Shown piece by piece: positions 1 to 64,000 of a DNA stretch of 64,000 nucleotides. Position 1 is the stretch's first letter. Every line of letters starts with the position of its first letter. Location of the stretch: assembly GCF_024699985.1 (NCBI RefSeq), contig NZ_JAJONA010000001.1:3788501-3852500 (forward strand), in the 5' to 3' direction. The notes beneath the pieces are model-generated. The model was not told the DNA's origin and ran no database searches. It saw nothing but the letters and a program-made list of their open reading frames with translations. This DNA is from Phenylobacterium sp. J367. Its GTDB lineage: Bacteria > Pseudomonadota > Alphaproteobacteria > Caulobacterales > Caulobacteraceae. The position numbers and the translations under genes were made by a program.

Positions 1-228
1 CAGGCCCTGCCGGCCGGCCAGCTGATCAATGTGCTCTACGCGGACGGCGCACGAGACGAGGCGGGGTTTGACCGGGACCGCCGCTGCTTCGCGCTGGGCG
101 AGCGGGGGTGGTTGAGCTTCCTGGGCTGGGAGGGCGAGCCGGCGGGCGGTGAGGCCTGCGCCACCCGTTGGGCGCTCACCGGCCAGGCGCTCGAAGCTCT
201 GGGCGGGTCGGAGACCCGCGCGGCCTAG
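1..228 (+). CDS. C-terminal fragment of an unrecognised protein
   Basis: The frame is open from the first base of the window to a TAG at 226-228, giving 75 residues; the true start lies upstream. It contains an internal GTG at 31, but nothing marks that as the real start. The residues (ending ...LEALGGSETRAA) show no motif I can assign. GC-rich third positions and convergent abutment with the DUF2891 gene (the two stop codons overlap) support it as a real 3' end. I do not know the function. Confidence 0.5.
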   Translation, partial: QALPAGQLINVLYADGARDEAGFDRDRRCFALGERGWLSFLGWEGEPAGGEACATRWALTGQALEALGGSETRAA

Positions 229-1238
229 GCGTCCTCGGCCGCGGTCAGGGCAAGGAGGGCGAACGACGCCAGCCAGTGCTCGCCCATGTAGTCGCCGGCC
301 ACGTGCGGCAGGCTCGCGGCGAGATGGGAGGACGCCGCCTCCAGCGCCGCCGCGCGGGCCGGCCCTTCCAGCACCGTCGCCAGCTCCCGCCAGCACCAGG
401 CCCGTGACAGGTTCAGGCCGTCCAGGTGGACGATCTTGCCGTCGGTGCGGTCGCTGACCGTGGCCGGGGTGAACAGGCTGGCCGGCCTCCGCTCGGCGGC
501 GCGCGGCAGGAACCCCGCGAGCCAGGGACGGAACTCCTCGTCGGGCAGCAGGCGGCGCAGGCACTCGGCCTCGATCAGCGTCGGCGACAGGAAATCGTCC
601 AGCGACGGCTCCCAGGCGGCTGCATCGGCGTCGGCCAGGTACCAGCGCCGGGCGCTTTCGGCGAGGAGCTGTCGCAGCCCGTTGTCGCCGGTCGCCCGGG
701 CGTAGTCGGCGGCAAGCGCCAGGGCGAACGCCGTCGAGGAGTGAACGCCGGTCCGGATCGGGTAGGGCGCCTTGGGCAGGAAGCTGCGGAAGCGTTCCGT
801 GAAGGCGTCGGCGAGCGGGGTCATCGCCGCGGCCCACGGGGCCTCGTGGACCAGGAACTCGGCCTGCAGCTTGAGCAGCCAGCCCCAGCCGTAGGGCCGC
901 TCGAAGCTCCGCGCCGAGGGCCGGTCGAGATAGGCGGTCTCGGCGGCGACCTTGCCGTCGGTGAAGGCGTCATCGAACAGCGCGCGGATCGTGGGCGCCT
1001 CGGGGATGTCCGGGAAGCGGCGCAGCACGGTGGCCAAAGTCCAGTAGCCGTGGACGCAGGAGTGCCAGTCGAAGCTGCCGAAGAAGATCGGGTGCTGGGC
1101 GCGGGGGCCGGTCAGGTCCTCAGGCCCCTGGAGGACGTGGTCGAGCTTGTTCGGGTACTCGCGGGTCACGTGCGAGAGGGCCAGGCGCGCGAACAGCGAG
1201 GCCTGCTCGGATGTCAGCCGTTCAGAAGGCGAAGACAT
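225..1238 (-). CDS. DUF2891 family protein
   Basis: A 337-residue soluble protein with the look of the DUF2891 family: an N-terminal helix with LTSEQASLFARLAL, the FGSFDWHSCVHGYW block near residues 53-66, GWGWLLKLQ around 115, and a C-terminal GDYMGEHWLASFA block. The alternating helices resemble an alpha/alpha-barrel, and the His/Trp/Asp-rich block suggests a catalytic pocket, but no activity is established as far as I know. It lies downstream of the DUF969/DUF979 transporter pair on the same strand and overlaps the DUF979 stop by 17 bases, so the three form one operon. The inferred role is handling of the transported substrate. Confidence 0.8.
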   Translation of the reverse strand: MSSPSERLTSEQASLFARLALSHVTREYPNKLDHVLQGPEDLTGPRAQHPIFFGSFDWHSCVHGYWTLATVLRRFPDIPEAPTIRALFDDAFTDGKVAAETAYLDRPSARSFERPYGWGWLLKLQAEFLVHEAPWAAAMTPLADAFTERFRSFLPKAPYPIRTGVHSSTAFALALAADYARATGDNGLRQLLAESARRWYLADADAAAWEPSLDDFLSPTLIEAECLRRLLPDEEFRPWLAGFLPRAAERRPASLFTPATVSDRTDGKIVHLDGLNLSRAWCWRELATVLEGPARAAALEAASSHLAASLPHVAGDYMGEHWLASFALLALTAAEDA

Positions 1239-2172
1239 ACATCAGGACCAGGTTGGCGATGAGCAGGGGAAGGGCGGTCGGGATCTGCGCCTTGATCACG
1301 GCATAGCGGTCGGGGAGCTCCAGCAGCGCCGGCGGCACCAGGTTGAAGTTGGCGGCCAGCGGCGTCATCAGCGTCCCGCAGAAGCCCGATAGCATGCCGA
1401 TGGCGCAGACCACGGCGGGGTCGCCTCCGAACTGCCGGATCAGGATCGGCAGGCCGACGCCGGCGGTGAGCACCGGGAAGGCCGCGAACGCGTTGCCCAT
1501 GATGACCGTGAAGCCGGCCATGCCCAGGCAGTAGACCGCGACGGCCGCCAGCCGGGCGTCCATGGGGATCCAGGCGGTCACCAGGTCGCCGATCACCTGC
1601 CCGACGCCGGCCAGGGCGAAGACCGCGCCCAGCGCCGCCAGCATCTGCGGCAGCAGTGCCGCCCACCCCACCGTGTCCATCAGCCGCCGACCCTCCTGCA
1701 GCGGGCTGATCAGGGGCTGGCGAAGGAGGACGAGGCCCACAGCCACCGCCACGATGGCGGCCAGGGCCAGCGAGAGCAGGGTGACCTGCTTCGGATCGAG
1801 CAGCGGCTGGCCGCCGATGACGATGGGCTTCAGGACGAGCACGCCGAAGATCACGACGACGGGGAGGGTGAGCGCGGGAATGAACAGCTTCTCCCCGAAC
1901 CGCTCGGCCAGCGCACGGCGCTCCTCGGGCGAGGTGGTCGCCGGCTGACCCCGGCCAAGCCAGCCGAAGCCGGCGATCAGGGCGAGGCCGAGCACGAGGA
2001 TGCCGTTGCCGAGGTCGCCCAGATGGTCCCCGGCCAGGAAACTTAGAGCCACCAGGCCCCAGAAGGCGGCGTTGCCAAACCGCTTCGGGTTGTTGCGGTC
2101 GGTGGCGCTGAGGATGGAGAAGGCGGCGAACACCAGGCCCGCCAGCAGATAGACCGCGCCAAGCTTGATCAT
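1222..2172 (-). CDS. DUF979 family membrane protein, probable 5-oxoproline transporter subunit
   Basis: A 316-residue integral membrane protein with about nine hydrophobic segments, starting MIKLGAVYLLAGLVFAAF. The ATG at 2172 overlaps the stop of the DUF969 gene in an ATGA junction, which fixes the start. DUF979 and DUF969 proteins occur as adjacent pairs and have been linked by gene clustering to 5-oxoproline (pyroglutamate) uptake beside pxpABC 5-oxoprolinase genes; no pxp gene is in this window. The C-terminal half carries GFCGTLMTPLAANFN, a polar loop between helices that may contribute to the substrate path. Family assignment is good; the substrate is inferred. Confidence 0.8.
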   Translation of the reverse strand: MIKLGAVYLLAGLVFAAFSILSATDRNNPKRFGNAAFWGLVALSFLAGDHLGDLGNGILVLGLALIAGFGWLGRGQPATTSPEERRALAERFGEKLFIPALTLPVVVIFGVLVLKPIVIGGQPLLDPKQVTLLSLALAAIVAVAVGLVLLRQPLISPLQEGRRLMDTVGWAALLPQMLAALGAVFALAGVGQVIGDLVTAWIPMDARLAAVAVYCLGMAGFTVIMGNAFAAFPVLTAGVGLPILIRQFGGDPAVVCAIGMLSGFCGTLMTPLAANFNLVPPALLELPDRYAVIKAQIPTALPLLIANLVLMYVFAF

Positions 2173-2837
2173 CGGCCGGCCTCCCGCCGCAGCTTCCGGT
2201 CGAAGAGCCAGAGCCTGAGGCCGTGGATGAGGAAGGCGACGATGGCGGTCGGGATCGCCCAGATCGAGAGGTGGATCGGGTCCATCGCGACGCCATTGGC
2301 GTTCAGGAAGCCGACCATCAGGAGGATGGAGCCGATGGCGATGAAGATGTCCTCGCCGAAGAACAGCCCGATGTTGTCGGTGGCCGCCGCCTGGGCGCGG
2401 ACCGCCTGGCGGGTTTCGGCCGAGAGCTCGCCGTGCCGGGCCTCGACGGCGCCCTCGGCCATCGGCGCGACGATCGGACGGATGCTTTGCGCTTGTCCTG
2501 CGATCGAGGTGAGGCCCAGCGCCGAGGTGATCTGGCGGAAGCCCAGGTAGCCGATCAGGAACGGTCCCACCGAGACGCCGCGGAAGCGGGCGATCAGCGT
2601 GCGTGCGCGCTCTTGGAGGCCGGCGCGCTCGACGACGCCCACCACCGGCAGGACCAGCAGGGCGGCCGAAACATAGCGGTTCTCGTTGAAGGCCTTGCCG
2701 AAGGCTTCCAGCACCTCGACCGGACCAAGTCCCGCCGCGGCGCCTGTGACCAGGGCGGCGGCGGCCACCACGAGGAGCGGGTTGAAGCGGAGGGCGAAGC
2801 CGGCGACCACGACGGCGACGCCCAGTAAGGTCCACAT
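2169..2837 (-). CDS. DUF969 family membrane protein, probable 5-oxoproline transporter subunit
   Basis: A 222-residue membrane protein with about five or six hydrophobic segments. The DUF969 signature region includes FNENRYVSAALLVLPVVG (residues about 50-67), LGFRQITSALGLTSIAGQAQ and AAATDNIGLFFGEDIFIAIG. It is the first gene of the DUF969-DUF979-DUF2891 operon and its stop overlaps the next start. The pair is expected to form a two-subunit inner-membrane carrier. The 93 bases upstream, shared with the divergent 42-residue gene, must hold its promoter; no clear consensus is visible. Confidence 0.8.
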   Translation of the reverse strand: MWTLLGVAVVVAGFALRFNPLLVVAAAALVTGAAAGLGPVEVLEAFGKAFNENRYVSAALLVLPVVGVVERAGLQERARTLIARFRGVSVGPFLIGYLGFRQITSALGLTSIAGQAQSIRPIVAPMAEGAVEARHGELSAETRQAVRAQAAATDNIGLFFGEDIFIAIGSILLMVGFLNANGVAMDPIHLSIWAIPTAIVAFLIHGLRLWLFDRKLRREAGR

Positions 2838-2930
2838 GCAGGCGCCTCGGGCTTTGGGAGCGAAGCGCGCATAGGAGCGTCTGGAGGCCGCTTCGGCAAC
2901 GGCGTAGGCTGGAGGCCTCGGAGGTCTCCC

Positions 2931-3059
2931 ATGAGCGAACCGCGCGACGACGAGGACAAGGACATCGTGGACGAGGCGGGCGAGGAGACCTTTCCCGCCA
3001 GCGACCCGCCGGCCTGGGATCCGCCCGGCCGCCAGCGGCCGCCGCGCCGCGAGGACTAG
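2931..3059 (+). CDS. 42-residue acidic microprotein with FPASDPPAW motif
   Basis: A short reading frame (ATG 2931, TAG 3057-3059) coding for an acidic N-terminal half rich in Asp and Glu, then ETFPASDPPAW, then a Pro/Arg-rich tail. The E-(S/T)-FPASDPPAW motif is, from memory, shared by many tiny uncharacterised proteobacterial proteins, so this is probably a real gene. GGAGG at 2921-2925 is a good ribosome binding site five bases from the ATG. Its stop overlaps the convergent rsmA stop. Function unknown; no membrane segment or signal peptide. Confidence 0.65.
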   Translation: MSEPRDDEDKDIVDEAGEETFPASDPPAWDPPGRQRPPRRED

Positions 3060-3880
3060 CGCCCCGCCTTCCAGGCGTCCGCGAGGCGCAGGAAGCCCGC
3101 CACGTCGATGACCTCGGCGCGGGCCTGCGGGTCGAGGCCGGCGGCGCGGATCAGGTCCTCGCCGCCCAGCGGCTTCAGACTGGCGCGGAGCATCTTGCGG
3201 CGCTGACCGAAGGCGGCGGCAGTGATCTTCTGCAGCACGTCGAGGCGCTCAGGCGCCGGGCGGTCGGCGCGCGGCGTCAGGCGCACGATCGCGGAGTCGA
3301 CCTTCGGCGGCGGGGTGAAGGCGCGGGCCGGCACGTCCATCACCACCTGGGCGTCGCACGTCGCCTGGGCGATCACCGCCAGGCGCCCGTAGGCCGAGGC
3401 CCCCGGCTTGGCGGCGACCCGGTCGGCGACCTCCTTCTGGAACATCAGGGTCAGCGATGCCGGCGTCCACGGCCCGGTCAGCCACTTGATGAGCAGCGGC
3501 GTGCCAACATTGTACGGCAGGTTGGAGACGAGGTGCGCCGGTCGGCCCCCGGCGAGCTTGGCCTCGTCCGCCGTCAGCGCATCGCCCATGACGAGCGTCA
3601 GGTTCGGGGCCGCGGCGGCGAGGTCCTCCAGCAGCGGCCGGAACCGTTCGTCCTTCTCGACCACCGTCACCGCCGCGCCGGTCTCGAGCAGCGCCCGCGT
3701 GAGGCCGCCAGGGCCTGGGCCGACCTCGATGACCATGTCCCCGTCGCCGACCTGCGCCAGGCGGGCGATCTTGCGGGTGATGTTGAGGTCGAGGAGGAAA
3801 TGCTGGCCGAACGACTTCTTGGCCATCAGGCCGTGCTCGGCGAGCACCTCGCGCAGCGGCGGCAGGTCGTCGAGCGTCAC
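3056..3880 (-). CDS. rsmA: 16S rRNA (adenine1518/1519-N6)-dimethyltransferase
   Basis: KsgA/RsmA dimethylates two adjacent adenines in the 3'-terminal hairpin of 16S rRNA during 30S maturation, using S-adenosylmethionine. The 274-residue protein has the family N-terminus KKSFGQHFLLD (21-31), the SAM-binding EVGPGPGG (52-59), the acidic VVEKD strand end, and the catalytic NLPYNV (120-125). The C-terminal RNA-binding domain contains AFGQRRKMLRASLK. It is the last gene of the lptF-lptG-lptD-surA-pdxA-rsmA operon, two bases downstream of pdxA, a common alphaproteobacterial arrangement. Confidence 0.97.
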   Translation of the reverse strand: MTLDDLPPLREVLAEHGLMAKKSFGQHFLLDLNITRKIARLAQVGDGDMVIEVGPGPGGLTRALLETGAAVTVVEKDERFRPLLEDLAAAAPNLTLVMGDALTADEAKLAGGRPAHLVSNLPYNVGTPLLIKWLTGPWTPASLTLMFQKEVADRVAAKPGASAYGRLAVIAQATCDAQVVMDVPARAFTPPPKVDSAIVRLTPRADRPAPERLDVLQKITAAAFGQRRKMLRASLKPLGGEDLIRAAGLDPQARAEVIDVAGFLRLADAWKAGR

Positions 3881-3882
3881 GG

Positions 3883-4884
3883 TCAGGCCGCCCGGGTGCG
3901 GGCGATCTGGTGGGCGAGCCGCAGCGCCGCGATCAGGCTGTCGGGCCGCGCGACCCCGCGGCCGGCGATGTCGAAGGCGGTGCCGTGGTCCGGCGAGGTC
4001 CGGACGATCGGCAGGCCGAGCGTCACGTTCACCCCGCCCCAGAAGTCGAGCATCTTCACCGGGATCAGCGCCTGGTCGTGGTAGAGACAGACGGCGGCGT
4101 CGTAGAGCGCGCGCATAGCCTCGGGGAATAGGGTGTCGGCCGGATAGGGACCGGCGGCGTCCACCCCGAGCTCGCGCAGCGCGCGGACAGCCGGTTCGAC
4201 GATCTCCACTTCCTCGCGTCCGATCTGACCGCTCTCCCCGGCGTGCGGATTGAGGCCGGCGACCGCCACCCGCGGCTCGCGAATGCCGAAGTCGCGGCGC
4301 AGCGCCTGAGCGGTGACCAGGCCGGCGTTGACGATCTTCTCGACAGTGAGCAGCGAGGCGACCCGGGCGATGGGCTCATGCACGGTCACCAGCGTGACGC
4401 GCAGGTCCGCGGCGGTGAGCATCATGATCGGCCCGCGCGCGCCGTCGTAGGTCGCGGACTGGGTCAGCTCGCCCAGGAACTCGGTATGGCCCGGGAAGCC
4501 GAACCCGGCCTGATAGAGCGGCGCCTTGGCGATGGGCGCGGTGACGACGCCCGAGACGTCGCCGCGTAGGGCGAGTCCCACGGCGGTCTCGATCCACTGG
4601 ATGATGGCGGGCGCCGCCGCCGACGACGGCTGGCCCGCCACGACCGGCGCCTTCAGCGGCAGGTCGAGGACGGGCAGGGAGTCGCCGAAGACCCGCTGCG
4701 CCTCGTCGGTGGTCGTGACGCGGCGGATCGGGACGCCGCCGGGCGCCGACGCCAGCGCCTGGGCGTCGCCGACAGCCACGAAAGCCGGCCCGGTTCCGCG
4801 GAGCTCCGCCCACGCCTTGGCCACGATCTCCGGGCCGATGCCGGCCGGATCTCCGAGGGTGAGCGCGAGCGGGCCTGTCTTCAC
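3883..4884 (-). CDS. pdxA: 4-hydroxythreonine-4-phosphate dehydrogenase
   Basis: PdxA oxidises 4-phosphohydroxy-L-threonine in the DXP-dependent route to pyridoxal 5'-phosphate. The 333-residue sequence begins LALTLGDPAGIGPEI. It contains the metal-ligand regions GFPGHTEFLG, GLNPHAGE and LYHDQALIP, and the substrate loop RTSPDHGTAFDIAG near residues 297-310. The three conserved His residues (in the HTE, HAGE and HDQ motifs) are present, so the enzyme should be active. Its ATG overlaps the surA stop (ATGA). Confidence 0.97.
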   Translation of the reverse strand: MKTGPLALTLGDPAGIGPEIVAKAWAELRGTGPAFVAVGDAQALASAPGGVPIRRVTTTDEAQRVFGDSLPVLDLPLKAPVVAGQPSSAAAPAIIQWIETAVGLALRGDVSGVVTAPIAKAPLYQAGFGFPGHTEFLGELTQSATYDGARGPIMMLTAADLRVTLVTVHEPIARVASLLTVEKIVNAGLVTAQALRRDFGIREPRVAVAGLNPHAGESGQIGREEVEIVEPAVRALRELGVDAAGPYPADTLFPEAMRALYDAAVCLYHDQALIPVKMLDFWGGVNVTLGLPIVRTSPDHGTAFDIAGRGVARPDSLIAALRLAHQIARTRAA

Positions 4885-6275
4885 CTGGTCTCGATGGTGG
4901 CGGAGTTGCGGAGGTCCCGCATGTAGCGCCGGGCGATCATCGAGAGCTGCTGGCCATACAGCCGGTTCTCGATCTGGTCGCGGTTGAGCGCGGCGTCGCC
5001 GGCCCCGCGCTTGGCGCAGACGGCCAGGACGTGCAGGCCGGCGTTCGTGCGGATTGGCTCGGAGAGCTGGCCCACCTGCAGTCCCTCGGCGGCGCTGCGG
5101 AAGGCCGGAGCGAGGTCGGCGATCTCCGCCTCGCCCAGGTCGCCGGCGATGACGCCCTGCGAGCGCGCGGCCACCGTCTCGATGTCGCCGCAGCCGGTGG
5201 CCGCGGCGCGGACAGCCTCGAGCTTGACCTTGGCGGCGGCTTCGTCGCCGGCCGAGGCGTCCTGGGCCAGCGGCACGGCGGCCTGCTTCAGGTTGACGAG
5301 GGTGGCGGCGCCGCCCGAACGCTTGTCGCGCAGGTAGACGATATAGACGCCGTCGCGCACCGGGATCGGCTGCGACAGCTGCCCGGGCCGAAGCTGTTCA
5401 AGGGCGGCGTCCACCTCGGGCGGCATCTCGCCCGGGCTGACCCACCCCGCGTCGCCGCCGGCCGCCGCCGTGGCCGAGGCCGAGAACTGCCGCGCGACCG
5501 CCGGGAAGGGCGCGCCCTGCTGCATCTGGGCGACAAGCTGTGTCGCGCCCTGCACCGCGGTCTGCATGCCGCCGACGCGGTTGGCGTCGATGAAGACTTC
5601 CGAGACCTGGTACTGGGGCTTGGTGGCGACCGCCTGCAGGCGCTGCAGGGTGGCGGTGATCTGGTCGTCGCCGATCCGCAGACGCGAGCCGTAGCGGCCG
5701 CGGATCCAGCGCTGCCAGCTGAGCTGGGCGCGCAGTTGCTGGTAGAGCGTCTCCGAGCCGATGCCCTGGGCCCGGAGGACGTTCAGGAACTGCTCGGGCC
5801 GCATGTTGTTCTGCTGGGCCATGCCGCCCAGCTCTTCGGTGACCTCCTCGTCGGTCGCGACGAGGTCGATCTTCTGTTCCTTCTCCTGGCGGCGCAGTTC
5901 CTGCAGCTGCAGACGCTCGTCGACCAGGGAGACCAGGGCCTCGCGCTGGAATTGCGGGATGGTCTCCTGGGTGGGCTGCACGCCGGACGTGACGATCAGC
6001 AACCGCATCCGCTGACCCAGGTCGTAGGTCGAGATGATCTCGTCGTTGACGATCGCGGCGACGGATTCGGACAGCGGCCGGGGGCCCTGCGGCGCGGCCG
6101 GGGCTGCTGGCTGCGCCGGCGCCTCGGCCGGAGCCTCGCGCCCGCCGATCGGGCCACGCAGGGTCTGGGCCTGCACGGCCATGGGCTGGAGCGCGGCGAG
6201 CAGGGCGGCCGCTGCCGCCGCGCCACGCGCCGCCTGGCCCGAGACGTAACGCAGATGCATCATGGACGAAGTCAT
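4881..6275 (-). CDS. surA: periplasmic peptidyl-prolyl isomerase/chaperone SurA
   Basis: SurA chaperones outer-membrane proteins, including LptD, across the periplasm. The protein has a cleavable signal peptide (hydrophobic Ala-rich core ending AVQAQ), a Gln/Pro/Ala linker, the SurA N-terminal domain (AAIVNDEIISTYDLGQRMRL) and parvulin-type PPIase repeats (VSEVFIDAN..., then GWVSPGEMPPEV and GQLSQPIPVRDGVYIV), with a second, weaker repeat at the C-terminus. I chose ATG 6275 (464 residues). The AAGGA next to it is better spaced for the ATGs at 6263 or 6260, so the start may be four or five codons later. The frame extends upstream to 6332, but that would overlap lptD. Confidence 0.93.
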   Translation of the reverse strand: MTSSMMHLRYVSGQAARGAAAAAALLAALQPMAVQAQTLRGPIGGREAPAEAPAQPAAPAAPQGPRPLSESVAAIVNDEIISTYDLGQRMRLLIVTSGVQPTQETIPQFQREALVSLVDERLQLQELRRQEKEQKIDLVATDEEVTEELGGMAQQNNMRPEQFLNVLRAQGIGSETLYQQLRAQLSWQRWIRGRYGSRLRIGDDQITATLQRLQAVATKPQYQVSEVFIDANRVGGMQTAVQGATQLVAQMQQGAPFPAVARQFSASATAAAGGDAGWVSPGEMPPEVDAALEQLRPGQLSQPIPVRDGVYIVYLRDKRSGGAATLVNLKQAAVPLAQDASAGDEAAAKVKLEAVRAAATGCGDIETVAARSQGVIAGDLGEAEIADLAPAFRSAAEGLQVGQLSEPIRTNAGLHVLAVCAKRGAGDAALNRDQIENRLYGQQLSMIARRYMRDLRNSATIETR

Positions 6276-6321
6276 TCCTTGGTGGCGCCGCCGGTGAATC
6301 TCCGGTCTGCGGCGCGTGATA

Positions 6322-8671
6322 TTACCTGCCATAAAGTGGTCCGCCCAATGTGGCGAGGGTTAGGCGCACGCTGACCGACTCCCGGGGACCGAGGCGGCCG
6401 ACGACGGTGTCTTCCTTGCGGTAGATCACCTCAACCCGCATGCAGTCGTCGCGGTAGAACACACCCATGTCGCGGATCACCCAGGCGTCTTGCCGCATGT
6501 CCCGGTTCCCGTAGGCCGACACGCCCCAGTTCTTCGCCACATAGATCTCGCCGCCCACATCCAGGTTCTCCCGGCGCTCGGCGTTGATGTCGAAGTCGTC
6601 CGTGAGGTAGCGGACGAAGCCGGAACCCCAGCGGCGGTTGACGTTCGCGCCCGCCTCGAGGCGGTGGATGCCCAGGTCGTCGGTGTCGAGCCGGGCGCGG
6701 GTGAACAGCGAAACACCGCGGAACGGCTGGGCCTCGGCGGCCACCACCCAATCCGACTTCTTCTCCTGCAGGCCTGAGCGTTCCGGGAAGACCTGGTTCT
6801 CCTCGGTGCGGAAACTGCGGCCGACCAGCAGGCTGCCGCGGCGGCCGTCGTCCCAGAGGATAGAGGCCCGGCCCGCGACGTTCAGCCGCGCGCCGTCCTC
6901 GTAGAGGTCGTAGCCGGGGAACTTGTTGGGCCGGAAGAGGGTGGTCTCGTCGAACTCGAAGGCGACGCTGTCCTCGTTCAGGTAGACCGGCGTGCCGTCG
7001 GCGTTGGTCGCCACGACGATCTGCTTGGCGTCGGGCGAGAGGGCGACCTGGGCCACTGGCTCCAGGACGACGGTGGCCGCCTTGAAGCGCCGATAGACCG
7101 GATAGGACACCGTGGCGCCGGCGGTGGCGAGCGCGCGGGCCTGCTCGTCGGACCGTGTCTGCGCCCCCACGCCCGTCAGGATGTCGTTCAGGCTGTAGGC
7201 GTCGGCGCGCAGATAGAAGAAGGGCTCGAGCCGGAGGCCGGCGCTGGACGTGAAAGTCCGCTGCCAGTCGACCTCGCCGGTCACCCGGCGGCTGTCGAGC
7301 CCGGGCAGGCGCTCGGTGGGGGAAATACTGCGACTGTTCGCGGGTCAGGGCGACGGCGCTGGCGTGGAACCGCAGACGGCCGCCGGCGAAGGTCGGGACC
7401 GGCTCATAGTGGGTTTCGATCAGCGGCGCGATGATCGGGAAGGTGCGGTCGTTGTCGTCGTCGAGGCTGGTGGTCTCGTCGCCGCCCCGGCGCAGGCCCT
7501 GGATGGTCATGGCCGCCACCGCCGCATAGGAGCGGGCGTCCTGGCGCAGGGCGTAGGCCTGGGAGATCAGCCGGCGGTCGTCGGCCACGTAGGGGCCGCG
7601 CGATTCGAAGACGTCGCCGATCTCGTACTTGTCGAAGATCAGGTCGTCCGAGGCCCGCTCGGCCGTGAAGCCCCAGCGCCACTTGTCGTTCAGCCGGAAG
7701 CTGCCGCGGCCAAGGATGTAGCTGCGGTGCGTTTCCTCGCCGAACCGGTCGCCCTGGCCGTCGAAGTCCTGCTCGTAGGTGTAGCCCAGGCGGAAATCGA
7801 TATCGCCGGAGTAGAAGCGCTTGCGGTAGCGGCCGTTCAGGAACGGATTCACGCTGGTGTTGATCTGCGGGCTGATGATGGCGTCGGAGTAGGGGCTGAT
7901 CGCCAGATAGTAGGGCTGCTCGTACGACAGGCCGCGGCGGTCCGACGCCGACACGTTCGGCACCAGCAGGCCGGACGTCCGGGGAGCCTGCGGGTCGGCG
8001 TGCCAGAAGAACGGCAGGTAGAGCAGCGGCACCCCGAACACCCGCATCCGGGCGTTCTTGTAATAGACGAGCCGCTTCTCCTTATCGCGGACGACCTGGT
8101 CGGCGGCGATCGACCAGGTGGGCGTCTTGGGCGTGCCGTCCGCGGCGCAGATCTCGCAGGGCGTATAGATCGCCCGGTTCAGCTCCTGGACGTTCTCGTT
8201 GCGTCGCGAGGCCGTGGCCGCGGCGAGCTTGATGTTCTCCTGCAGGCGGGCCGAGAAGCCGAGCGCCACGCCCGCCTTCATCTCGTCGTCCAGCACGAAC
8301 TCGTCGGCGAACTCGGCGGTGCCGTCGTCATTGATGATCTGGACGTTGCCGCGGGCCCGGATGATCCCCTGGCCCTGCTCCTTGCCCTCTTCGTAGATCA
8401 GCCGGTCGGCGCGGAGCGTGCGGCCCTCGTAGCGGACCTCCACGTTGCCCTGGGCCGTGGTCGTCTTGAGGACGTCGTCGCGGACGATCTCGTCCGCCTC
8501 CATATAGAGCTCGCCGGGCTGCAGCCCGTCGGGAGAGGGCGCGGCCGCGGCGGCGGGGGCCGCGCTCTGGGCGTGGGCCATCCACGCCGGCGACCAGGCG
8601 AAAGCGAGCGCCGCACCGGCCAGCAGCGCACGCTTGGCGGCTTTCGACGGCATCCGTCGGCCCGAACTCAT
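6322..8671 (-). CDS. lptD: LPS-assembly protein LptD (one frameshift)
   Basis: LptD is the outer-membrane beta-barrel that inserts lipopolysaccharide, working with LptE. From ATG 8671 (AGGGG upstream) the protein has a signal peptide ending AHAQ, then the LptA-like jellyroll (GELYMEADEIVRDD..., GNVEVRYEGRTLRADRL), then the barrel with NARMRVFGVPLLYLPFFWHADP and TSGLLVPNVSASDRRG. The conserved Cys pair CEICAADG is present. The frame breaks at a run of five G at 7318-7322; with four, REQSQYFPTERLPGLDSRRVTG reads through into the barrel and the length becomes 782 residues. As LptD is essential, a sequencing error is likely. Confidence 0.93.
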
Positions 8672-8750
8672 TACGCTTCTGATCCCCTCTGCCGGCATGG
8701 GCCGGCGTTCGGCAAGGCTAGCGCGATGCATAGCCGGGCAGGCCCGAGAT

Positions 8751-9854
8751 TCAACCGTCTTCGGTGTAGAACAGCAGGGTGAGGCCGGAGAGCAACGCTA
8801 CGGCCCCCGGCGCCCACGCCGCCGCGAACAGCGGGATGATGTCGGCCCGCGCCAGGGCGCCGGCGAACTGGTTGAAGAAGAAGATGACGAAGCCGAGCGC
8901 GACGCCGGACCCGGCCAGGCCCGCCAGGCCGCCCAGCCGCGCCAGCCGGAGCGAGAACGCGGCCGCCAGCACCGCCATGGCCGCGAACAGCAGGGGCGTC
9001 GCCAGGAGCTGCTGGAACCGCAGCCGGTAGCCATAGGCGGAGAAGCCCGCCTGCTCGGTCTGGTGGATCGCCGCCGGCAGGCGCCAGAAGGCGATGGCCT
9101 CCGGCGAGGCGAACCGCTCCATGGCCGATTCGGCGTCCAGCGCCGACCGCAGTGACAGGCTCTCCGAGCGCACCGAGCTCTCGCCGGCGGTGGCCTCGCG
9201 GACGTCCTTGAGCTGCCAGAAGCCGGGCATCAGCCGCGCCTCTGCCGCCTCCAGCCGGCGGCGGAACTGCAGCGTGCCCTGCGGCCCCTTCTGGTAGACG
9301 AACAGCGACACCTTCCGGAGCCGCACCGCGCCGCCGACGGTGTCGCGGGCCCGGGCGTGGATGACGATCTGGTTGCGCTCGTCCCCCTGGCGCAGCCAGA
9401 TGTCCTCGGGCGTGTCGCCCAGGTAGTTCTCCATCAGCCGCGAGCGTTCGGCCTCGAAGCGGGCGTTCAGCGCGGCGGCCGCGGGGTTGATCACCGTGAC
9501 GGCGAGCACGCCGCCCGCGAAGGCGGCCGCCGCGAACGGCAGGATGAAGCGCCAGGCCGAGACGCCGGCCGCCCGCATGGCCACCAGCTCGCTCTTCCGG
9601 TTCAGGCCCACATAGGCGCTGATCCCGCCGAACAGGATGACGAAGGGCAGCAGGACCTGGAGGAGCGAGGGCGTGCGCAGCAGGGTCAGGCCGAAGATCG
9701 TGGCGGGTCCGACGTCGGCGCGGGTGCCGACCGATCGGGACAGATCCACGAACTGGATCAGCAGAATGACCGCCGCGATCACCGCCAGCGCGGCGCCGAC
9801 GCCGGCCAGGGCGCGCACGAGGACGTAGCGCTCGATCCGGCCCACGCGGATCAC
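8751..9854 (-). CDS. lptG: LPS export ABC transporter permease LptG
   Basis: LptG is one of two inner-membrane permeases of the LptB2FG complex that extracts lipopolysaccharide from the inner membrane. The 367 residues follow the YjgP/YjgQ fold: three N-terminal helices (VLVRALAGVGAALAVIAAVILLIQF..., LLQVLLPFVILFGGISAY), a periplasmic jellyroll (residues about 130-260), then three C-terminal helices. The cytoplasmic coupling region is NRKSELVAMRAAGVS. Its start overlaps the lptF stop (ATGA), and lptD follows 79 bases downstream, so the LPS transport genes are co-transcribed. Confidence 0.94.
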   Translation of the reverse strand: MIRVGRIERYVLVRALAGVGAALAVIAAVILLIQFVDLSRSVGTRADVGPATIFGLTLLRTPSLLQVLLPFVILFGGISAYVGLNRKSELVAMRAAGVSAWRFILPFAAAAFAGGVLAVTVINPAAAALNARFEAERSRLMENYLGDTPEDIWLRQGDERNQIVIHARARDTVGGAVRLRKVSLFVYQKGPQGTLQFRRRLEAAEARLMPGFWQLKDVREATAGESSVRSESLSLRSALDAESAMERFASPEAIAFWRLPAAIHQTEQAGFSAYGYRLRFQQLLATPLLFAAMAVLAAAFSLRLARLGGLAGLAGSGVALGFVIFFFNQFAGALARADIIPLFAAAWAPGAVALLSGLTLLFYTEDG

Positions 9855-10987
9855 GCGGCCGCTCCCGCCATCGCCGGGGTTCGGCGGCGGAGCGCGATGA
9901 AGCGGCTGACTTTCTGACGGAACACCGCCCGCAATCCGAAGGCGGTGGCGCCCAGCGGGATGGCGTACTGGAGAATGTTGAGCCAGGCGTTGTCCTCACA
10001 GGCCGCCTGAACGACGAACCCGAGGATCCTGGTCACGGCCGCGATCGCGCCCATGGTGGCGATGCGTCGCGCGTAGCCGAGCCGCGAGAAGCCGCCGCCG
10101 ATGATCGCCGACAGGGCCAGGGCCATGAAGGCGATATTGTAGAGCGGCGTGGCGAGGCGGGCGTGGCCCTCGGCCAGCAGGCTCAGACGGTTCTTGCGCT
10201 CCCAGTCCTGGGTGAGGTCGGGGAAGAACAGCTCGTGCGGCCATCGGTCGGAGGGCTTGTAGTGCACAAGCTCGGCCGAATCGCTCATCGACGAGAGCTC
10301 GAACGGGTACTCGTTGAACGTCAGGTAGTTCAGCACGCCCCGGTCCGAGAACTCCTGGGTGGTGCCGTTCTTCATCACCAGCACCGATCGGCCGCCGCGG
10401 CTGTCGATCCTGCCCTCGTCGGCGGTGTAGACCGTCGAGGTCCCGTCCGCCTTCTCCTGATAGATGAAGAGGTTGCGGAAATCGCCGTCGCCCTCGACGG
10501 TCTGGGCATAGACCGTCAGTCCGGGCACCGGCTCGGTGAACTCGCCTTCGCGGACCAGGGTGGAGGCGAGATCGGTCCGCACCTCGAAGAGTTCGTCGCG
10601 CAGCGCCCGGAACGCGGCTGGCTGCACGAAGAGGTTCATCACCAGGGCGGCGAACGCGATCGTGCAGGCCAGCCGCATGGCAGGCGAAATGACCCGCCAG
10701 CGGCTCATCCCGCCGGCGAAACAGACGACGATCTCCTGCTCGGTATGCAGTCGGTTCAGCGCCACCAGCGCGGCCACGAACACCGCCACGGGCAGAATGA
10801 TGTTGATGAGCTGCGGCATGTAGAGGAGCGTGATCTTCAGGAAGACCAGGCCGCCCTGCCGCTGGTTCACCAGGAGATCGAGGCCGGCCAGACTCTGGCT
10901 CAGCAAGGCGACGCCTGTCAGCGCCAGGGTGGCGAGCAGGGTCGGGCCGGCGAGCTGGCGCAACAGGTATCGGTCGATCAGGCGCAT
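9851..10987 (-). CDS. lptF: LPS export ABC transporter permease LptF
   Basis: Partner permease of LptG. I chose ATG 10987 (MRLIDRYLLRQLAGPTLLAT, 378 residues), the standard family N-terminus; the open frame upstream of it is not protein-like. Three helices precede a periplasmic domain (residues about 120-270) and three follow, with the coupling helix LHTEQEIVVCFAGGMSRWRV. It is the first gene of the minus-strand operon and is divergent from pepA across 150 bases (10988-11137) that must hold both promoters. Confidence 0.93.
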   Translation of the reverse strand: MRLIDRYLLRQLAGPTLLATLALTGVALLSQSLAGLDLLVNQRQGGLVFLKITLLYMPQLINIILPVAVFVAALVALNRLHTEQEIVVCFAGGMSRWRVISPAMRLACTIAFAALVMNLFVQPAAFRALRDELFEVRTDLASTLVREGEFTEPVPGLTVYAQTVEGDGDFRNLFIYQEKADGTSTVYTADEGRIDSRGGRSVLVMKNGTTQEFSDRGVLNYLTFNEYPFELSSMSDSAELVHYKPSDRWPHELFFPDLTQDWERKNRLSLLAEGHARLATPLYNIAFMALALSAIIGGGFSRLGYARRIATMGAIAAVTRILGFVVQAACEDNAWLNILQYAIPLGATAFGLRAVFRQKVSRFIALRRRTPAMAGAAA

Positions 10988-11137
10988 GGGCAAAAAGTAC
11001 GGCTCACCCGGAGGTTTTGGCGCGCCCCGGCCGCGGAGCTGTTCTAAACCATGCGTCGCCGCGGCGCACAACCGCCGCCCGGTCGGCGCCTGCGGGCCCG
11101 GCTCCACGCCAGAAGACGCAAAGAGAAGAGAGTTCCG

Positions 11138-12586
11138 ATGGAGATCGAGTTCGTCGCCGCCGACGCCCCGCTGGGCGCCAAGACCGCGGTCGCGCGGGTG
11201 GTGTTCGAAGGCGGGTCGTATGACGGCGCTCTGGGCCGCGCGGTGGCGGCCAGCCGGTTCACCGGCGCCAAGGGCCAGACCCTTGACGTGCTCGCGCCGG
11301 AAGGCGGACCCGACCGCCTGGTGTTGGTGGGCGCCGGCAAGGCCGACGGCTTCGACGCCATCGCCGCCGAACATGCCGGAGCGACGGCCTGGAAGACGCT
11401 GAGCGTCTCGGGGCTGGAGACCCTGCGCATCGAGCTGCCGAACGGCTCCAAGGACCTCGCGGCCCGCGCCGCGCTCGGTGTGCGGCTGGCCTGCTACCGG
11501 TTCGACAAGTACCGGACCAAGGAAGCCGCCGACAAGAAGCCGTCGCTAACCAACGCCCAGGTGGCGACCGCCGAGCCGGACGCCGCGCTCGCCGCCTTCC
11601 CGCCGCTCGCCGCCCTCGCCGACGCCGTCAGCTTCACCCGCGACTTGGTCTCAGAGCCCGCCAACATCCTCTATCCCGTCGAGTTCGCCCGCCGGGTGAA
11701 GGAGCTGGAACGCCTGGGACTGGAGGTGGAGATCCTCGGCGAGGCTGAGATGGCCGCGCTCGGCATGGGCTCGCTGCTCGGCGTCGGCCAGGGGTCGGTG
11801 CGCGAGAGCCAGCTCGTGGTCATCAAGTGGATGGGTGCGGACGACAAGTCGGCCCAGCCGGTGGCCTTCGTCGGCAAGGGCGTCTGCTTCGACACCGGCG
11901 GCATCTCCATCAAGCCGGCCGACGGCATGGAGGACATGAAGTGGGACATGGGCGGCGCGGGCGCGGTCACCGGGCTCATGCACGTGCTGGCCGGCCGCAA
12001 GGCCAAGGCGAACGTCATCGGCATCCTCGGCCTGGTGGAGAACATGCCGGACGGCAACGCCCAGCGGCCGGGCGACGTGGTCACCTCCATGAGCGGCCAG
12101 ACGATCGAGGTGATCAACACCGACGCCGAAGGCCGTCTCGTGCTGGCCGATGCGCTCTGGTACTGCCAGGACCGCTTCAAGCCGAAGTTCATGGTCGACC
12201 TGGCCACCCTGACCGGCGCGATCATCATCTCGCTCGGCAATGACTACGCCGGCTGCTTCTCCAACAACGACGAACTGGCCGCGAACCTTCTGGACGCCGC
12301 CGGGAAGGAAGGGGAGCCGCTCTGGCGGATGCCGATGCCGGCCGCCTACGAGAAGCAGATCGATTCGGTGATCGCCGACGTGAAGAACACCGGCGGACGC
12401 CCGGCCGGCTCGATCACTGCGGCGCTCTTCCTCCAGCGGTTCGTGAACAACTATCCCTGGGCGCACCTCGATATCGCGTCCACCGCCTGGAAGAAGCCGT
12501 CCACCGTGCCGACCATTCCGGACGGCGCCACCGGTTATGGCGTGCGGCTCCTGAACCGGATGGTGCAGGACCGGTACGAAGGGTAG
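11138..12586 (+). CDS. pepA: leucyl aminopeptidase (M17)
   Basis: Cytosolic dimetal aminopeptidase that removes N-terminal residues from peptides. The 482-residue protein has the M17 active site: [15 protein letters not shown] (catalytic Lys and Asp near 247-252), [10 protein letters not shown], and the signature NTDAEGRL at 327-334, followed by DLATLTGA. The start ATG 11138 follows AAGAGA; the frame is open further upstream but lacks family similarity. PepA is commonly found divergent from lptF in alphaproteobacteria. A strong hairpin (12607-12632) lies just downstream. Confidence 0.96.
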
Positions 12587-12606
12587 GGGCCGACGGCCCG
12601 TCCGAC

Positions 12607-12640
12607 CCCGGTCCGGCCCTTCCCGGACCGGGCGTTTCGG
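12607..12640 (+). terminator. probable terminator of pepA
   Basis: A perfect 10-bp stem, CCCGGTCCGG at 12607-12616 and CCGGACCGGG at 12623-12632, with a six-base loop, followed by CGTTTCGG. The T tract is short, so termination efficiency is uncertain. Confidence 0.6.
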
Positions 12641-12660
12641 TTGATGGAATCTTCCATTCG

Positions 12661-12675
12661 CGGAACCGTGTTCCG
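12661..12675. promoter_or_regulatory. palindromic operator-like site
   Basis: CGGAAC-CGT-GTTCCG, six-base arms around a three-base spacer, 38 bases upstream of the hybrid kinase start. It is preceded by the related imperfect palindrome GGAATcttcCATTC. Possible binding site for a dimeric regulator; the identity is unknown. Confidence 0.25.
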
Positions 12676-12712
12676 TAATTCTTCACGTTTTCCCTAGCAC
12701 CCTGCGCGCGCG

Positions 12713-14573
<1,861 letters not shown>

Positions 14574-14576
<3 letters not shown>

Positions 14577-14678
14577 AACATTCTCCGCCGAAGCGGAGGC
14601 CGGTTCGACTTGGAAAATGCGCCAAATTCAAAGTGTCCTGAGCGAAATCCGATCCTATCGAAGCGGATTTCGCTCTAG
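14574..14678. repeat. 105-bp twin-hairpin intergenic repeat, copy A
   Basis: Same length as copy B at 15466-15570 and about 88% identical (13 differences by eye). It contains two hairpins. The distal one is perfect: GAGCGAAATCCG / CGGATTTCGCTC, a 12-bp stem with a 12-base loop. The proximal one is degenerate in this copy. The element begins with the TAG stop of the hybrid kinase gene and ends GCTCTAG. A likely role is transcription termination or mRNA 3' end protection. Confidence 0.85.
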
Positions 14679-14704
14679 GCGCGGAAGACGCTAAGAGTCG
14701 GCCC

Positions 14705-15163
14705 ATGGCCGACGCCCCCTGCGAAGTCTGGTTCTACCACCTGGAACGCACCGGGCTGGACCAGGCCTTGCCCGAACTCCTGGAGAAGACGCTGCAGCGC
14801 GGCTGGAAGGCCGTGGTCCGTACGCCGCACGCCGAGCGCCTCGAGCACCTGGACGGCTGGCTCTGGAGCTACCGGGAGGACAGCTTTCTGCCGCACGGGA
14901 TCGCCGCCGAGCCGAACGCCGCGCGCCAGCCGGTCCTGCTGACCACCGCCGACGAGAACCCGAACGCCGCCGACGCGCTTTTCCTGGTGGACGGCGCCGA
15001 GGCCGGGGAGCTTGCCGGCTACGCGCGCTGCGTGGTGCTCTTCGACGGCGGAGACGAGGCGCAGCTCGCGGCCGCGCGTGCGCAGTGGAGCCGGATCAAG
15101 GCGACCGGCGCGCCGGTATCGTACTGGCGCCAACGGGAACGGGGCTGGGAGAAGCAGGCATGA
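14705..15163 (+). CDS. holC: DNA polymerase III chi subunit
   Basis: HolC links the clamp loader to single-stranded DNA-binding protein. The 152-residue protein has the family features CEVWFYHLERTGLDQALPEL at the N-terminus, the LWSYREDSFLPHG region (74-86), and a Rossmann-like core ending SYWRQRERGWEKQA. The length is typical. Its stop overlaps the start of the following lipoprotein gene, so the two are co-transcribed. Confidence 0.92.
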   Translation: MADAPCEVWFYHLERTGLDQALPELLEKTLQRGWKAVVRTPHAERLEHLDGWLWSYREDSFLPHGIAAEPNAARQPVLLTTADENPNAADALFLVDGAEAGELAGYARCVVLFDGGDEAQLAAARAQWSRIKATGAPVSYWRQRERGWEKQA

Positions 15164-15468
15164 CGAAGCGGTTCGCGATCCTGGGCGTCCTGGCGCTGGC
15201 GGCCTGCGCCGCGCCGGCCGAGCCGCCGCCGCCGCCCGCGCCGCCGCCGCCCCCGCCGCCGGTCCTGGAGGTCCGGGACCAGTGCGGCGCCGCCGCCCTC
15301 CAGCATCTGGTCGGCCAGCCGCGGAGCAAGATTCCCGTGCCGGTAAACCCCGCGACCCAGCGCGTGGCCTGCACGACCTGCCCGGTGACCCAGGACTTCA
15401 GCCCGAACCGGCTGAACTTCTTCTTCGATGCCGAGAGCGGCCTGATCCGCGAGATCCGCTGCGGCTAG
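15160..15468 (+). CDS. I78-family peptidase-inhibitor-like lipoprotein
   Basis: A 102-residue predicted lipoprotein: Lys/Arg start, hydrophobic core and lipobox LAAC at about residue 17, then a Pro-rich linker, then an I78-like domain. Family markers are DQCGAAALQHLVGQP and the C-terminal DFSPNRLNFFFDAESGLIREIRCG, which resembles the T.D..P.RLN....G.I..I.CG pattern. The loop has four Cys (CGAA, CTTC, RCG), more than usual. ATG 15160 overlaps the holC stop. The stop TAG is the first triplet of repeat copy B. Inhibition of serine proteases is known for the family, not shown here. Confidence 0.75.
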   Translation: MTKRFAILGVLALAACAAPAEPPPPPAPPPPPPPVLEVRDQCGAAALQHLVGQPRSKIPVPVNPATQRVACTTCPVTQDFSPNRLNFFFDAESGLIREIRCG

Positions 15469-15570
15469 AGCATTTTCCGCCGAAGTGGAGGCCGGTTCGG
15501 CGTAGAAAATGCTCTCAATTCAAAGTGTCTTGAGCGAAATCCGAGTCTATCGAAACGGATTTCGCTCTAG
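15466..15570. repeat. 105-bp twin-hairpin intergenic repeat, copy B
   Basis: This is the better-preserved copy. Hairpin 1: GAGCATTTTC / GAAAATGCTC, a 10-bp perfect stem around a GC-rich loop. Hairpin 2: GAGCGAAATCCG / CGGATTTCGCTC, a 12-bp perfect stem. The ends form an inverted repeat CTAGAGC...GCTCTAG. The left TAG is the stop of the I78 lipoprotein gene and the right CTA is the stop (TAG on the minus strand) of the convergent glycosyltransferase gene, so the element fills the space between two genes exactly. Confidence 0.88.
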
Positions 15571-16802
15571 GCCCCGGCCGGGATCTCGACCCCCAGCTCG
15601 CGCAGGACGTTCAGCCAGCTCTCGCGGCCCTGGCGCTTGTCGAACATCGCCTCCGCCGTGGCCCGCGCCGCCTTGCGCATCCCGGTCTTCGAGCCTGGAT
15701 CGCGGCAGGCGTCGATCATGGCCTCCGAGAGCGCGCTGACGTCGAAGAACGGCAGGAGGCGACCGTGGACGCCGTCCTGGATAGCGTCGCGCAGGGGCGG
15801 GGTGTCGGACCCGATCACATAACAGCCGCTGGCCATCGCCTCGGCGAGCGACCACGAGAGCACGAAGGGATAGGTGTAATAGACGTGGGCCGTCGAGAGC
15901 CGGAGCGCCGCCAGCATCTGGGCGTGCGGCACGCGCCCCAGGAAATGCACGCGCTCGGGGTCGATCGGCACGTCCCGGAAGATGAACTCCTTCCAGGTCA
16001 GGCCATCCGGCGCCGCGCCGCCGTAGCCGCGCTTGTCCTCCTGGCCGATGATGATCACGTGCGCCTCGGGCACGGCCGCCAGCAGCTTCGGGAGGGCGCG
16101 GGCGAGGATGTGCAGGCCCCGCATCGGCTCCATGGCGTTGTTGATGTGGGTGATCACCGGCGTTCCCGGCGCGATCGTCCGGCCGTCAGGCAGCTCGAAG
16201 GGCTCGGCCGGCCCCGGCCGGATCGCCTCGACGTCGACGCCTTCATGGAAGACCCGAAGGCGGGGCCGGAACACGTCCGGGAGGGTCGAGGCCTGGAACT
16301 CGGTGGGGGAGACGATGACGTCGGCGTCGGTGTAGGCGAGCGCCATGGTGGCGTTCTTGGACTTGCCGAGCAGGATGGCCTCCTCGGTGGGGGCGCCGAA
16401 CTCGGTGTCGAAGCCGATGTCCAGACCGCGGCCATGGTAGAAGAACTCGGCGAAGGCCACCTGCCTGGCGTCGGGCCACAGCTCGTCGAGGAAAAGCGTC
16501 TCGCCCCATCCTGGATGCCCGACGATCACGTCCGGCTCGACGCCCTGTTCCTTCAGCGCCTGCCCGGCGCGATAGGCCGCGCGCCCGCGCAGCATGTCGG
16601 CCTCGGCTCGCACGGCGAGCGGCAGCAGGTTGGGCGTGCTCCCGCGTCCAAGTTTGTACTTGGTCTGCATCACCCCCGGCACGCCCTTGGAGGTGTGCGC
16701 GCCGATGGCGTAGCAGGCGACCCCGGCGTCCCGAAGCGCGCCGGCCAGGTCCCGGAACTGCGCCGGGAAGTTGTTGTGCACGAAAAGGACGCTTGACCCC
16801 AT
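15567..16802 (-). CDS. glycosyltransferase, GT4-like
   Basis: A 411-residue GT-B-fold glycosyltransferase. The N-terminal half starts SSVLFVHNNFPAQFRDLAGAL. The C-terminal half carries the GT4-type donor-binding region: PVITHINNAMEPMRGLHILARALP, HVIIIGQEDKRGYGG, VHFLGRVPHAQMLAAL and the E-x7-E-like block VLSWSLAEAMASGCYVIGSDTPPLRD. I chose ATG 16802, which has GAAGG six bases upstream, over ATG 16814, which has none. Its stop is provided by repeat copy B. The acceptor and pathway (surface polysaccharide or LPS) cannot be told from the context. Confidence 0.85.
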   Translation of the reverse strand: MGSSVLFVHNNFPAQFRDLAGALRDAGVACYAIGAHTSKGVPGVMQTKYKLGRGSTPNLLPLAVRAEADMLRGRAAYRAGQALKEQGVEPDVIVGHPGWGETLFLDELWPDARQVAFAEFFYHGRGLDIGFDTEFGAPTEEAILLGKSKNATMALAYTDADVIVSPTEFQASTLPDVFRPRLRVFHEGVDVEAIRPGPAEPFELPDGRTIAPGTPVITHINNAMEPMRGLHILARALPKLLAAVPEAHVIIIGQEDKRGYGGAAPDGLTWKEFIFRDVPIDPERVHFLGRVPHAQMLAALRLSTAHVYYTYPFVLSWSLAEAMASGCYVIGSDTPPLRDAIQDGVHGRLLPFFDVSALSEAMIDACRDPGSKTGMRKAARATAEAMFDKRQGRESWLNVLRELGVEIPAGA

Positions 16803-16900
16803 GACGGCCTTCATAGCGCGCGACGCGGACCTGTCACCCCGCCGACGGCGGGGTCTGGCGGTCGGCCGCCATCTGGCTTAAGGGCTCGCGCCGGGGCCGT

Positions 16901-16985
16901 GCGGATGTGGCGGAACTGGTAGACGCACTGGATTTAGGTTCCAGCGCCGAAAGGCGTGGAGGTTCGAGTCCTCTCATCCGCACCA
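16901..16985 (+). tRNA. tRNA-Leu (anticodon UAG)
   Basis: An 85-base gene with encoded CCA. The acceptor stem is GCGGATG/CATCCGC. The anticodon stem is CTGGA/TCCAG around a seven-base loop with TAG, reading CUA codons. The long variable arm (class II, typical of Leu) is CGCCGAAAGGCG, and the T arm has GGTTCGAGTCC. No other tRNA is adjacent. Confidence 0.97.
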
Positions 16986-16986
16986 T

Positions 16987-17069
16987 CCTGCTTCGCCCGC
17001 ATGGGCTTCGCAGGACCTGCCCCCGCGCGTGCGGGACGCCTTGACCCTGCGAAGCCTCGGCGAAGCAGG
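16987..17069. repeat. nested palindromic repeat 3' of tRNA-Leu
   Basis: Two nested inverted repeats. The outer arms are CCTGCTTCGCC (16987-16997) and GGCGAAGCAGG (17059-17069). The inner arms are GGCTTCGCAGG (17004-17014) and CCTGCGAAGCC (17046-17056). The four arms are variants of one motif, so the stretch looks like a REP/BIME-type pair. It begins one base after the tRNA CCA end and could act as its terminator. Confidence 0.6.
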
Positions 17070-17204
17070 GTTTCCCCTGGACGAGGCGCGCGCGCATGAC
17101 ATAAGTCGCCGCCCCGCCGCCGGAGCCCCTTCGGCGGCGCTCACCATTTCACACTGAAGGCGGACCGAACGCGTGACACGACGCGGCGTCCGGAAGTTCC
17201 AAGA

Positions 17205-18653
17205 ATGTCGATGCAGATCGTTGAGAAGTCCGGCGAAGGCCTGAGCCGCGTGTACGGCGTGACGGTGCCCGCCCAGGACCTGACCGAGAAGCTGGAGGCG
17301 CGGATCGCCGAGATCACGCCCACGCTCAACATCAAGGGCTTCCGCCCGGGCAAGGTGCCGCCGGCCCATGTGCGCCGCCTCTACGGCAAGGCGCTGATGA
17401 GCGAGGTCGTCGAGCAGACGCTGACCGAGACGACCCAGAAGGTGCTGACCGACAACAACCTGCGTCCGGCCGGCGACCCCGACCTGAAGCCGGAAGGCGA
17501 CATCAACGAGGTCATCGAGGGCAAGGCCGACCTGGCCTACGAGATCGCCGTCGACGTGATGCCCGAGTTCGATCCGGTCGACCCGGCCTCGCTGAAGCTG
17601 GAGCGCCCGATCTACGAACCCACCGACGCCGAGGTGACGGAAGCCGTCGACGAGTTGGCGTCGCAGAACAAGACCTACGAGCCCCGCACCGGCAAGTCGG
17701 TGAAGGCGAAGGACGGCGACATGGTCGTCATCGACTTCGTGGGCAAGCTCGACGGCGTCGCCTTCGACGGCGGCACGGCCACCGACGCCGAGCTGGTGCT
17801 GGGTTCGGGCCAGTTCATCCCGGGCTTCGAGGAGCAGCTGGTGGGCGCGACCCCCGACAGCGACGTCGAGGTGAAGGTGACCTTCCCGGCCGAGTACCAG
17901 GCCGCCAATCTCGCCGGCAAGGACGCCGTCTTCGAGGTGAAGGTCAAGGAAGTGAAGGCTCCCGCCGAGGGCGCGGCCGACGACGCCTTCGCCGAACGCC
18001 TTGGCGTCGAGAACCTCGAGAAGCTCCGCGAGCTCATCAAGACCAACCTCGAGCAGCAGTACGCCGGCGCGAGCCGCTTCAAGCTGAAGCGCGCGCTCCT
18101 CGACCAGCTCGACACCAAGCACGACTTCCCGCTGCCGCCGAAGATGGTCGAGGCCGAGTTCGCCTCGATCTGGAGCCAGGTGCAGCAGGACAAGGAAGCC
18201 GGCAACCTTCCGGACGACGACGCCGGCAAGACCGACGAGCAGCTGCAGGGCGAGTACCGCAAGATCGCCGAGCGCCGCGTGCGCCTGGGCCTGGTGCTGG
18301 CCGAGATCGGCCGGGCCAACAACGTCCAGGTGACCGAGCAGGAGTTGGCCGAGGCCATGCGCCGCGAGGCCATGCGCTACGGCCCGCAGGCCCAGCAGGT
18401 GTTCGACCTGTTCCGCCAGAACCCGAACGCCCAGGCCCAGCTCCGCGCCCCGATCTTCGAGGACAAGGTCGTCGACCTGATCGTCGAGAAGGCCGCCGTC
18501 ACCGACAAGAAGGTCTCCAAGGACGACCTGATGAAGGACGACGACCTGCCGGAAGGCTATTCGGACGCCTCGGCCGAGGAGGCCAAGCCGAAGAAGAAGG
18601 CCGCGCCGAAGAAGAAGGCCGCCGCCAAGGACGAGGCCGCCTCGGAAGAGTAG
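17205..18653 (+). CDS. tig: trigger factor, ribosome-associated chaperone and PPIase
   Basis: Trigger factor binds near the ribosomal exit tunnel and folds nascent chains. The 482 residues show the ribosome-binding loop GFRPGKVPP (about 45-53, the family GFRxGKxP signature), the FKBP-type PPIase domain ([31 protein letters not shown]) and a helical C-terminal arm. The tail is a low-complexity Lys/Ala/Glu stretch ([17 protein letters not shown]) longer than in E. coli. MSMQ and MQ (17211) are alternative starts. The gene ends at a strong terminator and is probably monocistronic. Confidence 0.96.
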
Positions 18654-18676
18654 GCCTTACGCCCGACCCGATACGG

Positions 18677-18709
18677 AAACGCCCCCGGTGATCCCGGGGG
18701 CGTTTTTCG
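18677..18709 (+). terminator. Rho-independent terminator of tig
   Basis: A 12-bp stem, AAACGCCCCCGG and CCGGGGGCGTTT, with a five-base loop, followed by TTCGTT. It lies 24 bases after the tig stop. Confidence 0.9.
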
Positions 18710-18875
18710 TTCGTCCAAGGTTGTCATCCCGCAAGTCGCGCAGCGGCTGTCCGGCACTCAGCCAGCGCACGCCCTGGGCCCAGCGCTGGCATCGCCGCCG
18801 CACCGTTCGGTCGTCGCCTGGGTTACGCGGTCCCGGTCTTCGCTGCGAAACCGGATGACGCTCAGATGCGGACGC

Positions 18876-19046
18876 CTACAGCCCCCGCAGCCGCCGCAGC
18901 AGCTCCGGGTTCTCGACCCGGGCGCGGCGCTCGTTGATCTCCTGGTGCGGGGACATCTCGGCCTCGTCGTCCTCGAAGGCGAGGGCGAACGGCGCCTCGT
19001 AGTTTGGGGACACAGGCACGGCAAGGACGTCGGCGTCAGCGGCCAT
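18876..19046 (-). CDS. 56-residue hypothetical protein
   Basis: A short frame (ATG 19046, stop 18876-18878) preceded by a good ribosome binding site, GGGAG, nine bases upstream. The product has a hydrophobic-acidic N-terminal half (ADVLAVPVSPNYEAPF, then DDEAEMS) and a basic amphipathic C-terminal half (INERRARVENPELLRRLRGL). There is no signal peptide or membrane segment. I do not recognise the family. The ribosome binding site and amphipathic composition favour a real gene, divergent from the ferredoxin-oxidoreductase module. Confidence 0.55.
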   Translation of the reverse strand: MAADADVLAVPVSPNYEAPFALAFEDDEAEMSPHQEINERRARVENPELLRRLRGL

Positions 19047-19361
19047 CGGCGGTTTCTCCCTCGCCCCCGCTCCCGCAGGGGTTCCCGGCGTTAAGCTATC
19101 ATTTACCCACGGGGCTCGCCTAGCGTGCCGCTGCGACACCCGCGTGACGTTCGCGTGAGGCGAGCAGTTCGCAGGAATTCGCCGACGACCCGCGGCTCTG
19201 CGACCAGAAATCACCGAACACTGATCAGAATCCGGTTGGCGCGGCGCGGAAGCTGGACGTAACCTTGTGTCGGACGCCGCGTCGCGACGGCGGGCCCTCT
19301 CTGGCTCATCCAGAGTTCGCCTTCCGCCACGAGAGTAGAGCGTGTCGGGAAGGAAGCCGTT
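19047..19361. promoter_or_regulatory. divergent intergenic region with a possible CtrA half-match
   Basis: A 315-base non-coding gap between the 56-residue gene and the oxidoreductase module. At 19091-19106 TTAA-N7-TTTAC resembles the CtrA box TTAA-N7-TTAAC with one mismatch. GGAAGGA at about 19348-19354 is the ribosome binding site of the downstream TTG start. No sigma-70 consensus is convincing, and nothing else is recognised. Confidence 0.3.
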
Positions 19362-21152
19362 TTGCAGCGCACGCGTAATGAGGGCCCCGACTACTTCCAC
19401 AAGGTCGTCGATTGCCAGTGGGCATGTCCCGCCCACACCCCCGTCCCGGAGTACATCCGCCTGATCGCGGAGGGCCGCTACTCCGACGCCTACATGATCA
19501 ACTGGAAGTCCAACGTCTTCCCCGGCGTGCTGGGACGCACCTGCGATCGCCCCTGCGAGCCCGCCTGCCGGCGGGGCCGCGTGGAGGAGGAGCCGGTGGC
19601 GATCTGCCGGCTCAAGCGCGTCGCCGCCGACAACAAGGGCGACGTCGCAGGGCTGATGCCGCCGCCGCAGGCCGTGCCGAACGGCAAGCGGATCGCGCTG
19701 GTGGGGGCCGGGCCAGCCTCGCTCACCGTCGCGCGCGACCTCGCGCCGCTCGGCTACCAGCTCACGCTCTTCGACGGCGAGACGAAGTCCGGCGGCATGA
19801 TCCGCTCGCAGATCCCGCGCTTCCGCCTGCCGGAAGAGGTGATCGACGAGGAGGTGGGCTACATCACCGCGCTCGGCGGCATGGAGATCCGCCTCGGCCA
19901 AAGGGTCGAAAGCCTCAAGGCCCTGCTCGACGAGGGCTATGACGCTGTCTTCGTCGGCTCGGGCGCGCCCCGCGGCCGCGACCTCGACCTGCCGGGGCGC
20001 CAGGAGGCGGCCGCCAACATCCACATCGGCATCGACTGGCTCTCCTCCGTCTCCTTCGGCCACATCGAAAAGATCGGCCGCCGGGTGATCGTGCTGGGCG
20101 GCGGCAACACGGCCATGGACTGCTGCCGCACCTCCCGCCGGCTGGGCGGGGAGGACGTGAAGGTCATCGTCCGCTCGGGCTTCGAGGAGATGAAGGCGTC
20201 CCCCTGGGAGAAGGAGGACGCCATCCACGAGGACATCCCGATCCTGAACTACCGGGTGCCGAAGGCCTTCACGCATGAGGGCGGCCGGCTGACCGGCGTG
20301 CTCTTCGAGGTGGTCGAGGCCGTGTACGACGACAAGGGCCGGCGCAAGCTGGTCCCCTCGGGCCAGCCGGACGAGCACTACGAATGCGACGACGTCCTGG
20401 TGGCCGTCGGGCAGGAGAACGCCTTCCCGTGGATCGAGCGCGACATCGGCCTCGAGTTCGACGAATGGGGCATGCCGAAGGTCAACCCGCTCACCTTCCA
20501 GTCCACGGTCCCCAGCATCTTCTTCGGCGGCGACGCGGCCTTCGGGCCGAAGAACATCATCTGGGCGGTCGCCCACGGCCACGACGCGGCGGTCTCGATC
20601 CACACCTTCTGCGAGGGCGGCGACGTCAGTCTCCGCCCGCCGCCGGGCGCGAGCCTGGTCAGCCAGAAGATGGGCATCCACGAGTGGAGCTACGACAACG
20701 ACGTCTCCAATGACCGGCGCTACCGCGTGCCCATGCGCCCGAAGGCCGAGGCGCTTACCAACGTCCGGCTCGAGGTGGAGCTGGGCTTCGACCGCGAGCT
20801 CGGCCTCGCCGAGGCCCAGCGGTGCCTGAACTGCGACGTCCAGACGGTCTTCGCCGACCCGCTCTGCATCGAGTGCGACGCGTGCGTCGACATCTGCCCG
20901 ATGGACTGCATCACCTTCACCGAGGACGGCGACGAGGCGGACCTGCGCACCCGCCTGAAGGCGCCGGCCCCGAACCTCACCCAGGACCTCTACGTCTCCG
21001 GCACGCTGCCCACCGGCCGGGTGATGGTGAAGGACGAGGACGTCTGCCTGCACTGCGGCCTCTGCGCCGAGCGTTGCCCGACCGGCGCCTGGGACATGCA
21101 GAAGTTCTTCCTTGAGATGACCCACGCGGAGCACGCATGCCCGACCAGGTGA
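19362..21152 (+). CDS. FAD/NAD(P)-dependent iron-sulfur oxidoreductase (GltD-like, fused to 2[4Fe-4S] ferredoxin)
   Basis: A 596-residue electron-transfer protein. Domain order: an N-terminal Cys-rich iron-sulfur domain as in GltD/DPYD (CQWACPAHTPVPEYI, CDRPCEPACRRG); an FAD site (ALVGAGPASLTVARDL near 110); an NAD(P) site (VIVLGGGNTAMDCCR near 245); an FAD-closing GGDAAFGPKNIIWAVAHG; and a C-terminal pair of [4Fe-4S] motifs (CIECDACVDICPMDC and CLHCGLCAERCPTGAW). The start is TTG 19362 with a strong GGAAGGA upstream. It overlaps the next gene by 16 bases, implying coupled expression. Inferred role: electron exchange between NAD(P)H and the ferredoxin used by the downstream 2-oxoacid oxidoreductase. 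Confidence 0.88.
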   Translation: MQRTRNEGPDYFHKVVDCQWACPAHTPVPEYIRLIAEGRYSDAYMINWKSNVFPGVLGRTCDRPCEPACRRGRVEEEPVAICRLKRVAADNKGDVAGLMPPPQAVPNGKRIALVGAGPASLTVARDLAPLGYQLTLFDGETKSGGMIRSQIPRFRLPEEVIDEEVGYITALGGMEIRLGQRVESLKALLDEGYDAVFVGSGAPRGRDLDLPGRQEAAANIHIGIDWLSSVSFGHIEKIGRRVIVLGGGNTAMDCCRTSRRLGGEDVKVIVRSGFEEMKASPWEKEDAIHEDIPILNYRVPKAFTHEGGRLTGVLFEVVEAVYDDKGRRKLVPSGQPDEHYECDDVLVAVGQENAFPWIERDIGLEFDEWGMPKVNPLTFQSTVPSIFFGGDAAFGPKNIIWAVAHGHDAAVSIHTFCEGGDVSLRPPPGASLVSQKMGIHEWSYDNDVSNDRRYRVPMRPKAEALTNVRLEVELGFDRELGLAEAQRCLNCDVQTVFADPLCIECDACVDICPMDCITFTEDGDEADLRTRLKAPAPNLTQDLYVSGTLPTGRVMVKDEDVCLHCGLCAERCPTGAWDMQKFFLEMTHAEHACPTR

Positions 21153-22982
21153 TTTCCGGGCCCGCCAAGACCCGCGTGAACGATTTCGTCGTCAAGTTCG
21201 CCAATGTGAACGGATCGGGGTCGGCCAGCGCCAACGGCCTGTTCGCTCGCTCGATCATCCGCATGGGCGTGCCCGTGGCGGCCCGGAACATCTTCCCGTC
21301 CAATATCCAGGGCCTGCCCACCTGGTACGAGGTGCGCGTCACCGAGGCCGGCTGGATGGGACGCCGGGGCGGCGTCGACCTGATGGTCGCCATGAACCCC
21401 CAGACCTGGGACAAGGACGTGGCCGAGATCGAGGCCGGCGGCTACCTGTTCTACGACGCCACCAAGCCGATCGCCGCCGACAAGTTCCGGGACGACATCA
21501 CCGTCATCGGCGTTCCGCTCACCGCCATGTGCAACCGGGCCTACCAGGTCCCGCGCGAGCGCCAGCTCTTCAAGAACATCGTCTATGTGGGCGCGCTTGC
21601 CGCCATCCTCGGCATCGATCCCGCGGTCATCGAAGAGCTGCTGGCCGAGGACTTCGCCGGCCGCCAGAAGCTGATCGACGCCAACTACGGCGCGCTGCGC
21701 ATGGGCTACGACTACGGGCTGGAGCATCTGAAGCCGCTCAGCCTGCAGGTCGCCCGGGCCGACAAGGTCGGCGACCGGATCTATGTGGAGGGCAACTCGG
21801 CCGCGGCCCTGGGCGCCGTCTACGGCGGGGCCACCGTCTGCGCCTGGTACCCGATCACGCCGTCCACCTCGCTCGCCGAGGCCTTCACCGGCTACTGCGA
21901 GGATCTGCGTACCGACGCCGACGGCAAGGCCCGTTACGCCATCGTCCAGGCGGAGGACGAGATCGCGTCCATCGGCATCGTCGTGGGCGCCGGCTGGAAC
22001 GGCTGCCGCGCCTTCACCGCCACCTCGGGACCGGGCATCTCGCTGATGACCGAGTTCATCGGGCTTTCCTACTTCGCCGAGATCCCGGCGGTGATCTTCG
22101 ACGTTCAGCGCGGCGGGCCTTCCACGGGCATGCCGACCCGGACCCAGCAGGCCGATCTCCTGGCCGCCGCCTACGCCAGCCATGGCGACACGAAGCATCC
22201 GCTGCTCCTGCCCTCCGACCCGGGAGAGTGCTTCGAAATGGGGGCTCAGGCCTTCGACCTCGCCGACCGGCTGCAGACCACCGTCTTCGTCATGCTCGAC
22301 CTCGACATCGGCATGAACGAGTGGCTGACCAAGCCCTTCGCCTGGGATGATGCGCGCCAGCTCGACCGGGGCAAGGTGATGACCTTCGAGGAACTGGAGG
22401 CCGGCGCGGACTTCGGGCGCTACAAGGAGGTCGACGGGGACGGCATCCCGTACCGGACCTATCCCGGCACGCACCCGACGCGCGGCAGCTACTTCACCCG
22501 GGGGACCTCCCGGAACCCCTACGCCCGCTATTCGGAGGAGGGGGGCCGTCTACGTCGACAACATGGAGCGCCTGCTCCGCAAGTTCGACACCGCCCGCGA
22601 ACTCGTGCCCCAGCCGATCCTGACGCCGGCCAGCCGCAAGACGCCCGACGGCGTCATCTACTTCGGCTCGACTGCCCCGGCCATGCACGAGGCCCTGGTC
22701 GCCCTGGAGGCTCAGGGCAAGCGGCTCGACGCCCTGCGCCTGCGAGCCTTCCCATTCGCCGGGGCGGTAGAGGACTTCATCGCCGCGCATGAGCGGGTGT
22801 TCGTGGTCGAACAGAACCGCGACGCCCAGCTCCGGACCATGCTGACCACCGAACTCGGCATCAACCCGGCCAAGCTCGTCCCGGTGCTGCACTACGACGG
22901 CACGCCCATCACCGCCCGCTTCATCTCCGGCGAGATCGGCCAGCTCATGGCCGTGGGCTCCATCATCGAGGCGGCGGAATGA
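21137..22982 (+). CDS. 2-oxoacid:ferredoxin oxidoreductase, gamma-alpha fusion subunit (one frameshift)
   Basis: Residues 1 to about 200 form the gamma domain (FANVNGSGSASANGLFARSI), and the rest the alpha pyrimidine-binding domain (GNSAAALGAVYGG, CAWYPITPSTSLAEAF, FTATSGPGISLMTEFIG, VIFDVQRGGPSTGMPTRTQQ). This fusion is typical of 2-oxoglutarate- or branched-chain-type enzymes, which oxidatively decarboxylate 2-oxoacids to acyl-CoA with ferredoxin as acceptor. The frame breaks at six G (22540-22545); with five, RYSEEGAVYVDNMERLLRKF is continuous and the protein is 614 residues. It overlaps both neighbours. KorA-like, but the substrate is not certain. Confidence 0.87.
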
Positions 22983-24035
22983 CCTACATCACCAAGCCCC
23001 AGCTGCATCACCCGCTGCTCGCCAAGAACGCGCTGGGCTACACGCGCCGCGACTACGAGGGCTCGGTCTCGACGCTCTGCGCCGGCTGCGGGCACGACAG
23101 CATCTCCGCGGCGATCATTCAGGCGGTCTATGAGCTGGAGATCCCGCCGCACCGGATCGCCAAGCTCTCCGGGATCGGCTGCTCCTCGAAGACGCCCGAC
23201 TACTTCCTCGGCAATTCCCACGGCTTCAACACCGTCCACGGCCGCATGCCCTCGGTGCTGACCGGCGCCAACCTCGCCAACAAGGACCTGGTCTATCTGG
23301 GGGGTCTCCGGCGACGGCGACAGCGCGTCCATCGGCCTTGGTCAGTTCGCCCACGCCATCCGGCGTGGGGTGAACATGCTCTACATCGTCGAGAACAACG
23401 GGGTTTACGGCCTCACCAAGGGCCAGTTCTCGGCCACCTCCGACAAGGGCTCGAAGTCCAAGCGCGGCGTGGTGAACCATGACGCCGGCATCGACCTTGT
23501 CTCGATCGCGCTCCAGCTCGGCGCGACCTACGTCGCCCGCTCGTTCTCCGGCGACAAGGCCCAGCTCGTGCCGCTGATCAAGGCGGGGCTGACCCACAAG
23601 GGCGCGGCCTTCATCGACTGCATCAGCCCCTGCGTGCAGTTCAACAACCACCAGGGCTCCACCAAGAGCTTCGATTATGTCCGCGAGCACAACGAGGCGG
23701 TGAACCGGCTGGACGTGATCAGCCCCAGGGCCCCGATCCACGTGGACTATGCGCCCGGCGAGTCCGTGAAGGTCACCCAGCACGACGGCACGGTGCTCTC
23801 GCTGCACAAGCTGAACGAGCTCTACAATCCGAACAACCGCGCCCAGGCGCTGGGCTACATCCAGGCCCGGCAGGCGAGGGGACAGGTGATCACCGGCCTG
23901 CTCTATGTCGATCCGGACGCCAGCGACCTGCACGATGGCCTGCAGACAGTGGAGACGCCGCTGAACGAGCTCCAGACCGCCGATCTGGTGCCGGGGCAGT
24001 CGGCGCTGGAGAAGATCAACGCGGGGCTGCGGTAG
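22979..24035 (+). CDS. 2-oxoacid:ferredoxin oxidoreductase, beta subunit (one frameshift)
   Basis: The TPP-binding partner of the preceding subunit. It has the iron-sulfur ligand region STLCAGCGHDSI and GIGCSS, the TPP motif GDGDSASIGLGQFAHAIRRG, and ENNGVYGLTKGQFSAT. A later Cys (FIDCISPC) and the extended C-terminus fit the beta subunits of 2-oxoglutarate-type enzymes. The frame breaks at six G (23299-23304); with five, VYLGVSGDGDSASIG is restored and the protein is 351 residues. ATG 22979 overlaps the alpha stop. The 3' end overlaps the convergent TspO-like gene by 20 bases. Confidence 0.87.
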
Positions 24036-24765
24036 GCCGGCGGAAGAGCCAGGCGGCGAGCAGGACGCCGACCGCCAGAACGACGGCCACACCTGCGACG
24101 AGGGGTTTGCCGCTCCGTTCGGCCACGGCCACCGCCGCAAGGCCCCAGGCCACCGGGACGGCATAGAGCCACAGGTGTGTCTGGCGCAGGGTGAAGATCG
24201 CCAGGGCGGCGGCTACCGCGAGCCCGGAGAGAGCTGCCGGGACCGCGGCTTCCTCCCCGATCAGGCCCTGGGAGGTCATTACCGTCAGAATGTTCAGCGG
24301 CGCGGCCACCGTCAGCCAGCCCGCGAGGGCTGCGAGGGGCCAGGCGCAGAAGAAGATGTCACGGCGAGGCGCGTCTGCGACGCGGGTCGCCAGCGTCATG
24401 CCGGTCAGGGCGGAGAACAGCCCGGTCAGGATGACCAGAACCGTCATCCACTCCGCGTCCCAGGCGCTGAGCAGGATCCATATCCCGCAAGAGAGGAAAG
24501 CCAAGCCGCCGTAGGGCGCCGTCAGCGCGACCATGCCCGATCCGTCGTTGCGTGGCAGCAGCTGGTAGATCGTGAAGGCGATCATGCCGAGGTAGATCGG
24601 CGTCCAGATCGAGAAGGCGTAGCCCGCGGCGCGCAGGGTCTGGTCCCCGCCCGCGGAAAACTCCGATGCGGACTGGCCGAAGCCGAGGATCGCCTGGGCG
24701 GCCGGCGCGCCGATCGCCACGGCCGTCGCCGCGATGATGGCGACCTTCCTCGCGATCCCGCTCAC
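24016..24765 (-). CDS. polytopic membrane protein, TspO/MBR-like
   Basis: A 249-residue protein with about seven hydrophobic segments. The block YAFSIWTPIYLGMIAFTIYQLLP near residues 48-70 resembles tryptophan-rich sensory (TspO-like) proteins, and several Trp residues lie at helix ends (WILLSAWDAEWMTV, FFCAWPLAALAGWL). The full length exceeds classic TspO (about 160), so this is at best the longer TspO-related group. Its ATG overlaps the stop of the upstream DUF3313 lipoprotein gene. The function is unknown. Confidence 0.6.
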   Translation of the reverse strand: MSGIARKVAIIAATAVAIGAPAAQAILGFGQSASEFSAGGDQTLRAAGYAFSIWTPIYLGMIAFTIYQLLPRNDGSGMVALTAPYGGLAFLSCGIWILLSAWDAEWMTVLVILTGLFSALTGMTLATRVADAPRRDIFFCAWPLAALAGWLTVAAPLNILTVMTSQGLIGEEAAVPAALSGLAVAAALAIFTLRQTHLWLYAVPVAWGLAAVAVAERSGKPLVAGVAVVLAVGVLLAAWLFRRPTAAPR

Positions 24766-25517
24766 TTGTCCGCGCCGCCCTTGGCCGCGCTCATCTCCGG
24801 CACGTAGAGACCGGTGGCGAACTTGGCGAGGAAGCCCTCGGGCCGGATGCGCGGCCCATACTCGGCGCAGGGGTCGGGCTTCGGCGGGCCTGGCGGCTTC
24901 ACGCCGGGCGCGGTCATGGTCTCCGCGGTGGCGTCGGCGAAGGCCTCGATGAACTGCAGGGCGTCGCCCACCTGGCTGAGGGACGGTGTGTCGGCGCCCA
25001 CCACCATGGCGTTGCGGCTCCAGAGGATGGCTGCGAGCTGCTCGCCGTTGCGGCCGGTCATCTCCGCCTCGGCCGCCAGCCCGCCGGTGCTGCCGGGCAG
25101 GCGCACGCCGATCGGGCCGGGAATGAAGAAGCTGGCGGCCGCCGACGCCGCCGAGCCCACCCTGCCGGTGCGCTTCACCCGGGTGACCGCCGCGCGGACC
25201 TCGGCGTCCGCCTCCGGGCCGCCGATCTGATACCGTTCAGAGAGCTCGAAGCAGAGCTGGGCGTCGATCTCGCGCTCGAGCGCCCGGCGCTGGGGCTCTT
25301 TCAGCCAGGCTGGTCCGTCGTGGATCCGGCTGGGCGCGATCCGCACGCTCTTGATCGCCGCGACCTCTGGGCCGGCCTTCCGCTCCAGGATCGCGGCGCG
25401 GAACGCCTTCTTCTGGGGCGTGACGGCCTGGTAGTCCGAGAGGAAGCCCGAGGGCTTCGGCGTCGAGGTGCAGGCCGCAAGTCCGAGGACTAGGGGCAGG
25501 GCGGCATAGGCTTTCAT
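24762..25517 (-). CDS. DUF3313 family lipoprotein
   Basis: A 251-residue predicted lipoprotein. I chose ATG 25517: MKAYAALPLVLGLAAC gives a clean signal peptide and lipobox, whereas the longer frame from 25553 adds a non-signal leader. The DUF3313 marker PSGFLSDYQAVTP follows at about 22-34. A glycine/alanine-rich central segment (SAASAAASFFIPG) precedes a region typical of the family (AEAEMTGRNGEQLAAILWSRN). The C-terminus is Pro/Lys-rich. It is probably anchored to the outer membrane; the role is unknown. It lies just downstream of purM on the same strand. Confidence 0.8.
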   Translation of the reverse strand: MKAYAALPLVLGLAACTSTPKPSGFLSDYQAVTPQKKAFRAAILERKAGPEVAAIKSVRIAPSRIHDGPAWLKEPQRRALEREIDAQLCFELSERYQIGGPEADAEVRAAVTRVKRTGRVGSAASAAASFFIPGPIGVRLPGSTGGLAAEAEMTGRNGEQLAAILWSRNAMVVGADTPSLSQVGDALQFIEAFADATAETMTAPGVKPPGPPKPDPCAEYGPRIRPEGFLAKFATGLYVPEMSAAKGGADK

Positions 25518-25585
25518 GGCGGCGGATACGCGTCCCGGCGGTTGCTGGATCACCCTGCAAACGCGCCAGAGTCGGTTCCGCCGGG

Positions 25586-26611
25586 TCAGCCGGCGGCGAG
25601 TTCGCCGATCACGAAGGCGTCTTCCTGGTCACGGGCCAGGCCTTCGAGAACGTCGGGGAGGTCGTGCGGGTCGACGATCAGCATCAGGCCGACGCCGCAG
25701 TTGAAGGTCCGGCGCATCTCGTGCTCGGCGACGCCGCCCGTCTCCTGGAGCCAGTGGAACACCGGCGGCATGTCCCAGGCGTTCCAGTCGAACCTGGGGA
25801 CGAGCCCCGGCCTGATGGCCCGGGGCGGGTTCTCGATCAGGCCGCCGCCTGTGATGTGGGCGAGGCCGGAGATTCGGCCGGCCTTCAGGTGCGGCAGCAC
25901 GGTCTTCACATAGATCCGGGTGGGCGCGAGCAGGGCCTCGGCCAGCGTCCTGCCGGCCTCGAAGGGCGCCGGGGCGTCCCAGGCCAGGCCCGAGCGCTCG
26001 ACGATCCGGCGGACCAGCGAATAGCCGTTGGAATGCGGCCCCGTGGAGCCCAGGCCGATCAGGATGTCGCCCGGCTTCTGGGCGTCGAACTTCGGCAGCA
26101 CCCTGGCGCGGTCCACCGCCCCGACGCAGAAGCCGGCCATGTCGTAGTCGCCCTCGGCGTACATGCCCGGCATCTCGGCCGTCTCGCCGCCGACCAGCGC
26201 GCAGCCGGCCTGGCGGCAGCCCTCGGCGATACCCTCGACCACCGTGGCGGCGGCCTCCACGTCGAGCTTCCCGGTGGCGAAATAGTCCAGGAACATCAGC
26301 GGCTCGGCGCCCTGGGCCAGCAGGTCGTTGACGCACATGCCCACCAGGTCGATGCCCACCGTCCCGTGGATGCCCGTCTCGATGGCGACCTTCAGCTTGG
26401 TGCCGACGCCGTCCGTGGTGGTGACCAGCAGCGGGTCGTCGTAGCCAGCCGCCTTGAGGTCGAACAGCGCGCCGAAGCCGCCCAGCGAGGCCTCGGCGCC
26501 GGGCCTGCGCGTTGACCGCGCCAACGGCTTGATGCGTTCGACCAAGGCGTTCCCCGCGTCGATATCGACGCCGGCTTGCGCATAGGTGAGACCATTCGGC
26601 CGGTCGGACAT
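25586..26611 (-). CDS. purM: phosphoribosylformylglycinamidine cyclo-ligase
   Basis: PurM makes 5-aminoimidazole ribonucleotide in de novo purine synthesis, using ATP. The 341 residues show the N-terminal [19 protein letters not shown], the ATP/metal motif [44 protein letters not shown] and the C-terminal [13 protein letters not shown]. All family blocks are intact. PurN, its usual partner, does not follow; the downstream gene codes for a DUF3313 lipoprotein. It is divergent from rnd across about 80 bases. Confidence 0.97.
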
Positions 26612-26692
26612 GACGGAAAGTCCTTGAGAAACTTGCGCGGAGGGCTATCGCGGGCTTGCAGACTCGACCGCGCGCGGGGCTATAGCTACTCG

Positions 26693-27870
26693 ATGACCCG
26701 ATTACAACCACCGCCGAACTCGCGGTGTTTTGCGACAAGCTCAAAGGCCAGCCGTTCGTGGCCGTCGACACCGAGTTCATGCGTGAAACGACGTACTGGC
26801 CCAAGCTCTGCCTGATCCAGGCCGCGGCCCCGAACGCGCATGCGGTGATCGACCCGCTGGCCGAGGACATGGACCTCGAGCCGTTCCTCGAGGTCCTGCG
26901 CGACGAGACCATCCTGAAGGTGTTCCACGCGGCCCGGCAGGACGTGGAGATCTTCAACAACCTCAAGGCCATGCCCAAGCCGCTGTTCGACACCCAGGTG
27001 GCGGGCATGGCGGCCGGGTTCGGCGAGCAGATCGCCTATGATGCGCTCGTCCGGCAGATGCTGAAGATCGAGCTCGACAAGAGCTCGCGCTTCACCGACT
27101 GGGCCCGCCGGCCGCTGTCCGACAGCCAGCTCACCTACGCCCTCGCCGACGTGACGCACCTGGCCGACCTCTATCCGATGCTGCACCAGCGGCTGGAGAA
27201 GGAGGGCCGGCTGGCCTGGGTGACCGACGAGATGCTCAGCCTCACCGACCCGGCCAACTACGACGTCGAGCCGGAGAACGCCTGGAAGCGCCTGCGGCCG
27301 CGCCGGCATACGGCCAAGTACCTCGCCATCTACCGCGCCGTCGCCGCCTGGCGCGAACGCACGGCCCAGCTCCGCGACCAGCCGCGTGGCCGGATCCTAA
27401 AGGACGAGGCGATCGACGAGATCGCCACCCAGGCGCCCACCGATGCGGAGGCGCTGGATCGCCTGCGCTCGGTGCCCAAGGGCTTCTCGGGCTCCCGCTT
27501 CGGGCCGGACCTGTTGGCCGCGGTTCGCGAGGCGCTCAAGGACCCGGAGGCCTACGCCCCGGTGATTGAGCGCAGCAAGCAGCCGCCGTCGCCCGCCGCC
27601 GGCGCGGTCGTGGAACTGCTGAAGGTGCTCCTGAAGGCGCGGGCGGAGGAGGCGGGTGTCGCCTCGAAGCTGATCGCCACGGTCGCCGACCTCGAGCAGA
27701 TCGCCAACGACGACCAGGCCCCCACCGCGGCCCTCAAGGGCTGGCGGCGCGAGGCGTTTGGCGAGGATGCGCTGAAGCTGAAGCGCGGCGAGCTCGCCCT
27801 GGTGCTGGACGGGACCCGGGTGCGGGTCGTCGAGGTCCGGCGGGCCCCGAAACCGGCCGCCGCGAGCTGA
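26693..27870 (+). CDS. rnd: ribonuclease D (one frameshift near the start)
   Basis: A 3'-5' exoribonuclease of tRNA maturation. DEDD catalytic motifs: FVAVDTEFMRE (Exo I), FHAARQDVEI (Exo II) and LTYALADVTHLADLY (Exo III); an HRDC domain follows. The intact frame starts only at GTG 26725, inside the Exo I lead-in. ATG 26693 reads MTPITTTAELAVFCDKLKG, the expected N-terminus, if the CCC at 26697-26699 is CCCC. I therefore place the start at 26693 with a one-base deletion (392 residues). If GTG 26725 were the real start, the protein would lack about 11 residues. Confidence 0.88.
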
Positions 27871-28304
27871 TCCGCAAGCTTCCTGAGGATAAGCCAAGGC
27901 TTTGATCTTGCAGCGGAGTCTGTCCGGCTGACAGGGTTATCCACCGGCTGTCCACATGGCGAACGTGGGTTTCCCACATCGGGAGAACGCAGGTCGCTTG
28001 CGGGCCGGCGGAGAACGCGCAAATCTCTCCTTGCCGAGAGGGACTGCGGCGCGGCGGAACGGGGAACCGGCAACGGGAAACCGGACTGGGAGCGGGCAGG
28101 AGGTTCGAGGGCGACGGCGAGGTGCGGGGCGACCCGGACAGCGACAGACCCCGAGGACATCGGAGGCGGGCTGAAGCCGAGCATCGGGCGACCGAAGCGA
28201 GGCGGATCTCTCCTCCGGCCTTGAAGGCCTGGATCCCCCAACGGATCTAGTCTTAGAGGGCGGTGTTCGGGGTCTCCTCGGGCGCCGCCCTCTTGCTATG
28301 GGCG
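27871..28304. other. 434-base gene-free region with structured-RNA-like features
   Basis: No credible protein frame. Features seen: GTGGG-TTT-CCCAC hairpin near 27966-27978; two imperfect DnaA-box-like motifs (TTATCCACC at 27937-27945, CTGTCCACA at 27948-27956); and a purine-rich stretch 27985-28200 with repeated GGAAC, GGGAAACC and CGACGGCGAGG elements suggestive of folded RNA. It closes with a hairpin at 28255-28293. It does not match the RNase P, tmRNA or 6S sequences I remember. It may encode a small RNA, or be a long trailer of rnd. Confidence 0.35.
28255..28293. terminator. hairpin between rnd trailer and convergent ppx
   Basis: AGAGGGCGG (28255-28263) pairs perfectly with CCGCCCTCT (28285-28293) across a GC-rich loop. 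There is no strong T tract on either strand (TTGCTAT on plus, AAGACTAG on minus). Its place 11 bases beyond the ppx stop suggests it ends ppx, or a transcript from the left, or both. Confidence 0.45.
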
Positions 28305-29801
28305 CTATGCCAGTTCGGGCTTGAGCTTCAGCGCCTGGGCCAGCGTCTGGAGACGCTTGGCGGTCTGCTCGCCCTGTAGCATGTCGTCGTAGCGGTCCGC
28401 CGCGCTCAGCCGCAGCTTCTCGCCCTTGATGCTCAGCGCGCAGCGTTCGAGCAGCCGTCCGTGCCGGCCCGACACGTCGCAGCCGAGCCGGATCGCCGCG
28501 CCCAGCGCCCGGGCCCGCTGGCGGCGCTCGTTGGTCAGCAGCTTGCCGATCATTCCCGCCTCGGGCGGCGTGTTGTTGGCCGTGTGGCGGGCGTAGGCGA
28601 CGCAGGCCAGGAAGGCGCGCTCCGGGTGGTCCATGCCGGCGATCGGCGCCCGCAGGACCTGCTCGAAAGCGATGTCCGCCCTGTGATCGGGGTGGAGACG
28701 CGCGCCGAGGTCGGCCAGCCGGCAGGCGGCGGCCAGCAGCACCGGGTCGCGGGCCCCGAACACCGGCGACAGCCGCTCGAACACCGGCGCGAGCCACGCC
28801 TCCAGCGCTCCGCCCAGGTCGGCGGAGAGCCCACGCACGGCGGTCAGAGCCTCGCAGCCGGCGATCAGCGGGTCCTGCCGGCGGACGTCGGCGGGCATGG
28901 CGTCGAGCAGCATCCCCTCGCGGACGCCATAGGCCGAGATCACGATCCGCTCGATGCCGAGGCGCTCGATCAACGCCTCCAGCACCAGCGCCGAATAGGG
29001 CAGGGTGTCGAAGCGCTTCTTGGAGACGCCCTCGATCCGTTCCAGCGACGACTTGGACTGCCGCTCCACGAACCGGACGAGCTGCACGGCGTCGCCCGCG
29101 GTCATCTGGTACTGGTGGGCCACGTGCAACGGATAGTTGGCGAGCTGCATGTGCAGGAGGGCGATATTCCGCCAGGCGCCGCCGACCGCGTGGAACTCGT
29201 GGGTCGCGAAGCGCTCGGCCACGGGGTCCAGCGCCAAGTCGATCTGCCGCCAGGTGCGGTCGATGTCGAGCGGGCGGGGCGCGCCCAGCGCGAACGGCCC
29301 GAGCGGCAGGGTCACGCCCTCCAGCGCGCCGCCGTCCCGCAGCCGCACCAGCTCGAGGCTGGACCCGCCCAGGTCGCCCACCACGCCTGTGGCCGCCGGG
29401 TCGCCGGCGATCACGCCCAGAGCCGCGTAGTGCGCCTCTTCCTCTCCGGTGAGCACGCGGACGTCGAAGCCGGTCTCGGCCTTCACGCGCTGGACGAAGG
29501 CCGGCCCGTCTGAGGCCTCGCGCACGGCCGCGGTGGCCGCCACCAGGACGTCGCCGGGCGGCCAGCCCTCCAGGATGATCCTGAAGCGCCGCAGCACGGT
29601 CATGGCCGTGGCCACGCCGTCGGGCGACAGGCGTCCGGTCGCCGGCAGGTCGCGGCCGAGGCCGGCCAGCGCCTTCTCGTTGAACACGGTCCAGAGCGCC
29701 CGGCCGTCGATCCGATAGATCACCAGGCGGACGGAGTTGGAGCCCAGGTCGATGACGGCGGCCTGGCGTGGCTCGGGCTGGTTATCCCCGCGAGGCCACA
29801 T
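28305..29801 (-). CDS. ppx: Ppx/GppA family exopolyphosphatase
   Basis: Releases orthophosphate from polyphosphate or pppGpp; the family is of the ASKHA fold. The 498-residue protein has the phosphate-1 motif [15 protein letters not shown] (16-30), the catalytic [15 protein letters not shown], and the phosphate-2 motif [13 protein letters not shown] near 141-153. An HD-like C-terminal domain (residues about 320-498) is present. It overlaps the ppk stop by 20 bases, making a ppk-ppx operon that both builds and degrades polyphosphate. Confidence 0.93.
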
Positions 29802-31989
29802 GATCGATCGCGCGCGGCATGTCCTTCACCTTCTGGCCCCGTCCGGAGAGGCTGGGATTGGTCATGAAGTAGTCGTGCGCGGAAAAGGCGCTCGGGTGGT
29901 CCCAGGACGGGTCCCGCCTATAGCGGCCCTCGGTGTCCAGGGTCCAGCTTTGAGCTTCATCCTTGAGGTTCGCCAGCATGATCTGCTGGAGGACCTGCTG
30001 GTGGACGGTGGGGTTCTCGATGGGCGTCAGGCACTCGACGCGGCGGTCGAGGTTCCTCGGCATCCAATCGGCCGAGGAGATGAACACCCGCGCCTCCGAC
30101 GACGGCATCGGCTGGCCATTGGCGAAGGCGACGATCCGGGCGTGCTCCAGGAAACGGCCGACGATCGACTTCACCCGGATGTTCTCGGAGAGCCCAGGCA
30201 CGCCGGGCCTGAGGCAGCAGATGCCGCGCACCACGAGGTCGATGGCGACGCCGGCCTGGCTGGCCGCGTAGAGGGCGTCGATGATCTGCACGTCCACAAG
30301 CGCGTTCAGCTTGGCCCAGATGGCCGCCGGCTTTCCGGCCCGGGCGTTCTCGGCCTCGTTGTTGATGTGCGCCAGCAGGTCGCGCTTCATGGTCACCGGC
30401 GAGAAGGAGAGCTTCTCCAGCCGCTCGGGGCGGGCGTAGCCGGTGACGTAGTTGAACAGCCGTGCGCTGTCCCGGGCCAGGGCCGGGTCGGTCGTGAACA
30501 GCGACAGGTCGGTGTAGATGCGCGCCGTGACCGGATGGTAGTTGCCGGTGCCGAAGTGGCAGTAGGTGCGAAGCGCGTCGCCCTCCTTGCGGACCACCAT
30601 CGAGAGCTTGGCGTGGGTCTTGTACTCCACGAAGCCGAAGACCACGTGGACGCCCGCCCGCTCCAGGTCGCGCGCCCACTTCAGGTTCGCCGCCTCGTCG
30701 AAGCGGGCCTTCAGCTCGATCAGAGCCGTCACGTTCTTGCCGTTCTCGGCCGCCTCGATCAGGGCGGCGACGATCGGGCTGTCGGTGGAGGTCCGGTAGA
30801 GCGTCTGCTTGATGGCGAGCACGTTGGAGTCCCGCGCCGCCTGGCGCAGGAACTGGACCACCACGTCGAAGCTCTCGAACGGATGGTGGACGAGGATGTC
30901 CTTCTCGCGGATCGCCGCGAAACAGTCGCCGCCGTGGTCGCGGATCCGCTCGGGGAAGCGCGGCTCGTAGGGCTTGAACTTCAGGTCCGGCCGGTCCTTC
31001 GGGATCAGCTGGGAGAGCTCGTCGAGCCCCAGTAGCCCGTCGATCAGGATGATGTCGTCGGTCTCCGCGTGCAGGTTCTCGCAGATGAAGCCGCGCAGCT
31101 CCTCGGGCAGCGCGGCTTCGATCTCCACGCGCACGACCGAGCCCATCCGGCGCTGCTTCAGCGCCGCCTCGAACTCGCGGACCAGGTCCTCGGCCTCTTC
31201 CTCGATCTCCACGTCCGAGTCGCGGATCAGGCGGAAGACGCCCATGCCGAGCGTCTCGCAGCCCGGGAACAGGTGGTCGAGAAAGAGCGCCACCAGGCTC
31301 TCCAGCGCGATCACCCGGCGCTCGACCTTGCGGCCGCGGCCCTTGGACGAGATTTCCCAGAAGCGGGCCACCTGAGCCGGGATCGGCACCAGCGCGTAGA
31401 GCAGCCGGCCGTCCGACTGCCGCCGGAGCTTCAGCACCAGCGAGAAGGCGAGGTTCGGGATGAATGGGAACGGGTGCGCCGGGTCGATCGCCATCGGCGT
31501 CAGGACCGGGAAGATCTGGTTCAGGAACACGTCTTCCAGCCCGGCCCGCTCGGACGGCGTGACGTCGGCCACCATCGCCACCGTCAGGCCCTCGCCGGCG
31601 AGGGCGCCGCGCAACTGGGCCCAGCGCGTCTGCTGGTCGGCCATCAGGTCGGCGGCCTCGGCATTGATCCGCTCAAGCTGCTCGGCCGGCGTCAGTCCGT
31701 CCTGGCTCACCACACGCACGCCCTCGCGGACCTGGGCCTTCAGGCCGGCCACGCGGACCATGTAGAATTCGTCGAGGTTGTTGGCGCTGATCGCCAGGAA
31801 GCGGAGCTGTTCGAGCAGCGGATGCCGGGGGTTCTGGCTCTCGGCCAGCACCCGCCGGTTGAAGGCCAGCCACGAGAGCTCGCGGTTGAAGAACCGGGTC
31901 GGCGATCCGGCCAGGTCCTCGTTCCATCCAAGCTTGTCGCGCACGGCCTCGGTCGCGGGGTTCGAGGCGATGGGCGCGGCGAGGGACAT
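29782..31989 (-). CDS. ppk1: polyphosphate kinase 1
   Basis: Polymerises the ATP gamma-phosphate into polyphosphate. From ATG 31989 the protein is 735 residues. It starts with the N domain ([33 protein letters not shown]), then the head domain, then two phospholipase-D-like catalytic domains. [14 protein letters not shown] is followed by [11 protein letters not shown], whose His (about 478) matches the autophosphorylated His. [14 protein letters not shown] and the later [20 protein letters not shown] also match. The longer frame start at 32022 lacks similarity. In Caulobacter ppk1 sits next to hdaA, as here. Confidence 0.95.
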
Positions 31990-32058
31990 CGTGAGACGGC
32001 TCCGGAATCTCCAGGCGGTCAAAGGTATCTGGACCCGGCCTGTGACAGCCGCAAGTCT

Positions 32059-32730
32059 TCACTCGAAAAGGTCAAGATTTTGGTTATCGCCGTCCAGGAT
32101 CTCTCGCGCCAGCAGCCGGGTAATCGGGCGGATTTCGCCGTCCACGCCCTCGTCGAGGCGTCGCACCAGATCCCGGGCCCCCGGGATCGACCGCTCCATG
32201 CGCCGAAGGAGGTAGGGATAGACTTCCTTGGCCGGCCGGATGCTGCGCTCGCGGAAGAAGCGTTCCAGCACGCCCTCCAGGACGCTGTCGCACGGCGGCT
32301 CGATCTCGGCCACGAACAGGGCTTTCAGGCGGGAGCGCAGGTCCGGCAGGTCGGCGGGCCAGGCGACCGGCGGGGTGCGGGCGGCGAGCAGCAGTCCGCC
32401 GCCTTGCTGGGCGGCCAGGTTGATGAGGTGGAACAGGGCCTCCGCGGGCACGCCCTGGTCGACGTCCTCCAGCAGCGCAGGCCGGCCGCGGGCGGCGTCC
32501 AGGTCCGGGGCCGCGCGGTCGAGGATCACGGCGTTGGCCGCCTCCGCCCAGATCCGCGCCAGATGGGTTTTGCCGACGCCTTCCGGGCCGATCAGCGCGA
32601 GCGCGCCGCCGGGCCACGCCGGCCAGGCCTCGATCGCCGCCCGAGCCTGGGCGTTGGACGGGCCCGCCACGAACGCCTCAGGACCGTAGGATTCCGGACG
32701 GCTGAGCGTCAGCCGAAGCTGTCGGGCCAT
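32059..32730 (-). CDS. hdaA: DnaA regulatory inactivator HdaA
   Basis: An AAA+ protein that, with the sliding clamp, stimulates DnaA-ATP hydrolysis and limits re-initiation. The 223-residue protein has an N-terminal clamp-binding motif QLRLTL (4-9), a Walker A GPEGVGKTH, a Walker B-like ALLEDVD, a sensor-1 region LLLAARTPP, and arginine-finger DLPDLRSRLKA. Walker B is degenerate, as expected for Hda proteins. It lies upstream of ppk1 on the same strand. It ends DGDNQNLDLFE. Confidence 0.9.
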   Translation of the reverse strand: MARQLRLTLSRPESYGPEAFVAGPSNAQARAAIEAWPAWPGGALALIGPEGVGKTHLARIWAEAANAVILDRAAPDLDAARGRPALLEDVDQGVPAEALFHLINLAAQQGGGLLLAARTPPVAWPADLPDLRSRLKALFVAEIEPPCDSVLEGVLERFFRERSIRPAKEVYPYLLRRMERSIPGARDLVRRLDEGVDGEIRPITRLLAREILDGDNQNLDLFE

Positions 32731-32832
32731 GCGCCGTATCCAGGAGGGAAGCTCACCGGCGGGGTTCTAGCGGCCCGGCGGGACGGCCGCCAGCGCGGCC
32801 GGATTCCATCCCCGTGTCCCACAGGGGCGATG

Positions 32833-33600
32833 TCAGGCGGTCTGGCCGGCGGTTTTGATGTCGCGTGCGGCCAGGAGCGTCCAGCCCTCGGGCTTCAGCA
32901 GTTCGATCGGCGAGAAGCGGACCTTGTAGTCCATCTTCTCCGAGCCGCGGACCCAGTAGCCCAGGTAGACATAGGGCAGGCTGGTCAGGCAGGCCTGGAT
33001 CACGTGGTCGAGGATCACGTAAGAGCCGAGGCTCCGCCGGGGCATGGAGGGGTCGTAGAAGCTGTAGACCAGCGAAAGTCCGTCGCTCATCAGGTCCACA
33101 AGCGCGCAGGCGATCAGGTCGCCGGGGCCGCCGTCCTTCGAGCGGGTGCGGTATTCGATGATGTGGGTGCGGACCGCGGTGTCCTCGACCATGGCCACGT
33201 AGTCGGGCCAGGTCATCTCGGCCATGCCGCCGTCGGCGTGCCGGGTCGTGAGGTAGCGGCGGAGCAGGTCGAATTGCTCCATGGTCGCCTCGGCCTCCAC
33301 CAGGTGCCGCTCGATGTCCTCGTTGCGGGCCAGCACCTTCCGCTCCGAGCGGGAGAACAGATAGTCCGTGACCGGGATCCGCGCCGAGACGCAGGCCGCG
33401 CAGGCCTCGCAGGCGGGACGGTAGGCGATGTTCTGGCTGCGGCGGAAGCCGACCTGGGTCAGGCTGTCGTTGACCGAGGCGCCGTCCGAGAGCGGCAGGT
33501 GCGCGAAGACCTTCCGCTCATACCGCTCCGGCAGGTAGGGGCAGGGCGACGGCGCGGTCAGGAAGAACCTGAGCTGACGTGTCGGAAAGTGCTGCGTCAC
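32833..33600 (-). CDS. bpt: aspartate/glutamate leucyl(arginyl)-transferase Bpt
   Basis: Transfers Leu (or Arg) from tRNA to N-terminal Asp/Glu, creating an N-degron for ClpAP. The 255 residues show the ATE N-terminal block (LRFFLTAPSPCPYLPERYERKVF), the Cys-rich FRRSQNIAYRPACEACAACVSARIP, and the C-terminal SFYDPSMPRRSLGSYVILDHI-like catalytic region followed by YLGYWVRGSEKMDYK. Cys residues of the heme or iron-sulfur-sensing type in ATE proteins are conserved. It appears monocistronic. Confidence 0.93.
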   Translation of the reverse strand: MTQHFPTRQLRFFLTAPSPCPYLPERYERKVFAHLPLSDGASVNDSLTQVGFRRSQNIAYRPACEACAACVSARIPVTDYLFSRSERKVLARNEDIERHLVEAEATMEQFDLLRRYLTTRHADGGMAEMTWPDYVAMVEDTAVRTHIIEYRTRSKDGGPGDLIACALVDLMSDGLSLVYSFYDPSMPRRSLGSYVILDHVIQACLTSLPYVYLGYWVRGSEKMDYKVRFSPIELLKPEGWTLLAARDIKTAGQTA

Positions 33601-33695
33601 GGACCTGCGCTTGCCCCAGTACCCGGCGCCTGAACCTTGTTGAGCGCCTGAAACCGATTAGGCGTCATGAGGAGCCACAGCGCAAGGCGCCTGCG

Positions 33696-34605
33696 CTAAA
33701 GGCCGCGGTCGGGTGGCAGAACCGGCGCCTCACGCAATAGCACGATCGCGATCCGCCGGTTGCCGGGCAGGGTGGGGTCGTCCGGATAGAGCGGCTCCGA
33801 CGTGGCGCGGCCGGCCACCTGGTAGACCCGGTCCGGATCGACCCCCGCGCCCTGCAGGATGCGCCGTGAGGCGTCGGCGCGGGTGGCGGACAGGCCCCAG
33901 TCGCCCTCGGCCTTGCTGCCATTCACGTTGGCGCTGGTGTGGCCGTAGATGTTGATGCGGTTCGGGAGCTGGTTGATCACCTTCGACACAGCGCGAAGCA
34001 GCAGCTGGGCCCGCGGATTGGGCTGCGAGGAGCCCTGGTTGAACATCGAGCGGCCCTCCTGGTCGACGAGCTGGATGCGCAGGCCTTCGGGCGTCTGGTC
34101 GATGATGATGTTCTTCGAGAGCTCGGCGAGCTCGGGCATGTCCTGGAGCGCCTGGCGCAGCGACTGAGCGGCCGACGCGAAGGCGGCCTCCTCGCGCTTC
34201 TGCAACGCTTCGCGGAGCGCCTCGGTGGAGATGTCCTCTGCGGAGGCCGGCGTGCCCTCGTCCGTGGTCTTGCCGGCGTCGGGGTTCGGGCTCTCGGGCG
34301 AAAGCGCGTCGATGATCGGCATCGAGCCCTCGCTCTTAGCCCCGTCCTCGCCCAGAGCCGTGCCGGCCAGGATGCCGCCGGAGCCCGACGTGGTCTCCGA
34401 CACGCTGGCCGGGGCGAAGTAGTCGGCGATGCCGCGCTTCTGCTCCGGGCTGGTGGTGTTGATCAGCCACATCAGCAGGAAGAAGGCCATCATGGCGGTC
34501 ACGAAGTCGGCATAGGCCACCTTCCAGGCGCCGCCGTGGTGACCCCCCGCCGCCGCCCTTCTTGATCTTCTTGATGATGATCGGCTGGTCGCCCATACCC
34601 GCCAT
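33696..34605 (-). CDS. motB: flagellar motor stator protein MotB (one frameshift)
   Basis: The stator subunit that anchors to peptidoglycan and conducts protons with MotA. Near the N-terminus, a Lys-rich segment is followed by [32 protein letters not shown]-type sequence: a single membrane helix with the essential Asp in [11 protein letters not shown]. After a disordered linker comes the OmpA-like domain (INIYGHTSANVNG, LSATRADASRRIL). The frame breaks at six C (34543-34548); with five the reading is continuous and 302 residues long. motA is not adjacent. Confidence 0.93.
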
Positions 34606-34691
34606 GATTCACCCCACCCTGGGCCTGCTACACGAAGGCCAAGGTGACGGCGGCTCGTTAAGATGCAGCTAAGGTTACGGAGTGTGTGCGG

Positions 34692-35552
34692 ATGAAGGTG
34701 GCGTTCGCCGGCCTGGGCGTGATGGGCTTTCCTATGGCCGGACATCTGGCCAGGGCCGGCCATGAGGTGACGGTCTACAACCGGGACCCGGAGAAGTCGG
34801 CCCGCTGGGTCGAAACCTATGGCGGCCGTTCGGCCCCGACCATCGCCGAGGCCGCGGCCGGGGTCGAGGTCTTCCTGCTCTGCGTGGGCGCGGACGACGA
34901 CGTCCGCCAGGTGGTGGGCGAGGCCCTGCCGGCCCTGGCGCCCGGCGCGGTGGTCGTGGACCACACGACCGCCTCGGCCGAGGTCGCCCGGGAGATGGCC
35001 GCGAAGGCCGCCGAACGCGAGATCGGCTTCGTCGATGCGCCGGTGTCGGGCGGCCAGGCGGGCGCCGAGAACGGCCAACTCACCATCATGTGCGGCGGCG
35101 ACGCCGTCGCCTTCGCCAGGACGAAGACGGTCGTGGCGCCGTACACCAAGGCCATCCGCCTGATGGGCCTCGCCGGATCCGGCCAGCTCACCAAGATGGT
35201 CAACCAGATCTGCATCGCCGGCGTGGTCCAGGGTCTCGCCGAGGGCCTGCACTTCGCCAAGCGCGCCGGGCTCGACCCCGTCGCGGTCTATGAGGCGATC
35301 TCCAAAGGCGCGGCCCAGTCCTGGCAGATGGACAACCGCTGGAAGACCATGAGCGAGGGCAAATTCGACTTCGGCTTCGCCGTCGACTGGATGCGCAAGG
35401 ACCTGGGGCTTGTCCTGGAGGAAGCTGCCCGGACCGGCGCGGCCCTCGACATGACGAAGCTGGTCGACGGCTTCTACGGGGAGGTCCAGGGCCTCGGCGG
35501 CGGCCGCTGGGACACCTCCAGCCTCGTGGCCAGGCTGGAGCGCCCTGAGTGA
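34692..35552 (+). CDS. NAD(P)-dependent beta-hydroxyacid dehydrogenase
   Basis: A 286-residue member of the 3-hydroxyisobutyrate dehydrogenase superfamily. N-terminal Rossmann motif GLGVMGFPMAGHLARAGHEV with NRDP (suggesting NADP preference); substrate-binding loop VDAPVSGGQAGAENG; catalytic Lys in GSGQLTKMVNQI (about 170). The C-terminal helical domain is complete. Candidate substrates are 2-hydroxy-3-oxopropionate, 3-hydroxyisobutyrate or succinic semialdehyde; the context does not decide. ATG 34692 is preferred over GTG 34686. The next gene starts inside its stop (GTGA). Confidence 0.88.
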   Translation: MKVAFAGLGVMGFPMAGHLARAGHEVTVYNRDPEKSARWVETYGGRSAPTIAEAAAGVEVFLLCVGADDDVRQVVGEALPALAPGAVVVDHTTASAEVAREMAAKAAEREIGFVDAPVSGGQAGAENGQLTIMCGGDAVAFARTKTVVAPYTKAIRLMGLAGSGQLTKMVNQICIAGVVQGLAEGLHFAKRAGLDPVAVYEAISKGAAQSWQMDNRWKTMSEGKFDFGFAVDWMRKDLGLVLEEAARTGAALDMTKLVDGFYGEVQGLGGGRWDTSSLVARLERPE

Positions 35553-36025
35553 AGACGGCGCGTCTGACGCTCTCGCCGCCGACCGAGGCCGACGCGGCCT
35601 TCGTCCTCGAACTGCTGAACGATCCGGGCTGGATCGCCAACATCGGCGACCGCGGGGTCCGGGACCTCGAGGGCGCCCGGGCCTACATCGTCGAGCGGTT
35701 CTCCAAGAGCCCCTGGTTCGTGATCCGCGACCCGTCTGGCGCACCGATCGGGATGGCCGGAATCGTCGTGGGCCGCGAGGGCCTGGACACCCCCGACATC
35801 GGCTACGCCTTGCTGGCCCGCCACGCCGGCCACGGCTACGCCACCGAGGCCGCCGCCGCAGTCCTGGCCCATGCCCGGAGCGAGATGGGGTTATCCAAGG
35901 TCGCGGCGATCACCACGCCGACCAACACCGCCTCGCAGCGGGTTCTGGAGAAGCTTGGCTTACGCTTCGTCCAGATGATCAACCTGCCGGGCCACGACGA
36001 GGCGAGCGCCTACTACAGCACCTGA
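35549..36025 (+). CDS. GNAT-family N-acetyltransferase (RimJ/RimL-like)
   Basis: A 158-residue protein with the acetyl-CoA fold: MKTARLTLSPPTEADAAFVLELLN start, the central strand PIGMAGIVV, GYALLARHAGHGYATEAA (the pyrophosphate loop region) and TTPTNTASQRVLEKLGLRFV near the C-terminus. This last block is typical of the RimJ/RimL group that acetylates protein N-termini or small amines. It begins with GTG overlapping the previous stop. Substrate unknown. Confidence 0.85.
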   Translation: MKTARLTLSPPTEADAAFVLELLNDPGWIANIGDRGVRDLEGARAYIVERFSKSPWFVIRDPSGAPIGMAGIVVGREGLDTPDIGYALLARHAGHGYATEAAAAVLAHARSEMGLSKVAAITTPTNTASQRVLEKLGLRFVQMINLPGHDEASAYYST

Positions 36026-36036
36026 GGGGGACACGC

Positions 36037-36900
36037 ATGGGGGGCGGAGTGACGACGCGGACGGTGGAGGCCAATGGCTTCCGGTTCGCGGTGGACGAGG
36101 CGGGGCAGGGGGAGAAGCTGGCCCTCTGCCTGCACGGCTTCCCCGAGAGCCGGTTCTCCTGGCGCCATCAGCTCCCTCTGCTGGCGGAGCTCGGCTACCG
36201 CGCCTGGGCGCCGGACCTGCGCGGCTACGGCGACACCGAGCCCCGGCCGCGGGACGTGGCCAGCTACGCCATCGAACGGCTGATGGACGACGTCGCCGCC
36301 CTGATCGACGCCTCGGGGGCCAAGGAGGTCACGCTTCTCGCCCACGACTGGGGCGCCCTGATCGCCTGGACCTTCGTGACCTCGCGGCGGCCGGTGAAGC
36401 AGCTCGTCATCATGAACGTGCCGCACCCGGCGGTCTTCGCCGAGGTGATCAAGACCTCCAAGGCCCAGCGCAAGCGCTCCTGGTACGTCGCCTTCTTCCA
36501 GATTCCCTGGCTGCCGGAAGCCATGCTGAAGGCCCGCGACGCCCGCGGCGTCCGCCGGGCCTTCTCGGAGATGGCCGTCGACAAGAGCCGCTTCCCGCCG
36601 GAGGTGCTCGACCACTACGCCGAAAACGCCCTGAAGCCCGGCGCGCTGACGGCGATGATCAACTACTACCGCGCCGCGCTCCGCTTCCGGCTGAACGACC
36701 GCCCCTGGCCGGTTATCGAGAGCCCGACCCTGATCGTCTGGGGCGAGGAGGATAGCGCGCTCGGCGTCGAGACGCTGGTAGGCACGGACCAGTACGTGAA
36801 GGACCTCACCGTGAAACGCCTCCCCGGCGTCTCCCACTGGGTCCAGCAGGAGGCCCCCGAGCAGGTGAACGAGATCCTGAGGGGATGGCTGAGGCCGTGA
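36037..36900 (+). CDS. alpha/beta hydrolase, epoxide-hydrolase-like
   Basis: A 287-residue alpha/beta hydrolase. Oxyanion-hole motif LHGFPESRFSWRHQ, then the nucleophile elbow AHDWGALIAW (Asp near 104), as in epoxide hydrolases and haloalkane dehalogenases. The acid is within VWGEEDSALG, and the catalytic His in LPGVSHWVQQEAP. The cap domain (residues about 130-220) has Tyr residues typical of epoxide hydrolases (NYYRAAL). ATG 36037 may be preceded by AGGGGGAC. It lies 11 bases after the GNAT gene, so it may share its transcript. Confidence 0.87.
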   Translation: MGGGVTTRTVEANGFRFAVDEAGQGEKLALCLHGFPESRFSWRHQLPLLAELGYRAWAPDLRGYGDTEPRPRDVASYAIERLMDDVAALIDASGAKEVTLLAHDWGALIAWTFVTSRRPVKQLVIMNVPHPAVFAEVIKTSKAQRKRSWYVAFFQIPWLPEAMLKARDARGVRRAFSEMAVDKSRFPPEVLDHYAENALKPGALTAMINYYRAALRFRLNDRPWPVIESPTLIVWGEEDSALGVETLVGTDQYVKDLTVKRLPGVSHWVQQEAPEQVNEILRGWLRP

Positions 36901-36923
36901 GCTGAAAGTTGCTCTGGTTCTTT

Positions 36924-37340
36924 CTACCGCTCGTCCCGGCTTTCGCCGGGATAAGCGGATTGTGGCGCGAGCGCCGGCAGGATCTGTTCGCTGAGCAGTG
37001 GCGCGAGCTGGACGCCCGGCGCCCCGATATCCACCCAGCGCACCTCGGCGATCTCGGCCGCGGCGGCGATCTCGCCGGTCACCGTCACCGCATACGGGTG
37101 CGACCGCACCCGCGCGCCGGGCTCGTTGGCGGCCGCGGCCTCGAACACGCCCAGCGGCTCGGCCGAGACCAGCCGCACGCCCAGTTCCTCGGCAAGCTCG
37201 CGCGCCAGCGCCGTCAGGTCGTCTTCGCCCGGCTCGCGCTTGCCGCCGGGCAGCATGAAGCGCGTCGTGCCCGCCTTGCGGACCAGCAGCAGCCGCCCGC
37301 CGCCGTCGCGGATGACCGCGCCGACGACCTCGACCTTCAC
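36924..37340 (-). CDS. Nudix hydrolase
   Basis: A 138-residue protein with a full Nudix box: GGKREPGEDDLTALARELAEELG (family GX5EX7REUXEEXGU), residues about 32-54. It starts MKVEVVGAVIRDGGGRLLLV. Small size and fold suggest (deoxy)nucleotide or other diphosphate hydrolysis; the substrate cannot be told. Its start overlaps the hemB stop (ATGA-type, 37337-37340), so it is translationally coupled to heme synthesis. Confidence 0.9.
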   Translation of the reverse strand: MKVEVVGAVIRDGGGRLLLVRKAGTTRFMLPGGKREPGEDDLTALARELAEELGVRLVSAEPLGVFEAAAANEPGARVRSHPYAVTVTGEIAAAAEIAEVRWVDIGAPGVQLAPLLSEQILPALAPQSAYPGESRDER

Positions 37341-38353
37341 GCGCCCAGCAGGCGCGCCGCGCGGGGCGCGAAGTAGGTGACGATCCCGGCCGCGCCGGCC
37401 CGCTTGAAAGCCCCCAGGCTTTCCAGGATGGCGCGCTCCTCGTCGATCCAGCCGTTCTGCGCCGCCGCCATCAGCATGGCGTACTCGCCGGAGACCTGGA
37501 ACGCGAAGGTCGGCAGCTTGAAGGTCTCGGAGACCCGCTGGACGATGTCGAGGTAGGGCATCCCGGGCTTCACCATCACCATGTCGGCGCCCTCGGCGAT
37601 GTCGAGGGCCACCTCGCGCAGCGCCTCCTCGGTGTTCGCCGGGTCCATCTGGTAGGTCTTCTTGTCGCCCGGGTTATCCACCGAGCCCGTGCCGAGCTTC
37701 CCGGACCCGATCGCCTCGCGGTAGGGCCCGTAGAAGGCTGAGGCGTACTTGGCCGCATAGGACATGATCATCACGTCCTGCAGGCCCTCGGCCTCCAGGG
37801 CGGTGCGCAGCGCGCCCACGCGGCCGTCCATCATGTCGGAGGGCGCGAGGATATCGCAGCCGGCCTGGGCCTGAACCAGGGCCTGGGCGACCAGGGCCTC
37901 GATGGTGGCGTCGTTGAGAATCCTGCCGCCCTCGATCAGTCCGTCGTGACCGTGGTCGGTGAAGGGGTCCAGCGCCACGTCGCACATGATGCCGACCTCG
38001 GGCGCGGCGTCCTTCATGGCCTTCACGGCGTTGCAGACCAGGCCGTTCGGATCGGCGGCCAGCGAGCCCGCGGCGTCCTTCTTGGCCCCGTCGATGTGCG
38101 GGAAGACGGCGATGGCCGGAATGCCTAACGCCTTCGCCTGCTTCGCGGCCTCGGCGCACTGCTTCACGGAAAGCCGGGCCACACCCGGCATGGAGCCCAC
38201 CGGGACCTCGCCCTCGCCCTCGTGCACCACCATCGACCAGATCAGGTCGGCGGGCGTCAGCACTGTCTCGCGCACCAGCCGGCGCACCCAGTCGGCCTGG
38301 CGCAGGCGGCGAAGACGCAGGGCAGGGTAGGCGGAAAGCGGCGGCAGGCTCAT
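37337..38353 (-). CDS. hemB: delta-aminolevulinic acid dehydratase (porphobilinogen synthase)
   Basis: Condenses two 5-aminolevulinates to porphobilinogen. The 338 residues show RLRRLRQADWVRRLVRE at the start, CDVALDPFTDHGHDG in the metal loop, SDMMDGRV, SYAAKYASAFYGPYR (first active-site Lys) and ADMVMVKPGMPYLDIV (Schiff-base Lys). The loop lacks the triple-Cys zinc site and has Asp instead, so the enzyme is probably the Mg-dependent type. It forms an operon with the upstream DUF4870 gene and downstream Nudix gene, both by overlap. The ALA it uses comes from hemA at 42.6 kb. Confidence 0.97.
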   Translation of the reverse strand: MSLPPLSAYPALRLRRLRQADWVRRLVRETVLTPADLIWSMVVHEGEGEVPVGSMPGVARLSVKQCAEAAKQAKALGIPAIAVFPHIDGAKKDAAGSLAADPNGLVCNAVKAMKDAAPEVGIMCDVALDPFTDHGHDGLIEGGRILNDATIEALVAQALVQAQAGCDILAPSDMMDGRVGALRTALEAEGLQDVMIMSYAAKYASAFYGPYREAIGSGKLGTGSVDNPGDKKTYQMDPANTEEALREVALDIAEGADMVMVKPGMPYLDIVQRVSETFKLPTFAFQVSGEYAMLMAAAQNGWIDEERAILESLGAFKRAGAAGIVTYFAPRAARLLGA

Positions 38354-38829
38354 GGACGCGCGCTGTCGCCCATACCCCGTTCGGATGCAAGCCGGATGAA
38401 GCCCACGGCAGGCGCGCAGAGCAACCAGAGGCTGGAGAGGAAGGTGAGCAGCAGGGCGAGCGCGATCAGCGCGATCACCTTGGTCCCGATGGTGAAGTCC
38501 TGGAACTGGACGCGGATGGTTTCCAGGTGATCGAGGCCGGTGATCTCCGCCATGCTCACCACCTCGCCCAGCCCACCGATCACGCCTGCCAGGCCGCAGG
38601 CCGCGGCCGCCAGGCTGAGCGCGAAGGCGACCCAGAAGATACGGATCTGGAAGGCGAAATGGCTTCCGATCAGCGCGCCGGACGAGCCCCGCTGCGAATA
38701 GGCGATGACCACGGCGATCAGGGCCGGGAAGCCGGCGAAGAAGATCGACGCGAACAGCAGCGCATAACCCAACATCGCCAGGTTCTGCGAATTATCGCCC
38801 GCGCCCCCGGCGAGTGTGTCGGTCGTCAT
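38350..38829 (-). CDS. DUF4870-like membrane protein
   Basis: A 159-residue protein with three or four hydrophobic segments, starting from ATG 38829 (MTTDTLAGGAGDNSQNLAML). The block VVIAYSQRGSSGALIGSHFAFQIRIFW resembles the DUF4870 pattern (AY..R......SH..FQ...F). Probably an inner-membrane protein of unknown role. Overlaps hemB. Confidence 0.7.
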   Translation of the reverse strand: MTTDTLAGGAGDNSQNLAMLGYALLFASIFFAGFPALIAVVIAYSQRGSSGALIGSHFAFQIRIFWVAFALSLAAAACGLAGVIGGLGEVVSMAEITGLDHLETIRVQFQDFTIGTKVIALIALALLLTFLSSLWLLCAPAVGFIRLASERGMGDSARP

Positions 38830-38915
38830 GCTGGCCCCCCAAAGCCAACCGTCGAAGTTGACAGGGTGCGCCACTGGCGCGAATTGCTCAATCCCGTCAA
38901 TCAGACCCCGACATC

Positions 38916-40055
38916 ATGGACTTCAGCCTCACCGACGATCAGAGGGCGATCGAGGACGCCGCGCGCGCCTTTGCCGCAGCGGAGCTCGCTCCCCATTCCG
39001 CCCGCTGGGACGAGGAGAAGATCTTCCCCGTCGAGACTCTACGCGAGGCTGCGGCCCTCGGATTCGGCGGTCTCTACGTGGCTGAGGACGTCGGCGGCTC
39101 GGGCCTTTCGCGACTCGACGCGTCCATCGTCTTCGAACAGCTCAGCTACGGCGACGTCTCTGTGGCGGCCTTCATCTCCATCCACAACATGGCCGCCTGG
39201 ATGATCGACCGGTTCGGCTCGGACGCGCTCCGGACCAAGTATCTGCCGCGCCTCACGACCATGGAGCTGATCGCCTCCTACTGCCTGACCGAGCCTGGTT
39301 CCGGTTCGGACGCGGCGGCCCTGAAGACCTCGGCGCGGCTGGACGGCGGCGAATATGTCCTGAACGGCTCCAAGGCCTTCATCTCGGGGGCGGGGACCTC
39401 GGACGTCTACGTGGTCATGGCCCGCACCGGCGGCCCCGGACCGAAGGGGATCTCGGCCTTCGTGGTCGAGAAGGACGCGCCCGGCCTCTCCTTCGGGGCG
39501 CAGGAGAAGAAGATGGGCTGGAACGCCCAGCCCACCGCCCAGGTGAACTTCGACGACTGCCGCGTCCCGGAGGAGAACCGCATCGGCCAGGAGGGCGAGG
39601 GCTTCCGCTTCGCCATGGCCGGCCTCGACGGCGGCCGGATCAATATCGCCTCCTGCAGCCTCGGCGGCGCCCAGCTCGCGCTCGACACCGCCACCGAGTA
39701 CCTCGCCAGCCGCCAGCAGTTCGGCCAGGCGCTGAAGGACTTCCAGGGCCTGCAGTGGCGGCTCGCCGACATGGCCACCGAGCTTGAGGCCGCCCGCCTG
39801 ATGGTCCGCCGCGCCGCCGATGCGCTCGACCGGCGCGACCCGAAAGCGACCCAGTACTGCGCCATGGCCAAGCGCTTCGCCACCGACGCCGGCTTCGAAG
39901 TCGCCAACCAGGCCCTCCAGCTCCACGGCGGCTACGGCTACCTGCGCGACTTCCCGCTGGAACGGATCGTCCGGGACCTGCGGGTCCATCAGATCCTCGA
40001 AGGCACCAACGAAATCATGCGGGTGATCACCGCCCGGGAGCTGCTGCGCCAATGA
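38916..40055 (+). CDS. acyl-CoA dehydrogenase, isobutyryl-CoA dehydrogenase-like
   Basis: A 379-residue FAD enzyme. [26 protein letters not shown] start; FAD-binding [26 protein letters not shown]-like [36 protein letters not shown]; catalytic base region [34 protein letters not shown]. The active-site Glu is the one in LEGTNEIMR. The context with a 3-hydroxyisobutyryl-CoA hydrolase and 3-hydroxyisobutyrate dehydrogenase points to valine catabolism (isobutyryl-CoA to methacrylyl-CoA). TTGACA at 38858-38863, followed by GCGCC-ACT-GGCGC, is a possible promoter/operator. Confidence 0.9.
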
Positions 40056-41104
40056 GCGAAGAACCGGAAGTCATCACCCGCGTCGAGGGCCAGGTCGGCC
40101 GCATCACGCTGAACCGGCCGAAGGCGTTGCACGCGCTGACCACCGACATGTGCCGGCTGATGATCGAGGCGCTCGTCGCCTGGCGCGCCGATCCGGGCGT
40201 CAAGCTGGTCCTGCTCGACCATTCCGGCGAGCGCGGGTTCTGCGCCGGCGGCGACATCCGCATGCTGGCCGAGAGCGGGGCGGGGGACGGGGCCGCGGCC
40301 CGCGAGTTCTTCCATACCGAATACCGGCTGAACCACCTCCTCTTCCACTATCCGAAGCACACTGTCGCCGTGATGGACGGCGTCACCATGGGCGGGGGCG
40401 TGGGGCTCTCCCGTCCCTGCCGGTTCCGGGTGGCCACCGAGCGGACCACCTTCGCCATGCCGGAGACCGGCATCGGCCTCTTCCCCGACGTCGGCGGCGG
40501 CTGGTATCTGCCCAGGATGCCGGGCCACATCGGGCTCTGGCTCGCGCTGACCGGCGCGCGGATCAAGGCCGCCGACTGCGAACTGGTCGGCGTCGCCACC
40601 GACTACGTCGAGAGCAAGGACGTGGAGCGTCTGAAAGCCGGGATCATCGCCGATCCGGCCGCCGCGGAAACCGTGCTCACCGAACTGGAGGCCGACGCCG
40701 GCCGCCCGCCGCTGGCCGCACACCAGGACGAGATCGACAGGATCTTCGGCCACGAGGACGTGGAGACCATCTTCGCGGCGCTGGAGCGCGAGACCAGCGA
40801 CTGGGCGGCCGAACAGCTCAAGGTGCTGGCGACCAAGTCGCCTCAGACCCTGAAGGTGGCCTTCCGGCAACTGCAGCTTGGCGGCCAGATGCAGGCCTTC
40901 GCCGACAACATGGCCATGGAGTACCGGATCGGCGCCCGCGTCGTGCAGAAGCACGACTTCATCGAGGGCGTCCGCGCCGTCATCGTCGAGAAGGACAACC
41001 AGCCCAAGTGGAGCCCGGCGACCGTGGAGGGCGTCACGGACGAGATGCTGGACGAGATCTTCGCGCCGCTGCCTCCCGATCAGGAGTGGACGCCTCTACC
41101 CTGA
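40052..41104 (+). CDS. 3-hydroxyisobutyryl-CoA hydrolase (enoyl-CoA hydratase/isomerase family)
   Basis: Releases 3-hydroxyisobutyrate from its CoA ester in valine breakdown. The 350-residue length and the motifs [47 protein letters not shown], and [20 protein letters not shown] with Glu/Asp at the catalytic positions fit the HIBCH group rather than ordinary crotonases (about 260 residues). The C-terminal extension has [35 protein letters not shown] overlaps the acyl-CoA dehydrogenase stop. Confidence 0.9.
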
Positions 41105-41163
41105 ACGGCGACTTCGAACCTTCTGAGAATATCCCGGCAAGTCACAGAAAGAATGTCACAAAC

Positions 41164-42053
41164 ATGACCCGTATCGCGTTCATCGGCCTCGGCAATATGG
41201 GCGGCGGCATGGCCGCCAACCAGGCGAAGGGCGGACGGGCCGTGAGCGCCTTCGACCTCTCGCCGGCGGCCGTGGAGAAGGCCGTCGCCGCCGGCTGTGC
41301 GGCGGCGGGCTCCGTCGCCGCCGCGGTCGCCGACGCCGATGTGGTGATCACCATGCTGCCGGCCGGCCCGCATGTCCGCGCGGTCTATGCCGAGCAGGTG
41401 TTCCCGAACGCCCGGGCCGGCGCCCTGCTGATCGACTGCTCGACCATCGACGTGGAGAGCGCCCGGGCCGTCGCCGGACAGGCCAGGGCCGCGGGCTTCC
41501 GCTTCGCCGACGCGCCTGTGTCGGGGGCACGGCGGCGGCCGACGCCGGCACGCTGGCCTTCATGGTGGGCTGCGACGAGGCCGACTACGCCGAGGTGGAG
41601 CAGGCCATCGGCCCCATGGCCCGCGTGGTCTTCCGAGCCGGCGACCACGGCGCGGGGCAGGCCGCGAAGATCTGCAACAACATGGTGCTCGGCATCTCGA
41701 TGATCGGGGTCTGCGAGGCCCTGGCGCTGGCCGAGCAGCTCGGCCTCGATCCCGCGAAGTTCCACGAGATCAGCTCGCAGTCCTCGGGCCAATGCTGGAG
41801 CCTGACCAGCTACTGCCCGTGGCCGGGCCCTGTGCCCAGCGCGCCGTCGAACCGAAACTACGAGGGCGGCTTCGCCACCGCGATGATGCTGAAGGACCTC
41901 AAGCTGGCCCAGGAAGCCGCCGCCAAGGCCGGGGCCTCGACCCCTCTGGGCGCCGCCGCCGAGGGGCTTTATGCCCTCTTCGACCGCCTGGGCGGCGGCC
42001 AGAAGGACTTCTCGGCCATCCTGGAGATGCTCCGAGGCCGCTCAGTCCACTAA
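41164..42053 (+). CDS. mmsB: 3-hydroxyisobutyrate dehydrogenase (one frameshift)
   Basis: Oxidises 3-hydroxyisobutyrate to methylmalonate semialdehyde with NAD. N-terminal FIGLGNMGGGMAANQAKGG; substrate loop ADAPVSGGTAAADAGTLAFMVG; catalytic Lys in GAGQAAKICNNMVLG; C-terminal GGFATAMMLKDLKLAQEAA. The frame breaks at five G (41523-41527); adding one G restores the reading (296 residues). It follows the HIBYL-CoA hydrolase by 59 bases as third gene of the valine operon. A methylmalonate-semialdehyde dehydrogenase is not in the window. Confidence 0.92.
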
Positions 42054-42406
42054 TCCGCCGGACCGGGGATCCTGTGCGCCCCGTCGAAGGGCGTGACCTT
42101 CACGGTCGCCAGGTCGAGGTCCTCGGCGCAGCGTAGGTTGATCGCCACCATCGGCCCACCCCGCCCCTGGCCCTCGGCGAACGGCGCGCACCCGCACGTG
42201 CTGCAGAACTGGTGCCGGATGGCGTGCTTGTTCCAGGTGTAGACCGTGAGGCCGTCCCTCGACGTCTCCAGATGAAAGACCTCCGGCTTCACGAAGGCCA
42301 GGATGCTGCCGCGCCGGCGGCAGATCGAGCAGTTGCACTCGATGGCCTCGGTCGGCGTCTCGTCGAGGGTGTAGGCCACCCCCCCGCAATGGCAGCTTCC
42401 GCGCAT
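42050..42406 (-). CDS. GFA-family protein (glutathione-dependent formaldehyde-activating enzyme-like)
   Basis: A 118-residue zinc protein: GSCHCGGVAYTL near the N-terminus, CNCSICRRRGSILAFV and HQFCSTCGCAPFAEG. These Cys pairs (CHC, CNCSIC, CSTC) are the two zinc sites of the GFA/CENP-V fold. The family name comes from a formaldehyde-glutathione enzyme, but most members are not characterised. It is convergent with mmsB, overlapping by four bases. Confidence 0.88.
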   Translation of the reverse strand: MRGSCHCGGVAYTLDETPTEAIECNCSICRRRGSILAFVKPEVFHLETSRDGLTVYTWNKHAIRHQFCSTCGCAPFAEGQGRGGPMVAINLRCAEDLDLATVKVTPFDGAHRIPGPAD

Positions 42407-42521
42407 GATGGCCCTCCGCTCGTCCCGGGCGGGACAGACCGCCGCGCCCCGGGCGCGAAGTCAACGCCTTGAACCGTCCGGACCCGTCACGATATCGCCG
42501 TTCACGTATCCGGCGCGCCTG

Positions 42522-42535
42522 TTGACGCAGGTCAA
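42522..42535. promoter_or_regulatory. FNR/FixK-type box upstream of hemA
   Basis: TTGAC-GCAG-GTCAA is a perfect palindrome matching the FixK/FNR pattern TTGA-N6-TCAA. It lies about 113 bases upstream of the hemA ATG. In several alphaproteobacteria hemA is activated by FNR/FixK-type regulators under low oxygen. Its placement and perfect symmetry make a functional site likely. Confidence 0.7.
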
Positions 42536-42648
42536 GGCCCGCCGGGGGCCGTTGGCCTAGACATGGCCGCCACGCGGTGAGAAAAGCGCGGGCTAGATTC
42601 AAGGGGACCAGGGGCGCAGGATAGGGCGTCGTCTGGGATTTCAAGTCG

Positions 42649-43878
42649 ATGGATTACAGAGACGCGTTCCGCACCGCCCTCCAAAGGGTCCACGCCGAAG
42701 GCCGTTACCGGGTCTTCGCCGACCTCAAGCGCCACCGCGGCGCCTTCCCGCGCGCCACCTGGACGCGCGAGGACGGCAGCCAGAGCGACGTCACGGTCTG
42801 GTGCTCCAACGACTACCTCGGCCAGGGCCAGAATGCCGTCGTGCTCGACGCGATGCACAAGGCGATCGAGGAGGCCGGCGCCGGCTCGGGCGGCACCCGC
42901 AACATCTCCGGCACGACCCACTACCATGTGGAGCTGGAGCACGAGCTGGCCGACCTGCACGGCAAGGAAGCCGCGCTGCTGTTCACCTCGGGCTACGTCT
43001 CGAACGAGGCCTCGCTCTCGACGCTCTACAAGATTCTGCCGGGCCTGATCGTCTTCTCGGACGAGCTGAACCACAATTCGATGATCAGCGGCATCCGCGC
43101 CGGCAAGCGCGAGCAGCGCCGCGTCTTCCGGCACAACGACCTGGTCCACCTCGAGGAACTGCTGGCCGAGGCGGATCCCGCCGCGCCGAAGCTGATCGCC
43201 TTCGAGAGCGTCTATTCCATGGACGGCGACATCGCCGACATCGCCGGCACCGTGGCGCTCGCCCGGAAGTACGGCGCCATGACCTATATCGACGAGGTCC
43301 ACGCGGTCGGCATGTACGGCCCCCGCGGCGCGGGCGTCGCCGAGCGCGACGGCCTGATGGCCGAGATCGACATCATCGAGGGCACGCTGGGCAAGGCGTT
43401 CGGCGTCATGGGCGGCTACATCGCCGCCGACGCGGTGATCGTCGACGCCATCCGCAGCTACGCCGACGGCTTCATTTTCACCACCTCGCTGCCCCCGGCC
43501 CTGGCCGCGGGCGCCGTGGCCTCGATCCGCTACCTCAAGGAGCACAACGAGGTCCGCGAGGCCCACCAGGAGCGCGCCGCGACCCTGAAGGCCCGTCTCT
43601 CCAAGGCCGGCCTGCCGGTGATGCCGAGCGTCAGCCACATCGTGCCCGTCCTGGTCGGCGACCCGGTCCACTGCAAGATGATCTCGGACATCCTGCTCGA
43701 AGACTTCGGCATCTACGTCCAGCCGATCAACTACCCGACCGTGCCCCGGGGCACCGAGCGCCTGCGCTTCACGCCGTCGCCGGCCCACACGGACGAGATG
43801 ATGGACAAGCTGGCCCAGGCCCTCGAGAGCCTCTGGGTCCACTGCAACATCAAGCGCGTCGGCGGCGTGGCGGCGTAA
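42649..43878 (+). CDS. hemA: 5-aminolevulinate synthase
   Basis: PLP enzyme of the C4 (Shemin) heme pathway, condensing glycine and succinyl-CoA. The 409-residue sequence has [65 protein letters not shown] and the PLP Lys in [15 protein letters not shown] (about 249). All active-site blocks are intact. The C-terminus ends at a strong terminator. The FixK-type box upstream suggests oxygen control. Genes for HemA and HemB are 4 kb apart and not in one operon. Confidence 0.97.
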
Positions 43879-43905
43879 GGCCGCCTCCATCGACGGCGAC
43901 ACGGG

Positions 43906-43929
43906 CGGCGCACCTTGGTGCGCCGTTTT
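43906..43929 (+). terminator. Rho-independent terminator of hemA
   Basis: CGGCGCACC (43906-43914) and GGTGCGCCG (43917-43925), perfectly complementary; the inner pairs open to form the loop. TTTT follows. It lies 28 bases after the hemA stop. Confidence 0.88.
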
Positions 43930-44182
43930 CGTTAGGGGGCTGGGGAGCCTTGGCCAGAACAGGCGGCATCCCGGGGAGGGGACAAGGCGGCTCCTACACC
44001 GCTGCGCGCTGTTCTGGCTGGCTCGGCGGCGTCTGCTGGGCGGGACCGTTGATCAGGCGGTCGCCATACTCACTGAGAACCCAGACCGGCTCTGCCGATG
44101 CGGAGGGTGAAATAGCGCTTCCGGCGCGGGGTTCAACCGCCAGGGGAAATCCAGAGGCCCAGTTTGGGTCGGGCGCGTCGCG
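43930..44182. other. non-coding gap between hemA terminator and minus-strand hypothetical gene
   Basis: On the minus strand, the frame of the 79-residue gene stays open after its TGA for 61 codons, ending EQRAAV-stop, with a protein-like segment PVWVLSEYGDRLINGPAQQ. There is no ATG, GTG or TTG start and third-position GC is low in its first half. It may be a decayed extension. No RNA gene or repeat was recognised. Confidence 0.3.
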
Positions 44183-44422
44183 TCAGATCGACCAGGCGAC
44201 CGTGCGGCAGCGGGCGGACCAGCCGCCCTCGAAGGTGGTCAGTTCCGACACCGCCACCTCGTGGACGGCGCCCTCGCTCTCGATGGTGAAAAGCTCGCCG
44301 AGCGCCGGCGGCAGGGGGCTCACCGACCAGATCACCACCTCGCCCAGAGTGGCGAGGTCCTCGTCGAGGACCTCGTAGCTCGTGGGACCGAAGGTGCGAA
44401 CGTCGGTGGCGGAACGCCTCAC
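44183..44422 (-). CDS. 79-residue hypothetical protein downstream of mucR
   Basis: From GTG 44422, which overlaps the mucR stop as GTGA, the product reads MRRSATDVRTFGPTSYEVLD..., with a beta-rich core (GEVVIWSVSPLPPALGELF, VHEVAVSELTTFEGGWSAR). The longer frame from 44527 runs through mucR coding sequence and is a shadow. No motif is recognised. Translational coupling implies a function related to the regulator or at least shared expression. Confidence 0.55.
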   Translation of the reverse strand: MRRSATDVRTFGPTSYEVLDEDLATLGEVVIWSVSPLPPALGELFTIESEGAVHEVAVSELTTFEGGWSARCRTVAWSI

Positions 44423-44856
44423 TTGCGTCTCCGGACCCCGCGGCCAAGGCCGATCTGCTTGGCGAAATCGGAGCGACGGGCGGCGTAAGCCGGCGCCACC
44501 ATCGGATAGTCCGGCTGCAGGCCCCACCGGCGACGGTAGTCGTCGGGGCTCATGTTGTAGCGTGAGCGCAGGTAGCGCTTCAGCATCTTGAGCCGCTTCC
44601 CGTCCTCCAGACAGACGATGTAGTCGTGCTGCACCGAACGGCCGATCGGAACGGCCGGCTTGGGCCTCTCCTCGGGCTGCGGCGGCGCCGTGGTGCCGCG
44701 GCTCAGGCCCTCGAGGGTCTGGTGCACCGACCGGATGATGTCCGGCACCGCCTCGGCGGCGACCGCGTTCCGGCTGACATAGGCCGAGACAATGCCTGCG
44801 CCGAGACGCAGCAATTCCTCGCCCGGACGGCTGTCGGGGTCGGGTCCGACGCTCAT
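44419..44856 (-). CDS. MucR/Ros-family transcriptional regulator lacking zinc ligands
   Basis: A 145-residue DNA-binding protein. The N-terminal half (RLGAGIVSAYVSRN...) is the oligomerisation region. The Ros/MucR domain starts near QHDYIVCLEDGK and ends DYPMVAPAYAARRSDFAKQIGLGRG, closely matching the family. Of the four ligand positions of Agrobacterium Ros (C-x2-C...H...H), only Cys82 remains; the others are Asp85, Tyr95 and Tyr100. Zinc-less family members are known in Mesorhizobium, so the fold may hold. The start ATG 44856 has an AGGGGGA site. In Caulobacter, MucR proteins repress cell-cycle genes. Confidence 0.88.
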   Translation of the reverse strand: MSVGPDPDSRPGEELLRLGAGIVSAYVSRNAVAAEAVPDIIRSVHQTLEGLSRGTTAPPQPEERPKPAVPIGRSVQHDYIVCLEDGKRLKMLKRYLRSRYNMSPDDYRRRWGLQPDYPMVAPAYAARRSDFAKQIGLGRGVRRRK

Positions 44857-45026
44857 CAAGTCCCCCTTTTTCTCACGCTGAACGCCCGGGCTGCATCGCT
44901 TGTGCACCCCGGGTTAGGCCACAACGTCGAAAGCCCCACTTGGTTCCGGGCGTTGGAACGCGACGGCGTTCGGAGTAAACAGCGGCTCCGCCCGCCCTGG
45001 ATTCTCCCGCTCGAAAGGCGCCGCCC

Positions 45027-46319
45027 TTGAACGTGCACGCTCCGCAAGCCGCCAACGATCTGTTCTTCACCCAAGGCGTGGAGGCCGGCGACCCCGAGAT
45101 CGCCGCCATCCTCGGCAAGGAGCTCGTGCGCCAGCAGGAGCAGATCGAGCTGATCGCGTCGGAGAACATCGTCTCCAAGGCGGTGCTGGACGCGCAGGGC
45201 TCGGTGCTCACCAACAAGTACGCCGAGGGCTACCCCGGCAAACGCTACTACGGCGGGTGCGAGGTGGTCGACGAGGCCGAGACCCTGGCCATCGAGCGGG
45301 CGAAGCGGCTGTTCGGCTGCGAGTACGTGAACGTCCAGCCGCACTCCGGCAGCCAGGCGAACCAGGCGGTGTTCATGGCCACCATGAAGCCCGGCGACAC
45401 ATTCATGGGGATGAACCTCGACCACGGCGGTCACCTGACGCACGGCAAGAGCGTCAACCAGTCGGGCAAGTGGTTCTCCCCCGTGGCCTACGGCGTGCGG
45501 ACCCAGGACCACCTGATCGACTACGACGAGGCCGCGGCCGTCGCCCTCGAGCACAGGCCGAAGGTGATCATCGCCGGCGGCTCGGCCTATTCGCGCCAGA
45601 TCGACTTCGCCCGCTTCCGCGAGATCGCCGACAGCGTGGAAGCGATCCTGATGTGCGATATCGCCCACTATGCGGGCCTGGTCGCCGCCGGGGTCTATCC
45701 GAACCCGTTCCCCCACGCCCACGTGGTCACCACCACCACGCACAAGACCCTGCGCGGCCCCCGCGGCGGCATGGTCATGACCAACGACAAGAAGCTCGCG
45801 AAGAAGATCGACAGCGCGGTCTTCCCGGGGCTCCAGGGCGGCCCGCTGATGCATGTGATCGCCGCCAAGGCCGTGGCCTTCGGCGAGGCCCTGCGGCCCG
45901 AGTTCAAGCTCTATGCCCGCCAGGTCATCGACAACGCCCGGGCGCTGGCCGACAGCCTGCAGCAGGCCGGGTTCAAGATCGTCTCCAACGGCACCGACAG
46001 CCACCTGATGCTGGTCGATCTCACGCCGAAGAAGGTCTCGGGCGCCGACGCCGAGATCGCGCTGGAGCGCGCCGGCATCACCACCAACAAGAACTCGATC
46101 CCCGGCGACCCCCTGCCGCCGATGCAGACCTCCGGCCTGCGCGTCGGCTCGCCGGCCGGCACCAGCCGCGGCTTCGGACCGGGCGAGTTCCGTCAGGTCG
46201 GCGCGTGGATCGGCGAGGTCCTGGATGGCCTCTCCCAGGGCGGCGACAACACGGCCGTCGAGCAGAAGGTGCGTTCGGAAGTCGTTGCCTTGACGCGCCG
46301 CTTCCCCATCTACTCCTAA
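45027..46319 (+). CDS. glyA: serine hydroxymethyltransferase
   Basis: PLP enzyme converting serine and tetrahydrofolate to glycine and methylene-THF. 430 residues: [69 protein letters not shown] and the PLP Lys in [14 protein letters not shown] (about 240). It begins with TTG 45027 ([14 protein letters not shown]); no ATG fits in frame near it, and AAAGG lies eight bases upstream. It is divergent from the mucR gene and followed by nrdR 31 bases downstream. Confidence 0.97.
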
Positions 46320-46350
46320 TAGGGGTAGATAGCCGCCAAGGGGGCTAAAT

Positions 46351-46815
46351 ATGCGCTGCCCGTTCTGCGGCCACGACGAGACCCAGGTGAAGGACAGCCG
46401 ACCGTCGGAAGACGGGGCGGCGATCCGCCGTCGCCGGCTGTGCCCGGAGTGCGCTGGCCGCTTCACGACGTTCGAGCGTGTCCAGCTTCGCGAGATCACC
46501 ATCATGAAGCGGTCGGGGCGGCGCACGCCCTTCGACCGCGACAAGCTGGCGCGTTCCATCGCCATCGCCATCCGCAAGCGGCCCATCGAGCCGGATCGGG
46601 TGGAGCGGATGATCTCCACCATCGTCCGCCAGCTCGAGAGCATGGGCGAGACGGAGCTGCCGTCCTCCACCATCGGCGAGCTGGTCATGAAGCAGCTCAA
46701 GCAGCTCGATGACGTGGCCTACGTCCGCTACGCCTCGGTCTATCGCGACTTCCGAGAGACCGGCGACTTCGCCAAGTTCCTCGGCGAGGAAGGCCTGAGC
46801 GAACAGGACGCCTAG
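46351..46815 (+). CDS. nrdR: transcriptional repressor NrdR
   Basis: Zinc-ribbon and ATP-cone repressor of ribonucleotide reductase genes. 154 residues: [18 protein letters not shown] and [16 protein letters not shown] (four zinc Cys), then the ATP-cone [20 protein letters not shown]-terminus [18 protein letters not shown]. It leads the riboflavin genes nrdR-ribD-ribE-ribH-nusB-thiL, a common alphaproteobacterial order. Confidence 0.97.
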
Positions 46816-46818
46816 GCG

Positions 46819-47465
46819 GTGTCCGTCACGCTGAAGCTCGCCACGTCCCTCGACGGACGCATCGCCACAGCCGCGGGCGAGAGCCGCTGGATCACCGGCG
46901 AGGCGGCCCGCGAAGCCGTCCACCGCCTGCGCGCCGAGCACGACGCCGTCCTGGTGGGCGCCGAGACGGCCCTGGCCGACGATCCCGAACTCACCGTCCG
47001 CACGCCCGGCTACAACGGCCCCCCAGCCGGCCCGCGTGGTGCTGGACAGCCGCCAGCGCCTAAGTCCCGATTGCAGGCTGGTCCGCACGGCCCGGGACAT
47101 TCCCACCTACATCGTCGCCACGACGGCGCCCGATCCGGGCTTGGTGGAGCTGGGCGTGCGGGTCCTCACCGTCCCCGCCGTCGGCGAGGACAGGCCTGAG
47201 CTGAAGACCGTGGTCGAGACGCTCGCCACCGAAGGCCTGCACCGCCTGTTCGTCGAGGGCGGCGGCCAGGTGGCCGGCAGCTTCCTGCGCTGCGGTCTGG
47301 TCGACGCCATCGAATGGTTCCGCGCGCCCATCGTGATCGGCGGGGAGGGGCGTCCCGGCGTGGGCGCCCTGGCCATTGCGGGCCTCGCCGACGCGCCCCC
47401 ATTTCCGGCGCGTCGAGGTCCGCGAGGTCGGCCCCGACCTCTGGGAACGCTACGAAAGGATCTAG
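46819..47465 (+). CDS. ribD: RibD reductase domain only (two frameshifts)
   Basis: 5-amino-6-(5-phosphoribosylamino)uracil reductase. Domain markers: [45 protein letters not shown], and after correction [18 protein letters not shown] and [14 protein letters not shown]. The deaminase domain that precedes this in normal RibD (about 145 residues) is absent: the frame begins with GTG 46819 four bases after the nrdR stop. AGGA ten bases upstream is a possible ribosome binding site. Breaks at six C (47019-47024) and five C (47396-47400) each look like one extra base; corrected, 214 residues ending LWERYERI. Confidence 0.85.
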
Positions 47466-48056
47466 ATGTTCACCGGCATCGTCACCGACGTGGGCCGCGT
47501 CCGCAGCGTGCGCCAGACCAACCGCGACCGCCGCTACGAGGTGGAGACCGCCTTCGACCTCTCGACCGTCGACATCGGCGCCTCGATCTCCCACGCCGGC
47601 TGCTGCCTGACGGTCGTGGAGAAGGGTGAAGGCTGGTTCGCCGTGGAGGTCTCCGGCGAGACCCTCGACAAGACCACGCTCGGCGACTGGGCCGAGGGCC
47701 ATCCGGTAAACCTGGAGCGCGCGGCCCGGGTCGGCGACGAACTCGGCGGCCACATCGTCTCCGGCCACGTGGACGGCGTCGGCGAGGTGATCTCGGTGGC
47801 GGAGGAGGGCGGCTCACACCGCATACAGGTCCGCGTGCCCCGGCCGCTGCACCGCTACATCGCGCCCAAGGGCTCGATCGCCATGGAAGGCGTGTCCCTC
47901 ACGGTCAACGAGGTCGAGGACGACGTCTTCGGCGTGAACCTGATCCCGCACACCTGGGACGTGACCACGCTCGGCCGCCTGAAACCGGGTTCCCGGGTCA
48001 ATCTCGAGATCGATATGCTGGCGCGCTATCTCGCCCGCTGGCGCGAAACGGCCTAA
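47466..48056 (+). CDS. ribE: riboflavin synthase (alpha subunit)
   Basis: Dismutates two 6,7-dimethyl-8-ribityllumazines to riboflavin. The 196-residue protein has two lumazine-binding barrels. Barrel 1: [27 protein letters not shown] and [12 protein letters not shown]. Barrel 2: [26 protein letters not shown] and [14 protein letters not shown] abuts the ribD stop. A ribBA gene usually lies between this gene and ribH in alphaproteobacteria; here only 29 bases separate them. Confidence 0.96.
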
Positions 48057-48085
48057 AGGGTCGCTTCAACTCTCGAAGGACCCTC

Positions 48086-48544
48086 ATGAGCGACGAGCCG
48101 ATCCGCATCCTGATCGTGGAGGCGCGCTTCTACGACGATCTCGCCGACGCCCTGCTCGAGGGCGCCGCTGACGCGCTGAAGGCGTTCGGCGCGGCGTACG
48201 ACGTCGTCACCGTCCCCGGGGCCCTGGAGATCCCGGGCGCCATCGCCATCGCCGAGGAGGGCGGCGACAAGGGCGTGCGCTACGACGGCTATGTGGCGCT
48301 GGGTACGGTGATCCGCGGCGAGACCTATCACTTCGAGATCGTCTCCAATGAGAGCGCCCGCGGCATCATGGACCTCACCGTCCGCAAGGGGCTCGCCATC
48401 GGCAACGGCATCCTGACCACCGAGGACGAGGACCAGGCCTGGGCCCGGGCCCGGATCAGCGAGGGCGACAAGGGCGGCGGCGCGGCGCGCGCCTGCCTGA
48501 CCATGGTCGAGCTTCGCCAGCAGCTCCTGGGCGGCCGGCGATGA
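48086..48544 (+). CDS. ribH: 6,7-dimethyl-8-ribityllumazine synthase
   Basis: Condenses 3,4-dihydroxybutanone phosphate with the pyrimidine made by RibD. The 152-residue protein has [63 protein letters not shown] (active-site His in TYHFE) and [17 protein letters not shown]. It overlaps nusB by four bases (ATGA). Confidence 0.96.
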
Positions 48545-48989
48545 CCGCACCCCCGTCAGGCCCGCTCCGTGGCCCGTCTCGCCGCCGTCCAGGCGCTCTA
48601 CCAGATGGAGGTCTCCTCCGCGGGCGCCGAAGCGGTCATCCGGGAGTTCGCCGACCACCGCTTCGACCGGGACATCGAGGACATGGCCCTCGCCGGCGCC
48701 GACGAGGCCTTCTTCGGCGATCTCGTGCGCGGGGTCGTCGCCGAGCAGAAGGCGGTGGACGCCGCCATCGCCAAACGGCTGGCCACTGGCTGGCGGCTGG
48801 AGCGCCTCGACGCGACGGTGCGCGCGATGCTCCGGGCCGGCGCCTATGAGCTTTCCCCACCGCACCGATGTGCCCACCGAGGTGGTGATCGACGAGTACG
48901 TGGAGCTGGCGAAGTCCTTCTTCGAGGGACCGGAGCCCGGCTTCGTCAACGGGGCGCTGGACGCGGTGGCCCAGGATGTCCGGCGCTGA
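48541..48989 (+). CDS. nusB: transcription antitermination factor NusB (two frameshifts)
   Basis: Binds boxA of rRNA leaders with NusE. Corrected product is 148 residues: [24 protein letters not shown], then [34 protein letters not shown], and [19 protein letters not shown] with [13 protein letters not shown]. All are NusB family signatures, in two different frames of the raw sequence. The breaks are at five C (48550-48554) and four C (48855-48858), each apparently one base too long. It overlaps thiL by 14 bases. Confidence 0.9.
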
Positions 48990-49923
48990 CGAGTTCGGCG
49001 AGATCGAGCGCCTCTTCCGCCCGCTGACCCACGGGGCGGCGGCGGCCCTCGATCTCCTCGACGACGCTGCGGTCCTGCCGGGCCGGCCGGGATACGACCT
49101 GGTCATCACCAAGGACGTCCTCGTCGAGGGCGTGCATTTCCCGCACGGCGAGGCGCCCGACCTCGTCGCCCGCAAGCTCCTGCGGGTGAACCTCTCCGAT
49201 CTCGCCGCCAAGGCCGCCGAGCCGTTCGGCTGTTTCCTGGCGGTCGGCTGGCCCACCGGTTTCGAGGCCCGTGATCGCGAACGCTTCTCCAAGGGCCTGG
49301 CCTCGGACCTCGAGTCGTTCGGGGTGGACCTGCTGGGCGGCGACACCGTCGCCACGACGGGGCCGCTGTTCGTCAGCCTGACGGCGCTGGGCTGGGTCCC
49401 GGCGGGCCAGATGGTCCGCCGCAAGGGGGCGAAGCCGGGCGACCTCGTCCTCGTCACCGGCACGATCGGCGACGGGGTCCTGGGGCTGGCCGCGGTCCGC
49501 GGCGAGCTGGAGGACCCCGAGGGCGACCTCGTCTTCCGCTACCAGCTCCCCCAGCCGCGCCTCGACGTTCGCGATGTCCTGCGCCGCCACGCCACCGCCG
49601 CCGCCGACGTCTCCGACGGCCTGGTGGCCGATGCCCGCCATATCGCCCGGGCCAGCGGCGTCCGCCTGACCGTCGATCTGGAGCGCATGCCGCTCTCGCG
49701 CGCCGCCGCCACCTGGCTGGAGGCCCAGCCCGACCCGACCACCGCGCTCGTGCGGCTCGCCGCCGGCGGCGACGACTACGAGGTCGTCTGCACCATGCCC
49801 GCCACGGCGCCGAAGCCGCCGGGCTTCACCGTCGTCGGCGAGGTCTCGGTGGGCGAGGGGATCTCGGTGCGGATGGGCGGCCGCTTCATCGACCCCGGCC
49901 ACGGGGGCTGGCGGCATATCTGA
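48976..49923 (+). CDS. thiL: thiamine-monophosphate kinase
   Basis: Makes thiamine diphosphate, the cofactor of the 2-oxoacid oxidoreductase elsewhere in this window. 315 residues: [22 protein letters not shown], the Mg-binding [45 protein letters not shown] and [17 protein letters not shown]-terminal [14 protein letters not shown]. The gene is intact and ends the rib-nusB cluster. Confidence 0.96.
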
Positions 49924-49931
49924 GGGCCCGG

Positions 49932-50933
49932 CTAGACCCTGATCCTCGTCCCTGCGCCGAACCGCCCCATGTCGGCCAGCCGCTTCGGCTCGCTCATGTC
50001 GAAACGGACCTGCGAGCGGCCGAAGTCCAGCGCCACGGCGTCGAACTGCTTCAGCAGGTCCATGCCCAGCACCAGGGCCGGGGCGTCCTTCAGGCCCCAG
50101 ATCTTGAACACGTGCATGTCGGCGTAGACTACCGCCACATTGCCCAGGTGCAGCCCGCCCAGCCTTAGGAACGGCAGGAAGAACAGCTGCCCCTCGAACC
50201 GTTCGCCGGCCAGGCTCTCCAGCTCGACGGCCATCGGCGGCTCGGAGCGCCCGCGGCGGATCTCGGCGGCCATGACCAGGTCGCGCAGCGGCGCGTTGCA
50301 CAGGCTCACGTGCGCGCCCGAATCGATCATCGCGCTGATCCTCTCGCCGCTCAGGTCGGCGTCGACGATGGTCAGTTGTCCGAGGCGCCGCCGGGCCGGC
50401 ACGACGACCGTGCCCTCGCTCGGCCGATCCGGCCGGCTGGAGGTGATGGCGATCGAGGATGCCTTGAAATCCATGGTCAGCCGCTGGCCCTTGAGCCAGT
50501 CGATGCCCAGGACGCCGTCGACGTCCGCACCGCGGATCGGAAGGGCAGGCGCCCGCACCCGCCGCCGGTTGCGCGCGCCCACCGTCAGCCGGTCGATCAT
50601 CACGCTTGGGCGCGTCTTCACGCCGACCACCGTGTGCACCCGTGTCGGCGGCCCGGGCGGCAGCAGCAGGTCGTTCATCAGCCGCGCCGAGACGCAGGAC
50701 GCGTTGGCCCCCGTGTCCAGCAGGAAGTGGTAGGGACCCTGGCCGTTGATGGTCACCGGAGCGAGCAGGTGTTCGTTCTTGCTTTCCTGGACGTCCAGGC
50801 TGACCGGGGGAGCGCTCGGATCGTCCGAGGCCTCGACGACAGGCTGCGGCTCGGCCCGCACCCTGCCCGGCAGCAGGGCCGCGCCGGCCGCGGCGAACAA
50901 GCCCGTGGCGGCCTGGCGTCTGGTGGGGGACAC
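49932..50933 (-). CDS. exported tandem retropepsin-like aspartic protease
   Basis: A 333-residue protein with a Tat-type leader (SPTRRQAATGLFAAAGAALLPGRVRA), then two retropepsin-like half-domains. The first has LLDTGANAS (Asp73) and DGVLGIDWL; the second has MIDSGAHVS (Asp204) and ALVLGMDLL. Single-chain proteins with two DT/SGA motifs may form a covalent dimer with one active site. Start GTG 50933 is preferred: AAAGGGAGG lies eight bases upstream, whereas the earlier GTG 50975 has no such site. It stands alone, convergent with thiL. Confidence 0.78.
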   Translation of the reverse strand: MSPTRRQAATGLFAAAGAALLPGRVRAEPQPVVEASDDPSAPPVSLDVQESKNEHLLAPVTINGQGPYHFLLDTGANASCVSARLMNDLLLPPGPPTRVHTVVGVKTRPSVMIDRLTVGARNRRRVRAPALPIRGADVDGVLGIDWLKGQRLTMDFKASSIAITSSRPDRPSEGTVVVPARRRLGQLTIVDADLSGERISAMIDSGAHVSLCNAPLRDLVMAAEIRRGRSEPPMAVELESLAGERFEGQLFFLPFLRLGGLHLGNVAVVYADMHVFKIWGLKDAPALVLGMDLLKQFDAVALDFGRSQVRFDMSEPKRLADMGRFGAGTRIRV

Positions 50934-51050
50934 GCCCGCAATCCTCCCTTTGTGTCGTTGCGGTGAAGATATCACCGTTCTACGGGAGGGTCACCTTAAG
51001 GCCCCGCTCGTTTCAACCGGACGGAAACCATATTGCGTCAGGGTGGCGGG

Positions 51051-51610
51051 ATGATCCGCCGCGCCCTTATCGTCGCCCTCCTGGTCGCCCCTCTCGCCGT
51101 GATCGGCGCTCCGGCCGCCGCCGCCGGGGGGCGGGGGAGAAGAAGGAGCCGAAGACGGACGTCGGCCAGTATGTCGACCTCGCGCCGGTGGGCCTGCCCA
51201 TCGTGGCCGAGGGGCGCCTGGTGAACTACGTCTTCGTCTATGTGCGCATCAACCTGACCGGCAGCGCCAACACTGCCCAGTGGCGCGCCAGGGAGCCGTT
51301 CTTCCGCGACGCCCTCGTCCGCGCCGGCCACCGCACGCCCTTCACCCTGAAGGGCGACTACCAGAAGATCGACACCGCCAGGCTGACCGCGGCTCTGACG
51401 CGCGAGGCCCAGCGGATCGCTGGCCCGGGCGTCATCCAGTCGGTGGCCGTGACCTCGCAGGCGCCGCGCGGGCGGGCCACGGCCCCGCGTCCCCCTGCGG
51501 CCCGCCGCCCCCCGCGTCTGACGCCGGTCGCCGACCCGCGCTTCGCCAGCCGTTGCGCACCCGACTATTCCTTGGCAGTGTCCCGCCGTCTGTTCAGGAG
51601 CGCCGCTTAG
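51051..51610 (+). CDS. exported hypothetical protein (frameshift)
   Basis: ATG 51051 starts a signal peptide (MIRRALIVALLVAPLAVIGAPAAAAG). A second frame carries EKKEPKTDVGQYVDLAPVGLPIVAEG, VNYVFVYVRINLTGSANTAQW, and REPFFRDALVRAGHRTPFTLKGDY. The two join in the G-rich stretch 51126-51137 (six G, C, five G); removing one G from each run gives 185 residues. The mature region resembles periplasmic or membrane-associated proteins of unknown function in relatives. The Arg/Pro-rich C-terminus after residue 140 is less certain. Lies 108 bases before hppA. Confidence 0.65.
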
Positions 51611-51718
51611 AAGACGCGTTCCGATCAAGGGGAAACACGGGTTGGGAGAGCACCGGCGTCGCTGGACCAGAGACGTCGCTGGGTCCCCTCCGCGCAATCG
51701 CAAAGGGGTGCGCTACAC

Positions 51719-53842
51719 ATGAGTACGCTTACGCTGGTGATCATCGCCGGCCTGCTCGCCGTCATCTATGGCGTCGTGCAGACAGCCTCGCTGCTGAAGG
51801 CTTCGGCCGGCAGCGCGCGCATGCAGGAGATCGCCGCCGCCATCCAGGAAGGCGCGCAGGCCTATCTCCGCAAGCAATACACCGCCATCGCCATCGTCGG
51901 CGTGGTCATCCTGATCGCTGTCTGGTTGCTGATCGGCCCGCTCGCCGCCGTCGGCTTCCTGATCGGCGCCGTCCTGTCCGGCCTCGCCGGCTTCGCCGGC
52001 ATGCTGATCTCGGTCCGGGCCAACGTCCGCACCGCCCAGGCGGCCTCGGAAAGCCTCGCCAAGGGCCTGTCCCTGGCGTTCCGGTCCGGCGCCATCACCG
52101 GCATGCTGGTGGCGGGCTTCGCCCTGATCGGCGTCGCCGGCTACTACGCGGTCCTGACCGGCTCGCTGGGGTACGACAGCACCAGCCGCGACGTGGTCGA
52201 CAGCCTCGTGGCCCTCGGCTTCGGCGCCTCGCTGATCTCGATCTTCGCGCGTCTGGGCGGCGGCATCTTCACCAAGGGCGCCGACGTGGGCGGCGACATG
52301 GTGGGCAAGGTCGAGGCCGGCATTCCGGAAGATGACCCGCGCAACGCCGCCACCATCGCCGACAACGTGGGCGACAACGTCGGCGACTGCGCCGGCATGG
52401 CCGCCGACCTGTTCGAGACCTACGCGGTGACCACCGTCGCCACCATGGTGCTGGGCGCGATCTTCTTCCGCGGCCTGCCGGAGGTGGAGAACATGATGCT
52501 CCTGCCGCTCGCCATCTGCGGCGTCTGCATCGTCACCTCGATCATCGGCACCTTCGCCGTGCGCCTGGGCAAGTCCAACAACATCATGGGCGCGCTCTAC
52601 CAGGGCCTGATCGTCACCGGAGTGCTTTCGATCGGCGCGATCTGGTGGGTGGTGAACAACCTCGTGACCACCACCATGACCGTGGGCGCTAAGACCTTCG
52701 GCGCCACCGAGCTCTTCTACTGCGGCCTCGCGGGCCTCGCGGTGACCGCCGCCATCGTGGTGATCACCGAGTACTACACCGGCACCGGCTTCCGCCCGGT
52801 GAAGTCGGTGGCCAAGGCGTCGGTCTCCGGCCATGGCACCAACGTCATCCAGGGCCTCGCCATGAGCCTGGAATCGACCGCGGCGCCGGCCCTGGTGATC
52901 ATCGCCGGCATCATCGTCACCTATGGCCTCGCGGGCCTGTTCGGCATCGCCATCGCCACGACCGCCATGCTGTCGCTGGCCGGCTTCATCGTCGCCCTCG
53001 ACGCCTTCGGCCCGGTGACCGACAACGCCGGCGGCATCGCCGAGATGGCCGGCCTGCCGCCGGAGGTCCGCGTGACCACCGACGCGCTCGACGCCGTGGG
53101 CAACACCACCAAGGCGGTGACCAAGGGCTATGCGATCGGTTCGGCCGGCCTGGGCGCCCTGGTGCTCTTCGCCGCCTACACCGAGGACCTGAAGTTCTTC
53201 GCCGCCAACGCCGAGCCGGGCTCCTTCTTCGAGGGCCTGGGCGCCGTGGCCTTCGACCTCTCCAACCCGTACGTCGTCGTGGGCCTGCTGTTCGGGGGGC
53301 TGCTGCCCTTCCTGTTCGGCGGGATGTCCATGACCGCCGTGGGCCGGGCGGCCGAGTCGGTCGTCGAGGAGGTCCGCCGCCAGTTCCGCGAGAACCCCGG
53401 CATCATGACCGGCGAGGTGAAGCCCGAGTACGGCCGCGCCGTGGGCATCCTCACCTCGGCGGCGATCAAGGAGATGATCGTCCCGTCGCTGCTGCCGGTG
53501 GTCTCGCCGGTGGCGCTGTTCTTCCTGATCAACGCCATCGCCGGCAAGGTCGACGCCTTCGCGGCGCTCGGCGCCATGCTCATGGGTGTCATCGTCACCG
53601 GCCTCTTCGTGGCCATCTCGATGACGTCGGGCGGCGGCGCCTGGGACAACGCCAAGAAGCTGATCGAGGAAGGTCACTTCGGCGGCAAGGGGTCCGAGGC
53701 CCACAAGGCGGCGGTCACCGGCGACACCGTCGGCGACCCCTACAAGGACACGGCGGGCCCCGCCGTGAACCCGATGATCAAGATCACCAACATCGTGGCC
53801 CTGCTGCTTCTGGCGGTCCTGGCCCACGGCGCGGTCGGCTAG
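51719..53842 (+). CDS. hppA: K+-insensitive proton-pumping membrane pyrophosphatase
   Basis: Couples pyrophosphate hydrolysis to proton export across the inner membrane. 707 residues with about 16 membrane helices. Substrate-binding sequences: [51 protein letters not shown] and, near the end, [14 protein letters not shown]. The key residue in [16 protein letters not shown] (Lys465) marks the K+-independent class. The gene is intact despite several long G runs. A 12-bp terminator follows. Confidence 0.97.
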
Positions 53843-53867
53843 ATCGAGCCTTCAGCCTGAAAAGGCG

Positions 53868-53905
53868 ACGCCCCGGAGAGCGATCTCCGGGGCGTTTTCT
53901 TTTTC
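53868..53905 (+). terminator. Rho-independent terminator of hppA
   Basis: Stem ACGCCCCGGAGA (53868-53879) and TCTCCGGGGCGT (53884-53895), loop GCGA, followed by TTTTCTTTTTCTT. It runs straight into the inverted-repeat element. Confidence 0.95.
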
Positions 53906-54052
53906 TTATCCCTCCCCTTCATGGGGAGGGACAGGCCGCAGCGGCCAGGGTGGGGAAGTGTGCTTCAAGCGGTGACGGCGGGGATGATCGTGGGCGCCCC
54001 ACCCGTCCGGCGCTCCGCGCCGTCCACCCTCCCCATGAAGGGGAGGGATAAG
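53905..54052. repeat. 148-bp MITE-like inverted-repeat element
   Basis: Perfect 26-base terminal inverted repeats at 53905-53930 and 54027-54052. Each arm is itself self-complementary (CCTCCCCTTCATGGGGAGG). Internal sequence includes GGCCGCAGCGGCC and AGGGTGGGG, with a complementary CCCCACCC inside. No coding capacity. A diverged relative lies at 58678-58824. It fills the gap between hppA and bamE; the bamE stop starts one base beyond. Confidence 0.85.
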
Positions 54053-54053
54053 A

Positions 54054-54539
54054 TCAGTTCCGGTCGCCAGGGCGGGTGCCCGGCACGCCCTCGTCGTCGC
54101 GCGGCAGCATCCCGCCGCGGCCCACGGTGCCGAGGAGCTGTTCCAGCACGGTCAGCTCGCGGCCGCGGGTCGGCGTCTCCCGGCCGTTGAAGGCGATGAC
54201 CTTGCCGTCCTTCAGCGTGTAGGCGTTCACGCTCTCGACGAGCTCACTGTCCTTGTTGAAGGTGATGGCCGTGACGTTGCGGGCGGTGACCTGCGGCTTG
54301 CGGAAGGCCACACGCTGCTTCACCTGGTTCATGTAGAACCAGACGTTCGGGTCGAAGGTCGAGGTCGCGGACGGCGAGCCCAGCTTGGCGCGCACCGTCG
54401 ACTTGGTGTCCGTGCCGACCGCCACGTCCTTCGGATCCGATTCGATGGCCTGGAACCCGGAGTAGCTGGTAATGGGCGCGCAGCCGGCCGTGGTCATCAG
54501 ACCGAGGGCGACGGCGGCGAATGCGGCGCGGCGAAACAT
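54054..54539 (-). CDS. bamE: outer-membrane assembly lipoprotein BamE (SmpA/OmlA)
   Basis: Small lipoprotein of the beta-barrel assembly machine. From ATG 54539 (161 residues): signal peptide and lipobox (LMTTAGC), then the SmpA/OmlA domain, with TKSTVRAKLGSPSATSTFDPNVWFYMNQVKQRVAF, the family GxPS...W.Y pattern. The C-terminus (RGGMLPRDDEGVPGTRPGDRN) is a charged tail. The alternative ATG at 54557 adds six residues. Divergent from the bc1 chaperone gene. Confidence 0.9.
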   Translation of the reverse strand: MFRRAAFAAVALGLMTTAGCAPITSYSGFQAIESDPKDVAVGTDTKSTVRAKLGSPSATSTFDPNVWFYMNQVKQRVAFRKPQVTARNVTAITFNKDSELVESVNAYTLKDGKVIAFNGRETPTRGRELTVLEQLLGTVGRGGMLPRDDEGVPGTRPGDRN

Positions 54540-54646
54540 GTGCGGTTCAGGACCCATTGCTTGTTCGAGGCTTTGACCTATCCGTCGCCGCCCACTAGTT
54601 CAACGGCTGCTTTAGCCGCGCCCCTGGGGCGAAATCGAGGCCGCGC

Positions 54647-55174
54647 ATGCTCCAGCGCCTGTTCAGACCACGACCGGCCCGCGAAACGGGGAAGGCGCTC
54701 TACCAGTCGGCGGTCGCCCAGGCCCGCTCGCCGGAGCTCTACGCGCGCCTCGGGGTGCCCGACACGGTCGAGGGCCGGTTCGAGGCCTACAGCCTGCACG
54801 TGATCCTGCTCATCGACCGGCTGCACCAGCAGGGCCGTGAGGCGGCTGAGGTGTCCCAGGCCCTCTTCGACGCCTTCACCAAATCGCTGGACGACGCCCT
54901 GCGCGAGATGGGGGTCGGCGACCTTTCGGTGGGCAAGAAGATGCGCAAGCTGGGCGAGGCCTTCTACGGCCGGGTGAAGGCCTACCATGCGGCCCTGGAG
55001 AAGCTGCCCGACGCCGAGGAGCTGGAGGCGCTGATCGGCCGCACGCTCTATGCCGAGGGTGACGCCGCCAACGCGCCGGCCATGGCCGGCTACGCCGCCG
55101 CCCAGCGCCAGGCCCTCGCCGCCCAGCCGCTCGAGGCTCTGCTGAAGGCCCAGGTCCAGTGGGGGCCGGTCTGA
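54647..55174 (+). CDS. ubiquinol-cytochrome c chaperone (CBP3-like)
   Basis: Member of the family containing yeast Cbp3, an assembly factor for cytochrome b of complex III. The 175-residue protein has GRFEAYSLHVILLIDRLHQQG and LFDAFTKSLDDALREMGVGDLSVGKKMRKLGEAFYGRV, the core helices of the domain. No signal peptide. Its stop overlaps the start of the DUF177 gene (TGATG), as in other alphaproteobacteria. Confidence 0.92.
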   Translation: MLQRLFRPRPARETGKALYQSAVAQARSPELYARLGVPDTVEGRFEAYSLHVILLIDRLHQQGREAAEVSQALFDAFTKSLDDALREMGVGDLSVGKKMRKLGEAFYGRVKAYHAALEKLPDAEELEALIGRTLYAEGDAANAPAMAGYAAAQRQALAAQPLEALLKAQVQWGPV

Positions 55175-55699
55175 TGGCCGCCGCCGACTGGACGAAGACC
55201 GTCCGCCTGCATGAACTGGCGCGCGGTCCGGTCACCCCTGGATCTCGCGCCCGACGAGGTCCAGCGCGCCGCGATCGCGAAGGAGCTGAAGCTCCAGAGC
55301 GTGCCCGCCCTGATCGCCCGGGTGACCGTGAAGCCCTGGCTGGACGGCGCGGAGATCACCGGGCGGTTCCAGGCGGTGGTCGAGCAGATCTGCTCGGTCT
55401 CGCTCGATCCGTTCGAACAGCCGGTGGAAGGCGAGATCGACGTTCGCGCGGTGCCGAAGGGCAGTCCGAACGCCGGCCAGGAAACCGACGAGGAGATGGA
55501 GCTCGATCCCGACGCCCCCGATCCGCCCGATGTCTTTCCGGGCGACGCGGTGGACGTGGCGGCCTATGTGGTGGAGCACCTGAGCCTGGAGATCGACCCG
55601 TTCCCCAGGAAGCCGGGCGCGGAGTTCGAATACTCGCCGCCGGCGGCGGAGGAATCCCCCTTCGCAGTGTTGAAGAACTTGAAAGAACCCAAGGGCTAA
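55174..55699 (+). CDS. DUF177 (YceD-like) protein (one frameshift)
   Basis: Homologue of YceD, implicated in 23S rRNA accumulation. Corrected product is 174 residues: MAAADWTKTVRLHELARGPVTLDLAPDEVQRAAIA..., then LIARVTVKPWLDGAEITGRFQAVVEQICSVSLDPFEQPVEGEIDVR and the acidic middle (DEEMELDPDAPDPPDVF). The C-terminus is ESPFAVLKNLKEPKG. The break is at four C (55235-55238), apparently one too many. It precedes plsX; no rpmF gene lies between, unlike the arrangement in many bacteria. Confidence 0.88.
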
Positions 55700-55795
55700 G
55701 ACGAACCCGGTTTGCAACGCAGGAACGCTGGGCAGTATCGTTCGCAACGATTCCGGCCGGCCCAAGGACCCACGGTTATTTGACCTCGATCTCTG

Positions 55796-56838
55796 GTGAT
55801 CTCGATCGACGCCATGGGCGGAGACCACGGCCCGTCCGTGGTGATACCCGGCGTCGCCCAGGCCATGGCCAAGCTCCCGCCGCACGCCCGCATCCTGTTG
55901 CACGGCGACGAGGCGGCGATCCGCGCCGAGATGTCCCGCTGCAAGGGCCTCGCCGACCGTGTCGAGGTCCGTCACGCCGAGCGCGTGGTCGGCATGGACG
56001 AGAAGCCGGCCCAGGCGCTTCGCCGGTCCAAGGGCACGTCCATGTGGAACGCCGTGGAGTCGGTCCGCGAGGGTGAGGCCGTGGGCGCCGTCTCCTGCGG
56101 CAACACCGGCGCCCTGATGGCGATCTCAAGCTGATCCTGCGGATGAGCGCCGACCTGGACCGCCCGGCGCTGGTCGCCGGCATCCCGACGCCCACGGGCG
56201 TCACCACCTTCCTCGACGTGGGCGCCAACGTCGACTGCGACGCCGAGCGCCTCGTCGAGTTCGCCATCATGGGCGAAGCCTATCACCGCGCCGTCCACAA
56301 GGTCGCCAAGCCGAGGGTCGGCGTCCTCAACGTCGGGTCCGAGGACATGAAGGGCCACGGCGAGGTCCGTGAGGCCCACCGCGTCCTGCGCGAGGGCGGT
56401 CTCGACCTCGACTACCGCGGCTTCGTCGAGGGCGACGACATCACCAAGGGCGTCGTCGACGTGGTCGTCACCGACGGCTTCACCGGCAATGTGGCGCTCA
56501 AGGCCATGGAGGGCGTCGCCCGCTTCGTCGGCAGCGAGCTCAAGAGCTCGCTGACCTCCAGCCCGCTGGCCACGGCCGGCGCCCTGGTCGCCCAGGGCGC
56601 GCTGAAGAAGTTCCGCGACCGCCTGAGCCCGCCGGGGGCCGCCCCGCTGCTGGGCCTCAACGGCATCGTCCTGAAGTGCCATGGCGGCGCGGGCCCCCGC
56701 GACGTGGCCGAGGCGCTTCGTGTCGCAGCCGATCTGGCGCAAAGCGACTTCGCCGCCGAGATCGAACGGAATATGACCCGGCTGCCCGCCGCGCTCGCCG
56801 AAGCGAGTCCGGATCCAGCCTCGGATGGAGCCTCCTGA
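55796..56838 (+). CDS. plsX: phosphate acyltransferase PlsX (one frameshift)
   Basis: Makes acyl-phosphate from acyl-ACP for phospholipid synthesis. Begins VISIDAMGGDHGPSVVIPGVAQA from GTG 55796; an in-frame stop (TGA 55781) rules out an earlier start. Then ASMWNAVESVREGEAVGAVSCGNTGALMAIS and, in another frame, KLILRMSADLDRPALVAGIPT, NVGSEDMKGHGEVREAH, VVTDGFTGNVALKAMEG and LNGIVLKCHGGA. The break is at 56127, where one C seems missing (ATCTCAAG for ATCTCCAAG). Corrected length is 347 residues. Confidence 0.91.
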
Positions 56839-57819
56839 GTGCCGAAGGTCCTGCGTAGCGTCGTGACCGCCGTCGGCGGCTACCTGCCCGAGCAGGTGGT
56901 CTCCAACGACGACCTGGCCAAGTTCGTCGACACCTCCGACGAGTGGATCCGGGAGCGGACCGGCATCCAGCAGCGCCACAAGGTCCGCGACGACGAGCCG
57001 GTCTCCGACCTGGCCGTGGCCGCCGCCCGGGTGGCGCTGGAGCGCGCCGGCAAGACCCCCGACGACGTCGACCTGATCATCGTCGCCACCACCACGCCCG
57101 ACCTGACCTTCCCGGCCACCGCCGCGATCGTCCAGCGCAAGCTGGGCTGCCCGGTGGGCATCGCCTTCGACGTCCAGGCGGTGTGCTCGGGCTTCGTCTA
57201 TGCGCTGTCGGTCGCCGACGGCTTCGTCGCCCGCGGCCGCTCGAAATGCGCCCTGGTGATCGGCGCCGACGCCATGACCCGCCTGATGGACTGGAACGAC
57301 CGCGGCACCTGCGTGCTGTTCGGCGACGGCGCTGGCGCGGTCGTGGTCGAGCCCATGGAAGGCGAGGGGACCGCCGACGACCGCGGCCTGATCGGCTTCG
57401 CCCTGCGCTGCGACGGGACCAAGCAGGACCTGCTCTATGTGGACGGCGGCGCCTCCACCGACGGCCGCATCGGCCACCTGCGGATGCAGGGCAACCAGGT
57501 GTTCCGCCACGCCGTGGTCAACATCTCCGAGGCGATCAATTCCGCCGCGGCCGATGCCGGCATCGACGTCGCCGCCGTCGACTGGTTCATCCCCCACCAG
57601 GCGAACCTGCGCATCCTGCAGGGCGTCGCCCACCGCTGCGGCATCGACGAGGACAAGGTGGTCACCACGGTGATGCACCACGCCAACACCTCGGCCGCCT
57701 CGATTCCGCTCGCCATGAATGCGGCGGTGGAGGACGGGCGGATACAACCTGGACACCTCCTGCTGCTGGAGGCCATGGGCGGCGGACTGACCTGGGGCGC
57801 CTGCGTGGTGCGGCTTTAG
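56839..57819 (+). CDS. fabH: 3-oxoacyl-[ACP] synthase III
   Basis: Starts fatty-acid synthesis by condensing acetyl-CoA with malonyl-ACP. 326 residues: VVTAVGGYLPEQVVSNDDLAKFVDTSDEWI, RTGIQQRH, catalytic Cys in DVQAVCSGFVYAL (116), His in DWFIPHQANLRIL and Asn in HHANTSAASIPLA. C-terminal GGGLTWGACVVRL. GTG 56839 directly follows the plsX stop. The gene is intact. Confidence 0.97.
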   Translation: MPKVLRSVVTAVGGYLPEQVVSNDDLAKFVDTSDEWIRERTGIQQRHKVRDDEPVSDLAVAAARVALERAGKTPDDVDLIIVATTTPDLTFPATAAIVQRKLGCPVGIAFDVQAVCSGFVYALSVADGFVARGRSKCALVIGADAMTRLMDWNDRGTCVLFGDGAGAVVVEPMEGEGTADDRGLIGFALRCDGTKQDLLYVDGGASTDGRIGHLRMQGNQVFRHAVVNISEAINSAAADAGIDVAAVDWFIPHQANLRILQGVAHRCGIDEDKVVTTVMHHANTSAASIPLAMNAAVEDGRIQPGHLLLLEAMGGGLTWGACVVRL

Positions 57820-57922
57820 CCGCATTCCTTAACCACCTCCGCCAATCTGGCCCTTGAAGTCCTTGACCTGACAAGACTATCAAGGGGAGATGAACAGCAT
57901 CGCTGCGGGGAACGGGGCGACG

Positions 57923-58225
57923 ATGAAGGGCGCGACGGTGACGCGAGCCGACCTTTGCGAGTCGGTTCACGAAGAGGTGGGCCTCACACGTCAGGATTGC
58001 AGCGAACTGGTGGAGCGCGTGCTCGAGCTCATGGCCGTCGCCCTGGAGAAGGGCGAGCAGGTCAAGCTGTCGGGCTTCGGCGTGTTCCAGGTCCGGGCCA
58101 AGCGCGCCCGCATGGGCCGCAATCCCAAGACCGGAGAGCCGGCGGCGATCGAGCCGCGCCGCGTGATCGGCTTCCGCGCGTCCCAGGTGATGAAGGCGCG
58201 GGTGGACCGCGCCCTCTCGCGGTGA
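57923..58225 (+). CDS. ihfA: integration host factor alpha subunit
   Basis: DNA-bending nucleoid protein. I chose ATG 57923 (MKGATVTRADLCESVHEEVG, 100 residues), the usual IHF-alpha length; the ATG at 57890 adds 11 residues. Family markers are GEQVKLSGFGVFQVRAKRARMGRNPKTGEPAAIEPRRVIGFRAS, with the intercalating Pro in the MGRNPKTGE arm. The upstream gap (57820-57889) holds CCCTTGA...TCAAGGG arms that may be an operator. The plsX-fabH-ihfA-merR order is common in alphaproteobacteria. Confidence 0.95.
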   Translation: MKGATVTRADLCESVHEEVGLTRQDCSELVERVLELMAVALEKGEQVKLSGFGVFQVRAKRARMGRNPKTGEPAAIEPRRVIGFRASQVMKARVDRALSR

Positions 58226-58253
58226 GGATGCTGCGGTGAGGACCGCGTAGGCC

Positions 58254-58673
58254 ATGGCCAAGGGCCCGGAAGCCTTTCGGACGATCTCCGAGGCGGCTGA
58301 CGAGCTCCATGTGCCTCAGCACGTTCTGCGGTTCTGGGAGACCAAGTTCTCCTTCATCCGGCCCATGAAGCGGGCCGGCGGGCGCCGGTTCTACCGCCCC
58401 CACGACATCGACGTGTTGCGCGGCGTGCGCCGCCTGCTCCACGACGAAGGCTACACCATCAAGGGCGTCCAGCGCCTGCACCGCGAGCAGGGCGTCCGCC
58501 GGCTCGTCGCGGCCGGCGAGGGGGAGGGCGTGGCCCCGCCTGCGCCCGAGGACGCCGAGGCGCCCGTTCTGGCTCATCCTGACCTCGACCCCGTCGCCCG
58601 CGCGCGCCTGGTCGCCACCCTCTCCGAGCTGGAAGCGGTCAAGGCCCGCCTCGACGGGCTGCTGAAGCACTGA
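58254..58673 (+). CDS. MerR-family transcriptional regulator
   Basis: A 139-residue regulator with an N-terminal MerR winged helix: [67 protein letters not shown] in outline (positions about 8-75). The Trp after RF (RFWETKF) and the lack of Cys ligands set it apart from metal sensors; it belongs to the group next to ihfA in alphaproteobacteria. C-terminal helix [22 protein letters not shown] forms the dimer coiled coil. Target unknown. Confidence 0.9.
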
Positions 58674-58677
58674 AGCC

Positions 58678-58824
58678 ATCCCTCCCCTTCAGGGGAGGGA
58701 CAGATCGCGTAGCGATCAGGGTGGGGAGGTCGCGTTCAAGCCCGACCGCCGGGCCCGGCCCACAGACCCCCACCCGTCCCGCGCTGACGCGCGGTCCATT
58801 CTCCCCCGAGGAGGAGGGACGAGG
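58678..58824. repeat. MITE-like repeat, diverged relative of 53905-54052
   Basis: Left end CCTCCCCTTCAGGGGAGGGAC matches the left arm of the 53.9-kb element minus two loop bases, followed by a GATCGCGTAGCGATC hairpin and AGGGTGGGGAGGT. The right end CTCCCCCGAGGAGGAGGGA is a degenerate arm. A central CACCCGTCC matches the first copy. It lies between the MerR gene and tRNA-Pro. Confidence 0.75.
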
Positions 58825-58858
58825 CTGTGGAAGAAAGGAATATCTCGCCGCCGGCCGA

Positions 58859-58935
<77 letters not shown>

Positions 58936-58976
58936 CGAGGCCGGTCGGCGAGGCGGGTCTTCTAGCGAGTTCTCGG

Positions 58977-59664
58977 ATGGCGGCAAACGCTAATTTCGCG
59001 CGGCGCGTTCCGGTTGCGCTCGCCGCCCTTCTCGGTGCGCCGACGATGGCCGCTGCCCAACCGCCCAAACCTGTACTCGTCGAGAAGCCCACAGCCGAGG
59101 ACGTCGCCAGGGTTTATCCGGTGGAAGCCCAGCGATCCGAGGTCGAGGGGCGCGCCGTTCTGAGGTGCTCGGTCCAGCCGGACGGCATGCTGCACAATTG
59201 CCGGGCGGACTCCGAAGACCCGCGCGACTTCGGCTTTGCCGAGGCCGTCCTCCAGCTGGCGCCGAAGTTCCGCTATGCGCCCCGCGCCGAGGGTTTCGAG
59301 ACCGTCATCCCGATCCGCTTCCAGTTGCCTCGCGTCATGCGCGAGGTGGCCTTCCCGGAAGCCGGGGCAGTGGGCGTCGCTCGGCCCTATCGGACCGTAC
59401 TACCCCGAGCGCGCCGAGCGCCTGCGGGTCGACGGCGAGGCGCGGATCGACTGCAGGGTCCTTGCCGACAATCGCCTCGATCAATGCCGTGCCGTGGCCG
59501 CCGGCCCGCCAGGCTGGGGGTTCGATGAAGCATCGATCCGGGCGGCGGCGGATGGCTGGATCGTCGCCGGGCCGGAACCGGCTGGTGTGAAGCCGCCTGC
59601 GGACGGGGTGTGGCGTTTCCGCGTCCTGTTCGAACAGAGCAAGCGGCGGAAGCGGTCCCGCTAA
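58977..59664 (+). CDS. exported protein with two TonB-C-like repeats (one frameshift)
   Basis: From ATG 58977: signal peptide ([20 protein letters not shown]), then two related domains. Repeat 1: [36 protein letters not shown]..., ending [20 protein letters not shown]. Repeat 2: [41 protein letters not shown]..., ending WRFRVLFEQ. The G.A.....V...G.L..C.V pattern is that of TonB C-terminal domains, but there is no N-terminal anchor or Pro-rich spanner. The frame breaks in 59361-59390; the best candidate is four G at 59364-59367 (one too many), giving 228 residues. Confidence 0.7.
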
Positions 59665-59864
59665 CGCCCCGCGTTCATCCAGCGGAACAGCGGCAGCAGC
59701 GGGACGCCCCAGAGCACGCCCGCCACCACATAGTAGGCGAGCTGGGCCGCCCAGTGCCGCGGCACAAACTCGCCCACCGTCACCACCAGGACGGCGTAGG
59801 CGACGATGAAGGCGAGCATGGCCACCAGGCCGATCAGCTTGCGGACGCGGGCGCTTTCGAGCAT
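59661..59864 (-). CDS. DUF2842 family membrane protein
   Basis: A 67-residue protein with two membrane helices: VRKLIGLVAMLAFIVAYAVLVVTV and LAYYVVAGVLWGVPLLPLFRWM. The RKLIG start and the ending PLLPLFRWM match the alphaproteobacterial DUF2842 family. Function unknown. Convergent with the TonB-C-like gene, overlapping by four bases. Confidence 0.88.
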   Translation of the reverse strand: MLESARVRKLIGLVAMLAFIVAYAVLVVTVGEFVPRHWAAQLAYYVVAGVLWGVPLLPLFRWMNAGR

Positions 59865-59960
59865 GGGCGCGTCTTATCGGGCCCAAGCCGTGGACGGAAC
59901 CTCCGTTTCCGGGTAGGGCCGCGCCCAAGTTCAGCCTGAAAGCGGCGCGATTTCCGCTCC

Positions 59961-60992
59961 ATGACCTCATTCCTGCGTTCCGACCGGTCCCAAGCCGTCG
60001 CAATCTGGCTCCTCGTCGTGGCCGCCTTCGTGCTGGCCATGATCGTTGTGGGCGGCGCCACGCGGCTGACCGATTCCGGCCTTTCGATCACCGAATGGCG
60101 GCCGGTCACCGGCGCGATCCCGCCGCTCTCCGACGCCGACTGGGCGCGCGAGTTCGCGGAATACCGGCAGATCCCGCAGTACCAGCAGGTGAACCAGGGC
60201 ATGAGCCTGGCCGCCTTCAAGACCATCTACTGGTGGGAGTGGTCGCACCGGCTGCTGGGCCGGGTGGTCGGCCTAGTGTTCTTCATCCCCTTCGTGGTCT
60301 TCGCCATCCGCCGGCAGATCCCGAGCCGGCTCTATGTGCGCCTGGGCGTCATCTTCCTGCTGGGCGGCCTGCAGGGCGCGATCGGCTGGTGGATGGTGGC
60401 GAGCGGCCTTTCCGAGCGGGTGTCGGTGGCGCCCGAGCGGTTGATGGTCCACCTGGGCCTGGCCTTCGCCTTGCTGGGGGCGCTCGTCTGGACCGCGCTC
60501 GACGCCTGGGCGGGCTGGGCCCGGCAGACGCTCCCCAGTCCCTGGGGGCGCGGCGCGCTGCTCCTGACCGGGCTGATCTTCGTCCAGATCCTCCTGGGGG
60601 CGCTCGTCGCCGGCAACGACGCGGGCCTGGTCTACAACGACTTCCCGCTGTTCGCCGGCCGTCTGTGGCCCGACGACTATCTGGGCGCCGGCCTCTGGGG
60701 CACCCTGGCGCACAGCCAGGGCGCGGTGCAGGCCCATCACCGGATCTTCGCCTATGTGCTCACCGTCGTCGCCGTGGTCATGGGCTGGCGGGCCTGGCGG
60801 TCGAGCTATCTCGCGCCCGACTCCCGGCTGCTGGCGGCGGGCGTCGCCGCCGCCGTGGTCCTGCAGGCCCTGCTGGGCGTCGCCACCCTGATGGCCCGCG
60901 TGCCGATCTCGCTCGGGATCGCCCACCAGCTCCTGGCCGCGCTGACGCTCGGCCTCTCGGTGGCCTTCGCCTGGCGCGTGCGGCGCATTTAG
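59961..60992 (+). CDS. ctaA: heme A synthase (COX15/CtaA)
   Basis: Converts heme O to heme A for cytochrome aa3 oxidase. 343 residues with eight predicted helices. Starts [38 protein letters not shown]; other signatures: [19 protein letters not shown] (heme-binding His), [45 protein letters not shown] and [14 protein letters not shown]. The His ligands in WSHR, VHL, HHR and AHQ are all present. Stands alone. Confidence 0.96.
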
Positions 60993-61068
60993 CGCGGTAT
61001 CATTTTACCGCATCACACAACTCTCTGTTTCTATTGCAGTTTTCCGTGTCGCGCCGATTCTTGGGGTG

Positions 61069-61097
61069 TTGACTTTGCGGGCCTTCGCCTGCATATG
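61069..61097 (+). promoter_or_regulatory. possible promoter of rplM-rpsI
   Basis: TTGACT at 61069-61074 and CATATG at 61092-61097 with 17 bases between, 58 bases before the rplM start. The -10 is a weak match. This is the most AT-rich part of the region (60993-61090), fitting a ribosomal-protein promoter. Confidence 0.4.
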
Positions 61098-61155
61098 CCG
61101 CGCCTCACGTCGGGGCGCGCCCCGCGCTAACTGACTTACGACGGATCGCACCCTC

Positions 61156-61632
61156 ATGCTGAAGAGCACCACGGCTTCGCTGAAGCCGGCCGAGGTCGAG
61201 AAGAAGTGGATCGTGATCGACGCCCAGGACGCCGTGGTCGGCCGCCTGGCTTCGTTCATCGCCATGCGTCTTCGCGGCAAGCATCGGCCCGACTACACCC
61301 CGCACGTCGACTGCGGCGACTATGTCGTCGTCATCAACGCGGACAAGGTGAAGTACACCGGCAAGAAGCTCACCGATAAGATCTTCTACTGGCACACCGG
61401 CCACCCGGGCGGCGTGAAGCAGCGCACCGCCGGCCAGATCCTCGGCGGCAAGTACCCCGAGCGCGTGCTGGAGAAGGCCGTGGAGCGCATGCTCCCGAAG
61501 GAAAGCCCGCTGGCCCGCAAGCAGATGACGCACCTGCGCATCTACAACACCGGCGAGCACCCGCACGAAGCCCAGAACCCCGAGACCATCGCGTTCGCCG
61601 ACCTGAACGCCAAGAACGTGCGGAGCGCGTAA
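61156..61632 (+). CDS. rplM: 50S ribosomal protein L13
   Basis: 158 residues: [50 protein letters not shown] in outline (about 15-65), [12 protein letters not shown], and [33 protein letters not shown]. Standard L13 throughout. Its TAA overlaps the rpsI ATG (TAATG). Long AT-rich leader upstream. Confidence 0.98.
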
Positions 61633-62123
61633 TGAGCGAAACCAACACGACCGAAGCCACCGGCTTCGACGCCCTGAAGGGCATGGGCACCGCCCAGGCC
61701 GAGGACGCCGTCGTCCGCGAGCCGAAGATCGACGCCCAGGGCCGCGCCTACGCGACCGGCAAGCGGAAGAACGCCATCGCCCGCGTGTGGATCAAGCCCG
61801 GCAAGGGCCAGATCACCATCAACGGCCGCGACCAGGCGATCTACTTCGCCCGCCCGGTGCTGCGCATGATGCTCGCCCAGCCGTTCGAGCTCTCGGACCG
61901 CGCCGGCCAGTTCGACGTGATCTGCACCGTGGAAGGCTCGGGCCTCTCCGGTCAGGCCGGCGCCGTGCGCCACGCGATCTCCAAGGCGCTCACCAACTAC
62001 GAGCCCGGCCTGCGCGCCGTCCTGAAGCCGCATGGCCTGCTGACCCGCGACCCGCGCGTCGTCGAGCGGAAGAAGTACGGCAAGGCCAAGGCCCGCCGCA
62101 GCTTCCAGTTCTCGAAGCGCTAA
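61632..62123 (+). CDS. rpsI: 30S ribosomal protein S9
   Basis: 163 residues. The first ~35 residues ([27 protein letters not shown]) are an alphaproteobacterial extension; the S9 core starts [28 protein letters not shown] and ends [24 protein letters not shown], with the conserved C-terminal Lys-Arg that reaches P-site tRNA. Followed by a strong terminator. Confidence 0.98.
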
Positions 62124-62151
62124 GCCGCGCGCGAGTTCATCGCGTTATCGG

Positions 62152-62189
62152 AAGGGCGCTTCGGGAAACCGGAGCGCCCTTTCTCTTTG
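62152..62189 (+). terminator. Rho-independent terminator of rplM-rpsI
   Basis: Stem AAGGGCGCTTCGG (62152-62164) and CCGGAGCGCCCTT (62169-62181) with a GAAA tetraloop and one G-T pair, followed by TCTCTTTG. Confidence 0.93.
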
Positions 62190-62204
62190 TCCGGAGTCCA
62201 AGCC

Positions 62205-63181
62205 ATGGCCCATACGGTCTTCATCGACGGCGAAGCCGGCACGACCGGCCTGCAGATCCGCCAGCGGCTGGAACGCCGCAGCGACCTCGAGATCGTCTCG
62301 ATCGATCCCGCGCGCCGCAAGGACCCGGACGCCCGCCGCGAGCTGCTGAACGGCGTGGACGCCGTGGTGCTCTGCCTGCCGGACGATGCGGCGGTCGAGG
62401 CGGTGGACATGATCTCCTCCAACGCCGTGCGCGTCGTCGACGCCTCGACGGCCCACCGGGTCGCCCGGTCCTGGACCTACGGCTTCGCCGAGATGGACAG
62501 GGGCCAGCGCGACCAGATCCGGGGCGCGCTCCGCGTCTCCAACCCGGGCTGCTATCCCACCGGCTTCATCGGCCTCGTGCGGCCGCTGGTGGAGGCCGGC
62601 CTGATCCCGGCGGACGCCCCCTGACCGTCAACGCCATCTCCGGCTACTCCGGCGGCGGCAAGGGGCTGATCGCCGAGTTCGAGCAGGCGCCGCCGGCCGG
62701 GACGAACGACGCCTTCCGCACCTACGGCCTGACGCTCGCCCACAAGCACCTCCCGGAGATGCAGCAGCATGCCGGCCTCATCCACCCGCCGCTGTTCGCC
62801 CCGGCCGTCGGCCGGTTCGCCCAGGGGATGCTGGTGGACGTTCCGCTGCAGCTCTGGGCCATGCCCGGCCAGCCGTCGCCCGCCGACCTGCATGTGGCCC
62901 TGGAGGCCGCCTATGCCGGTGAGCGGTTCGTGGAGGTCGCCTCGGGCCCGGAATGCACCGAGCTGCAGAAGGTCCGCGCCGGGGCCGGCGGCTATGTGGC
63001 CGCCCTCGATCCCGAGGCGCTGAACGACACCAACCGTATGCGCCTCTTCGTCTTCGGCTCGGCCGACGGCAGGCAGGCCCGCCTGGTCGCCCAGCTCGAC
63101 AACCTCGGCAAGGGCGCGTCCGGCGCGGCGGTGCAGAACCTCAACCTGATGCTCGGTCTGGACGAGGCGGCCGGCCTCTAA
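62205..63181 (+). CDS. argC: N-acetyl-gamma-glutamyl-phosphate reductase, type II (one frameshift)
   Basis: Third step of arginine synthesis. From ATG 62205 (after GGAG): [22 protein letters not shown] (type [10 protein letters not shown]), [22 protein letters not shown], then the catalytic Cys in [19 protein letters not shown]. The frame stops at 62622; with one more C in the run 62617-62621 it continues [22 protein letters not shown] and [15 protein letters not shown] to give 325 residues. The second half includes [12 protein letters not shown] and [35 protein letters not shown] common site next to rpsI. Confidence 0.94.
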
Positions 63182-63224
63182 GGCGGCGCTTGCAACTTCC
63201 CGGCGGCGGGCCAACCTATCGGGT

Positions 63225-63698
63225 ATGAACCGCCGCCACTTCCTTCTGCTGGGCGCCGTGGCCTGCGCAGCCCCCGGCGCCGCCCTGGCCGCCGACCCCT
63301 ATGCGTCGTCCGCCTACCGCAGGCTCTCCGACGCCGAGTGGAAGAAGCGCCTTTCGCCGGACGCCTACCGGGTGCTCCGCCACGAGGCCACCGAGCGGCC
63401 GGGCTCCAGTCCGCTGAACAAGGAAAAGCGCAAGGGGACCTTCCACTGCGCCGGTTGCGGCCTGGCGCTCTTCAAGAGCGACTTCAAGTTCGAGAGCGGC
63501 ACCGGCTGGCCCAGCTTCTTCCGCGTGATCCCGGGGGCGATCGGCACGAAGGTGGACACCACGCTCGGCATGCGCCGCACCGAGTACCACTGCGCCCAGT
63601 GCCTGGGGCACCAGGGCCACCTGTTCCCCGACGGACCGAAGCCCACGGGCCTGCGCTACTGCAACAACGGCTTGGCGCTTCGGTTCACACCGGCGTAG
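63225..63698 (+). CDS. msrB: exported peptide-methionine (R)-S-oxide reductase
   Basis: Reduces methionine-R-sulfoxide in proteins. 157 residues: a Tat-like leader (MNRRHFLLLGAVACAAPGAALA) indicates a periplasmic enzyme. Then the MsrB domain: FHCAGCGLALFKSDFKFESGTGWPSFF with zinc Cys (CAGC and CAQC), RRTEYHCAQCLGHQGHLFPDGPKPTGLRYCNNGLALRF. The catalytic Cys is the one in RYCNNG; the usual residues there are CxN, matched. The Cys of AVAC could also be a lipobox. Confidence 0.93.
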   Translation: MNRRHFLLLGAVACAAPGAALAADPYASSAYRRLSDAEWKKRLSPDAYRVLRHEATERPGSSPLNKEKRKGTFHCAGCGLALFKSDFKFESGTGWPSFFRVIPGAIGTKVDTTLGMRRTEYHCAQCLGHQGHLFPDGPKPTGLRYCNNGLALRFTPA

Positions 63699-64000
63699 CC
63701 GGCTTCAAGACAAGAAAGACCGGCCCGGGCGCATGCGACCACGCCCGGGCCGGACCCCGCACTCAGGTCTTCGACGCCCTGGGGAGTTGGCGAAGACGGC
63801 GGGGCGGGAGAGGGGGTGTCCGACGGCGACGGAGTCGGCGTGATCCGATCGCCCTCGGTCTCCTGGCGGATCGAGCCCGAACCCGAGACGTCGGTGTTCA
63901 TCCGCTTCGGCTGGGTCAGCAGGGTGATGTCGCCAGAGCCGGAGACCTCGAGGTCGGCCTCTTCGGTCGGGGCGATGGTGGCCTCGCCGGAGCCCGAGAT
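63656..64000 (-). CDS. partial DUF2807-like (GIN-domain) protein, C-terminal part
   Basis: The frame enters the window at its right edge and runs to 63656. It contains repeats typical of the auto-transporter-adhesin-like DUF2807 fold: ISGSGEATIAPTEEADLEVSGSGDITLL and NTDVSGSGSIRQ, then a Pro/Ser/Thr-rich tail (TPTPSPSDTPSPAPPSS). The literal frame overlaps msrB and runs through a strong terminator at 63709-63753, so a frameshift is likely; one base fewer in the G run 63781-63784 would stop it at 63763, just before the terminator. The start lies outside the window. Confidence 0.65.
   Translation of the reverse strand: MSGSGEATIAPTEEADLEVSGSGDITLLTQPKRMNTDVSGSGSIRQETEGDRITPTPSPSDTPSPAPPSSPTPQGVEDLSAGSGPGVVACARAGLSCLEAGYAGVNRSAKPLLQ
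63709..63753 (-). terminator. Rho-independent terminator of the DUF2807-like gene
   Basis: A 12-bp perfect stem, CCGGCCCGGGCG (63720-63731) and CGCCCGGGCCGG (63742-63753), followed on the minus strand by TCTTTCTTGTC. It also lies 21 bases beyond the msrB stop and could serve both genes. Confidence 0.85.

Follow-up and report, generated by a model that had tools for sequence, protein, structure and literature searches.

A MucR Paralogue with Tyrosine at the Third Ligand Position

What becomes of the zinc site of a Ros/MucR regulator when its third ligand position holds tyrosine instead of histidine, and in what setting is such a protein kept? The question is raised by a mucR paralogue located in the window, by which we mean the whole 64-kb stretch of DNA that was analysed (Table 1). 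Its product matches the Pfam ROS_MUCR profile with 159 bits (E 6.6e-47, cut-off 25.4) over profile positions 2-123 of 123, and its residues 63-140 align with Ros87 (PDB 2jsp) without any gap (phmmer, E 8.6e-25), so that the Cys, Cys, His and (His)His of Ros correspond to Cys82, Asp85, Tyr95 and (Arg99)Tyr100. The alignment bears out the ligand columns put forward in an initial annotation of the locus. Neither the third-position histidine of the classical Cys2His2 or CysAspHis2 prokaryotic zinc finger nor the one at the fourth position is found, their places being taken by Tyr95 and by Arg99-Tyr100, respectively. The replacement of His by Tyr corresponds to a single C-to-T change (CAY to TAY).

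The reading that we favour, with a probability of about 72%, is that of a stress-controlled, glyA-linked MucR paralogue in which the third-ligand histidine has been replaced by tyrosine, which is maintained by purifying selection, and which would have little or no classical zinc coordination.

Table 1. Coordinates of the mucR locus and its ligand codons within the window.
Feature	Position	Strand	Basis
mucR paralogue, 145 aa, PF05443 (stop codon included)	44419..44856	minus	open frame, ATG start
Cys82 codon TGT, first ligand position, retained	44611..44613	minus	Ros87 alignment
Asp85 codon GAC, second ligand position, as is usual in the family	44602..44604	minus	Ros87 alignment
Tyr95 codon TAC, third ligand position, where most proteins of the class-wide sample have His	44572..44574	minus	Ros87 alignment
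Arg99 (CGC) and Tyr100 (TAC) codons, fourth ligand region	44557..44562	minus	Ros87 alignment
EcfG/SigT-type promoter motif GGAAC-N16-CGTT, located 66 nt ahead of the mucR start codon	44923..44947	minus	strict motif match
Small frame, 79 codons, GTG start, overlapping the mucR stop by GTGA	44183..44422	minus	open reading frame
hemA-like gene, presumably for 5-aminolevulinate synthase; recurrent mucR neighbour	42649..43878	plus	
glyA, presumably for serine hydroxymethyltransferase; divergent neighbour marking the orthologue group	45027..46319	plus	
Presumed nrdR-like gene; recurrent mucR neighbour	46351..46815	plus	

Frequency of Each Ligand Residue

The frequency of each ligand residue was read from a class-wide sample. 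A PF05443 search of 144 genomes returned a match in 99, and 109 matches from 81 genomes were read; most came from the head of the listing, some low-scoring ones were added, and all were picked before their letters were known. The second position is Asp in 105 of these proteins, Cys in three and Asn in one; at position 95, 94 proteins have His and 15 have Tyr; and position 100, tallied from the ligand strings, is Tyr in 99, Phe in seven and His in three. The Ros-like Cys-Cys-His-His combination is present in three of the 109, and the Cys2His2 site of Ros, the textbook form, thus turns out to be rare in this sample. According to these tallies Cys-Asp-His-x-Tyr is the common form and Cys-Cys-His-His the exception, and Tyr95 is left as the sole unusual residue of the window protein.

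The earlier suggestion that a Tyr/Tyr replacement is in itself distinctive is not supported by these counts, as Tyr100 and Asp85 belong to the large majority and only Tyr95 is uncommon. Likewise, the description of the protein as retaining one of four zinc ligands is correct relative to Ros only, since the accessible text of PMC11662661 describes the Asp of B. abortus MucR as a proven ligand, and a fourth-position Tyr is common.

Tyr95 and the glyA-nrdR Neighbourhood

A search of the Caulobacteraceae with the window MucR gave a match in 148 of 149 genomes, and a step in the ranked matches (identity of at least 61%, E of at most 2.2e-53) delimits an orthologue set of 67 genomes, that of the window included. 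All 67 orthologues (L003-L069; 66 distinct proteins) are Cys-Asp-Tyr, followed by Tyr (58) or Phe (9) at position 100. The claim that the altered residues are not a sequencing artefact is thereby upheld, and the alignment of the orthologues shows the tyrosines at the third and fourth positions to be real and common to the clade instead of being restricted to one strain. Compared with seven same-genus orthologues, the window mucR has a dN/dS of 0.10-0.17, with a pN/pS of 0.05-0.12 in its DNA-binding half. In view of this purifying selection and of the presence of Cys-Asp-Tyr in every orthologue, a sequencing error, a pseudogene and a single-strain variant were all rejected. The motifs flanking the ligands, previously described as fully conserved, are conserved in most orthologues but not in all, as A123 and R139 vary among the 34 orthologues of set A1; in addition, L056 has VY where the window protein has AY.

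In the remaining 82 of the 149 Caulobacteraceae genomes, some of which are incomplete, a match as close as a Tyr95 orthologue was not found, and this absence may reflect repeated loss. All listed genomes of one small-genome genus (coded g3) are without a close Tyr95 match. A protein ranked below the step (L070, 54% identity) is likewise Cys-Asp-Tyr, so the orthologue group may reach further. Two MucR genes were found in the genome of the window, the second of which (L001) is Cys-Asp-His-Lys-Tyr and therefore keeps the histidine.

The hemA, glyA and nrdR genes of the window, together with the small frame, were sought in 310 loci. It was found that glyA or nrdR adjoins 137 of 143 distinct Tyr95 proteins versus 48 of 131 distinct His95 proteins, in a sample that is enriched in Tyr95 because several of the searches used Tyr95 queries. 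Wherever the two are linked among the loci listed, glyA lies upstream of mucR on the opposite strand, and PF00464 adjoins mucR in three Caulobacter-group genomes. Tyr95 thus marks an orthologue group facing glyA-nrdR. Among the matches listed in the open-licence literature (titles and abstract openings), we found no paper that treats the glyA neighbourhood as a marker of a MucR orthologue group, nor one that connects MucR with Tyr at the third position. As for the small frame, in four loci that belong to the same genus or are named Phenylobacterium (L005, L006, L008 and L074) mucR is followed by a similar frame with 41-61% identity, and no Pfam or NCBIfam match was obtained up to an E of 1; it is possibly an operon partner of mucR, which would make it a partner in a stress operon.

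Does the Site Hold Zinc?

Cys82 and Asp85 are invariant in all 143 distinct Tyr95 proteins, while at position 100 there are 128 with Tyr and 15 with Phe, and 30 have His at position 99. Phenylalanine rules out residue 100 as a ligand in those 15 proteins, and since their residue 99 is Arg, Lys, Asn or Gln, only two classical ligands are left in them, which argues against a classical zinc site. The frozen Cys82 and Asp85 point to some kept role, given that such invariance would not be expected if zinc were freely lost. L83, E84 and G86 are equally invariant, so this role need not be the binding of a metal; at the same time, the invariance of Cys82 and Asp85 is compatible with residual metal binding. 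Judging from these sequences, the glyA-linked Tyr95 MucR is probably devoid of classical zinc coordination, and Cys82, Asp85, Tyr95 and Arg99 may form a network of hydrogen bonds and salt bridges that replaces the metal.

The strongest competing explanation, which we consider unlikely, is that of an altered zinc site in which Cys82, Asp85 and Tyr100, with water or residue 99, would hold the metal, much as has been proposed in S. meliloti for MucR2 and MucR3. Such a site would agree with the retention of Cys82 and Asp85 throughout and of Tyr100 in 128 of the 143 proteins. The S. meliloti proteins resemble the window MucR in having Cys and Asp at the first two positions, with Lys/Tyr in their fourth-ligand region, and the accessible text of PMC13297338 reports that MucR2 binds zinc, that AlphaFold3 suggests its Tyr as the fourth ligand, and that a double mutant with Lys and Tyr changed to Ala is largely unfolded. 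However, according to the same text MucR2 and MucR3 keep the third-position His, and it is through this residue, shown by NMR to be a ligand in MucR2 and replaced by Tyr in the window protein, that MucR2 binds zinc. The 15 proteins with Phe100 and two classical ligands also speak against an altered site.

A somewhat less likely account holds that His95 and Tyr95 are a near-neutral toggle operated by single transitions, zinc having already become minor and the change having no effect of its own. The Tyr95 group extends to Rhodothalassium, Sneathiella and the Parvularculaceae, and the glyA-linked group has His95 members in Azospirillum and Magnetospirillum. With column 95 omitted, parsimony places 11 changes on a 208-row tree and nine on a 172-row tree, both built from few columns and with many open forks. 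Such counts, together with the single base required for the switch, would fit a toggle; well-supported branches alone, however, force just two changes on the larger tree and one on the smaller, so toggling may be overstated. Among the changes counted is that of L283, a His95 protein at a glyA/hemA locus that falls, with modest support (85), inside a Tyr95 group of another Caulobacterales family, and that possibly represents a return from Tyr to His. Against near-neutrality, position 95 is only ever Tyr (143) or His (131) in 274 distinct proteins, a third residue never being found, and Tyr95 is kept in 67 of 67 Caulobacteraceae orthologues. The co-variation of Tyr95 with a long polar residue at position 99 or with Arg127 was also considered; the raw counts are strong but inseparable from kinship, and as there are only two well-supported independent pairs, no co-variation is claimed.

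Finally, that the paralogue is simply decaying, as the absence of the two histidines present in Ros could suggest, is scarcely credible in the face of strong purifying selection, an invariant core, a recurrent neighbourhood and a conserved promoter motif.

Structure prediction with AlphaFold2 gave a low-confidence DNA-binding domain for the window MucR (block mean pLDDT of 46-80 for residues 61-110). The five models of a His95 orthologue, L102, have mean pLDDT values of 83, 80, 67, 65 and 65, and the L102 model resembles 2jsp (E 3e-4, TM 0.61 by target length). Because these five models are themselves split, the comparison of Tyr95 and His95 proteins was set aside as evidence on zinc. The N-terminal part of the window protein is predicted to form two helices, at residues 11-29 and 34-52, with a block mean pLDDT of 91-97 for residues 11-50. 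In the 143 distinct Tyr95 proteins, positions 37 and 40 are hydrophobic (with one Ala each) and position 41 is Ile, Leu or Val. We take these positions to be the counterparts of L36, L39 and I40 of Brucella MucR, having matched them by pattern to the Brucella sequence. In Brucella, the three residues are needed for oligomerization, according to the accessible text of PMC6250670. The accessible text of PMC13297338 places Thr in the oligomerization domain of both MucR2 and MucR3 of S. meliloti, a difference from the window protein.

A General Stress Promoter Motif Upstream of mucR

The available portion of PMC5869019 defines the SigT motif as GGAAC and CGTT separated by 15-17 nt, and the site preceding the window mucR, with its 16-nt spacer, falls within this EcfG/SigT definition. 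When the 300 nt upstream of each gene were scanned for strict GGAAC-N16/17-CGTT, the motif was found before 56 of the 67 Caulobacteraceae orthologues (L003-L069), where 0.25 would be expected. The distance to the assumed start is 66-84 nt in 40 of the 56 and 34-55 or 90-118 nt in the rest, and two of the 11 orthologues without the strict motif are one base off. The opposite strand of the same 67 upstream regions gave no strict match. Nor was one present upstream of 36 canonical paralogues, of which 33 belong to the Caulobacter-group genus and one to the genome of the window, or upstream of ten Ser-type paralogues, nearly all of these paralogue controls coming from the Caulobacter-group genus.

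The motif also follows the classes defined above. It precedes 67 of 138 glyA-linked Tyr95 genes (0.26 expected) and one of six unlinked ones (0.01 expected), and it was detected upstream of none of the His95 genes, whether glyA-linked (0/49, 0.08 expected) or unlinked (0/82, 0.15 expected). Division of the 138 by family gives 67 of 79 in the Caulobacteraceae and none of 59 outside, which means that the stress link is not general to Tyr95 proteins.

In the whole genome of the window the strict motif has 50 sites and its reversed pattern 34, so that the excess is moderate. Nine of the 50 lie within about 7 kb of the nepR gene of the stress system (C1, about 897,700-906,500), a clustering that is as expected of a general stress locus. 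Another pair of sites, at 4,196,900-4,197,800, adjoins a weak second NepR match that is below the family cut-off. The 64-kb window itself has two strict matches where 0.67 are expected, a number that is not above chance, since 18 of 100 shuffles reach it; the case for a mucR promoter rests on the place of the motif and on its conservation. The second of these matches, GGAAC-N17-CGTT at 58986-59011 on the minus strand, lies about 50 nt upstream of tRNA-Pro(ggg) (58859-58935, minus strand) and may be a chance match.

As far as sequence comparison can tell, the window MucR represents a real variant, conserved in its orthologues, of a family already known, and in the Caulobacteraceae well-controlled sequence evidence links it to the general stress response. 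A single ligand position sets apart an orthologue group of MucR proteins that in the Caulobacteraceae is tied to that response.

Relation to Known Regulators and Possible Role

A counterpart of the window protein has probably been encountered before. The accessible text of PMC5869019 describes ten C. crescentus genes under strong SigT control, one of which encodes a ROS/MUCR factor, and reports that none of the ten deletions, that of this gene included, causes sensitivity to peroxide. Among the Caulobacter-group MucR paralogues examined, the motif is confined to the glyA-linked class, from which we infer that this stress-sigma-controlled factor is likely the glyA-linked Tyr95 orthologue. The accessible text says nothing of its ligand residues. 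A weaker guess equates the factor with CC_1356, annotated as 'Transcriptional regulator', which has a SigT motif and is SigT-dependent in carbon starvation and osmotic stress (PMC3073932, accessible text). The identification of the Tyr95 protein with C. crescentus MucR2 was dropped, as the tag CCNA_01367, taken for that of the latter, turned out to be cobT.

Other members of the family provide points of comparison. A. tumefaciens Ros (PDB 2jsp), although it aligns ungapped with residues 63-140, has a Cys2His2 zinc site. B. abortus MucR shares the Asp second ligand, but its CysAspHis2 site keeps both histidines and binds zinc with a Kd of about 12 nM (PMC11662661, accessible text). A likeness in terms of a lost zinc site is offered by Ml4 and Ml5 of M. 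loti, whose Ros/MucR domains are zinc-free, and fold and bind DNA without the metal, as reported in the accessible parts of PMC9779718, PMC11662661 and PMC5933289. Ml5 has Ser in place of the first Cys (PMC11662661, accessible text), whereas the window MucR keeps Cys and Asp and loses the histidines.

The favoured reading can be spelled out as follows. In all close orthologues Tyr95 stands in place of the third-ligand His, in addition to Asp and Tyr at the second and fourth positions, both of them usual for the family. The general stress sigma factor would switch on the glyA-linked mucR, and in the DNA-binding domain of the product, which would still fold, classical zinc coordination would be slight or absent. 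The protein would presumably bind AT-rich DNA and oligomerize like other MucR proteins, and it could possibly mix with the Cys-Asp-His-Lys-Tyr MucR of the same genome, altering silencing during stress. A bolder version, which we consider quite improbable, is that under general stress an EcfG-made, zinc-independent MucR subunit joins ring-shaped MucR oligomers via the N-terminal helices that it shares with them and re-sets H-NS-like silencing, the chromatin state then following stress instead of zinc supply. If the protein is indeed zinc-free, its orthologues would constitute a natural series for the loss of a metal site with the fold kept, as well as a route linking stress signalling to H-NS-like silencing.

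In a further MucR paralogue of Caulobacter-group genomes (L329-L338), the first zinc Cys is replaced by Ser (mostly as ISFEDGKPYKTLKRHLTTHG). These proteins, which are not among the 143 counted above, show that Cys82 is not invariant across the family. The accessible text of PMC4241560 reports that the C. crescentus MucR1 mutants R85C and Y97C fail to complement. The Ser-type protein of a related genome, L332, has Arg at residue 85 and Tyr at residue 97, in agreement with the numbering of these mutants, and the other two paralogue types do not fit it. Judged from this related genome, the cell-cycle repressor MucR1 may itself be without the first zinc ligand, like the zinc-free Ml5.
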